Position numbers and translations under genes: made by a program | NCBI GenBank assembly: GCA_947585115.1 | Contig: CANPWW010000019.1 | Location: forward strand, 1-36,674 | Direction: 5' to 3' | Length of the DNA stretch: 36,674 nt | Source of the DNA: an uncultured Monoglobus sp. | Lineage (GTDB): Bacteria; Bacillota; Clostridia; Monoglobales; Monoglobaceae | Shown: positions 1 through 36,674 of the stretch, one piece after another | How positions within the stretch are numbered: the first letter of the stretch is position 1 | How the letters are laid out: every line of letters begins with the position of its first letter | The notes under the pieces: model-generated | What the model was told of the DNA's origin: nothing | The model's database searches: none | Seen by the model: the letters and a program-made list of their open reading frames with translations, nothing else

Positions 1-44
1 ATGCGAAGCAATTTGTTTTTAACCTTTCTTGAAAATCTACACAT
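1..44 (-). CDS. 5' end of an unidentified leftward gene (partial)
   Basis: An ATG on the minus strand at 44 is preceded by a very good SD (GGAGG, 8 nt spacing, plus positions 53-57). The frame stays open to the window edge and gives MCRFSRKVKNKLLR, a short basic start. Only 14 codons are visible, so no function can be given. The call rests on the SD and on the inverted repeat just upstream; without more sequence it could also be a short leader peptide. Confidence 0.5.
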   Translation of the reverse strand, partial: MCRFSRKVKNKLLR

Positions 45-57
45 AAATTGTACCTCC

Positions 58-90
58 TGTAATTAGAATTGGAATATGTTTCTAATTACA
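58..90 (-). promoter_or_regulatory. 11-bp inverted repeat abutting the SD of the partial gene
   Basis: TGTAATTAGAA (58-68) and TTCTAATTACA (80-90) are perfect reverse complements with an 11-nt loop. In the leftward transcript the hairpin ends directly before the GGAGG of the gene starting at 44. It could be an operator or an mRNA hairpin that affects ribosome access; the sequence does not decide between these. Confidence 0.45.
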
Positions 91-92
91 AG

Positions 93-128
93 GGCATCTT
101 TCGCTAATCATGATTAGCGAAAGATGCC
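93..128. repeat. 36-nt perfect palindrome
   Basis: Positions 93-110 (GGCATCTTTCGCTAATCA) are exactly reverse-complemented at 111-128. The core contains GATTAGCGA, a word that recurs in the tandem repeat elements at 8850 and 15217 and, in reverse, near 4609. It lies in the leader region of the partial gene, just downstream of a TTGACA (minus strand, plus 146-151) for which I find no good -10. Confidence 0.7.
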
Positions 129-183
129 GCACAACTTTTCTGATTTGTCAAGTGTTTTTTTGAAAAAAGTTTAAAAATATTTC

Positions 184-219
184 AAAAAAAGAACCAAGTC
201 CTTTTTCTGAACTTGGTCC
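184..219 (-). terminator. Rho-independent terminator of the hemZ end
   Basis: On the minus strand a 9-bp stem (one G-U pair; plus arms 191-199 and 211-219, core ACCAAGT/ACTTGGT) is followed by a run of T (plus A-run 184-190). It lies about 50 bp after the hemZ stop and would end the recJ-relA-MBL-hemZ transcript. Confidence 0.75.
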
Positions 220-265
220 TTTGCTCTCTTTCTTAACTTAATGACATTGCCAATTATAGGGGCTT

Positions 266-1474
266 TTATAATTCTCTTTTAAATTCGGAAATTCTGTGGC
301 GGAAGTCGGGAATTTCGCCGCGGAGTATGTCTTTGCGGTGGAGCATTTCGTCTATCCTTAAAATATAGTCCTTCGGCTCCTTGACGTTGAATATCCGCTC
401 AATGCGGTCGGTCTCTCTGTCGACCGTTTTGGTAACGCCGCCGCAGCCCATTGAAATGATAGTCTGTATCTCCTCCATGATATAGAGATTATACAGCGAC
501 TCGTATCCGGGCAGGGCGTAGCCCACATTTTCAAGGTTGCCCAGCTGATTCTTCTGGCGGTACATATAATACGGGCGCTTGCCTTTTGACGCCAGAAACT
601 CGCGAGCATAATCGACCATTTTGCTGACCGTTCCGCCGTCGGTCAGATCGTAATCGCTCAAATACTCGTTGAGCCTCGACGAGCGCTTTATGCTCATAAC
701 ATGCACCGTGGTGTCGGTCGGCTTTAGCTTTTCCACTTCCTCCAAGGTGTATTTGAACATATCGAGGCTCTCTCCGGGGAGCCCCGCGATAACGTCCATA
801 TTTATGTCGTCAAATCCGCGCTCCCGCGCCAGCGCCATCGCGCCGCGTATATCCCGCGCCGAGTGGGCCCTGCCGATAACACGCAGCGTCTCGTCGTTCA
901 TCGACTGGGGATTTATGCTTATGCGGCTGACGCCGTGCCGTTTCATGACGTCCAGCTTTTCGCGGTCGATCGTGTCGGGTCTGCCCGCCTCGACCGTGAA
1001 TTCCCTGACCCGCGACAAGTCGAACTCGTTTTCAAGGCAGGTCAGCATATCGTCCATAAGCCCGGCCGAAAGCGAGGTAGGCGTTCCGCCTCCTATGTAT
1101 ACGGTCTCGACAATGTTTTTGTTTTCTTTGACTATCTCTGCCGTGTAGGCGATCTCCTTTTTAAGCGCCTCGACATAGTCGGGCTTGAGCTTTGCCGCCT
1201 GCTTGGTGCCGTTTGTGACAAAAGAGCAATAAAGGCAGCGGCTGGGGCAGAACGGGATCCCGATATAGAGGCTGACGCCATTTTCATACATTTTTTCACG
1301 CACCGGAACAAGCGCCCTCGCACATTCCAGAGCAAGGGCCGCTTTTTGGTATTCGGTTCCGCATTCGGTCACAAAATAGTCTATGACCTGCTCATCGGTC
1401 ATGCCGCGCGCCAAAAGCTTGGTAGCGATTTTTGCGGGGCGGATCCCTGTGAGCTTTCCCCATGGATTGTTCAT
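266..1474 (-). CDS. hemZ: Oxygen-independent coproporphyrinogen III oxidase-like radical SAM protein, HemZ type, N-terminally short
   Basis: HemZ proteins are radical SAM enzymes of the coproporphyrinogen dehydrogenase group, cytosolic, linked to heme synthesis. The protein (402 aa) shows the [4Fe-4S] motif CxxxCxxC at C76, C80 and C83 (IPFCPSRCLYC) and the GGGTPT strand at about 128-133. It begins MNNPWGKLTGIRP, a conserved block that in Bacillus and clostridial HemZ lies after an N-terminal part of roughly 90-100 residues; family lengths of 470-500 are from memory. I chose the ATG at 1474 over an in-frame TTG at 1513 because GGAGAGGGG sits just upstream, and because the TTG would read through a repeat element. 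Last gene of a leftward run (relA-MBL-hemZ). It could be a natural short HemZ or a truncated, non-functional copy. Confidence 0.82.
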   Translation of the reverse strand: MNNPWGKLTGIRPAKIATKLLARGMTDEQVIDYFVTECGTEYQKAALALECARALVPVREKMYENGVSLYIGIPFCPSRCLYCSFVTNGTKQAAKLKPDYVEALKKEIAYTAEIVKENKNIVETVYIGGGTPTSLSAGLMDDMLTCLENEFDLSRVREFTVEAGRPDTIDREKLDVMKRHGVSRISINPQSMNDETLRVIGRAHSARDIRGAMALARERGFDDINMDVIAGLPGESLDMFKYTLEEVEKLKPTDTTVHVMSIKRSSRLNEYLSDYDLTDGGTVSKMVDYAREFLASKGKRPYYMYRQKNQLGNLENVGYALPGYESLYNLYIMEEIQTIISMGCGGVTKTVDRETDRIERIFNVKEPKDYILRIDEMLHRKDILRGEIPDFRHRISEFKREL

Positions 1475-1478
1475 AGAA

Positions 1479-1523
1479 CCCCTCTCCGCCCGCAAGCGGG
1501 CACCTCTCCCCAAGGGGCGAGGC
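1479..1523. repeat. Two-hairpin intergenic repeat (copy 1)
   Basis: Structure: CCCCTCTC, a hairpin GCCCGC-AA-GCGGGC (1488-1501), then CTCTCCCC-AA-GGGGCGAG. Related copies lie at 15256-15302 and 15395-15440, with a half copy at 15453-15472. Read leftward, its end (GAGAGGGG) is the SD of hemZ, and its other end lies 5 nt from the stop codon of the upstream MBL gene, so the element fills almost the whole spacer. Confidence 0.75.
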
Positions 1524-1528
1524 TTTTA

Positions 1529-2161
1529 TTATCTCAGATAAAAATTATGCTTTCTCTCGTAGCCGACCGTGGTGGCCTCTCCGTGACCGGGATAAAGCGG
1601 CGTCTCGTCGCTCAATACCAGCAGTTTTTTCTTTATCGAATTTATCTCGGCCGCCATATCCCCCGTAGGCAGATCGGCTCTGCCGACGCTGCCACAGAAC
1701 ACGGTGTCGCCGCAGAAAACCATGCCGTCAAAGGCAAGGCACATGCTGTCGATCGTGTGTCCCGGAGTGTAGATCGCCTTAAATTTCCGATCCCCGAAGG
1801 CTATCTCGTCTCCGTCTCCCACAGTCTCATCCGCCGAAAATGTCTCTATCCTGCCGCAAATATCCTCGCAGCAGTTCTTCCGCGGATCTCCCAACACGTC
1901 AACGCCTTTTATGTGGCAGTAAACGGGCGCGCCGGTCATTGATTTAAGACCCTTGAGCCCTCCGATGTGGTCATAGTGGCCGTGGGTCAGGATTATCAAT
2001 TCTATATCGCAGCCCTCGTCCTCCGCGGTTCTGTGTATGAGCTTCGGCTTGTCGGCGGGATCGATAACCGCCGCCTTTTTGCGTGCGGTGTCGCAGAACA
2101 CGTAGCAGTTTGTCGCGACCGGGCCGAGTATCAATCTTTTGATTTTAATATTTTCGTTCAT
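1529..2161 (-). CDS. MBL-fold metallo-hydrolase, glyoxalase II-like
   Basis: A 210-aa cytosolic metallo-beta-lactamase fold protein. The zinc motif THGHYDHIGG gives H60, H62, D64 and H65; further metal ligands are expected in PGHTIDS and in PGHGEAT near the C-terminus. The length fits the short YcbL-type glyoxalase II-like hydrolases, which lack the C-terminal substrate domain of true glyoxalase II, so the substrate (a hydroxyacyl thioester or other ester) is uncertain. The start at 2161 has SD GGGAGG at 8 nt. It follows relA by 16 nt and precedes hemZ. The relA-MBL order is common in clostridia (from memory). Confidence 0.88.
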   Translation of the reverse strand: MNENIKIKRLILGPVATNCYVFCDTARKKAAVIDPADKPKLIHRTAEDEGCDIELIILTHGHYDHIGGLKGLKSMTGAPVYCHIKGVDVLGDPRKNCCEDICGRIETFSADETVGDGDEIAFGDRKFKAIYTPGHTIDSMCLAFDGMVFCGDTVFCGSVGRADLPTGDMAAEINSIKKKLLVLSDETPLYPGHGEATTVGYERKHNFYLR

Positions 2162-2177
2162 GTCCGTTCCCTCCCGT

Positions 2178-4370
2178 TTAGTGCCTGCGTCTGTTGACCG
2201 AAATAATGCCGCTCAAGTTCTTGATACTCTTGATTATCCTGTCAAGCTGGCCGGTATTCGCAAGCTGAGCCGTTACCTCGACGATCGCCAGATCGTTTTT
2301 GCCCGTCCTTGCGTTAACATTGGTGACCGGGGCTTTTGTCTCGTTTATTATATTCATAATGTCGACCAAGAGATTTACGCGGTCTGAGGCGGTAATGGTT
2401 ATGGTGGACTTATACGAAAGCGGAGTTTCGGAATCCTCTATCCAATGCACCGAGATCAATCGTCCGCGCTCAATCTCGTTGTTTTGCGCGTTGATAATGT
2501 TGAGACAATCCGCTCTGTGGATCGCCACGCCTCTGCCTCTTGTCACGTAGCCGACGATATCGTCGCCGGGGATCGGGTTGCAGCAATGGGAAAAACGGAC
2601 CATGCAGTTTTCGATACCCTCGACCGCAACGCCGCCGGTGCTGCTCTTGGGGCCCTGCTTGACTTTGATCGGCACGGCAAGCTCCTCGGGAGTTACCTCG
2701 CGCTCAAGCAGCCGCCTGCTCTTTGACTCGGTTATAAAGCGGTTTACAAATCGCGTGCCGTTCACTCCGCCGAAGCCCACCGCGGCGTACAGATCGGTGA
2801 TTTCCTTAAATCCGTAACGTTTGAGCAGCGGATTGACAAAATCCGCGTCCTCGATATATTTTTGCGGTATGTTGTTTTTGGACATCTCTTTTTCGATGGC
2901 CGTTTTGCCCTTTTCGATGTTCTCCTCGCGGTTGACCTTCTTGAACCACTGGTTGATCTTGTTCCGCGCCTCGTTGGTCTTGCATATTTTGAGCCAGTCG
3001 ATATTGGGGCCGTGGGGCGTGGAGCTGGTGATTATATCCACAAAGTCGCCGTTGCGGAGCTCGTGAGACAGCGGCACGATCTTGCCGTTGACCTTGGCGC
3101 CTATCATTTTGTTTCCGACCGCGCTGTGTATCTTGTACGCAAAGTCTATCGGCGTGGAGCCCACCGGCAGCGCCTTGACGTCGCCCTTCGGAGTGAACAC
3201 GAAAACCTCGTCGCTGAACATGTCGATCTTGAGGGTCTCCATGAACTCATCCGGATTGGTGGTCTCCTTCTGAAGCTCAAGCAAGTTCTTTATCCATGCC
3301 AGCTTCTCGTCCATATCGTCGGTGCCGCTTTTGCCCTCTTTGTACTTCCAGTGGGCCGCGATTCCGTTCTCGGCGATCTGGTGCATCTCCCATGTTCTGA
3401 TCTGTATCTCAAACGGGGTGCCTCCGGGACCGATAAGCGTCGAGTGCAGCGACTGGTACATATTGGGCTTTGGCATCGCGATATAATCCTTGAACCTGCC
3501 CGGCATCGGGGTGTAGAGCTCATGCACCATACCCAGCACCGCGTAGCAGTCGGCCACTGTGTCGACTATAACGCGCACCGCGAACAGGTCATACAGCTCG
3601 TCGATCGTCTTGTTTTGCATAAACATTTTTCTGTATATGCTGTAGAAATGCTTGGCTCTGCCGTAGGCCGTCGCCTTAATATTCATTTCGTCCAGTTTCT
3701 TTTTGATTATGTCTATGATCTCGCTGATATACTGCTCGCGCTCCTCGCGCTTCTGAGCGATATTGTCCACGATCTCATAGTAGCCTATCGGGTCGATATA
3801 ACGCAGAGCCAGATCCTCAAGCTCCATTTTGATCTTCGCCATACCTAGGCGATGAGCCAGAGGCGAGTATACCTCCAGTGTCTCGCGGGAGATCGCGCGC
3901 TGGCGGTCCTCCTTCATGAAGCGCAGGGTGCGCATGTTGTGGAGCCTGTCGGCAAGCTTGATTATAATGACGCGCACATCCTTCGCCATAGCGAAAAACA
4001 TCTTGCGCAGCGTCTCGACCTGCTGCTCTTCCTTAGATGAATAGGGAATTTTGGCAAGCTTGGTAACGCCGTCGACCAGCATGGCGACGGTCTCTCCGAA
4101 CTCGCGGACAAGATCCTCGCGGGTGGCCTCGGTGTCCTCCACAACGTCATGGAGCAGAGCGGCGCAGATCGACTCGGTGTCAAACTCCATCTCGGCGATG
4201 ATCGACGCCACCTGAATGGGGTGGTTGACAAAGGGCTCGCCCGATTTGCGCTTTTGACCCTCATGATGCTCAACGGCATAGTGATAAGCCTTCTCCACCT
4301 GGGACAGGTCGCCGTTTTTATTATATTTTCTGATCAGTTCAATTAAAGTTGAAAGCTCGTTGCCCTTCAT
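2178..4370 (-). CDS. relA: Bifunctional (p)ppGpp synthetase/hydrolase, RelA/SpoT family
   Basis: Controls the stringent response by making and degrading (p)ppGpp in the cytosol. The 730-aa protein has the full long-Rel layout: HD hydrolase (H50 and the HDxxED motif at 74-79), synthetase domain with RFKDYIAMPKPN near residue 290, TGS domain (VFVFTPKGDVKALP, about 390-450), a Cys-containing region (SHCCNPIPGDD), and a C-terminal ACT domain (about 655-730). The RFKD form of the synthetase motif is that of bifunctional Rel enzymes rather than synthetase-only RelA. The ATG at 4370 has GGGAG at 8 nt, which lies in the repeat-rich spacer upstream. No promoter is visible in that spacer, so transcription probably continues from recJ. 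Confidence 0.95.
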   Translation of the reverse strand: MKGNELSTLIELIRKYNKNGDLSQVEKAYHYAVEHHEGQKRKSGEPFVNHPIQVASIIAEMEFDTESICAALLHDVVEDTEATREDLVREFGETVAMLVDGVTKLAKIPYSSKEEQQVETLRKMFFAMAKDVRVIIIKLADRLHNMRTLRFMKEDRQRAISRETLEVYSPLAHRLGMAKIKMELEDLALRYIDPIGYYEIVDNIAQKREEREQYISEIIDIIKKKLDEMNIKATAYGRAKHFYSIYRKMFMQNKTIDELYDLFAVRVIVDTVADCYAVLGMVHELYTPMPGRFKDYIAMPKPNMYQSLHSTLIGPGGTPFEIQIRTWEMHQIAENGIAAHWKYKEGKSGTDDMDEKLAWIKNLLELQKETTNPDEFMETLKIDMFSDEVFVFTPKGDVKALPVGSTPIDFAYKIHSAVGNKMIGAKVNGKIVPLSHELRNGDFVDIITSSTPHGPNIDWLKICKTNEARNKINQWFKKVNREENIEKGKTAIEKEMSKNNIPQKYIEDADFVNPLLKRYGFKEITDLYAAVGFGGVNGTRFVNRFITESKSRRLLEREVTPEELAVPIKVKQGPKSSTGGVAVEGIENCMVRFSHCCNPIPGDDIVGYVTRGRGVAIHRADCLNIINAQNNEIERGRLISVHWIEDSETPLSYKSTITITASDRVNLLVDIMNIINETKAPVTNVNARTGKNDLAIVEVTAQLANTGQLDRIIKSIKNLSGIISVNRRRH

Positions 4371-4654
4371 CGTCGCGTCTCCCTTCGCTTATCGCAAAAC
4401 CCGCGAGCGGCTTTTGCTCACCGCTGCGGGGCCGCTCCTCTTTCCCAAAAACGCAAGCGTTTTTGGGAGCCCTGTCTGTCTCGCCTCTTGGCTCGTTCCG
4501 ACGCAAGCGTCGGAAGCTTCGCCCTTGCCGGCAGCCGCTCCTCTTCCCACAAAACGCACTCCGTTGGCGTTTTGCGGGAGCCCTGCCTGTTTTCTCCCTT
4601 CGCTAATCCCTAAAACTACGTTGGCGCAAGGGCTCTTGTCCCCTGCGCCCTTTT
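4371..4654. repeat. Repeat-filled spacer between recJ and relA
   Basis: No gene is present in these 284 bp. They hold a chain of hairpins: 4444-4467 (CCCAAAAACGC-AA and its complement, perfect), 4496-4515 (TTCCGACGC-AA and its complement, perfect), 4546-4578 (CAAAACGC/GCGTTTTG inside CCC/GGG, one mismatch) and about 4622-4650 (GGCGCAAGGG against CCCCTGCGCC, one mismatch, followed on the plus strand by six T). CCGCTCCTCTTCCC or a near copy occurs before both the 4444 and the 4546 hairpins, and GGGAGCCCTG after both, so this is a duplicated unit. CCCTTCGCTTATC (4381) and CCCTTCGCTAATC (4597) bracket the block. Confidence 0.7.
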
Positions 4655-6358
4655 TTATCTTGATTCCGTGGGTCTCATGTCTTTGAGTATCAGCTGCACA
4701 TTCTGGAATCCCTTGTAGTCGTTTATATCAAGCGCAAACGCCACGTCCACAAAGTCGCCTTCCTCAAAGCTGTTATAGTACTCGCCCATGCCAAAGCCCA
4801 CAGCGTCGAGGTATTTGCCGTCTTTGTAAAGCGTCATCCTCAGATGCTTGCCCTCGCTCATCACGCTTATCCTGTGTATTTTTATGTTGCGTACTGAGAA
4901 CGCGGGCGTGGGATTGTTGACGCCGAACGGCTGCAGCTTGTTGATGTCGTGAACGGTGTCGAGGGTGATATATGTCACCTTTATCTGCGCGTCCAGCGAG
5001 ATCTCGGGTATGCGGTTAACGTTGGCGGTATTGCCCTTGGCGTACTCGTTGATCTTTTTTCTGAACGCCTCGATGTTGTCAGACTTTATCGTCAGTCCCG
5101 CCGCCAGCTCGTGGCCGCCGAATTTTTCAAGCAGATCCGCGGAATTCTCCAGCGCGCCGAACAGATTAAAGCCGGTAACGCTTCTTCCGCTGCCCTTTGC
5201 CGATTCGCCGTCAACCGCGAACAGGATCGAGGGCTTATAATACTTCTCTGTTATTTTTGACGAAACTATGCCGACTATACCGTGGTGCCAATTTTCGTGG
5301 GGAATAACCAGAATATCGTCGTCCTTGATCTCGGGGTGCTGCTTGATATACTCAAGAGCCTCCTTGAACATCTTCTGCTCGGTCTGCTGGCGCAGGGTGT
5401 TCTCGTGGCACAGCGACTCGGCGAGCTCAGCCGCCTTTTCCTTGTCGTCGGTCAGAAACAGCTCGACGCTGGTAGACGCGCAGCCCAATCTGCCGCTGGC
5501 GTTGATCCTGGGCGCTATGGTGTAGCCTATGGTCGACGTGGTTATTGCCTTGCCGTTGGTCGAAACGTCAATAAGCGCCTTGAGACCGATATTCTTTGTG
5601 GTCTTGAATTTTTTAAGACCCTCGGTTACAATGACGCGGTTCTCGTCGATCAGCGGTGAGATGTCCGCCACGGTGCCGAGGCACATCAGATCGGCGTACT
5701 CATCCATTATATTTTTAAGAGGCTCGCTCTTGTTGAGCGCCTGTATAAGCTTGAACACGACTCCCACGCCCGCGAGACTTTTGAACGGGTAGGGGCAGTC
5801 CTTGCGCTTGGGGTCGATCGCGGCGTACACATCGGGTATCATCTCTTTGCACTCGTGGTGGTCGGTTATGATAAAGTCAAGCCCGATAGACTTGGCGTAC
5901 TCCGCTTCCTCCACCGCGGTGATTCCCGTGTCGACCGTAATAATGAGCTTGGTGCCGTCGGCTTTGATCTTATCCAGCGCCTCGCGGTTGACGCCGTAGC
6001 CCTCGACCATGCGGTCGGGAACATAAAATCCGACTTCTATGCCCATTTTTTCGAGCTGCTTATAGAGGATCGCGATCGAGGTGATGCCGTCCACGTCATA
6101 GTCGCCGTAGATCGTGATCTTCTCCTTCTTCTCGCCCGCGGCGAGGATCCTCTCGACCGCCTTGTCCATATCCTTCATCAAGAACGGGTCATGGAGCTCG
6201 CTCAGGTCCCTTGACAGGAACTTGCGTATATCCTCATCCTCCCTGATGCCGCGATTATACAGAATAATAGCCGTGAGCGGCGAAACCTTGAAGGTCCTGG
6301 AAATCTCGAGCACCCTGTTTTTGTCAAACTGTTTAAGAATCCATGTCTTTTTTAGCAT
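4655..6358 (-). CDS. recJ: Single-stranded-DNA-specific 5'-3' exonuclease RecJ
   Basis: RecJ degrades single-stranded DNA in recombination and mismatch repair. The 567-aa protein carries the DHH phosphoesterase motifs: DYDVDG at 86-91, TDHHE near 150, and the DHHA1-type GGH (KFGGHELAAG), followed by an OB-like C-terminal part (INKLQPFGVNNPTPAF). The size equals that of typical bacterial RecJ. An in-frame TTG at 6382 exists, but the ATG at 6358 aligns with RecJ N-termini (MLKKTWILK) and has GGGGAG about 11 nt upstream. A promoter lies at 6413-6441. It sits between mutS2 and relA, so repair genes precede the stringent-response gene. Confidence 0.93.
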   Translation of the reverse strand: MLKKTWILKQFDKNRVLEISRTFKVSPLTAIILYNRGIREDEDIRKFLSRDLSELHDPFLMKDMDKAVERILAAGEKKEKITIYGDYDVDGITSIAILYKQLEKMGIEVGFYVPDRMVEGYGVNREALDKIKADGTKLIITVDTGITAVEEAEYAKSIGLDFIITDHHECKEMIPDVYAAIDPKRKDCPYPFKSLAGVGVVFKLIQALNKSEPLKNIMDEYADLMCLGTVADISPLIDENRVIVTEGLKKFKTTKNIGLKALIDVSTNGKAITTSTIGYTIAPRINASGRLGCASTSVELFLTDDKEKAAELAESLCHENTLRQQTEQKMFKEALEYIKQHPEIKDDDILVIPHENWHHGIVGIVSSKITEKYYKPSILFAVDGESAKGSGRSVTGFNLFGALENSADLLEKFGGHELAAGLTIKSDNIEAFRKKINEYAKGNTANVNRIPEISLDAQIKVTYITLDTVHDINKLQPFGVNNPTPAFSVRNIKIHRISVMSEGKHLRMTLYKDGKYLDAVGFGMGEYYNSFEEGDFVDVAFALDINDYKGFQNVQLILKDMRPTESR

Positions 6359-6412
6359 ACCTAATATATCTCCCCAAATCAATTAATTTACATAAGAAAC
6401 AACTATCTAGTA

Positions 6413-6441
6413 ATTTTAACATTAGTTCCGCAAAAAATCAA
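6413..6441 (-). promoter_or_regulatory. Promoter of recJ
   Basis: Minus strand TTGATT (plus 6436-6441), 17-nt spacer, TAAAAT (plus 6413-6418), 55 bp before the recJ start, in the AT-rich 111-bp spacer after mutS2. No GC-rich terminator is visible after mutS2, so recJ may also receive read-through. Confidence 0.65.
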
Positions 6442-6469
6442 CATATTTTTAAAAAAAATATTAATTTTT

Positions 6470-8836
6470 TTACTTCACCTCGACCACCGTCACGCCCAGG
6501 TCGCCCTCTCCGAAGCGGCCAGGTCTGAACCTGCGCGCGTGCGGATGGTGCCTTAGATAATCCTGGATCCCCGCGCGAAGCGCTCCGGTGCCCTTTCCGT
6601 GGATAATGCTGACCTCGCTCAGACCGCTGAGCGCCGCCTCGTCTAAGAATTTGTCGACCTCAAGCTCCGCCTCGCCTATAGTCATGCCGCGGAGATCAAC
6701 CTCGGTCCTGCCGCTGCGCTCGGCCTTGACAGTCTGCGCCCGCGGCGGCGTGTAGCTCTTGGGCTTTTCGCCCTGCTCGTCCTCAAGCACGATCAAGTTT
6801 GACAGATCGGCGGTTATTTTCATGATCCCCACTTGGATCACCGCGGTCTTGTTATCCTTGTTTATGGACAGCACAGAGCCCTTGTCATTGAGATCCATTA
6901 TCAGCACGTTGGCGCCCGGCTTTAAGGTGTTAAGGTTCACGTTGCTCTTTCTGCCGTCGTTTCTGCGGCTCTTGGGGCGCACGTTTTTCTTTTCTTTAAG
7001 CTTGAGTTCCTTGCGCACCTCCTCGATAGCGCGGGCGGTCTCCTTCTCGCGGTTCTCGCGGCGGAGCCTGTTGATCTCATCTAACATGCGCTCGGTGTCC
7101 TCCTGCGCCTGTCTGATGATCTTGTCCGCCTTTTCGCGGGCCGAATCGTATATCTTGTCTTTCTTTTTGGTGATCTTTTCGCGTTCGCGGGCCAGCTCGT
7201 TTCTGAGCCGCTGCGCCTCCTGCCTGAGCTTTTCCTGCTCGGCGCGCGCCCTCTCGGCCGACAGACGGTTCTCCTCTATCGAGCCCAGCACATCCTCAAA
7301 CTTGAGGCTGCCGCGCGACAGCTTATCCTTTGAGCTTTCGATAATATCGGTCGGGAGCCCCAGCTTTTTCGAGATCGCGAAAGCGTTGCTCTTTCCGGGA
7401 ACGCCAATAAGCAGCTTGTACGTGGGGCTCAGCGTCTTTACGTCAAACTCGCAGGACGCGTTCATCACGCCGTCGGTCTCAAGGGCGTACAGCTTCAGCT
7501 CGCTGTAGTGGGTGGTGACCGCGATCTTCGCTCCCGCCCGCCGCACGCGCTCTATTATCGAGGCCGCCAGCGCCGCTCCCTCCACGGGGTCGGTGCCCGC
7601 GCACAACTCGTCGAACAGCACCAGAGACTTCGCGTTCATATTCTTTACTATATGCACTATGTTCTTCATGTGTGACGAGAAAGTGGACAGGCTCTGCTCG
7701 ATGCTCTGCTCGTCGCCTATGTCGGCGAACACGTCCTCAAACACCGCCGTTTCGCTCTCCTCGGCGGCCGGGATATGCAGACCGGCCATCGCCATAAGGC
7801 AAAACAGACCTATAGTCTTGAGCACGACCGTCTTGCCTCCCGTGTTGGGACCGGTTATTATTAGCGCGTCAAAATCGCCGCCGAGGCGCACGTCCACCGG
7901 AACAATTTTGCTCCTGTCAATAAGCGGGTGCCTGCCGCGTATTATATTTATTCTGCCGTCCGAATTAAGCTTCGGGCAGACCGCCTTCATTTCAAGGGCC
8001 AGCCGCGCCTTGGCGAACACAAAATCAAGGTACATGATCGTGTCGTAGTTATACTTTAGCTCATCCGAAATCTCCGCCGCCTCGGCCGACAGCTCGTAAA
8101 ATATCCGTTCTATCTCGGTCCGTTCTTTAAGCTCCAGCTCGTGAAGGTCGTTATTTAAGCTGACCACGCTCTGGGGCTCGATAAACACGGTGCTGCCGCT
8201 TGAGGACATGTCGTGCACTATGCCGGGGACCTCGCTCCTGTGCTCCGCCTTGACCGGAACCACATAGCGATTGTTGCGCATGGTGACGATAGCGTCCATC
8301 AGATATTTTTTGTAATGCTGAGAGCGCACCATTCCGTCAAGGCTGCTCTTTATCTTCGCCGCGGCGTTTTTCATCTTCCGCCTGATGTTAGCCAAAGCGG
8401 GACTGGCCGTGTCGGCCACCTCGTCCTCGGAAATTATCGAGAGCGTGATCTCGTCCTCGAGGGACTTAAAGCTTGTCAGCTCCGAAAAGTAGCCCGAAAG
8501 TATTCCCGTCTGCTCCTCGGTACAGCGGCTGAGCGTTCTGGCGCACCTTAAAATCTTCGCGATATTCAAAAGCTCGGGCGCGCTGAGACTGCCGCCCACC
8601 GCCAGGCGCTTGAGCGAGCCTTCCACGGGCTCCAGCCTCAATATTTCGGGAAACCCGAATTTTTGCGACATGGTGACGGCGGCGTCGGTCTCAAGCAGAG
8701 CCTGCTCCGCCTCCCGAAGGCTCGGCGACGGCTTTAATCCCTCGGCGATATCCGCCGCGCCGTGATTTTTGCAAAGCGCCGACAGCGATTTGATTATTTT
8801 ATTAAATTCAAGTATAGATAAGGTTTTTTCATTCAT
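6470..8836 (-). CDS. mutS2: Endonuclease MutS2
   Basis: MutS2 is an ATPase of the MutS family without the mismatch-recognition domain. It suppresses recombination and, in Bacillus, helps rescue collided ribosomes. The 788-aa protein shows core and clamp helices, Walker A GPNTGGKT (about 329-336), Walker B LVLFDELCAGTDP, a long charged coiled coil (about 510-630), a KOW-like part and a C-terminal Smr domain from about 710 with VDLRGMT and HGKGTG. The length is normal. The ATG at 8836 with GGGAG at 8 nt is preferred over the TTG at 8851. The SD borders the tandem repeat element at 8850-8889, and a strong promoter lies at 8926-8954. Confidence 0.94.
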   Translation of the reverse strand: MNEKTLSILEFNKIIKSLSALCKNHGAADIAEGLKPSPSLREAEQALLETDAAVTMSQKFGFPEILRLEPVEGSLKRLAVGGSLSAPELLNIAKILRCARTLSRCTEEQTGILSGYFSELTSFKSLEDEITLSIISEDEVADTASPALANIRRKMKNAAAKIKSSLDGMVRSQHYKKYLMDAIVTMRNNRYVVPVKAEHRSEVPGIVHDMSSSGSTVFIEPQSVVSLNNDLHELELKERTEIERIFYELSAEAAEISDELKYNYDTIMYLDFVFAKARLALEMKAVCPKLNSDGRINIIRGRHPLIDRSKIVPVDVRLGGDFDALIITGPNTGGKTVVLKTIGLFCLMAMAGLHIPAAEESETAVFEDVFADIGDEQSIEQSLSTFSSHMKNIVHIVKNMNAKSLVLFDELCAGTDPVEGAALAASIIERVRRAGAKIAVTTHYSELKLYALETDGVMNASCEFDVKTLSPTYKLLIGVPGKSNAFAISKKLGLPTDIIESSKDKLSRGSLKFEDVLGSIEENRLSAERARAEQEKLRQEAQRLRNELAREREKITKKKDKIYDSAREKADKIIRQAQEDTERMLDEINRLRRENREKETARAIEEVRKELKLKEKKNVRPKSRRNDGRKSNVNLNTLKPGANVLIMDLNDKGSVLSINKDNKTAVIQVGIMKITADLSNLIVLEDEQGEKPKSYTPPRAQTVKAERSGRTEVDLRGMTIGEAELEVDKFLDEAALSGLSEVSIIHGKGTGALRAGIQDYLRHHPHARRFRPGRFGEGDLGVTVVEVK

Positions 8837-8849
8837 AAATAATTCTCCC

Positions 8850-8889
8850 AACGTAGAGATTAGTGATTAGCGAATAGCGATTAGTAAAC
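8850..8889. repeat. GATTAG/GAATAG tandem element (copy 1, before mutS2)
   Basis: Begins AACGTAG and continues in degenerate 7-mers (GATTAGT, GATTAGC, GAATAGC, GATTAGT). Similar elements occur at 15217-15255 and 22762-22783, each directly upstream of a leftward gene. Read leftward, the element ends CTACGTT and runs into the SD (GGGAG here). It lies in the transcribed leader of mutS2. Confidence 0.7.
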
Positions 8890-8925
8890 AAAACGCGGCG
8901 GATACTGCCGCTGTTATCTTATATT

Positions 8926-8954
8926 ATTATACTAAACGGAGGCTCCTTAGTCAA
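8926..8954 (-). promoter_or_regulatory. Promoter of mutS2
   Basis: Minus strand TTGACT (plus 8949-8954), 17-nt spacer, TATAAT (plus 8926-8931). The start of transcription would be about 80 bp before the mutS2 ATG, giving a leader that contains the tandem repeat element. Confidence 0.8.
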
Positions 8955-9011
8955 TAACAATTTATCACGCGTTCGCCCGTCTCGTATATAATATATCAAG
9001 GAGTTGAGTTT

Positions 9012-9383
9012 ATGATCAATCAAATTCTAATGGTATTTATGGGGGTTTTCGCGGTCATAGGGATCATGACGGCGCTGTACGCGGCGACCGAGTCGATAGG
9101 ACGAACGCGGCGCAAGCACACGGTTACGGCCGAGGTGGTGCTGTTTGTCAGTGCGGCGGACAAAGAAAGCATAGAGGCGGCGGTCCGCGAATACGCGTCG
9201 CGTCTGTGCTCGGGAATGTGCGGCATCAGGGCGCGCGCCCTTTCGGTCGTTATTTCTGACAATGACGAAACGCGAGAATATTTTGAAACAAGAGAAATTC
9301 TCTCAAAACTTGAGCAGGACATAAGCATAATAAAGGTTTACACCGAGAGCGATTACATCAAACACATCAAAAGCGGCGCGTAG
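9012..9383 (+). CDS. Small membrane-anchored protein of unknown function
   Basis: I do not recognise this 123-aa protein. Residues about 4-24 form one hydrophobic segment (ILMVFMGVFAVIGIMTALY) followed by RTRRK, which suggests an N-terminal anchor with the rest in the cytosol. Residues 38-123 look like a small alpha/beta domain (TAEVVLFVSAADKESIEAAV). The start has SD AAGGAG at 8 nt. A TATAAT at 8987-8992 could be its -10, but there is no good -35 and the leader would be only about 12 nt. It is divergent from mutS2 and precedes a second unknown gene that has its own promoter. Confidence 0.75.
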   Translation: MINQILMVFMGVFAVIGIMTALYAATESIGRTRRKHTVTAEVVLFVSAADKESIEAAVREYASRLCSGMCGIRARALSVVISDNDETREYFETREILSKLEQDISIIKVYTESDYIKHIKSGA

Positions 9384-9407
9384 GAGAGCGGCCCTGTTTC
9401 GGGGCGC

Positions 9408-9436
9408 TTGACATAAGACTGGAATCGGTGTAAAAT
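9408..9436 (+). promoter_or_regulatory. Promoter of the DUF3783-like gene
   Basis: TTGACA (9408-9413), 17-nt spacer, TAAAAT (9431-9436). The leader then holds a 6-bp hairpin ACGGCG/CGCCGT (9444-9449 with 9455-9460) before the SD of the gene at 9487. Confidence 0.72.
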
Positions 9437-9486
9437 AAAAAGGACGGCGAACAGCGCCGTTAATCCGATTTACGGGAGACAAAAGC

Positions 9487-9879
9487 ATGAAGCCTGTTAT
9501 TATATTTATGAACGTCGACGAAGGCAAGATAAGCAAGCTGCGCCCGATCCTGAACCTTATGGGGATCGGGATAAAAATAATCGACCAAAGCCGCATGGGC
9601 GACTCGGTCGGATATATCGCGTTCCCCGATGAATTCGAAAACAAGCCCGGGCCGAGCGGCGGCAAAGATTTCGGCGAGGAATTTATGCTGCTCTGCGGCA
9701 TGGATCCAAAAAATCTTGACGCGGTCCTGAACTTTATGCGCAAGGGAAAAATGAGCATAGGTCTCAAAGCGATGTTGACCGAGACCAACTCAAGCTGGAC
9801 CCTCGGCCGTCTGATCTCCGAAATATCCGCCGAGCGGAAAATGATCGCCGCAGGCCTTAAAAACAAACGAAACAAATAG
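9487..9879 (+). CDS. DUF3783-like protein
   Basis: A 130-aa soluble protein. The C-terminal half (SIGLKAMLTETNSSWTLGRL, about 91-110) resembles DUF3783, a small domain of unknown function in anaerobic Firmicutes in which a loop of the type LKA-L-T-TN--W is conserved; this family match is from memory. The N-terminal half begins KPVIIFMNVDEGKISKLRPI and looks like a Rossmann-type strand and helix. The start has GGGAG at 8 nt. The stop is 1 nt from that of the convergent gene at 9881, with no terminator between. Confidence 0.7.
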   Translation: MKPVIIFMNVDEGKISKLRPILNLMGIGIKIIDQSRMGDSVGYIAFPDEFENKPGPSGGKDFGEEFMLLCGMDPKNLDAVLNFMRKGKMSIGLKAMLTETNSSWTLGRLISEISAERKMIAAGLKNKRNK

Positions 9880-9880
9880 C

Positions 9881-10195
9881 TTAATCGGCGTCCTCGTCGA
9901 GAGCCTCGATCAGAAAGCTGACCGGGCGGAATCCGTCATTGCACGATATCATGGCGGATTTTTTGTTTTTCATCCAGCCGCCGAAAAAATCACCTCCGCC
10001 GCAGGCCAGAGTCAGCACAAAGGGCGACATGCTCTCCCACGCGCTCTCGCAAAGCCCCTCCGGCCTCTTGTGCCCGTTCGCGACAAAAACCATTCCCTCG
10101 CTTATATCGCAGGGATGCTCGATCGGGTTCTCGTATTTTTCTATCAGGTCGTCGTATCTCGCCTGCCTTATTGCCGTTATTCTGCATTTTTTCAT
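9881..10195 (-). CDS. TIGR04076-family protein
   Basis: A 104-aa cytosolic protein. KCRITAIRQ at the start, PCDISEGMVF, PEGLCESAWESM, ACGGGDFF and CNDGFRPVSFLIE match the layout of the TIGR04076 family of short Cys-containing proteins found in anaerobes; the family is named from memory and its function is not known to me. Five cysteines (C4, C29, C54, C70, C85) leave metal or redox binding possible. SD GAGGTG at about 7 nt supports the ATG at 10195. Confidence 0.75.
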   Translation of the reverse strand: MKKCRITAIRQARYDDLIEKYENPIEHPCDISEGMVFVANGHKRPEGLCESAWESMSPFVLTLACGGGDFFGGWMKNKKSAMISCNDGFRPVSFLIEALDEDAD

Positions 10196-10248
10196 GATCT
10201 CGCACCTCGTTTCATATGTCGGACAAAAATATTTTTCTTCGGTTTTTA

Positions 10249-10277
10249 ATTATAACACAGGTTTTGTCTCGATACAA
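10249..10277 (-). promoter_or_regulatory. Probable promoter of the TIGR04076-family gene
   Basis: Minus strand TATAAT (plus 10249-10254) with TTGTAT (plus 10272-10277) 17 nt upstream. The -10 is perfect and the -35 is weak. Confidence 0.5.
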
Positions 10278-10350
10278 TACACAAACTTACCGCGTTTGCA
10301 AAAACTTTGAAAATTCATTCCAAAAATGTGAAAAATATTCAAATTAATGC

Positions 10351-10379
10351 TTGCTTATTGTAAAAACTTGATGTATAAT
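10351..10379 (+). promoter_or_regulatory. Promoter of eda-kdgK
   Basis: TTGCTT (10351-10356), 17-nt spacer, TATAAT (10374-10379). The leader is about 57 nt and AT-rich, ending in the SD GGAGG before eda. I see no clear operator palindrome. Confidence 0.75.
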
Positions 10380-10442
10380 ATACATGAAAAATAAAAAATA
10401 CGCAAAAGAATTATTTTTAATATTTAATTAGGAGGAGTAAAA

Positions 10443-11090
10443 ATGGATAAACAACAGGTTTTAACAAAAATGACAGACGCGGGTCTGGTTGCGGTTGTTC
10501 GCGCGAGCAGCGCTGAGGACGCTATCAGAATTTCCGACGCATGCCTGGAGGGCGGCTGCCCCTCTATCGAGCTGACATTCACGGTTCCGGGCGCGCACAA
10601 GGTTATCGAGGCTCTTGCCGCTAAGTACCCCAACGGCGAGATGCTGCTGGGAGCTGGCACGGTTCTGGATTCCGAGACAGCGAGACAGGCTATTCTGTCA
10701 GGCGCAAACTTTATCGTAAGCCCCGGCTTCAACGCCGAGGCGGCCAAACTCTGTAACCGCTACGCGGTGCCCTATATGCCCGGCACAATGACCTTCACGG
10801 AGATCCTCACCGCTATGGAAGCTGGCGTTGATATCTGCAAGGTATTCCCCGGCGACATCGTGGGCCCCAACTTCATCAAGGACGTTAGAGGTCCTCTGCC
10901 CCAGGCCAAGCTGATGCCCACAGGCGGAGTTGACGTGAACAACGTTGACCAGTGGATCAAGGCCGGCGCCGTTGCCGTAGGCGCGGGCTCGGCTCTCACA
11001 AAGGGCGCAAAGACAGGCGATTATGCCGACATCACAAAGACAGCCAAAGAGTTCATCAAGAACATCAAGGCGGCGCGCGCGGCTCTGTAA
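10443..11090 (+). CDS. eda: KDPG/KHG aldolase (2-keto-3-deoxy-6-phosphogluconate aldolase)
   Basis: Splits 2-keto-3-deoxy-6-phosphogluconate into pyruvate and glyceraldehyde 3-phosphate, the last step of Entner-Doudoroff and hexuronate breakdown. The 215-aa TIM barrel is of normal length. The Schiff-base lysine is in DICKVFPG (about K133), the base glutamate in SIELTF, and the phosphate-binding end in PTGGV. SD GGAGG at 7 nt. The kinase that makes its substrate follows 46 nt downstream, so the pair converts KDG from uronates (pectin, alginate or glucuronides) to central metabolites. The gene favours GTT, AAG and AAC codons more than its neighbours, which suggests high expression. Confidence 0.95.
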   Translation: MDKQQVLTKMTDAGLVAVVRASSAEDAIRISDACLEGGCPSIELTFTVPGAHKVIEALAAKYPNGEMLLGAGTVLDSETARQAILSGANFIVSPGFNAEAAKLCNRYAVPYMPGTMTFTEILTAMEAGVDICKVFPGDIVGPNFIKDVRGPLPQAKLMPTGGVDVNNVDQWIKAGAVAVGAGSALTKGAKTGDYADITKTAKEFIKNIKAARAAL

Positions 11091-11136
11091 GCATTGACGC
11101 GGATACTTAAATTTTAAAAAAGGAGAATTTTTTACA

Positions 11137-12168
11137 ATGGCAAAAATTGTTACTATGGGCGAGATCATGCTCAGATTATCAACACCTAACAACGAGAAAT
11201 TTATCCAGGCCGACGAGTTTGACGTAAACTACGGCGGCGGCGAGGCTAACGTTGCGGTATCGCTGGCTAACTACGGCCACGACGCCGAGTTCGTTACGGC
11301 TGTTCCCGACAATCCGATCGGAGAGTGCGCCGTTGCGGCTCTGCGCAAGATGAACGTTAAGACCGACAACATAGCGAGATGCGGCGAGAGACTGGGCATC
11401 TACTACCTCGAGACAGGCGCTTCGATGAGAGCGTCGAACGTTGTTTACGACAGAGCTCATTCCTCGATCTCGACAGCCACTGAGGCTGACTTCGACTTCG
11501 ACAAGATCTTTGAAGGCGCCGACTGGTTCCACTTCACGGGAATCACACCCGCCGTTTCCGACGCGGCAGCCGAGCTGACCGAGGCCGCTCTGAAGGCCGC
11601 TAAGGCTAAGGGCGTTAAGGTTTCGGTTGACCTCAACTTCCGCAAAAAGCTGTGGTCGAGCGAGAAGGCTCAGAAGATCATGACGAACCTGATGCAGTAT
11701 GTTGACGTTTGCATAGGCAACGAGGAAGACGCCGAGAAGGTTCTCGGATTCAAGCCCGGCAACACAGACGTTACAAGCGGCGATCTGGAGCTCGCGGGCT
11801 ATGAGGATATCTTCAAGCAGATGGTTGACAAGTTCAACTTTGAGTATGTTATAAGCTCGCTGCGCGTAAGCCACTCGGCTTCCGACAACGGCTGGTCGGC
11901 CTGCATCTATTCAAGAGACACCAAGGAATTCTATCACTCCAGAGAGTACAGAATTTCTCCCATCGTTGACCGCGTAGGCGGCGGCGACTCGTTCGCGGGC
12001 GGCACGATCTGCGGCTTCGTTGACGGTAAGAACTTTAAGGACGCTCTCGAGTTCGGCGTTGCGGCTTCGGCTCTCAAGCACACTATCCCCGGCGACTTCA
12101 ATCTGGTTACCCGCGCGGATGTTGAGAACCTGGCAGGCGGCGACGGCAGCGGCCGTGTTCAGAGATAA
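11137..12168 (+). CDS. kdgK: 2-keto-3-deoxygluconate kinase, PfkB family
   Basis: Phosphorylates 2-keto-3-deoxygluconate with ATP to give the substrate of the aldolase upstream. The 343-aa ribokinase-fold protein has the N-terminal GGGEANVAVSLANYG signature of sugar kinases and the C-terminal signature VGGGDSFAGG with the catalytic aspartate at about D284. The length is slightly above the usual 310-340. SD AAGGAG at about 11 nt. It forms an operon with eda and ends at a strong terminator. KDG specificity is inferred from the neighbour and from sequence resemblance; another hexulosonate or sugar is possible. Confidence 0.9.
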   Translation: MAKIVTMGEIMLRLSTPNNEKFIQADEFDVNYGGGEANVAVSLANYGHDAEFVTAVPDNPIGECAVAALRKMNVKTDNIARCGERLGIYYLETGASMRASNVVYDRAHSSISTATEADFDFDKIFEGADWFHFTGITPAVSDAAAELTEAALKAAKAKGVKVSVDLNFRKKLWSSEKAQKIMTNLMQYVDVCIGNEEDAEKVLGFKPGNTDVTSGDLELAGYEDIFKQMVDKFNFEYVISSLRVSHSASDNGWSACIYSRDTKEFYHSREYRISPIVDRVGGGDSFAGGTICGFVDGKNFKDALEFGVAASALKHTIPGDFNLVTRADVENLAGGDGSGRVQR

Positions 12169-12184
12169 TTTTATCGCAAACTTA

Positions 12185-12212
12185 AAAGCGGCGCAAATCG
12201 CGCCGCTTTTTT
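12185..12212. terminator. Bidirectional terminator after kdgK
   Basis: AAAGCGGCGC (12185-12194), 5-nt loop, GCGCCGCTTT (12200-12209), then T to 12212. The A-rich left arm gives a T-run for the opposite strand, so it can also end the leftward paaK-to-alkyltransferase transcript, whose last stop codon is at 12211-12213. Confidence 0.88.
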
Positions 12213-12519
12213 ATGCGTCCCATTGGTGTTTTTTCATATCGACGCGGCCGCTCGGGGTGAAGCAGACGCCCTCGTCAAGTAGCCGCTGTCTCTGCTCCGA
12301 AAATCCCGGGGCGAGCCGTCCGGCGCTGTTTACCACCCGGTGGCAGGGATAGTCGCCGTAATGCTCCGACATGCTTAAAATCTTGCCCACGAGCCGCGCG
12401 TTTTTCTCTCTGCCGATCAGACGCGCGATCTGCCCGTAGGACGCGACTTTTCCCTCCGGAATTTCCTCCACGGCCGAAAGCACCTCGTATATCAGCTCAT
12501 CCGAGATAACAGCGGACAT
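12211..12519 (-). CDS. Single-domain MGMT-family DNA alkyltransferase
   Basis: The 102-aa protein equals the C-terminal DNA-binding and catalytic domain of O6-methylguanine-DNA methyltransferase. It has VASYGQIARLIG (recognition helix), ARLVGKIL (arginine finger and helix) and the alkyl-acceptor motif YPCHRVV with C59. It has no N-terminal domain. Alkyltransferase-like (ATL) proteins of this size usually have Trp in place of this Cys; here the Cys is kept, so true transfer activity is possible. I chose the ATG at 12519 (AAGGAG at 8 nt) over the GTG at 12528. It follows the phosphoesterase gene by 5 nt and is last in its run. Confidence 0.87.
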   Translation of the reverse strand: MSAVISDELIYEVLSAVEEIPEGKVASYGQIARLIGREKNARLVGKILSMSEHYGDYPCHRVVNSAGRLAPGFSEQRQRLLDEGVCFTPSGRVDMKKHQWDA

Positions 12520-12524
12520 TTTTC

Positions 12525-13181
12525 TCACTCCTTGTTGATCCTGTTCAGTATACCGTCCTCGTCTATTCCCGGGTGGGTCGCGATCATGCGGATCACCTGC
12601 TCGGTGAAGTCGGGGTCAAGGCCCAGCTTTTTCGCGATTTTATATGAGCTCTCGCCTTTGCCCAGACGCTTTATTATCCCGCAAATCGCCGCAGTCGGAT
12701 CCTTGGGCATTTTGAGGATTCGGGCTGTTTCGGAAATGTCGATAGGCCTCACGGAATATTCGCCGTTTTCTATAGTAAGCTCCGCCCAAGTGACCGGAAG
12801 ATTAAACCTGCGCCTGCCGCAGCTGCCGGGATTCAGCCAAAGCCTGCCGCCGCGGGTCTCGCAAAAATATTTGTGGGTGTGCCCGAATATGACAATATCG
12901 GTGTCAATTTTATCGGGCATATCTTTTTTGTTGTGTATCAGGAAAAATTTTAAGCCGCCTAAGTTAAACTCAAGGGTTTCGTGAAGTTCGTCCGACCAAC
13001 GGTCATTGTTGCCGCGGACGGCAAAGAAAGGCGCGCCCGGTTTGAGAGCCGCCTTGATATCGTTATAGTTTTTTCTCGCGGCGAAGTCTCCGCCGTGGAT
13101 AACCGCGTCCGCGCAGTTTATCGCGGACTCGGCCTCAGGCCGAAGTGCGCCGTGAGTGTCGGATATTACAATAATTTTCAT
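12525..13181 (-). CDS. YfcE/MJ0936-type metallophosphoesterase with C-terminal helical extension
   Basis: A calcineurin-like phosphoesterase, probably a cytosolic two-metal phosphodiesterase. Motifs in order: SDTHG (7-11), GGDF (30-33), GNND (57-60), H83 and GHTH (100-103). YfcE-type proteins are usually about 155-185 aa; this one is 218. Residues about 150-218 are extra and look helical, with a stretch resembling helix-turn-helix (SSYKIAKKLGLDPDFTEQVI, 179-198). The ATG at 13181 is the only start that fits the motif. The nearest SD (GGAGGTGG) is 14 nt away and belongs to the repeat at 13196-13247, so initiation may be weak. Confidence 0.86.
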   Translation of the reverse strand: MKIIVISDTHGALRPEAESAINCADAVIHGGDFAARKNYNDIKAALKPGAPFFAVRGNNDRWSDELHETLEFNLGGLKFFLIHNKKDMPDKIDTDIVIFGHTHKYFCETRGGRLWLNPGSCGRRRFNLPVTWAELTIENGEYSVRPIDISETARILKMPKDPTAAICGIIKRLGKGESSYKIAKKLGLDPDFTEQVIRMIATHPGIDEDGILNRINKE

Positions 13182-13195
13182 GGTGTTAAGAAATT

Positions 13196-13247
13196 CCACC
13201 TCCGTCTTTTCGCCTTTGGCGAAAATCCACCTCCTCCCGGGAGGAGG
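13196..13247. repeat. GC-palindrome repeat (copy 1)
   Basis: Read leftward: the perfect 18-nt palindrome CCTCCTCCCGGGAGGAGG (13230-13247), GTGG, a hairpin TTTTCGCC/GGCGAAAA, then ACGGAGGTGG. The same frame with a different inner hairpin occurs in the opposite orientation at 15311-15354. It contains both SD (GGAGG) and anti-SD (CCTCC) words. Confidence 0.75.
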
Positions 13248-13254
13248 CAGACGA

Positions 13255-13470
13255 TCAGCAGCAGTCGCAGTCGTGGTGATGGTGATGATGCTCGTGCTCA
13301 TGATCATGATCGGACAGGATCACGCTGTCGATTTTGATCTCGTTGTATTCTTTGCCGGTCTCAAGGCACTTGCCGCAGTTGTCGCACAGCTTGAGCGGAT
13401 TTAAGTCGCAGTAGTCGCACTCGCCGCAGCCCGTGCACAGTCTGTCATATAAAACGCATTGCTTTGCCAT
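13255..13470 (-). CDS. Cys- and His-rich mini-protein, probable metal binder
   Basis: A 71-aa protein with C5, C12, C15, C18, C21, C29, C32 and C35, the first group being a CxxCxxCxxC row, and an end of nine histidines with three cysteines between 55 and 71 (HDHEHEHHHHHHDCDCC). The layout suggests an Fe-S or Zn knuckle plus a His-rich metal-holding tail like those of nickel and zinc chaperones. It has a strong SD (AGGAGG at 7 nt) and starts 11 nt after the stop of the PLP enzyme gene. A similar small gene next to this PLP family occurs in other clostridia, from memory; its function is unknown. Confidence 0.8.
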   Translation of the reverse strand: MAKQCVLYDRLCTGCGECDYCDLNPLKLCDNCGKCLETGKEYNEIKIDSVILSDHDHEHEHHHHHHDCDCC

Positions 13471-13481
13471 GTTCGGACCTC

Positions 13482-14768
13482 CTAAAACTCCGAGGCGGCG
13501 CGCAGTATGGCGATCTTGGCGCTGTCGTATATAACTCCGCCCTGCATATAGGCCGTATACGGCTCGCAGATCGGGGCGTCGGCCGAGAGCTCGATCGAGG
13601 CTCCCTGCACAAAGGCGCCGGCCGCCATTATGACAGGATCGTCATAGCCGGGCATATCCCAAGGCTCTGGCGTCACATAGCTGTCTATCGGAGAGCCCTT
13701 TTGTATCGCTTGGCAGAATTTTATCACGTTTTCGGCGCTGCCGAATTTTATCGCCTGTATTATATCGCTGCGCTCGGCCGTGCTCGACGGGCAGACCTCA
13801 AAGCCCAGCTCCTCGAACATCGCGGCGCACAGCGCGGCCGTCTTTATGCTCTCGGCCACGATATGCGGCGCCTGAAAAAGACCCTGGTACATATTGCGGT
13901 TCATGCCGAGGCTGGCGCCCACGTGCTTGCCGAGGCCGGGCGCGGTCAGCCGAAATCCGACCCTGCGCACGCACTCTTTTGTTCCGGCGATATAGCCGCC
14001 GCTCAGCGCCAGACTGCCGCCCGCGTTCTTTATCAGCGAACCCACAATCAAATCGGCTCCAAGCTCTGTAGGCTCCTTTGTCTCGACGAATATTCCGTAG
14101 CAGTTGTCCACCACGCAGAGCGTTTCGGGGCTGATTGTTTTTACCAGCTTTATGATTTTTCCTATCTCGGCCACCGAGAGCGAGTCGCGCCAGTCGTAGC
14201 CCCTTGAGCGCTGGATAAGCACGGCTTTTATTTTCTCGGTTTTGAGCAGGTTTTCAATGCCCGAATAGTCCGGCCTGCCGTCCTTTAGATCGACTTGGCG
14301 GTACCCGACTCCGAAATCCTTGAGCGAGCCGGGATCGGGGTGATCGCCCTCGCGTATCCCGATAACTTCTTCCATCGTGTCGTAGGGAGCGCCCGCCACC
14401 GACGCCATAACGTCGCCCGGGCGCAGCACCGCGAACAGGCAGGCCGAGATCGCCTGGGTTCCCGACACGATATTGTGCCGAACCATAGCGTCCTCGGCGC
14501 CGCAAATCTCGGCGTAGACCTTATCGAGGGCGTCTCTGCCCAGATCGTCATAGCCGTAGCCCGTGGTCTCGCCGAAGTGGGCGTATGAAACGCGGTTGTT
14601 TTGAAAAGCTTTGAGCACCTTTGCCTGATTTATCTCGGCGGTTCGCTCGATTTTTTCAAACACGCTTTTCAGCCGCTCCGACGCGGCCGCGTAGATACTC
14701 AGGGCCTTGTCGCTTATCCCGAAATTATCTTTAAGATAGCGCGCGTATTCCTCGTTGTTATTCAGCAT
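13482..14768 (-). CDS. Methionine gamma-lyase/aluminium-resistance family PLP protein
   Basis: A 428-aa fold-type I PLP enzyme of the family annotated as aluminium resistance protein (Bacillus YnbB) or methionine gamma-lyase family. The PLP lysine is in SLIKNAGGSL (about K247), with CVVDNCYG supplying the cofactor-binding Asp. The reaction is not established from sequence; a C-S lyase on a sulfur amino acid is the usual suggestion. The start ATG at 14768 overlaps the end of the ACT gene by 11 nt and its SD is poor, so translation is probably coupled. The Cys/His-rich gene follows directly. Confidence 0.88.
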   Translation of the reverse strand: MLNNNEEYARYLKDNFGISDKALSIYAAASERLKSVFEKIERTAEINQAKVLKAFQNNRVSYAHFGETTGYGYDDLGRDALDKVYAEICGAEDAMVRHNIVSGTQAISACLFAVLRPGDVMASVAGAPYDTMEEVIGIREGDHPDPGSLKDFGVGYRQVDLKDGRPDYSGIENLLKTEKIKAVLIQRSRGYDWRDSLSVAEIGKIIKLVKTISPETLCVVDNCYGIFVETKEPTELGADLIVGSLIKNAGGSLALSGGYIAGTKECVRRVGFRLTAPGLGKHVGASLGMNRNMYQGLFQAPHIVAESIKTAALCAAMFEELGFEVCPSSTAERSDIIQAIKFGSAENVIKFCQAIQKGSPIDSYVTPEPWDMPGYDDPVIMAAGAFVQGASIELSADAPICEPYTAYMQGGVIYDSAKIAILRAASEF

Positions 14769-15201
14769 AATTAAGCTCGTTCACATCCTTGGCCGACAGA
14801 ACCTTCACGCCGCCCTCTTTGAGCGCGTCGAGCGAGCTCTCAAGGTCGTTTGTCTTGATTATTATAACCGCCTTGCTCGACTTCTCACCTATGAACGAGT
14901 AGATATAGTCGATGCTGATATCCTTGTCTTTAAGGAGCGTGATAACGTCGCTGAAAGCGCCGATGTTGTCGTCGATCGAGATGGCGATAACGTCCGCGGC
15001 GTTTGCGGTCATATCGTTAGCGCGGAGCACCTGCTCGGCCTTCACCGGATCATTGACGATCATTCTCAGTATGCCGAAATCGGTCGTGTCGGCGATGTTG
15101 ATCGCGCGGATGTCAATATTGTTGTCCTTTAATACTTTGGTTATCGCGGCAAGTCTGCCGGGTCTGTTTTCCATAAACACGGAAATTTGTTTTACATACA
15201 T
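14758..15201 (-). CDS. Tandem ACT-domain protein
   Basis: The 147-aa protein is two ACT domains in a row (about 1-68 and 72-144). The first begins KQISVFMENRPGRLAAITKVL with the usual glycine of the ligand site, and the second contains IDDNIGAFSDVITLLKD. There is no enzyme domain, so it is a free regulatory or amino-acid-sensing protein. Such proteins are often encoded with iorBA and a phenylacetate-CoA ligase, as here, which makes an aromatic or branched amino acid a plausible ligand (inference). The start has AGGAGG at 9 nt; this SD is joined to the tandem element at 15217. Confidence 0.88.
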   Translation of the reverse strand: MYVKQISVFMENRPGRLAAITKVLKDNNIDIRAINIADTTDFGILRMIVNDPVKAEQVLRANDMTANAADVIAISIDDNIGAFSDVITLLKDKDISIDYIYSFIGEKSSKAVIIIKTNDLESSLDALKEGGVKVLSAKDVNELNYAE

Positions 15202-15216
15202 AATATTTTACCTCCT

Positions 15217-15255
15217 AACGTAGTGATTAGCGATTAGTGAATAGCGAATAGGAAA
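15217..15255. repeat. GATTAG/GAATAG tandem element (copy 2, before the ACT gene)
   Basis: AACGTAG followed by GTGATTA-type 7-mers (GATTAGC, GATTAGT, GAATAGC, GAATAGG). Read leftward, it ends CTACGTT and merges into AGGAGG, the SD of the ACT gene. Confidence 0.72.
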
Positions 15256-15302
15256 CCCCTCTCAGTCAGCTTCGCTGACAGCTCTCCCCAAGGGGCGAGC
15301 CT
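15256..15302. repeat. Two-hairpin intergenic repeat (copy 2)
   Basis: CCCCTCTCA, hairpin GTCAGC-TTC-GCTGAC, then CTCTCCCC-AA-GGGGCGAG. It has the same frame as 1479-1523 with a different first hairpin. Confidence 0.75.
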
Positions 15303-15310
15303 ATTTATTG

Positions 15311-15354
15311 CCTCCTCCCGGGAGGAGGTGGCAGGCGAAGCCTGACGGAGGTGG
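15311..15354. repeat. GC-palindrome repeat (copy 2, inverted relative to copy 1)
   Basis: CCTCCTCCCGGGAGGAGG (15311-15328), GTGG, hairpin CAGGC-GAA-GCCTG, then ACGGAGGTGG. Confidence 0.75.
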
Positions 15355-15360
15355 GAACAT

Positions 15361-15472
15361 AGAGACTAGAAAATAGGATCTAGGAACTAGGCCTCCCCCC
15401 CTCAGTCGGGCCTTGCCCGACAGCTCCCCCAAGGGGCGCCTATAATTTGCATCCTCCCCCAAGGGGCGAGCC
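15361..15472. repeat. CTAG-rich tandem stretch plus third and half copies of the two-hairpin repeat
   Basis: 15361-15390 is a degenerate repeat of TAG words (AGACTAGA, ATAGGATCTAGG, AACTAGG). 15395-15440 is a third two-hairpin unit with hairpin GTCGGGC-CTT-GCCCGAC (15405-15421). 15453-15472 is a half unit (CTCCCCCAAGGGGCGAG). The iorB stop codon follows within 5 nt. Together with the preceding elements this fills the whole 275-bp spacer between iorB and the ACT gene. Confidence 0.68.
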
Positions 15473-15476
15473 TATC

Positions 15477-16058
15477 TTATGCCTCGCGGCCTAGGGTGAA
15501 GGCTTTTAAGTTCACGTCGACCGCCTTTTGGGGAACGGTGGATTTTATCGTGTCTATCCACGCCTGCTCGGGGATCTCCATACGCTTTGACAGCACTCCG
15601 ATGAGCGCCACATTGGCGCATCTGATATTGCCCGCCGTCATCGCCAGCTCCGACGCGTCCGCAGGAACTATGCTGACATTCTTCGCCTTTATCTTTTCGA
15701 TTATGTTCTCGGGATATTTCTTCGCGCCGATTATTACCGGCATCGGGTCGATGTTCTGGGTGTTGCAGATAATGGTTCCGCCCTTTTTGAGATACGGCAA
15801 ATACCTGTAGGCCTCAAGCTCCTCAAAAGCCAGTATCAGATCCGCCTCGCCCTTGTCGATGATCGGCGACGCCACGCGCTTGCCGTATTTCACGTAGGTC
15901 ACAACGCTGCCGCCTCTCTGGGACATGCCGTGCACCTCGGAGACTTTGACGTCAAAGCCCTCGCCCAGAAGCAGATTTCCCAATATGCGGCTGGCGAGCA
16001 GAGTGCCCTGTCCGCCGACTCCAACGATCATAATTGATTTGCAATTCGTGTTGTTCAT
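15477..16058 (-). CDS. iorB: Indolepyruvate:ferredoxin oxidoreductase, beta subunit
   Basis: The 193-aa gamma/alpha-type subunit of a 2-oxoacid:ferredoxin oxidoreductase that turns arylpyruvates into aryl-acetyl-CoA with reduced ferredoxin. The N-terminus shows MIVGVGGQGTLLASRILGN, the signature of this subunit, then EVHGMSQRGGSVVTYVKYG. The length is normal. The start has AGGAGG at 6 nt and lies 10 nt after the iorA stop. The stop codon sits at the edge of the repeat block downstream. Confidence 0.93.
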   Translation of the reverse strand: MNNTNCKSIMIVGVGGQGTLLASRILGNLLLGEGFDVKVSEVHGMSQRGGSVVTYVKYGKRVASPIIDKGEADLILAFEELEAYRYLPYLKKGGTIICNTQNIDPMPVIIGAKKYPENIIEKIKAKNVSIVPADASELAMTAGNIRCANVALIGVLSKRMEIPEQAWIDTIKSTVPQKAVDVNLKAFTLGREA

Positions 16059-16068
16059 GATCCGCCTC

Positions 16069-17799
16069 CTAATCTATCGCGCCGAAAGCGCACACGCCGC
16101 GGCACAGGCCGCAGCCCACGCACTGGGTCTTGTCTATCTCTATCCTGCCGCCCTTGTCCACGATGGCGGGGCAGCCCAGCTTCATGCACATTCTGCATTT
16201 TTTGCACTTGTCCTGATCTATTGCTATGGGGCCCGGGAACTTCACCGATTTAAGCAGCGCGCACGGCCTTTGAACTATTATCAGCGATGGCTCCTCGGCC
16301 GCCAGTTCCTCTTTTATGACCTTCTCGGTGCCCTTTAGGTCGAACGGATCCACTATCGCGATCCTGTCGATGCCGACCGCTCTGCCCAAAAGCTCAAGGT
16401 CGACCTGCTTGGTCATCTCGCCCTTCAGGGTCTTGCCGGTCGTGGGATTGTCCTGATGTCCCGTCATTCCGGTGATCGAGTTGTCAAGTATCATAACGGT
16501 GTTTATGCCCTTGTTGTAAACTATGTCGATAAGGCCCGTTATTCCGCTGTGGATAAATGTGGAATCGCCTAGGACGGCCACCGTCTTTTTGGCGTAGTCC
16601 CTGCCTCTCGCCAGCGACATGCCGAATGCCATGCCGATCGACGCGCCCATGCAGACAACCGAGTGTATCGACTGCAGCGGCGCTGCAGCGCCCAAGGTGT
16701 AGCAGCCTATATCTCCGCAAACATTGACGCCCAGCTTCTTTAATATGTAGAACGTGCCTCTGTGCGGGCAGCCGGCGCACAGCACGGGCGGGCGGACGGG
16801 GATCTCCTCGTCGGACTCGTCAAACGCGGCGCCCTTTGTTCCGCTGATAAGCTCCTTTATCTGCCTTGTTGAGAACTCGTAGCACATAGGGAACAGTTCT
16901 TTGCCTATCGGCTCTAGACCGATGTTGCGGCAATGCTCCTCTATGAACGGGTCAAGCTCCTCAACCACGTACAGCTTATCCACCCTGGCGGCGAACTCTT
17001 TTATAAGCTTTGTCGGCATGGGATAGGCCATACCCAGTTTCAGCACCGAAACATCGTTTCCGAACGCCTCGCGCACATAGTTATAGCACATGCCGCTTGT
17101 GATTATTCCGATTTTTGTGTCGCCGTATTCCGCGCGGTTGAGCGGTGATGTTTCGGCGTACTCCGCGAGCTTCTTTGTCCGCTCCTCCACTACCGGGTGG
17201 CGGCGGATCGCGCTGGAGGGCATCATAACATATTTTGAAATATCGGTTTCGTAATCCCTGAGTTCGGGCACCTCTCTATCCTCAAGGGGCGTCACGCTCT
17301 GGGAGTGCGCCACTCTGGTGGACAGTCTGAACAGCACCGGGGTGTCGTATTTCTCGCTGATCTCATAGGCGAGCTTGACGAATTCCTTGCACTCCCTGCT
17401 GTCCGACGGCTCGAGCATGGGGATCTTCGCTGCCTTGGCGTAGTTGCGGCTGTCCTGCTCGTTCTGAGACGAGTGCATGCTCGGGTCGTCCGCGACGGCG
17501 ATAACCATGCCGCCGTTGACTCCGGTGTACGACGCGGTAAAAAGCGGGTCGGCGGCCACATTGAGGCCGACGTGCTTCATCGCACAGAATGATCTTGCAC
17601 CGCCGACCGCCGCGCCCAGCGCCACCTCCGTGGCGACTTTCTCATTCGGCGCCCACTCGGCGTATATCTCATCGTATTTTGCGGCGAACTCCGATATCTC
17701 GGTGCTCGGCGTGCCCGGATAAGCCGAGGCCACAGTCACTCCGCACTCCCAAAGTCCGCGGGCAACAGCCTCGTTTCCGAGCATAAGCTTTTTTTGCAT
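16069..17799 (-). CDS. iorA: Indolepyruvate:ferredoxin oxidoreductase, alpha subunit
   Basis: The 576-aa catalytic subunit, cytosolic, carrying thiamine diphosphate and two Fe-S clusters. The N-terminal pyrimidine-type domain begins GNEAVARGLWECGVTVASAYPGTPSTE. The TPP domain contains CGDIGCYTLG and LGDSTFIHSG with the following DNSITGMTGHQ. The C-terminus has two ferredoxin motifs, CxxCxxCxxxxCP and CxxCxxCxxxC (about 528-572). The order paaK-iorA-iorB points to aromatic amino-acid fermentation or its reversal. SD GGGGAG at about 9 nt. Confidence 0.94.
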   Translation of the reverse strand: MQKKLMLGNEAVARGLWECGVTVASAYPGTPSTEISEFAAKYDEIYAEWAPNEKVATEVALGAAVGGARSFCAMKHVGLNVAADPLFTASYTGVNGGMVIAVADDPSMHSSQNEQDSRNYAKAAKIPMLEPSDSRECKEFVKLAYEISEKYDTPVLFRLSTRVAHSQSVTPLEDREVPELRDYETDISKYVMMPSSAIRRHPVVEERTKKLAEYAETSPLNRAEYGDTKIGIITSGMCYNYVREAFGNDVSVLKLGMAYPMPTKLIKEFAARVDKLYVVEELDPFIEEHCRNIGLEPIGKELFPMCYEFSTRQIKELISGTKGAAFDESDEEIPVRPPVLCAGCPHRGTFYILKKLGVNVCGDIGCYTLGAAAPLQSIHSVVCMGASIGMAFGMSLARGRDYAKKTVAVLGDSTFIHSGITGLIDIVYNKGINTVMILDNSITGMTGHQDNPTTGKTLKGEMTKQVDLELLGRAVGIDRIAIVDPFDLKGTEKVIKEELAAEEPSLIIVQRPCALLKSVKFPGPIAIDQDKCKKCRMCMKLGCPAIVDKGGRIEIDKTQCVGCGLCRGVCAFGAID

Positions 17800-17802
17800 A
17801 TT

Positions 17803-19119
17803 TTAATTCTCCCCTCTCAAGTCAACTATTCTCTTGGCTTTGCCTGTGGTGCGCTCGATCGACTTGGGCTCGGCCAGTCTCAGCTTGGCGCGGAGGCCCA
17901 GCACGCTGTTAAGGCGCTCCGACATCTCGCGGGTCAGCTTTTCGATCTCTGAATATTTCTCAAGCAGCGAGCCGTCGATCAGCTCGACCACGATCTCCAG
18001 ATTATCCAGCATATTTTCGCGGCGGAGAATAAGCTGATAGTTGGGGCTGACCTGCGGGAACTCGAGCACAACGCTCTCGATCTCCGACGGGAACAAATTT
18101 ACGCCTTTTATCTTTATCATGTCGTCGGTCCTGCCCTGTATCGGAGCCAGACGATACGACGTTCTGCCGCATTTGCAGGGCTCCTCGATCAGGTATGAGA
18201 TGTCACGGGTCCTGTAGCGGACGACGGGCATAGCCTCTTTGGCAAGGGTCGTTATAACGACCTCGCCCGCCTCTCCGGCCGGCAGCACCTCGCCCGTTTT
18301 GGGGTCGATGATCTCAACTATGAACATATCCTCGTTGATGTGCTCGCCGCACTTGTAGATACACTCGCCCGAAACGCCGGGGCCCATGACCTCGGTCAGG
18401 CCGTAGTTGGATGTAACCAGCATGTTGAGCGAATGTTCAAGATTGGCGCGCATGTTCTCGCTCATCGCCTCGGAGCCGAACAGACCGTACTTGAGCTTCA
18501 TTTTTTTGAGCAGGTCTTTTTCTTTTATTATCTCGGCCAGATATGTAGCGTATGACGGGGTGGCGACCAGTCCGGTGGCGCCGAAGTCCTCCATCAGCAT
18601 CAACTGGCGCTGTGTGTTGCCGCTGGATATCGGCACGATCGTGGCGCCGACTTTTTCTATTCCGTAGTGGAGGCCGAAGCCGCCCGTGAACAGGCCGTAG
18701 CCGAACGAGATCTGCACCACGTCGGTCTCGTCGATTCCCGCGCCCATAACGATTCTGGCGATCGCCTCGGACCATGTGTCAAGATCCTTTTGGGTATAGC
18801 CGGCGACAACCGGCTTTCCGGTCGTGCCCGATGAGGCGTGTATGCGGACAACCTTGTTCATGGGCTCGGCGAACAGGCCGAAGGGGTAATTGTCGCGCAA
18901 ATCGTCCTTTGTGGTAAACGGCAGGTTTTTGAGATCGTCAAGGGATTTCACCATGTCGGGCTTAATACCCAGACTGTCGAAACGGTCACGGTAGAACTTG
19001 ACGTTGCGATACGCCTTGTCGAGCATGTAGCGCAGCCGCTCCAGCTGGATCTCCTCAATTTTCGAATGATCCTTTTCACATTCAATGTCTTTGTTCCAGA
19101 TTTTTACTTGTTCTTGCAT
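17803..19119 (-). CDS. paaK: Phenylacetate-CoA ligase (AMP-forming)
   Basis: Adenylates and thioesterifies aryl acetates with CoA. The 438-aa protein is of normal length for PaaK and has the phosphate-binding loop HASSGTTGKPV (94-104), YGLTEVMGPG, and the later YRTRDIS and GRTDDMIKIKGVNLFP motifs of the mobile C-terminal domain. Next to IorAB it either activates free arylacetates or releases them from the CoA esters that IorAB makes, the latter yielding ATP (inference). SD AAGGAG at 6 nt, with a strong promoter at 19181-19209. It is the first gene of the leftward run that ends at 12185. Confidence 0.94.
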   Translation of the reverse strand: MQEQVKIWNKDIECEKDHSKIEEIQLERLRYMLDKAYRNVKFYRDRFDSLGIKPDMVKSLDDLKNLPFTTKDDLRDNYPFGLFAEPMNKVVRIHASSGTTGKPVVAGYTQKDLDTWSEAIARIVMGAGIDETDVVQISFGYGLFTGGFGLHYGIEKVGATIVPISSGNTQRQLMLMEDFGATGLVATPSYATYLAEIIKEKDLLKKMKLKYGLFGSEAMSENMRANLEHSLNMLVTSNYGLTEVMGPGVSGECIYKCGEHINEDMFIVEIIDPKTGEVLPAGEAGEVVITTLAKEAMPVVRYRTRDISYLIEEPCKCGRTSYRLAPIQGRTDDMIKIKGVNLFPSEIESVVLEFPQVSPNYQLILRRENMLDNLEIVVELIDGSLLEKYSEIEKLTREMSERLNSVLGLRAKLRLAEPKSIERTTGKAKRIVDLRGEN

Positions 19120-19180
19120 GTTTATCTCCTTTTTTCGGGCGGCACAGCCGTCCTTTTGCTTATTTATTTACATTAAGAAT

Positions 19181-19209
19181 ATTATATCATTATGCGACAC
19201 ATATTGCAA
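19181..19209 (-). promoter_or_regulatory. Promoter of paaK-iorAB
   Basis: Minus strand TTGCAA (plus 19204-19209), 17-nt spacer, TATAAT (plus 19181-19186), about 62 bp before the paaK start. The leader holds a small GC hairpin (GGC-TGT-GCC) before the SD. Confidence 0.78.
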
Positions 19210-19228
19210 GCACTATTTTATGAAATAA

Positions 19229-19245
19229 CCCGCCATATCGGCGGG
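19229..19245 (-). terminator. Terminator of the GGDEF gene
   Basis: CCCGCC (19229-19234), 5-nt loop, GGCGGG (19240-19245). On the minus strand it is followed by TTATTTCAT, a modest T-rich run. It lies 31 bp after the GGDEF stop and just before the paaK promoter. Confidence 0.6.
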
Positions 19246-19276
19246 CAATATATTCAAGATAATACGCAGCGTTTTT

Positions 19277-20392
19277 CTAAGACGTTCTTCCTTTTTTTGA
19301 GGCTTTTTTGTTTTGGTACATCACGGCGTCGGCTCTGTGGATAACCGCGGCAATATCGGCGCCCGAGCCCTCGGCCATGCCGACCGACGCGGAAACAGGA
19401 AAATTCGAGCCGTCGTTTCGGGCGGCGATCATTTTTTTGCAGAGGCGGACGTTCTCCTCCGCCTCGCCTGTTTTCGGGTTTTCGAGGATCATAACAAACT
19501 CGTCGCCGCCGACGCGGTACGCCTTATGCGTCTCGTCCGCATTGGCGCGTATGATATCGGCGACGCTTGATATCAAAAAGTCGCCGTATAGGTGCCCGTA
19601 TGTGTCGTTTATGTATTTCAAATTGTCAATATCCCAGAAAATCACCGCCACGGACTCGACCTCGGGATAGTAGCCCTCAACCATCTGCTTATACTTTCCG
19701 TTGTTATAAAACTGCGTCATCTTGTCGATCTCGCTCTCCTCTTTTAAATGAGCGGCGCGAACGGCGGTGTTGGCAATGTTTTGGGATATGTTTATGATAA
19801 CCGGTATGAAAACAAGCAGGATAATACAGCGAGGCATAATAAAATACCTCGGCAAAGTCGACCACGGGCTCATGTTTATGTGCATATCCTTTAAAATTCC
19901 GTTTTGCAGATCGACATAATAATCTGTCGTGTTGTTTGTCAAAAGCAGCATGTTCGCGTCGGTGATGCCGAAATAATAACTGCTCATAACGCCGACAGAA
20001 ATTCCGACCGCCGTCAGCGCGTAGGCGTAGAAAATCATTCTGCGCTTGCTGTACTGCGCGGCGTATATCAGCGGCAGCGCGTACAAAAGCACACTGTGGA
20101 ACGACAACGCGCAGCCGATAATCGTGATCGCGAGCACGCTTAAAAACAATATCATATATTTTACCCACGGTTTATTTGTGCCGACGCATCTGCAGATCAG
20201 CGTGGGCGCCAGCATAACGGCCGAAGAGATCAAAAACACGATCGTCATCAGCTTTCTGTCAACGATAAACACGCCGACCATGTTCAGCAGCCACACAAGC
20301 GCGAAAGCCATCGTGGTGAAACGCAGGCATTTTAACGAGAACTCGTTGGCGGTCGCGTCGAGCTCCCGCAGATCATCATTATAACCCGACAT
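19277..20392 (-). CDS. Membrane diguanylate cyclase (GGDEF domain)
   Basis: A 371-aa protein with about six hydrophobic segments in residues 25-210 (for example AFALVWLLNMVGVFIV, IVFLISSAVMLAPTLI, YFIMPRCIILLVFIPVIINI) and a C-terminal GGDEF domain from about 220. The catalytic motif is intact (YRVGGDEFVMIL, about 292-303), and FWDIDNLKYINDTYGH carries the metal-binding aspartate and substrate contacts, so c-di-GMP synthesis is expected. I see no clear RxxD inhibitory site before the motif. The N-terminal sensor region is not recognisable. It has its own promoter and terminator. The SD is modest (GAGGG at 11 nt). Confidence 0.92.
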   Translation of the reverse strand: MSGYNDDLRELDATANEFSLKCLRFTTMAFALVWLLNMVGVFIVDRKLMTIVFLISSAVMLAPTLICRCVGTNKPWVKYMILFLSVLAITIIGCALSFHSVLLYALPLIYAAQYSKRRMIFYAYALTAVGISVGVMSSYYFGITDANMLLLTNNTTDYYVDLQNGILKDMHINMSPWSTLPRYFIMPRCIILLVFIPVIINISQNIANTAVRAAHLKEESEIDKMTQFYNNGKYKQMVEGYYPEVESVAVIFWDIDNLKYINDTYGHLYGDFLISSVADIIRANADETHKAYRVGGDEFVMILENPKTGEAEENVRLCKKMIAARNDGSNFPVSASVGMAEGSGADIAAVIHRADAVMYQNKKASKKGRTS

Positions 20393-20446
20393 TACAAGTC
20401 AAGCCCTCTTTCTATAAATTTATATAATATATAATGATCAAATACT

Positions 20447-20475
20447 ATTTTAATACAAAAAAACGAGTAAGTCAA
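20447..20475 (-). promoter_or_regulatory. Promoter of the GGDEF gene
   Basis: Minus strand TTGACT (plus 20470-20475), 17-nt spacer, TAAAAT (plus 20447-20452), 55 bp before the start. The leader is very AT-rich. Confidence 0.7.
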
Positions 20476-20498
20476 GCTCGGATAAACCCTTTTTTGGT

Positions 20499-20524
20499 AA
20501 AATAAAAGACCCGCGCCGCGGGCC
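20499..20524 (-). terminator. Terminator of the wecB end of the long leftward operon
   Basis: Minus strand 7-bp stem GGCCCGC/GCGGGTC with a 3-nt loop (plus 20508-20524), then a T-rich run TTTTATTTTA. It follows the wecB stop by 6 nt. Confidence 0.78.
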
Positions 20525-20530
20525 TTTGGT

Positions 20531-21655
20531 TTACGCGAATTTTTCGATTATCGCCTTGACTATGCGCTCGGAGGCGTGGCCGTCGCCGTACGGGTTGACG
20601 GCTCTCGCCATCTTGGCGTACTCTCCGCTGTCGGTCAGCAGCTCCTTTGTCATGGCGTAGATATTGTCCTCGTTGACTCCGGCGATCTTGACCGTTCCGG
20701 CCTCAACCGCCTCGGGGCGCTCAGTCTCGTTGCGCAGGACCAGCACGGGCTTGCCGAGAGACGGCGCCTCCTCCTGAAGGCCGCCCGAGTCTGTCAGCAC
20801 AAGATAGCCGCGCCTTATGGAGTTGTGCAGCTCGTCGGCGCTCACCGGGTCTATGAGGCTTATCCTGTCGTGGCCGCCCAGAATTTCAAACACCGTCTCG
20901 CGGACGGCGGGGTTAAGGTGCACCGGATATACAACCTGCACATCCTCAAACTCGTTGACTATCCTGAGCACCGCGCGGCAAATGTTTCTGAGCGGCTCGC
21001 CCAGATTCTCGCGTCTGTGGGCGGTCATAACGATCACGCGGCTGCCGTCCCAGTCAACAGACTTTAATCCCTCGTCCGAGAAAACATAATCGTCTCTGAC
21101 CGTGGTTTTGAGCGCGTCGATAACCGTGTTGCCGGTGATGTAAATATTATCGGGGTTCGTATTCTCGCTCAGCAGATTGCGGCGGTTGCGCTCGGTGGGC
21201 GCGAAGTGCATATCCGCGATAACGCCCGTTATCCTGCGGTTTATTTCCTCCGGGAACGGGAAGTATTTGTCGTAGGTCCTGAGCCCCGCCTCAACATGGC
21301 CTACCGCTATCTGATTGTAGTACGCGGCCAGACTTCCGGCGAAGGTCGTCGAGGTGTCGCCGTGGACAAGCACGATGTCGGGCTTTACCTCTTTCATTAC
21401 CTCGTCGAGCCCCTCGAGGGCGCGGGTCGCTATCCCCACAAGGGTCTGGCGGTCGTGCATTATGTTTAAGTCATAGTCGGGCTTTATTTTGAAAATGTCA
21501 AGCACCTGATCCAGCATCTCGCGGTGCTGGGCGGTGACGCAGACTATCGACTCTATTTTATCATCGTTTTTTTCAAGCTCCTTGACAAGCGGGGCCATTT
21601 TTATCGCCTCGGGTCTTGTGCCGAAAATTGTCATAACTTTAATTCTTTTGCTCAT
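20531..21655 (-). CDS. wecB: UDP-N-acetylglucosamine 2-epimerase (non-hydrolysing)
   Basis: Converts UDP-GlcNAc to UDP-ManNAc for wall teichoic acid linkage units or surface polysaccharides; called MnaA in Gram-positives. The 374-aa protein is of usual size and has FGTRPEAIKMAPL, HVEAGLRT, APTERNRRNLLSE, TAHRRENLG and the C-terminal DSGGLQEEAPSLGKPVLVLRNETERPE, all family landmarks. Of two close ATGs I chose 21655, 6 nt after GGAGG; the one at 21661 lies against the SD. It overlaps the end of the preceding transferase gene by 17 nt, so the two are translated together and probably act in one pathway. Confidence 0.95.
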   Translation of the reverse strand: MSKRIKVMTIFGTRPEAIKMAPLVKELEKNDDKIESIVCVTAQHREMLDQVLDIFKIKPDYDLNIMHDRQTLVGIATRALEGLDEVMKEVKPDIVLVHGDTSTTFAGSLAAYYNQIAVGHVEAGLRTYDKYFPFPEEINRRITGVIADMHFAPTERNRRNLLSENTNPDNIYITGNTVIDALKTTVRDDYVFSDEGLKSVDWDGSRVIVMTAHRRENLGEPLRNICRAVLRIVNEFEDVQVVYPVHLNPAVRETVFEILGGHDRISLIDPVSADELHNSIRRGYLVLTDSGGLQEEAPSLGKPVLVLRNETERPEAVEAGTVKIAGVNEDNIYAMTKELLTDSGEYAKMARAVNPYGDGHASERIVKAIIEKFA

Positions 21656-22748
21656 GATCATCCTCCGTAAGCTGTTCGTCAGCGTTATAGTTCACATATT
21701 CGCCCGGGTCGCGAAGCTCGCCCATGACCTTTATCGAAACCAGGATTATAAGCAGAACCGAACATATCAGTATAAGTCCTCTGGTGTAGCCCTTGATCGA
21801 GATAACAACGGCCGTCATGCACAGCACCGCTGTCAGCGTGTACAGAATCGCAACGACGCGCCTCTGGGAAAAGCCCATGTCCAGCAGACGGTGATGCAGG
21901 TGGCCGCGGTCGGGCTGCATCGGCGATTTGCCTGTAAGCAGGCGGCGCAGTATGGCGAACACCGTGTCGAAAATCGGCAGACCCAATATCAATATGGGCG
22001 CCGCGAACGTGATGACCGCGGACATCTTGAGCATGCCCTGGACCGAGATACACGCCAGTATGAAGCCCAGGAACAGCGCTCCGGTGTCGCCCATGAATAT
22101 CTTTGCCGGGTTGAAGTTATAGGGCAGGAAACCGAATCCGGCTCCCGCCACCGCGGCGGTGATGATCGCGACGTTCAGGTTCTCGCTGATAAGCGTCAGC
22201 GTCAGCAGCGCGATCGACGCGATAGACGAGACTCCAACCGCGAGACCGTCCAGACCGTCGATAAGATTGACCGCGTTGCATATGCCCACGATCCAGAATA
22301 TGGTGACGGCGCATGAGACCCAGTAGTCCATTACTATATAGGGCGCGCCGAACCATTGAGTGAACGGATTGGCGAAATGCTCGATCCGCACGCCGCTGTA
22401 CACCACAACGGCCGCCGCCAGTATCTGGCACAGCAGCTTGACGATCGCCTTCATATCGGTTATGTCGTCAATGATTCCCGTGGTGACGACGATAACGCAG
22501 CCGACTAAAATTCCCATGACCTCTTTGTCGATCGTGGCGAAACAGATAACGCTGACGACAAAGCCGTAGAATATGGCAAGCCCGCCCATCAGCGGAGTGG
22601 GCTTTTTATGTACGCGCCTCTTGTCCTTGGGCACGTCTATCGCGCCCACCTTGTGCGCCAGCGATATGACCATCGGCGTCGCCGAAAACGAGATCAGAAA
22701 CGCCACGGCAAGCGCCAGCAGCACAAAAATATCATTACTGAAAATCAT
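21639..22748 (-). CDS. tagO: Undecaprenyl-phosphate GlcNAc-1-phosphate transferase, MraY/WecA/TagO family
   Basis: A 369-aa polytopic membrane enzyme (about 10-11 segments) that loads GlcNAc-1-phosphate onto undecaprenyl phosphate, the first step of teichoic acid or other glycopolymers. Family motifs are HKKPTPLMGG, DDITDMKAIVKLL (the DD pair), NAVNLIDGLDGLA, FMGDTGALFLGF and the cytoplasmic loop HLHHRLLDMGFSQRR. The NLIDGLDG and HLHHR forms fit WecA/TagO better than MraY. The start at 22748 has AGGAG at 8 nt; this SD belongs to the edge of the tandem element at 22762. With the epimerase after it the pair makes a glycopolymer module. The C-terminal tail is charged and cytosolic. Confidence 0.9.
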   Translation of the reverse strand: MIFSNDIFVLLALAVAFLISFSATPMVISLAHKVGAIDVPKDKRRVHKKPTPLMGGLAIFYGFVVSVICFATIDKEVMGILVGCVIVVTTGIIDDITDMKAIVKLLCQILAAAVVVYSGVRIEHFANPFTQWFGAPYIVMDYWVSCAVTIFWIVGICNAVNLIDGLDGLAVGVSSIASIALLTLTLISENLNVAIITAAVAGAGFGFLPYNFNPAKIFMGDTGALFLGFILACISVQGMLKMSAVITFAAPILILGLPIFDTVFAILRRLLTGKSPMQPDRGHLHHRLLDMGFSQRRVVAILYTLTAVLCMTAVVISIKGYTRGLILICSVLLIILVSIKVMGELRDPGEYVNYNADEQLTEDDHEQKN

Positions 22749-22761
22749 TGACTTTGCTCCT

Positions 22762-22783
22762 AACGTAGTGATTAGTGATTAGT
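22762..22783. repeat. GATTAG tandem element (copy 3, before tagO)
   Basis: AACGTAGTGATTAGTGATTAGT, the shortest of the three copies. Read leftward, it ends CTACGTT and merges with AGGAG, the SD of the transferase gene. Confidence 0.68.
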
Positions 22784-22790
22784 CCCCCCC

Positions 22791-22873
22791 AGCGGGCGGC
22801 AGATTGCCGCCCCTACAACCGCAATACGTACGAATTGCATCAAATCCGTAGGGGCGGATATTATCCGCCCGCT
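22791..22873. repeat. 83-nt inverted-repeat element, MITE-like
   Basis: Outer arms AGCGGGCGG / CCGCCCGCT and inner arms CCGCCCCTAC / GTAGGGGCGG enclose a near-palindromic centre (GCAATACGTACGAATTGC, 22821-22838). The whole can fold as one long hairpin. It sits between trpS and tagO. Similar GTAGGGGCGG units are frequent in gut Clostridia (from memory). Confidence 0.7.
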
Positions 22874-22911
22874 TTGCCTCCCAATAAAGGAGGAAGCGCC
22901 TAACAGGCGTT

Positions 22912-23916
22912 TTACGGCTCGATAAAGCCTACTTTGCGGTAGACTTTGGCGAGGGTTTTGTTCGCCACGCGCGACGCGCGCTCCGCGCCGCTCTTATATA
23001 CCTGCTTTAAATAATCCTTGTTTTTCATCAGATCGGCGTATTTTTCCTGTATCGGGCGCAGCGTCTCAACGACCGCCTCGGCCACCGACTTCTTGAAGTC
23101 GCCGTAGCCTCTGCCATCAAACTCCGCCTCGATCTCGTCAAAGGATTTTCCGGTGCACGCACCGTAGATAGACATAAGGTTCACGATACCCTCTTTGCCC
23201 TCGCCGCGTTTTACCTCGCTGCCCGAATCGGTGACGGCGCGCTTTATCTTGTTGGCCGCGCGGTCAAGCGGATCAAGCAGCAGGATATATCCGTTCTCGT
23301 TGGTGTCGGATTTGGACATCTTCTGGGCCGGATCCTGAAGGCTCATGATCCTGGCACCCACCTTGGGGTTATACGCCGCGGGTATCTTGAAGGTCTCGCT
23401 GTAGGCGTTGTTAAAGCGGTTCGCCAGGTCGCGCGTCAGCTCAAGGTGCTGGTTCTGGTCGTTGCCGACCGGCACCAGATCGGCTTGATACAGCAGGATA
23501 TCCGCCGCCATCAGCGACGGGTACGTGAACAGGCCCGCGTTGAGGTTCGAGGCGTGCTTTTTCGCCTTGTCCTTGTACTGGGTCATACGCGACAGCTCGC
23601 CCATGTAGGTGTTGCAGATCAGCACCCACGCCAGCATCGAGTGGGCCGGCACGTGGGACTGGAAGAATATCGGGCTCCTCTCGGGATCGAGACCGCAGGC
23701 CATAAACAGCGCCAGTAGGTCCATGGCGTTCTTGCGGAAGTCCTTGGGGGTCTGGCGCACGGTGATGGTGTGCATGTCGGCCAGCATGAAAAACGCCTCG
23801 TACTCGTCGCCGCGTGACAGCTCCACCCAGTTGCGCAGCGCGCCCAGATAGTTGCCCAGAGTCAGCGCGCCCGAGGGCTGTATGCCGCTCAGTATACGCT
23901 TTTTGGTGTCGCTCAT
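22912..23916 (-). CDS. trpS: Tryptophanyl-tRNA synthetase
   Basis: A class I aminoacyl-tRNA synthetase, 334 aa, the usual bacterial size. It shows the HIGH-equivalent SGALTLGNYLGAL near the start, the ATP and Trp pocket region (MADMHTITVRQ), VGNDQNQHLELTRDLANRFN, and KMSKS at about 202. The ATG at 23916 overlaps the TGA of the aminotransferase (TGATG). A GTG one codon earlier has slightly better spacing to GGAGG, so the start is certain only to one codon. No T-box leader is present, because the gene is read from within the long operon. Confidence 0.95.
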   Translation of the reverse strand: MSDTKKRILSGIQPSGALTLGNYLGALRNWVELSRGDEYEAFFMLADMHTITVRQTPKDFRKNAMDLLALFMACGLDPERSPIFFQSHVPAHSMLAWVLICNTYMGELSRMTQYKDKAKKHASNLNAGLFTYPSLMAADILLYQADLVPVGNDQNQHLELTRDLANRFNNAYSETFKIPAAYNPKVGARIMSLQDPAQKMSKSDTNENGYILLLDPLDRAANKIKRAVTDSGSEVKRGEGKEGIVNLMSIYGACTGKSFDEIEAEFDGRGYGDFKKSVAEAVVETLRPIQEKYADLMKNKDYLKQVYKSGAERASRVANKTLAKVYRKVGFIEP

Positions 23917-25118
23917 CACTCGCCTACCTCCTCTTTCAGCAGGTCGCCCAAAATCTTTATTCCCTTTTCTATCTGCTCAAACGACGCGGTGGAGTAGTTC
24001 ATTCTGAACGTGCTGTACTTTGCCGTGTCGTCTATCATCGTTGTGGAGCCGGGCACGAACGCCACGCCGCGCTCGACCGCCTTCGCCATTATCTCTTTTG
24101 TGTCGTAGCCCTCGGGCATCTCGCAGAACAGGAAAATTCCGCCCTGGGGCGTGGTGTGCGTCACCGAGGCCGGGAAGTATTTGTCCATGCACTCGCACAT
24201 GAAGCGGCACTTCTCGCCGTATACCATGCGCAGACGGGCGATATGCTCGTCGATAGAGTTGTTCTTTATGTACTCATAGGCCGTCATCTGCGAGAACACA
24301 TTGGTGTGCACGTCCTGCACCTGCTTGCAGATTATCATGCGCTCCATCAGGTCCTTGTGGCAGGAAACGAATCCCAGTCTGAGACCGGGAGAAAGTATCT
24401 TCGAAAACGAGCCCAGATACACAACTCTGCCGTTTGTGTCCATCGACTTCATTGTTCTGACGTCCTCGCCGTCGAATCTCAGCTCGCCGTAGGGGTTGTC
24501 CTCAAATATGATAAAGTCATATTTATTCGCAAGCTCCAAAAGCTTTTTGCGGTTCTCGAGCGACATCGTGATGCCCGACGGGTTCTGGAACGTGGCGATC
24601 GTGTATATCACTTTGATATTCGGGTGCGCCTTGCACAGCTCCTCCAGCTCCTCCATGTCGATGCCGTCGCTCTTGACGGTCACGCCGTACAGCTCCGCGT
24701 TATACGAGCGGAAGCTGTTGAGGCCGCCGATAAAGCTCGGCAGCTCGCACACAACGCCGTCTCCGGGGTTTAAAAGCGACTTTGCCGCAAGGTCAATTCC
24801 CTGCTGACCGCCGCTGACGATTATCGTCTCGTTAAAATCGTCCTCTTTGATTATGCCCTGAGACGCGAGGCGGTTCTTTACCCAGTCACGGAGAGGCGTG
24901 TAGCCCTCGGTGACGCCGTACTGAAGAGCCACCTTGCCTTGGTTTATAAGCACGTCGCTCGCCGCCTTCGCCAGCTGCTCGCAGGGGAACAGCTCGGGGT
25001 CGGGCGCGCCTCCCGCAAACGAGATTATGCCGGGCTTGTCGAGAAGCTTGAATATTTCACGGATGGCCGAAGCCTCCAGATGTTTAACTTTATCGGAAAA
25101 TTTTGTTTGAATGTCCAT
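23916..25118 (-). CDS. PLP-dependent aminotransferase, class I/II (MocR/LysN-like catalytic type)
   Basis: A 400-aa fold-type I aminotransferase without an N-terminal GntR domain. The PLP lysine is in LGSFSKILSPGLRLGFV (about K238); VSGGQQGIDL and FEDNPYGELRF form the cofactor site. The start IISFAGGAPDPELFP is typical of the 2-aminoadipate, kynurenine and aromatic aminotransferase group. The amino donor is uncertain; an aromatic or branched substrate would fit the nearby arylpyruvate oxidoreductase, but the genes are in different transcripts. SD GAGGT at about 7 nt. Its stop overlaps trpS. Confidence 0.88.
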   Translation of the reverse strand: MDIQTKFSDKVKHLEASAIREIFKLLDKPGIISFAGGAPDPELFPCEQLAKAASDVLINQGKVALQYGVTEGYTPLRDWVKNRLASQGIIKEDDFNETIIVSGGQQGIDLAAKSLLNPGDGVVCELPSFIGGLNSFRSYNAELYGVTVKSDGIDMEELEELCKAHPNIKVIYTIATFQNPSGITMSLENRKKLLELANKYDFIIFEDNPYGELRFDGEDVRTMKSMDTNGRVVYLGSFSKILSPGLRLGFVSCHKDLMERMIICKQVQDVHTNVFSQMTAYEYIKNNSIDEHIARLRMVYGEKCRFMCECMDKYFPASVTHTTPQGGIFLFCEMPEGYDTKEIMAKAVERGVAFVPGSTTMIDDTAKYSTFRMNYSTASFEQIEKGIKILGDLLKEEVGE

Positions 25119-25135
25119 TTATTTACCTCGCAATA

Positions 25136-25600
25136 CTATAATACTATATATCCTTTTTCTTTTTTGATCTCGTCCGAGGGCTCCTCGGCCGCTTCCTCAT
25201 CCTCGGCCTCCGGTTCCTCGCTGTCCGGCGCGAAGTCCTCCGCCTCGGCGTCCTCGGGTTCTTCCTCTTTCGCCTGCTCCTCGGCGGCCGAGCCGTCGTA
25301 GGAAACGATCTTGTGGTTTGAGCAGTACAGCTTTTTGATTATCATTCTGGCCGCCACAATGCCGCCCGCGATCGCGCCTATAATACCCGCTATTATCATA
25401 ATGAGCTTTATGCTGCCGCCGACTGCCGCGCACAGCCTATCCCAAAGCGACGGGTTCCTGCGGCGCATGTATTCTTTCTTCTTGGCGCCGTACCAGTCTT
25501 TTACGCTGTCTCCGGCATCCGAGAAAAACTCGCCCGTTTTCTTGATATACGGCGAGGCGAACCTTGCCGCGTCATCGGCGTATTCTCTGAAACATCTCAT
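25136..25600 (-). CDS. Single-pass membrane protein with acidic tail, unknown
   Basis: I do not recognise this 154-aa protein. Residues 1-60 are polar and rich in aromatic and charged residues (FREYADDAARFASPYIKKTGEFF), 62-87 form one membrane segment (GGSIKLIMIIAGIIGAIAGGIV), and 105-145 are almost only Glu, Asp, Ala and Pro. The tail ends in basic KKEKGYIVL. SD GGAGG at 7 nt. It lies between hpt and the aminotransferase in the long operon. A structural or scaffold role is possible; nothing indicates an enzyme. Confidence 0.78.
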   Translation of the reverse strand: MRCFREYADDAARFASPYIKKTGEFFSDAGDSVKDWYGAKKKEYMRRRNPSLWDRLCAAVGGSIKLIMIIAGIIGAIAGGIVAARMIIKKLYCSNHKIVSYDGSAAEEQAKEEEPEDAEAEDFAPDSEEPEAEDEEAAEEPSDEIKKEKGYIVL

Positions 25601-25643
25601 ATCAATTCCTCCGTTTATATAAAAATTAAATTATTTATCTGTT

Positions 25644-26186
25644 TCAATCGTCGTCGCCCGGCTCGATCACCGCCACATACGGCAGGTGGCGGAATTTTTC
25701 CGCGTAGTCCAGACCGTAGCCCACAATGAACTCGTCGGGTATTTTGACGCCTATGTAATCCGCCTCAAAATCGGCCGCGCGCCTGTCGGGCTTGTCGAAC
25801 AGTCCGCAGAACCTTAGGCTTTTCGGGTTTTTCCCTTTTAGATATTCCCGCATCTTAAAAAGCGTCCTGCCCGTGTCGATTATGTCCTCCACCACCAGCA
25901 CGTCGCTGTTCTCAATCTCCGAGGTGAGGCCGCTTATATCCACATTGCCGCGGCTCACGCCGCCCATACCGTAGCTTGAGGCGCGTATGTACTCGAGCCG
26001 AAGATCGGGAACATCAAGCTTTCGCGCCAAATCCGAAGTGAAAACCGCGGCGCCCTTTAGCACGCACAGCAGCGTCAGTCTGTCGATCCCATCGCGTTTT
26101 ATGTCACTGTTTATTTTGTCCGCCACGTCCGAAACTATCCGTTTGAGCTCGTCCTCGCCGAACATAATTTTTTTGATCCTGCACAT
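25644..26186 (-). CDS. hpt: Hypoxanthine phosphoribosyltransferase
   Basis: Purine salvage: converts hypoxanthine or guanine and PRPP to IMP or GMP. The 180-aa protein has LKGAAVFTSDL, the PRPP motif VLVVEDIIDTGRTL (96-109) and DFEADYIGVKIPDEFIVGYGLDYAEKFRHLPYV near the C-terminus, all standard. SD GAGG at 7 nt from the ATG at 26186. It follows tilS by 2 nt. The tilS-hpt pair is conserved in Firmicutes; ftsH, which usually follows, is absent here. Confidence 0.95.
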   Translation of the reverse strand: MCRIKKIMFGEDELKRIVSDVADKINSDIKRDGIDRLTLLCVLKGAAVFTSDLARKLDVPDLRLEYIRASSYGMGGVSRGNVDISGLTSEIENSDVLVVEDIIDTGRTLFKMREYLKGKNPKSLRFCGLFDKPDRRAADFEADYIGVKIPDEFIVGYGLDYAEKFRHLPYVAVIEPGDDD

Positions 26187-26188
26187 AT

Positions 26189-27655
26189 TTATTCCTCATA
26201 GTGTACAACAAGATAATTTTTTGTGTGCTTGTCGGGTTTGTATATCTCGCTGACGCGGACGCCCAAAACGGCGATGATCTCGTCGCCGAAGCACAGCACC
26301 GGGACCGCCGCTCTGTTCTCGCGGCGTATTTTGCGGTCGATAAACAGGCTTTTGAGCTTTTTGGTCTTTCCGTTTTTGTAGACCGCGATCCTGTCGCCGG
26401 CTATCCTGCTGCGCAGCTTGAAACGGGCGGTCTTTATGCTCTCGTCGTCAAGGCCCAGCTTGTCGGCGTCAAGCAGTATATCGCCGCTCATTCCGCCGAG
26501 CGCGTCTTTGCCTATCAGCGTTATCGAGATCTCGGCGCCTGTTTTTTCTATATTATACAGCTTATCGGCTCCGACTTCAACACAAAATTCAATATTGTTA
26601 CAAGAATTTAATGATTTCGCATTGTTTTTGTCGTTGTCCGCCGCCCAGAACTCCAGCCAGCCGTATCTCTCGCTGACCCGAAGCCCGCCGGGCAGCTCGG
26701 CCCCGGAGCTTTCGCCGTCTATTATCTTATGCACGGCCTCGATATGCTTTCGCTCGGGCTTGTAATCCTCGCCCATGGCGTCCTTGGCGCACAGCATGAT
26801 GAGCCGCGAGACTATGCTCTTTTGCGCCACGGTCCTGAGGCTCTCGATATGCAGCGCCTTTATTCCGCTGTTTTTGAGCGGCGGTCTCAGACGGGCGTAA
26901 AGCCTCTCGGCATAGCCCTCCATGAAATCCGCGTCCTCGGCGGCCGAGTCGGCCAGATTGCACAGGGCGCTTACAACGCTCGGATTGAACTCCTTTTCGA
27001 TAATTGGAATCAGGTTCAGTCTGATGTTGTTTCTGGTGTAGCGCGCGTCCGAATTTGTGCTGTCGGTTATAAACTCAAGCCCCGCCGCCCCGCAGTATTC
27101 CTCGATCTCGGCTCGGGTCACGTCGAGCAGCGGCCGTATCACGCCGTCGTCACGCTTGTATCTTATGCCGCGGAGACCCGAGAGGCCCGTGCCGCGGATA
27201 ATCCTCATCAGCACCGTCTCAGCGCGGTCGTTTTTGTTGTGGGCGGTGGCAACAGCCTTTATGTCGCGCTCGCTCATCAGGCGGGCAAAAAAGTCATATC
27301 TGGCAAGCCTGCCCGCCTCCTCCTCCGTGAGGCCGTCTTTTTCCGCAAGTTTCGGAACGTCGCGTTTCTCGGTGTACAAAGCGACGCCCAGGCTTTCGCA
27401 CAGCTGCTCGCAGAATTTCATATCGCGCTCCGCCTCTTCGCCCCTTATCATGTGGTTCAGATGCGCGGCGCAGACCGTGAACTTTTTTGTCTTTGAGAGC
27501 CTGAGCAAAGCGTCCAGCAGACACACCGAATCAGCGCCCCCCGAGAGGGCGACTGCGACCTCGGCGCCGCTTGGGAGCATGGGATACTCGTCCATAGCCG
27601 ACGACACCTTGCCGAGCACGGTATTTATAATATCGGTGTTTTTTTCATCAATCAC
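26189..27655 (-). CDS. tilS: tRNA(Ile)-lysidine synthase
   Basis: Modifies C34 of tRNA-Ile(CAU) to lysidine with ATP and lysine. The 488-aa protein has the PP-loop VALSGGADSVCLL (35-47), AHLNHMIRGEEAERD, THYNKNDRAET-like AHNKNDRAETVLMRI, and the C-terminal TilS domains (DRIAVYKNGKTKKLKSLFID). The start is GTG at 27655 with GGAG at 8 nt; its first bases overlap the dnaB stop by 8 nt, and no in-frame ATG is near. The length is normal for Firmicutes. Confidence 0.94.
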   Translation of the reverse strand: MIDEKNTDIINTVLGKVSSAMDEYPMLPSGAEVAVALSGGADSVCLLDALLRLSKTKKFTVCAAHLNHMIRGEEAERDMKFCEQLCESLGVALYTEKRDVPKLAEKDGLTEEEAGRLARYDFFARLMSERDIKAVATAHNKNDRAETVLMRIIRGTGLSGLRGIRYKRDDGVIRPLLDVTRAEIEEYCGAAGLEFITDSTNSDARYTRNNIRLNLIPIIEKEFNPSVVSALCNLADSAAEDADFMEGYAERLYARLRPPLKNSGIKALHIESLRTVAQKSIVSRLIMLCAKDAMGEDYKPERKHIEAVHKIIDGESSGAELPGGLRVSERYGWLEFWAADNDKNNAKSLNSCNNIEFCVEVGADKLYNIEKTGAEISITLIGKDALGGMSGDILLDADKLGLDDESIKTARFKLRSRIAGDRIAVYKNGKTKKLKSLFIDRKIRRENRAAVPVLCFGDEIIAVLGVRVSEIYKPDKHTKNYLVVHYEE

Positions 27656-29024
27656 GCCTACCGCTCCAGTTCGTAAATTTCACGTATTCTCCCAGCCAGG
27701 CCAGATACTCGTAACCCACCTCGCCGTTTCTGTGTTTCTCGAATTTTATCTTGGTCTTGTTCGGCTCCTCGCAGTCCTCTTTGTAGTATCCCTCTCTGTA
27801 GAGGAAAACAACGATGTCGGCGTCCTGCTCTATCGAGCCCGACTCGCGGAGGTCGCTCAAAACAGGCTCCTTGCTATCTCTTTTCTCAACCGCGCGGTTG
27901 AGCTGAGACAGGGCGATAACGGGTATTTCAAGGTCGTTCGCCATGACCTTGAGCATTCTCGAGATGTCCGAGACCTCCTGCTGACGGCTGGCGTTTCTGA
28001 GGCCCGATGTCATCAGCTGCAAATAGTCGATAACCACCAGATCAAGACCCTTTTCCATTTTCAGCTTGCGGCACTTTGCCGCGATCTCGGCCGCTGTTAT
28101 GGCCGAGTTGTCATCTATATAAATTTTCGTGCCGGCCAGCGCCGAAAGCGCCTCGCCCAGCCTCGGCCAGTCGTCGTCTTTTATGTCGCCGCGCTTGATT
28201 CGCTCGGAACTGACTTTCGCCTCGCCTGCAAGCATACGGTTCGCTATCTGTATGCCGGGCATCTCGAGGCTGAATATAGCCACGGTGGCGCCCGATTTTA
28301 TGGCGGCATTCTGGGCTATATTGAGACCGAGAGCCGATTTGCCCATTCCGGGGCGGCCCGCGATCAGGATAAGCTCGGCGGGATGCAGGCCCGCTGTTCT
28401 GCGGTCGAGATCGGCGAAACCTGTCGTGAGGCCGGTGATCTCTTCGTTCGCGTCAGCCAGCTGCTCTATCTTGTCTATACTGTCGTTTAGATAAGTGGAA
28501 ATATGCGAAAGGCCGCTGTTATTCTTGTCATGGGTGATGTCGATTATCCCCTGCTCGGCCACCGCCAGCATATCTTTAAATTCTCCCTCGCCCGAATAGC
28601 ACCTCGAGGCGGTTTTCTCGCACAGGTCGATCAGTCTGCGGATGCTCGCCTTCTCGCTGACGATCCCGGCGTAGTGCCGCACGCTTGAGGGGTCGGTAGA
28701 GGGCACCAGATCAAGGAGGTGCACGATAAACTGCATTCCTCCAATCTGGTCAAGTATTCCCTTTTTGCCCAGCTCATCCTTTATTGTGACAAAGTCGATC
28801 CCCTTGCCCAGGTTGAACATCTCAAGCAGCGCGTCGTAAAGACGGCGATGGCGGTCGATATAAAAATCATTGGCCGAGACGATCCCCATGACCTCGGGGA
28901 TCAGATCGCGGCTGCACATCATCGCGCCCAGAACGGCCTGCTCGGCCTCGTCGCTGAACGGCATGACCCTGAGATTGATCTCGTCGGTGAGTTCGGGCTC
29001 AAGATTCTCGTTTTCGTATTCCAT
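27648..29024 (-). CDS. dnaB: Replicative DNA helicase DnaB
   Basis: The hexameric fork helicase (DnaC in Bacillus), 458 aa. It has an N-terminal primase-interacting domain (PFSDEAEQAVLGAMM), a linker helix, and the RecA-like domain with Walker A AGRPGMGKS (about 219-227), VVIDYLQLM and SQLNRAVEKR. I chose the ATG at 29024, with GGAG 11 nt upstream, because the GTG at 29054 lacks an SD. It stands between rplI and tilS; the order yybS-gdpP-rplI-dnaB is widely conserved in Firmicutes. Confidence 0.95.
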   Translation of the reverse strand: MEYENENLEPELTDEINLRVMPFSDEAEQAVLGAMMCSRDLIPEVMGIVSANDFYIDRHRRLYDALLEMFNLGKGIDFVTIKDELGKKGILDQIGGMQFIVHLLDLVPSTDPSSVRHYAGIVSEKASIRRLIDLCEKTASRCYSGEGEFKDMLAVAEQGIIDITHDKNNSGLSHISTYLNDSIDKIEQLADANEEITGLTTGFADLDRRTAGLHPAELILIAGRPGMGKSALGLNIAQNAAIKSGATVAIFSLEMPGIQIANRMLAGEAKVSSERIKRGDIKDDDWPRLGEALSALAGTKIYIDDNSAITAAEIAAKCRKLKMEKGLDLVVIDYLQLMTSGLRNASRQQEVSDISRMLKVMANDLEIPVIALSQLNRAVEKRDSKEPVLSDLRESGSIEQDADIVVFLYREGYYKEDCEEPNKTKIKFEKHRNGEVGYEYLAWLGEYVKFTNWSGRRD

Positions 29025-29063
29025 ACTGAATTCCACTCCGATAAATTTTTTCACGCGCAGTAA

Positions 29064-29510
29064 CTACTGCGGCGTTACCTCAACTTTAAAAGTGCCCGAA
29101 ATTCCCGTGTAAAGCGAGACCTTCACATCGGTCACGCCGCAGGTCTTTATTCCGTCGGGCAGGTTTATCTTTCTTTTGTCGACCGTTATGTTGTACTGCT
29201 CCTTGAGAGCCTCGGCCACATCCTTTGAGGTGATCGAGCCGAACAGCTTGCCGTTCGCGCCCGCCTTAGCCGTGAGCTTAACGGTCATGTCCTTCATGCG
29301 CTCCGCTATGTTGTTGGCTTTGACCTCCTCCTGGTTGCGGCGGTACTCCTCGGCACCACGCTTGCCCTCAAGCTCGTTCAGCGCCTGCTTGGTCGCGACC
29401 TTGGCAAGGCCGCGCTTTAACAGATAGTTGTTGGCGTATCCGTCGCTGACCTTTATAAGGTCGCCCTTCTTTCCCTGTGACTTAACATCCTGTGTCAAAA
29501 TTACTTTCAT
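29064..29510 (-). CDS. rplI: 50S ribosomal protein L9
   Basis: The 148-aa L9 of standard length. The N-terminal domain has MKVILTQDVKSQGKKGDLIKVSDGYANNYLL with a G-rich loop, followed by the long connecting helix and a C-terminal domain (GKLFGSITSKDVAEAL). I chose the second ATG (29510, AAGGAG at 9 nt) over the one at 29516, which is only 3 nt from the SD. Two TATAAT words lie upstream on the minus strand (plus 29535-29540 and 29546-29551) without a good -35, so a minor internal promoter is possible. Confidence 0.96.
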   Translation of the reverse strand: MKVILTQDVKSQGKKGDLIKVSDGYANNYLLKRGLAKVATKQALNELEGKRGAEEYRRNQEEVKANNIAERMKDMTVKLTAKAGANGKLFGSITSKDVAEALKEQYNITVDKRKINLPDGIKTCGVTDVKVSLYTGISGTFKVEVTPQ

Positions 29511-29582
29511 GATCATATACTCCTTTTGAATTTTATTATATCATAATTATATCACAAATCCGAGCGCGGATCTGTGCCGTAT

Positions 29583-31610
29583 TTATTCGTCCATGACCTC
29601 GTCTATGGCGGCTTTGAGCATTTCCTCCGCGCGCTCGATGTCGGTGGTGGGGAGCTGCGCCCCGGCGATCGTTATATGTCCGCCGCCGCCCAGCCGCTCC
29701 ATAACGAGCTGCACGTTTATCGTCTCGGTCGATCGGGCGCTTATCGAAATTTTGTGCCCGATCCGCGCCAGCACGAACGACGCCTCGATACCCGCTATGT
29801 TGAGCAGCTCGTCCGCCGCCTTTGCCGCGATGACCTGCTGCTCCTTGCCGTTTACGCCGCTTGAGGCGATCGCTATGCCCTCGCGGTAGACCCTGACGCT
29901 GCCGATAATTTTCGACAGCATGACCGACTCGTTTATGTCGCTCTTAAACAGCCTCTGCACGCTGACCGGATTGACGCCCAGCCGCCTGAGATACGCCGCC
30001 GCCTCAAAGGTGCGCACACCCGTCTTAAACGTGAAACCCTTGGTGTCGAGGAATATGCCCGCGTACAGGGCCTCCGCCTCGCTGACGTCGATTTTCGGAT
30101 TGTCCTGTATATACTGCAGTATCTCGGTCACCATCTCGCAGGCCGACGATGCGTAGGGCTCGTGGTATGTGAGAACGGCTTTGTCGATAAAGTCCTCCGA
30201 GCGCCTGTGATGATCTATCAGCACCACCGACTTGGCCGCGTCCAGCAGGTCGACAAACTCCACCATGCTGTGCCTGTGGGTGTCGACGACGATCAAAAGC
30301 GTGTTTTTGTCCAGAATATTCAGCGCCTTCTCTCCGCCGATTATGCGCCCGTCGTATTCGGGATTATCCTCGAATCCGTCAAGCAGCGCCGCGGCGTTGG
30401 TGGAATTCCTCCTTACCGCGATATACGCGTCTCCTCCGCGGGTGCGGATAGCGCGGCACAAGCCTATCGCCGCCCCCATCGAGTCCATATCGCTGTTTTT
30501 GTGGCCCATGATTATAACCTTTGAGGAATCGTCAATCAGCTTGCGCATCGCGTGCGCCACGACCCTTGCCTTGACCTTAGTGCTTTTCTCCACCTCGCGG
30601 CTCTTGGCGCCGTAAAATTTGTAGGCGGACGGCGACTTGACGACCACCTGGTCGCCGCCGCGACCCAGCGCCATATCAAGCGCCAGAACCGACATATTGT
30701 TGTTTTCCTCGAAGGTTTCGCCGTCTATGCCGGTGCCTATGCTGAGCGTCACCGGTATCTTATTTTCAAGGTTAATGCTCCTGATATCCGCAAGAATACT
30801 GTATTTTCCCTTTTCGATTATCTCGGTGTATTCGCGGCTCCTGAAAAATATAATGAATCTTTCGCGCTCAAACCTGCGCACAACGCCGTTTCCCGACGCT
30901 ACCCACGCGTTTATCCTGCGCTCGATCTCGCCCATCAGCGCGCCGTGGTTGGAGTTGGGCGTCTCTTTTATGACCTCGTCGTAGTTGTCAATAACGGCCA
31001 GGCATTGAATTGCGCGGTTGTCCTCCGCCAGCTGCCTCAGCTCGTTTATCTCGGTGACGTCCACAAAATACAGACCCGCGAGGCTTATGCCCTCGTCGGC
31101 GCTCTCTATCGAGCGCCCGTGGATAACGTAGCTTCGGCCTCCGAACTCGAAATCGTCGACCGCCTCGGCGTCGCTCTCGATATATTTGTCGACCGCAAGA
31201 CCGGTGAACACGTCCTGGATATACTCGCCGTAGTGCGAGTCCCGGTCTATCATTCTTAAAAACCTGTCGTTGCTCCAGATTATCTCGCCCTCGTCGTTTA
31301 TCACGGCCACCGGGTGAACAAAATTCTCGATCGCGGTTCGGGTCACCGCGTCAACGCAGAACGAATACTCGTGCATATACTTGTAGACCCGCTTTTTTCT
31401 GATGTGCATGGTAAAGATCGAGTAAAGCAGCACGGCGGCGCCCAAAGCAACCCCAAAAAAGCCCGGGAGCTGCATGCCGAACGCTCCGCCGCGGATTATC
31501 AGCGCCGCGCCGAAAAGCATGACTGTTATGCCGCACACCGAACTGCAAATAAACCCCGTCCGCACATCGGACAGAGTGAATTTTTTGACGCGGTTATTTT
31601 TCACCGTCAT
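29583..31610 (-). CDS. gdpP: Cyclic-di-AMP phosphodiesterase GdpP
   Basis: Degrades c-di-AMP to pApA. The 675-aa protein has two N-terminal membrane helices (about 18-62), a PAS-like domain (about 85-190), a degenerate GGDEF domain (190-330, without a GGDEF motif), and a DHH/DHHA1 phosphodiesterase with NSDMDSMG near 370, VLIDHHRRS near 465, and GGGGHITIAGAQL near the end. I chose the ATG at 31610 (AAGGAG at 8 nt); the GTG at 31613 is one codon earlier. Its start overlaps the YybS-like gene by 17 nt. c-di-AMP controls potassium and wall homeostasis, which fits the wall-glycan genes at the end of the operon. Confidence 0.95.
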   Translation of the reverse strand: MTVKNNRVKKFTLSDVRTGFICSSVCGITVMLFGAALIIRGGAFGMQLPGFFGVALGAAVLLYSIFTMHIRKKRVYKYMHEYSFCVDAVTRTAIENFVHPVAVINDEGEIIWSNDRFLRMIDRDSHYGEYIQDVFTGLAVDKYIESDAEAVDDFEFGGRSYVIHGRSIESADEGISLAGLYFVDVTEINELRQLAEDNRAIQCLAVIDNYDEVIKETPNSNHGALMGEIERRINAWVASGNGVVRRFERERFIIFFRSREYTEIIEKGKYSILADIRSINLENKIPVTLSIGTGIDGETFEENNNMSVLALDMALGRGGDQVVVKSPSAYKFYGAKSREVEKSTKVKARVVAHAMRKLIDDSSKVIIMGHKNSDMDSMGAAIGLCRAIRTRGGDAYIAVRRNSTNAAALLDGFEDNPEYDGRIIGGEKALNILDKNTLLIVVDTHRHSMVEFVDLLDAAKSVVLIDHHRRSEDFIDKAVLTYHEPYASSACEMVTEILQYIQDNPKIDVSEAEALYAGIFLDTKGFTFKTGVRTFEAAAYLRRLGVNPVSVQRLFKSDINESVMLSKIIGSVRVYREGIAIASSGVNGKEQQVIAAKAADELLNIAGIEASFVLARIGHKISISARSTETINVQLVMERLGGGGHITIAGAQLPTTDIERAEEMLKAAIDEVMDE

Positions 31611-32574
31611 CACCGGCTCTCCTTGAAGCGCGCAGATTCAGGTTGGAATCAAGCATGCCGACCAGCATCAGCGCGTAGAATATAAGCGATATAAATATGT
31701 ATCCCAAAACGAACACAAGCAGATATATCAAAAACCTCTTGTATCCGGAACTTATCTTTTTGCTCAGTTTATAGTCAACCACCGACAGTCCGCCGACCGC
31801 CAGCACGAACGAGATCACCGCGACTATGTTTTTAAGCGCCAGAGTGTAAACGCTGGTGTCGGTCGTGAAAAACGACAGCAGCATCAAAACGATAGCGATG
31901 ATAAGCATGCTCTTGGGCAGGCGTATCGCGCTGAAGGGAAGATAGGCGTATCCCGAGACCCGGAGCCTCTTGGCGAAGAATATTCCCAGAGACAGAATAA
32001 TATATCCCGAGATCAGGGCCGCGATTATAAGTATCGACGGGAAATAACTCAGCACGGCCGTTTTCGCCGCGTCCAGAGACGCGGTCAGCGTCTCGCCCAT
32101 CGCTCCCGCTCCGGCACCGCTCAGGTATGTTCCCATCATGTCTTTCACGGCGCCGAAATATCCGTCTATCAGTTCGGTCACATAGTTGTTTCCGCTCACC
32201 GCGTTTAAGATCATTATCATTATCAGGTATCCGAACAGGTTGGCGATCGTCACTGCTGCCAGCGTCGAAAAATACCTATAGCGCTTTCTGATGCAGAAAC
32301 CGGCGGTCATATACGGCAGCAACGACAAAGCGCTGCCGACGGGGCCCGAGATCAGGTCCCCGGTCAAAGCGAATATAAGCGCCAGCGCGGCAATGAGCGC
32401 GGTGGCTGAAACATACACGCCCCTGCGTATGATAAGCCACATGAGCGGGATTCCCGAAAGCAGCATGGCGAATATTCCGAGCGCGGGCACATACATGCCC
32501 GCGAGCGTCAGGATAACCGTAAGCGCCGCCGCGAGCGCGCCCTCGCAGATCGGCGCGGCGGAAAATTTCTTCAT
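31594..32574 (-). CDS. DUF2232 membrane protein, YybS-like
   Basis: A 326-aa integral membrane protein with about eight hydrophobic segments (for example GALAAALTVILTLAGMYVP and ALIAALALIFALTGDLI). Its position directly before gdpP-rplI-dnaB and its length identify it as the YybS/DUF2232 protein of that conserved cluster; its biochemical role is not known. The charged C-terminal end is cytosolic. SD AAGG at 9 nt, weak. It overlaps gdpP by 17 nt. Confidence 0.87.
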   Translation of the reverse strand: MKKFSAAPICEGALAAALTVILTLAGMYVPALGIFAMLLSGIPLMWLIIRRGVYVSATALIAALALIFALTGDLISGPVGSALSLLPYMTAGFCIRKRYRYFSTLAAVTIANLFGYLIMIMILNAVSGNNYVTELIDGYFGAVKDMMGTYLSGAGAGAMGETLTASLDAAKTAVLSYFPSILIIAALISGYIILSLGIFFAKRLRVSGYAYLPFSAIRLPKSMLIIAIVLMLLSFFTTDTSVYTLALKNIVAVISFVLAVGGLSVVDYKLSKKISSGYKRFLIYLLVFVLGYIFISLIFYALMLVGMLDSNLNLRASRRAGDDGEK

Positions 32575-32596
32575 AATATATAACCTTCTTTTCGTA

Positions 32597-32935
32597 TCAA
32601 GAGCCGAAAGAGCCGAGAAACCCGAGCAGCGCCGAGAGATCGCCGTAGCGCCGCTCGATAAAGTGGCCCCTGTCGATCTCCTGTTTCAGCTTCATACCCA
32701 TGGCGCCGCCTATGCTCTCATAATCGATCCCGAGCCGGGCCGCCAGCACAAAAGCGATATTTATAAGAGCCGCAGCGTCGTCCGTGAGCCTCGAGACGGT
32801 CTCGCTGTCGGTCTCCGCGCTGATATCTCCGAACAGGTCGGTGACCTTTTGCAAAAGCTCCACCTTGAGCAGCTCCACGGTCTTGATGTTGTTAGCGATA
32901 TTTATCTCCAAATTGATCACCCTCATCCGGAGCAT
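32597..32935 (-). CDS. MazG-like family protein
   Basis: A 112-aa all-helical protein resembling the short clostridial MazG-like family: NIKTVELLKVELLQKVTDLF, a variable middle, INIAFVLAARLGIDYESIG, and an end of the form RRYGDLSALLGFLG. Full MazG proteins hydrolyse nucleoside triphosphates with an EExxE motif; here the acidic residues are sparse, so activity is doubtful. The ATG at 32935 is chosen because the promoter at 32962-32990 excludes the upstream TTG at 32971; another ATG is at 32926. SD GGAG at 11 nt. It is the first gene of the long leftward operon and divergent from feoAB. Confidence 0.75.
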   Translation of the reverse strand: MLRMRVINLEINIANNIKTVELLKVELLQKVTDLFGDISAETDSETVSRLTDDAAALINIAFVLAARLGIDYESIGGAMGMKLKQEIDRGHFIERRYGDLSALLGFLGSFGS

Positions 32936-32961
32936 GTCCGGGCACACTCCGCAATGATAAT

Positions 32962-32990
32962 ATTTTACCAAACTTTTGAAATGATTTCAA
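32962..32990 (-). promoter_or_regulatory. Promoter of the long MazG-to-wecB operon
   Basis: Minus strand TTGAAA (plus 32985-32990), 17-nt spacer, TAAAAT (plus 32962-32967). Transcription would begin near 32955, 20 nt before the chosen start codon. The -35 lies in the palindrome shared with the feoA promoter. Confidence 0.65.
32976..32990. promoter_or_regulatory. 7-1-7 inverted repeat, possible Fur-family operator
   Basis: TTGAAAT-G-ATTTCAA is a perfect 7-1-7 inverted repeat. Fur-family boxes have this geometry; the half-site agrees with the PerR-type TTATAAT at 5 of 7 positions and with the Fur-type TGATAAT at 4 of 7. It covers the -35 of both divergent promoters, one of which drives an iron transporter. 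Confidence 0.5.
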
Positions 32991-33003
32991 GCCCTTTTAT
33001 AAA
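32976..33003 (+). promoter_or_regulatory. Promoter of feoAB
   Basis: TTGAAA (32976-32981), 16-nt spacer, TATAAA (32998-33003), 36 bp before the first feoA start candidate. Confidence 0.62.
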
Positions 33004-33038
33004 TAATTATGTGACAAATTGATTTAAGGCGGCATAGT

Positions 33039-33341
33039 ATGGTTATAGAAACGAGGGATTTTATGTTTTTAAGGGAAGAAAACGGCGTTTTTCCGCTGGA
33101 TAAGCTGAACCGCGGAGATGCCGCGGTGATCGCCGAAATTAAAGCCGCGCCGGGAAACGGGCGTCTCGCGGAAATGGGATTTATGCCGGGCGAGAGCATC
33201 CAAAACGGCTTCACCTCGCCCGCGGGCGACCCGACGGCCTATCTTTTGGGCGGCTGCTCCCTGGTCGCGCTGAGAAACAGCGAGGCGAAAAATATATTGG
33301 TGAGGATAACCGCCGAGCAAAAGGAGCGCTGTAATATATGA
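33039..33341 (+). CDS. feoA: FeoA-domain protein of ferrous iron uptake
   Basis: A small SH3-like FeoA partner of FeoB, 100 aa. FPLDKLNRGDAAVIAEI, RLAEMGFMPGESI and LLGGCSLVALRNSEAKNILV are the family signature. The start is uncertain: 33039 has AAGGCGG at about 6 nt, while 33063 (MFLREENG) has GAGGG at 5 nt and gives a 92-aa protein nearer to the usual 75-85. Its stop overlaps the start of feoB by 4 nt (ATGA), so the two are translationally coupled. Confidence 0.9.
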   Translation: MVIETRDFMFLREENGVFPLDKLNRGDAAVIAEIKAAPGNGRLAEMGFMPGESIQNGFTSPAGDPTAYLLGGCSLVALRNSEAKNILVRITAEQKERCNI

Positions 33342-35200
33342 AACTCGCATTATTCAAACAAAAACGCGCGGCCGAGCCGCGCCGGCTGTATCTTTTAGGC
33401 AATCCCAACGTGGGAAAAAGCACCGTGTTCAACGCGATGACAGGGCTCAGGCAGCACACCGGCAACTGGTCGGGCAAGACCGTCGACGCCGCATGCGGAA
33501 AATATACATATAACAACCGGGAATACGAGCTGACCGACCTGCCGGGAACGCACTCGGTAAACAGCGGTTTTTCCGAGGAAAGCGTGGCGGCTCGGTCGAC
33601 CGCCCTCGGCGGCGGCGCGGTGACGCTGATACTGGCTGACGCATCGGCCTTAAAGCGCGGCGTGGCTCTGGCGCTTGAATTTTTGGAAAACCGAGACGGC
33701 GGCGCGGTGCTCTGCGTGAATTTCTGCGACATCGCCGAAAGGCGCGGAATAAAAATCAATTTTGATAAGCTGTCAAATACTCTCGGCATACCCGCGGTTG
33801 GAATCACCGCCAAAAAGCGAGGGGACATAAACCGCCTCAAAGAGCTGACGGACAAAAATTATGACGCGCTCTCAAAGAGAGCGGCGGAGCGCAAATCACG
33901 CTCGGCCCCGGAGGAGCTTTTGAAAAGAGCCGCCGAGATCTCGGATGAGTGCACCGTGGCGCCGAGGGCGAAAAACTCCGCCTGCTGCGCCGCCGACCGC
34001 GTGCTGACCTCGCGGGCCTTCGGCATCCCGATCATGCTGCTGTTTTTCGCGGGTATACTATGGCTGACGATTGAAGGCGCCAACTATCCGTCCGAGCTGC
34101 TGTCAAGGCTTTTCGCGCATATAAAGCCGTATATAGCCGCCTGTGTCCCAAGCCCGCTCAAGGGCATACTGGTCGACGGGATATACGGCACAGTCACATG
34201 GATAGTGGCGGTCATGCTGCCGCCAATGGCGATATTTTTCCCACTGTTCACGCTTTTGGAGGACGCGGGGTTCCTGCCGAGGATCGCCTTTAATCTGGAC
34301 AGGTGCTACGCCCGCTGCGGCATGAGCGGAAAGCAATGCCTGACACAGTGCATGGGGCTGGGATGCAACGCGGTCGGCGTCTGCGGCTGCCGCATTATGC
34401 CCGACGAAAAACAGAAGACGATAGCCGTCATAACCAACAGCCTGATACCCTGCAACGGCAGATTCGCAATACTTATCTCTCTGTCCGCGATTTTTATCGG
34501 CGGCATGGTTCCCGACCGTCTCGCGGGGCTTATGCCAATGCTGTGCGTACTGGCTCTGATCTGCCTCGCTTTCGCGGTGAGCTGGGGCGCGTCTCTGTTT
34601 TTTTCAAAAACTCTGTTCCGCGGGGGCGAGGCCGCCTTTGCCATGGAGCTGCCCGAGTACCGCCGTCCCGAAATACTCAAAACGCTTGCGGTTTCGCTCG
34701 TCACAAGAACGATAAAGATCGTGGGCCGCGCAATACTGGTCTCGGCTCCCACCGGCGCGGTGATCTGGCTCCTCGCGAACACGGACGCGGGCGGCGCGCC
34801 GATGCTGACGCGGCTGTCGCTGCTGCTCGACCCCGCCGGACAGCTCATAGGAGTTGACGGGTTCATACTGCTGGCGTTTATCCTGTCGCTGCCCGCCAAC
34901 GAGATAACAATGCCTATCCTTATCATGGGCTACACCGCCGCGGGCGCCATGACCGACGCGGACAGTCTTTCAAATCTGTCGGCGCTCCTTTCGCAAAACG
35001 GCTGGACGCTGCTCACCGCGGTCAACATGATGATCCTGACGCTGTTCCACTGGCCCTGCGCCACGACCCTAATCACGATCTATAAAGAGACAAAAAGCCT
35101 GAAAACGCTGGCTCTTTCGTTTTTAACACCATGCGTGATCGGCGTCGCGCTCTGCCTGATTACAAAATTATTGGCAAATGCGGTGTTGCTGATAGTGTAA
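33338..35200 (+). CDS. feoB: Ferrous iron transport protein B
   Basis: Fe(II) permease with a cytosolic GTPase. The 620-aa protein has G1 GNPNVGKST (21-29), G3 DLPGT (67-71), a G4-like NFCD, a helical insertion region (about 160-220), and the membrane part from about 230 with gate domains: IMLLFFAGILWLTIEG, LGCNAVGVCGCRIMPDEKQKTIAVITNSLIPCNGRF, and a last pair of helices. It is shorter than E. coli FeoB (773) because it lacks a long C-terminal tail, but complete for the Firmicutes type. No terminator is visible after the stop, so read-through to the next gene is possible. Confidence 0.94.
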   Translation: MKLALFKQKRAAEPRRLYLLGNPNVGKSTVFNAMTGLRQHTGNWSGKTVDAACGKYTYNNREYELTDLPGTHSVNSGFSEESVAARSTALGGGAVTLILADASALKRGVALALEFLENRDGGAVLCVNFCDIAERRGIKINFDKLSNTLGIPAVGITAKKRGDINRLKELTDKNYDALSKRAAERKSRSAPEELLKRAAEISDECTVAPRAKNSACCAADRVLTSRAFGIPIMLLFFAGILWLTIEGANYPSELLSRLFAHIKPYIAACVPSPLKGILVDGIYGTVTWIVAVMLPPMAIFFPLFTLLEDAGFLPRIAFNLDRCYARCGMSGKQCLTQCMGLGCNAVGVCGCRIMPDEKQKTIAVITNSLIPCNGRFAILISLSAIFIGGMVPDRLAGLMPMLCVLALICLAFAVSWGASLFFSKTLFRGGEAAFAMELPEYRRPEILKTLAVSLVTRTIKIVGRAILVSAPTGAVIWLLANTDAGGAPMLTRLSLLLDPAGQLIGVDGFILLAFILSLPANEITMPILIMGYTAAGAMTDADSLSNLSALLSQNGWTLLTAVNMMILTLFHWPCATTLITIYKETKSLKTLALSFLTPCVIGVALCLITKLLANAVLLIV

Positions 35201-35267
35201 ATTGGGCACAAATTTTAAAAAAACGCTAATAAATTAGTACAAGTTGCAAAAAAATTAGTAAAAAATA

Positions 35268-35296
35268 TTGACATACATCTTTCGTTAGGTTATAAT
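35268..35296 (+). promoter_or_regulatory. Fully consensus promoter of the SCP2/H1-like gene
   Basis: TTGACA (35268-35273), 17-nt spacer, TATAAT (35291-35296): a perfect sigma-A type promoter. Upstream is A-rich, with AAATTAGTA present twice (about 35231 and 35252), a possible UP element. Confidence 0.85.
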
Positions 35297-35342
35297 TTAT
35301 TTAAAAATTAAACAAATCTTGTAAAAAGAAAGGTGATTTTAA

Positions 35343-35861
35343 ATGACTTTCGAACAGGCAGTCGGCAGAGTTCAGGCGATAATGGAGAATGCCAGCGCGG
35401 AGAAGATCGGAAATGTCGCGGTGCAGATCCAGTTCACCAACAGCGACTGCAAAGGTATTATGTACATCTCGACCAAAACCGGCGAGCTCGACGTTCAGGG
35501 CTATGATTATTACGACTGTGACGCGGCTGTTGAGCTGGTTTACGGCGATCTGAGCAAGGTTCTTACCGGAAAGCTCAGCGCGGCAAACGCGATAGCGAGA
35601 GGCGACATCGTTGTTTCGGGCAATCCCGACGCGTTCCTGGCGCTCGCGGGCTGTGCGAAAAAAGCTCCCGCCAAGAAGCCCGCGGCAAAGAAAGCTCCCG
35701 CAAAAAAGGCACCCGTAAAGAAGGCCGAGCCTAAGAAAGCGGAGACTAAAAAGGCCGAGCCCAAGAAGGCCGAGCCCGCTCCCAAAAAGAGCGCTGAGAA
35801 AAAGCCCGCCGCAAAAAAGACGGCAGCCAAAACCGCAGCAACAAAAAAGACAGTAAAATAG
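35343..35861 (+). CDS. SCP2 sterol-binding-domain protein with histone H1-like Lys/Ala/Pro tail
   Basis: 172 aa in two parts. Residues 1-102 look like an SCP2 lipid-binding domain: a beta region (VAVQIQFTNSDCKGIMYIS), then VELVYGDLSKVLTGKLSAANAIARGDIVVSGNPDAFLAL, matching the D-----LLTGK--P--A---G---ISGD end of SCP2 domains. Residues 105-172 are a tail of KKxxx pentads (KKAPA, KKPAA, KKAPV, KKAEP and others, at least eleven), with 26 lysines, as in histone H1-like bacterial proteins. The SCP2 part may bind an acyl chain and the tail DNA, RNA or acidic surfaces (inference). SD AAAGGTG before the ATG; strong promoter and terminator of its own. Confidence 0.85.
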   Translation: MTFEQAVGRVQAIMENASAEKIGNVAVQIQFTNSDCKGIMYISTKTGELDVQGYDYYDCDAAVELVYGDLSKVLTGKLSAANAIARGDIVVSGNPDAFLALAGCAKKAPAKKPAAKKAPAKKAPVKKAEPKKAETKKAEPKKAEPAPKKSAEKKPAAKKTAAKTAATKKTVK

Positions 35862-35876
35862 TTTAATTCAATAAAG

Positions 35877-35902
35877 CCCGCGGATAAAACCGCGGGTTTT
35901 TT
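35877..35902 (+). terminator. Terminator of the SCP2/H1-like gene
   Basis: CCCGCGG (35877-35883), 6-nt loop, CCGCGGG (35890-35896), then six T. It begins 16 nt after the stop codon. Confidence 0.9.
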
Positions 35903-35910
35903 GCGTATTT

Positions 35911-35937
35911 AAAACGCCCCGCAAAACAGGGCGTTTT
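35911..35937. terminator. Second, bidirectional terminator
   Basis: AAAACGCCC (35911-35919), 9-nt loop, GGGCGTTTT (35929-35937). T-rich ends exist in both directions, so it can back up the preceding terminator and also end the leftward gene at 35957. Confidence 0.8.
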
Positions 35938-35956
35938 TGGCATATCGGGTTTTGTG

Positions 35957-36229
35957 TCAGCTGTTCTTCAGCTTAATAATCCGCACACTGTTGCACAGGG
36001 GCTCAAACTCTTCCCCCGTCACCTTCGCCTCGTTCGGGCGGACAACCGTCTCTTGCTCTTCCTCCGCTCTCTCGTCATACTCGCTGATGAGCAGAGAGAT
36101 CTCGCGCTTCATCTCCGCGATACGGCTAAGCGTGCCGGTCCTCATCGCGTCCGACTCTCGGCGAATATCCTCGGCGGCGTTTCCGTCAAACCCGCGCCTG
36201 CGGAATAAATCCGAAACAGCAGCTCTCAT
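35957..36229 (-). CDS. Small charged helical protein, unknown
   Basis: I do not recognise this 90-aa protein. Residues about 18-60 form a charged amphipathic helix (IRRESDAMRTGTLSRIAEMK, ISLLISEYDERAEEE) likely to be a coiled coil, followed by a less regular end (VVRPNEAKVTGEEFEPLCNS). No membrane segment or signal peptide. The ATG at 36229 has AGGAG at 7 nt. It has a perfect consensus promoter and a leader of about 100 nt, so it should be well transcribed. Confidence 0.78.
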   Translation of the reverse strand: MRAAVSDLFRRRGFDGNAAEDIRRESDAMRTGTLSRIAEMKREISLLISEYDERAEEEQETVVRPNEAKVTGEEFEPLCNSVRIIKLKNS

Positions 36230-36334
36230 TCTAACACTCCTAACTTGCCTGAAAATACCTGAAACCTTAAAATATTAAATCTTCTGTTATGTTGCAGCAA
36301 TGTTTCCGAAACACTTCTGTAACAATTTTGTAAC

Positions 36335-36363
36335 ATTATAACACGGAAAACAATATTTGTCAA
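36335..36363 (-). promoter_or_regulatory. Fully consensus promoter of the small charged gene
   Basis: Minus strand TTGACA (plus 36358-36363), 17-nt spacer, TATAAT (plus 36335-36340). The leader (about 36328 down to 36230) contains a repeated GTTACA (minus strand, near plus 36318-36334) and the odd palindrome TGTTTC-C-GAAACA at 36301-36313. Confidence 0.85.
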
Positions 36364-36392
36364 TATTTTTTTTGAAAAAACTTTCGACAAAT

Positions 36393-36414
36393 CGCCGTAT
36401 TTTCGGCGTTTTTT
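36393..36414 (+). terminator. Terminator-like hairpin upstream of the tRNA
   Basis: CGCCG (36393-36397), 6-nt loop, CGGCG (36404-36408), then six T. There is no rightward gene before it, so it may only insulate the tRNA promoter. It lies in the 368-bp gene-free stretch 36230-36597, which otherwise holds the two promoters and the A-tract region. Confidence 0.45.
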
Positions 36415-36448
36415 AAAGATTATGAGAATATTATACCCGAAATCAACG

Positions 36449-36540
36449 GCAAAAAATTGCACACGCGCCGGCAGACGGCGCAAAAAATTGCACACCGCCA
36501 CGCGCACCGCACAAAAAATTTTAGAAAAAATCAGAAAAAA
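36449..36540. repeat. Phased A-tracts and 16-bp direct repeat upstream of the tRNA promoter
   Basis: GCAAAAAATTGCACAC occurs at 36449-36464 and 36480-36495. AAAAAATT begins at 36451, 36482 and 36513, an exact 31-bp period (about three helical turns). Further A6 tracts begin at 36525 and 36535, directly before the -35 at 36544. The layout suggests bent DNA and an UP element. Confidence 0.7.
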
Positions 36541-36543
36541 CTC

Positions 36544-36572
36544 TTGACAACGCGGGATAATTGTTGTAGAAT
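36544..36572 (+). promoter_or_regulatory. Promoter of tRNA-Leu
   Basis: TTGACA (36544-36549), 17-nt spacer, TAGAAT (36567-36572), 25 nt before the first tRNA base. Confidence 0.85.
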
Positions 36573-36597
36573 AATAAAGTCGTTTTGAGAAAGACGA

Positions 36598-36674
36598 GCG
36601 GATATGGCGGAATTGGCAGACGCGCATGGTTCAGGTCCATGTGAGAGCAATCTCATGGAGGTTCAAGTCCTCTT
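36598..36674 (+). tRNA. tRNA-Leu(CAG), 3' end cut by window
   Basis: Acceptor arm GCGGATA (36598-36604), D arm, anticodon stem CATGG/CCATG with loop TTCAGGT and anticodon CAG at 36632-36634, a long class II variable arm (GTGAGAGC-AATCTCAT region) and the T loop TTCAAGT. The last roughly 10 bases, which should complete the acceptor stem, lie beyond the window. The long variable arm and the anticodon together identify leucine. Confidence 0.95.

Follow-up and report, generated by a model that had tools for sequence, protein, structure and literature searches.

The closest described systems are bacterial proteins in which a lysine-rich tail has been assayed or placed functionally. The PAKKA-type tail of MLDS, a lipid-droplet protein of Rhodococcus jostii, binds DNA independently of sequence, and replacing its lysines with glutamate abolishes the binding (PMC5504291). 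The AKKA domain of HbhA is both necessary and sufficient for sequence-independent DNA binding (PMC10665949), and the KPAA tails of AlgP and PhaF either attach to DNA or take part in positioning granules (PMC9239181). The protein described here is encoded in an uncultured Monoglobus sp., and the window analyzed is an entire contig of 36,674 bases from a genome of 2.34 Mb. Like MLDS, it has a putatively lipid-associated N-terminal part and a C-terminal PAKKA-type tail; however, its N-terminal module is an SCP2 domain, the phylum is different, and there is no sign of lipid droplets in Monoglobus. Like the PhaF phasin and AlgP of Pseudomonas, it joins an N-terminal module to a Lys/Pro/Ala repeat tail, whereas their modules are helical and their tails KPAA, in contrast to the KKxxx register found here. 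The tail also resembles the AKKA/PAKKA tails of mycobacterial HbhA and HupB, chlamydial Hc2, and bacterial H1-like proteins, none of which has an SCP2 domain, and the N-terminal domain is not homologous to the MLDS/HbhA type, being SCP2 rather than a coiled coil. Compared with the SCP2 family (PF02036), the fold and the core motif GK....A...G....G are held in common, but in the Monoglobus protein the domain is short and stands alone, has a Y-D-Y-x-D loop specific to its class, and carries a lysine-rich tail; its identity with the best solved SCP2-type structures is 20–24%.

The features of the locus are as follows.

35268–35296, + strand: sigma-70-type promoter TTGACA-N17-TATAAT, exact consensus match
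35329–35336, + strand: ribosome-binding site AAAGGTGA, 6 nt 5' of the ATG, read from the sequence
35343–35861, + strand: ORF of the SCP2-tail protein, 172 aa
35343–35648, + strand: SCP2 domain, residues 1–102, net charge −6 (Pfam, AlphaFold2, Foldseek)
35655–35858, + strand: Lys/Ala/Pro pentad tail, residues 105–172, predicted to be disordered (composition, period-5 test, low pLDDT)
35859–35861, + strand: stop codon TAG
35877–35902, + strand: intrinsic terminator CCCGCGG-ATAAAA-CCGCGGG-TTTTTT (7-bp all-GC stem, 6-nt loop, T-run)

Expression signals and genomic surroundings

The perfect promoter claimed for this gene by the initial annotation lies at 35268–35296, and exact matches to TTGACA-N17-TATAAT number two in the window and none in 100 shuffles. 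The second match (36363–36335, − strand), which has a TG before the −10 box, serves another gene, so that a perfect promoter is not unique to the SCP2-tail gene; it points at a 90-aa ORF of unassigned family (36229–35957, − strand), to which an 88-aa ORF at the same place in genome G008 (L126, the next gene downstream) looks orthologous. The terminator scan listed the hairpin at 35877–35902 on the minus strand only, and its + strand form was read from the sequence. Having its own promoter and terminator, the SCP2-tail gene is probably transcribed alone, as a monocistronic unit. No riboswitch was found in its leader at Rfam gathering scores, and an AGGTGA-type ribosome-binding site is retained in the Monoglobus orthologues. 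A promoter score of at least 11/12 within 150 bp was obtained for 29 of 63 family members, compared with 30 of 323 neighboring ORFs (Mann–Whitney P = 4e−8, an optimistic value because the members are related). Codon adaptation, calculated against ribosomal genes, was 0.74 for the SCP2 domain, within the range of ribosomal proteins (0.63–0.76), whereas FeoB and FeoA reached 0.57 and 0.49. Codon use and promoter probably reflect high expression, which goes some way toward the "very abundant" protein of the initial annotation; both are proxies for abundance rather than measurements of it.

The gene lies 127–474 bp behind feoA–feoB, on the same strand, in Monoglobus and in two more genera of this family. 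This order is found in the window (33039–35200 followed by 35343–35861) and also at L126, L127, L129, and L131–L135. Outside the three genera, feoA–feoB do not lie upstream and the neighbors differ. Because of these differing neighbors and the gene's own promoter, feoA–feoB were rejected as an operon partner, and the adjacency is read as inherited synteny. In the genus f47, the gene directly upstream of a tail-less SCP2 gene encodes an SDR dehydrogenase (L107, L109–L112), and downstream come a sialate-esterase-like gene and, in several cases, one for a CBS-domain protein; at L108, also from this genus, the protein is not tail-less but bears a lysine-rich tract at its N-terminus. Peroxisomal MFE-2 is an SDR–SCP2 fusion, and the f47 adjacency recalls that arrangement; by this analogy, the SDR neighbor weakly favors a hydrophobic substrate for the SCP2 domain. 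No relative of the SCP2-tail protein was found among the viral contigs and plasmids searched. At the end of the window, a tRNA gene (36598–36674, + strand) is cut by the contig end; it is apparently a tRNA-Leu with the anticodon CAG, as judged by eye, and was found by Rfam and missed by ARAGORN. The sequence GCAAAAAATTGCACAC occurs twice in the intergenic stretch ahead of it (36450–36540).

Structure and constraint of the domain and the tail

By profile and by predicted fold, residues 1–102 are a member of the SCP2 family, as had been proposed from the sequence. Pfam SCP2 (PF02036) matched residues 17–103 with 28.1 bits, above the gathering score of 21.3, so that the profile search agreed with the assignment and no mismatch appeared, and the same model matched 23 of 23 members of the relatives' alignment at E ≤ 0.01. 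The score of the related Alkyl_sulf_C model was slightly below its cut-off, and the Pfam matches to the protein were limited to SCP2, Alkyl_sulf_C, and HC2. The ORF at 35343–35861 is the sole SCP2 match in its own genome. An AlphaFold2 model of residues 1–104, built on 22 relatives, had a pLDDT of 92.2 and a pTM of 0.84. When it was compared with the PDB using Foldseek, 46 chains matched at E ≤ 0.001 (E down to 4e−7, TM up to 0.71), and all were SCP2/UbiJ or alkylsulfatase SCP2-type C-domains, including SCP2 itself, the SCP2-like domain of MFE-2, UbiJ, and the C-domains of alkylsulfatases.

The domain is 97–99% identical in amino acids to those at L131 and L132, with 50–53% identity at fourfold sites, and ribosomal protein L9 at the same distance is 88% identical. 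Amino acid identity this high despite half-changed fourfold sites indicates strong constraint on the SCP2 domain within the genus. Recent horizontal transfer was rejected as the cause of the 97–99% identity, the fourfold-site identity being as low as that of the neighboring genes. Domain identity falls to 61% with G008 and 54–55% with G001, and this drop suggests a possible change of constraint or function from one clade to another. The Y-D-Y-x-D loop is common to the close relatives, usually as E-P-Y-D-Y-x-D.

The tail (residues 105–172) contains 26 lysines, 20 alanines, 9 prolines, and no arginine. The KKxxx pentads and the 26 lysines first read by eye are thus matched exactly in count and by a lag-5 period: K–K coincidences at lag 5 numbered 20, whereas shuffling gave 9.0 and none of 2000 shuffles reached 20, and lag 10 behaved likewise, with a register that is regular up to approximately residue 145 and looser beyond. 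Residues 103–172 have a net charge of +21, against −6 for the domain. In the full-length model, the pLDDT of the tail was mostly 42–54 and no secondary structure was predicted, which places it with disordered lysine tails of the AKKA/PAKKA type. The histone H1-like character ascribed to the tail stands as a resemblance, but not as a family assignment: the Hc2 model PF07382 scored 16.9 against a cut-off of 40 bits, with the match confined to the tail, and NF038052 (Hc2) and NF038053 (H1-like, Burkholderia type) scored 23.8 against 135 and 32 against 80 bits, again in the tail only. As all profile scores were below the curated cut-offs, membership of the Hc2/H1-like families was rejected.

All four alanine codons and both lysine codons are in use in the tail. 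Same-codon identity at lag 5 was 19 of 38 (shuffle mean 17.3, P = 0.33), and at lag 15 there was a mild excess (P = 0.025), perhaps reflecting one older duplication of 15 codons. Because codon similarity at lag 5 does not exceed chance, the repetition is mainly at the protein level and does not stem from a recent DNA repeat. The tails of close Monoglobus species gain and lose pentads (60–78 aa), with the kind of tail retained. A local repeat expansion was rejected on the basis of the codon-lag test and the conservation of the tail across relatives. A search of the own genome with the tail as the query found no second tailed protein, and the one other place in that genome with the KKx3KKx3KK pattern is the N-terminus of FtsK/SpoIIIE; one pattern search and one protein search are the basis on which the tail is taken as unique in its own proteome. 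FtsK/SpoIIIE-type proteins with a short lysine-rich N-terminal stretch were seen at L052 (own genome, C1:77796–77831), L087, L120, and L121, and the stretch at L120 reads KPAAKKPAAKK. In other Clostridia, KKPAAKK-like tracts occur at the N-terminus of the primary sigma factor RpoD (L012, 2738–4270) and at the C-terminus of the glycogen branching enzyme GlgB (L013, 3430–6186), indicating that, within this class, tails of this sort are found on several proteins not related to one another.

Occurrence of the fusion in Clostridia

As judged from the genomes compared, the SCP2-tail fusion is widespread in Clostridia, in Monoglobaceae and many other families, and its expression across the class is probably high. 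The gene is present in 11 of the 12 sampled Monoglobus genomes (own included), and the sole genome without it is 74% complete. When 391 Clostridia genomes were searched with the domain profile, 65 matched, approximately 50 of them strongly (>78 bits), and most of the strongly matching genomes carry a Lys/Ala tail on the protein; the same fusion is therefore found in relatives, and the tail is not a local expansion. In a phylum-wide sample, matches outside Clostridia were weaker (<56 bits), and the tail was absent in all those relatives whose frames were read. Among neighboring ORFs, 0 of 343 had at least 25% lysine in their last 60 residues.

The domain tree of 81 rows includes 46 proteins with a C-terminal tail, 3 with an N-terminal tail (L011, L108, and L113), and 32 with none or with one that is not lysine-rich. 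Eight changes suffice to explain the tail state, compared with 27.8 in shuffles, on a tree that rests on only 102 columns, has many open forks and a long branch in L113, and for which a few tail states were assigned by hand (L088 and L140 tailed, L100 and L122 untailed). The N-terminal tails of L011, L108, and L113 suggest that what is conserved is the pairing of domain and tail rather than the position of the tail. Genome G303 has three SCP2 paralogues, one C-tailed, one untailed, and one N-tailed (L088, L094, and L113). The C-terminal extensions of at least 25 residues (n = 47) have a median length of 69 and a median net charge of +16, with lysine mostly at 23–39% and arginine at 0–8%. Across the families of Clostridia, tail length ranges from 26 to 162 aa and the sequence varies. 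The f56 tails (L115, L123, L095, and L099) have alternating K/E, like charged helices, and net charges of +5 to +19.

Gene content was also compared among these genomes. HU was present in 28 of 28 genomes checked, indicating that the SCP2-tail protein does not replace this standard nucleoid protein, and the idea of such a replacement was rejected. PHA synthase was absent from 22 of 22 genomes carrying the family, and a PHA-granule role is unlikely; with no phasin domain found by Pfam either, assignment as a PhaF-type phasin was rejected. Of 20 C-tailed genomes, 10 lacked PPK1 (f2, f10, f13, f32, f56, and one of f16), whereas all 8 genomes checked of the non-C-tailed group had it; PPK is also encoded in the own genome. 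As PPK1 does not track the tail, an AlgP-type polyphosphate granule protein was rejected. A search for WS/DGAT, bearing on a lipid-droplet tether, gave no match in 28 genomes, but it gave none in the control genomes either and so had no positive control.

Possible roles of the paired domain and tail

The explanation we prefer, tentatively and at somewhat less than an even chance, is that the SCP2 domain is an acyl- or lipid-binding module held by the tail on the nucleoid or another polyanion. The protein would be a small, highly expressed cytoplasmic adaptor, whose folded domain would either sit at a lipid surface or bind a hydrophobic ligand, with an acyl chain or lipid as the likeliest candidate, while the disordered Lys/Ala/Pro tail would hold it in a sequence-independent manner on a polyanion, for which chromosomal DNA is the likeliest. 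The SCP2 module would then take the place of the phasin, droplet, or granule module of the PhaF, MLDS, and AlgP adaptors, and the two halves would work jointly; the protein would at most function like these adaptors, from outside their families. The initial annotation's idea of an abundant two-part linker withstood the tests made here, as did the domain, the tail, and the promoter. The lipid half of this explanation is based on the SCP2 fold, and the maintenance of the tail across many families of Clostridia, while its length and sequence vary, speaks in favor of the explanation. On the other side, the K/E-rich f56 tails with their modest net charge fit DNA less well, there is no recurrent lipid-metabolism operon partner outside one genus, and lysine tails have further targets in anionic membranes, RNA, and polyphosphate. 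The existence of tail-less relatives suggests that the SCP2 domain can do without the tail in some lineages.

It is possible, although on the unlikely side, that DNA is not involved and that the tail, by binding anionic phospholipids electrostatically, retains an SCP2 carrier of lipids or acyl chains at the inner membrane. Docking on anionic membranes is known from eukaryotic SCP2 proteins, the own genome has its single further KKxxxKKxxxKK stretch at the N-terminus of the membrane protein FtsK/SpoIIIE, and for the mixed K/E tails of f56, contact with membranes or proteins is no worse a fit than contact with DNA. However, the tail is predicted to be disordered and has no hydrophobic or amphipathic anchor beside it, and the PAKKA-type tails assayed so far bind DNA (PMC5504291, PMC10665949).

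Distinctly unlikely, in our estimate, is a protein associated with RNA, ribosomes, or polyanions in general, with the SCP2 domain as a protein–protein or metabolite module. As a polycation, the tail is generic, codon use like that of ribosomal genes and the strength of the promoter fit an abundant growth-related protein, and similar tails occur on the unrelated RpoD and GlgB of other Clostridia (L012, L013), but typical RNA-binding basic tails contain arginine, of which the tails of this family have almost none (0–8%). That the tail is a functionless low-complexity expansion tolerated on a conserved SCP2 protein seems very improbable. Its length does shift by pentad indels among close species (60–78 aa in Monoglobus), and similar tails are carried by the unrelated proteins at L012 and L013; however, the scrambled synonymous codons indicate that the tail is old, many families retain its composition and charge, its state requires 8 changes over 81 rows against 27.8 in shuffles, and searching the own genome with it returned no second tailed protein. 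An adaptor tethering PHA or polyphosphate granules to the nucleoid, although alike in architecture in principle (PMC9239181), is about as improbable, being disfavored by the lack of PHA synthase in the 22 genomes carrying the family and of polyphosphate kinase in half of the C-tailed genomes checked, when all eight genomes checked of the non-C-tailed group have the latter.

If the preferred explanation, an SCP2 module held on the nucleoid, is taken further, the protein might be one through which the nucleoid of anaerobic gut Clostridia responds to lipids, in that acyl occupancy of the SCP2 pocket would alter its seating on DNA and so pass membrane or fatty-acid status directly to the chromosome; we regard this as improbable, if conceivable. 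Both components, the SCP2 domain and the H1-like lysine tail, are familiar, whereas their pairing is apparently undescribed: the initial annotation knew of no function for the combination, and our literature search likewise found no description, although an earlier one may exist elsewhere. The hypothesis is easily testable, as one small protein suffices. By analogy with the described adaptors, the pairing suggests an undescribed link of lipids to the chromosome or another polyanion. Should the tail bind DNA and the domain bind lipid, the protein would serve bacteria that lack PHA synthase as an SCP2-based lipid–nucleoid adaptor, similar in this to PhaF and MLDS, and would be a candidate for linking lipid directly to the chromosome.
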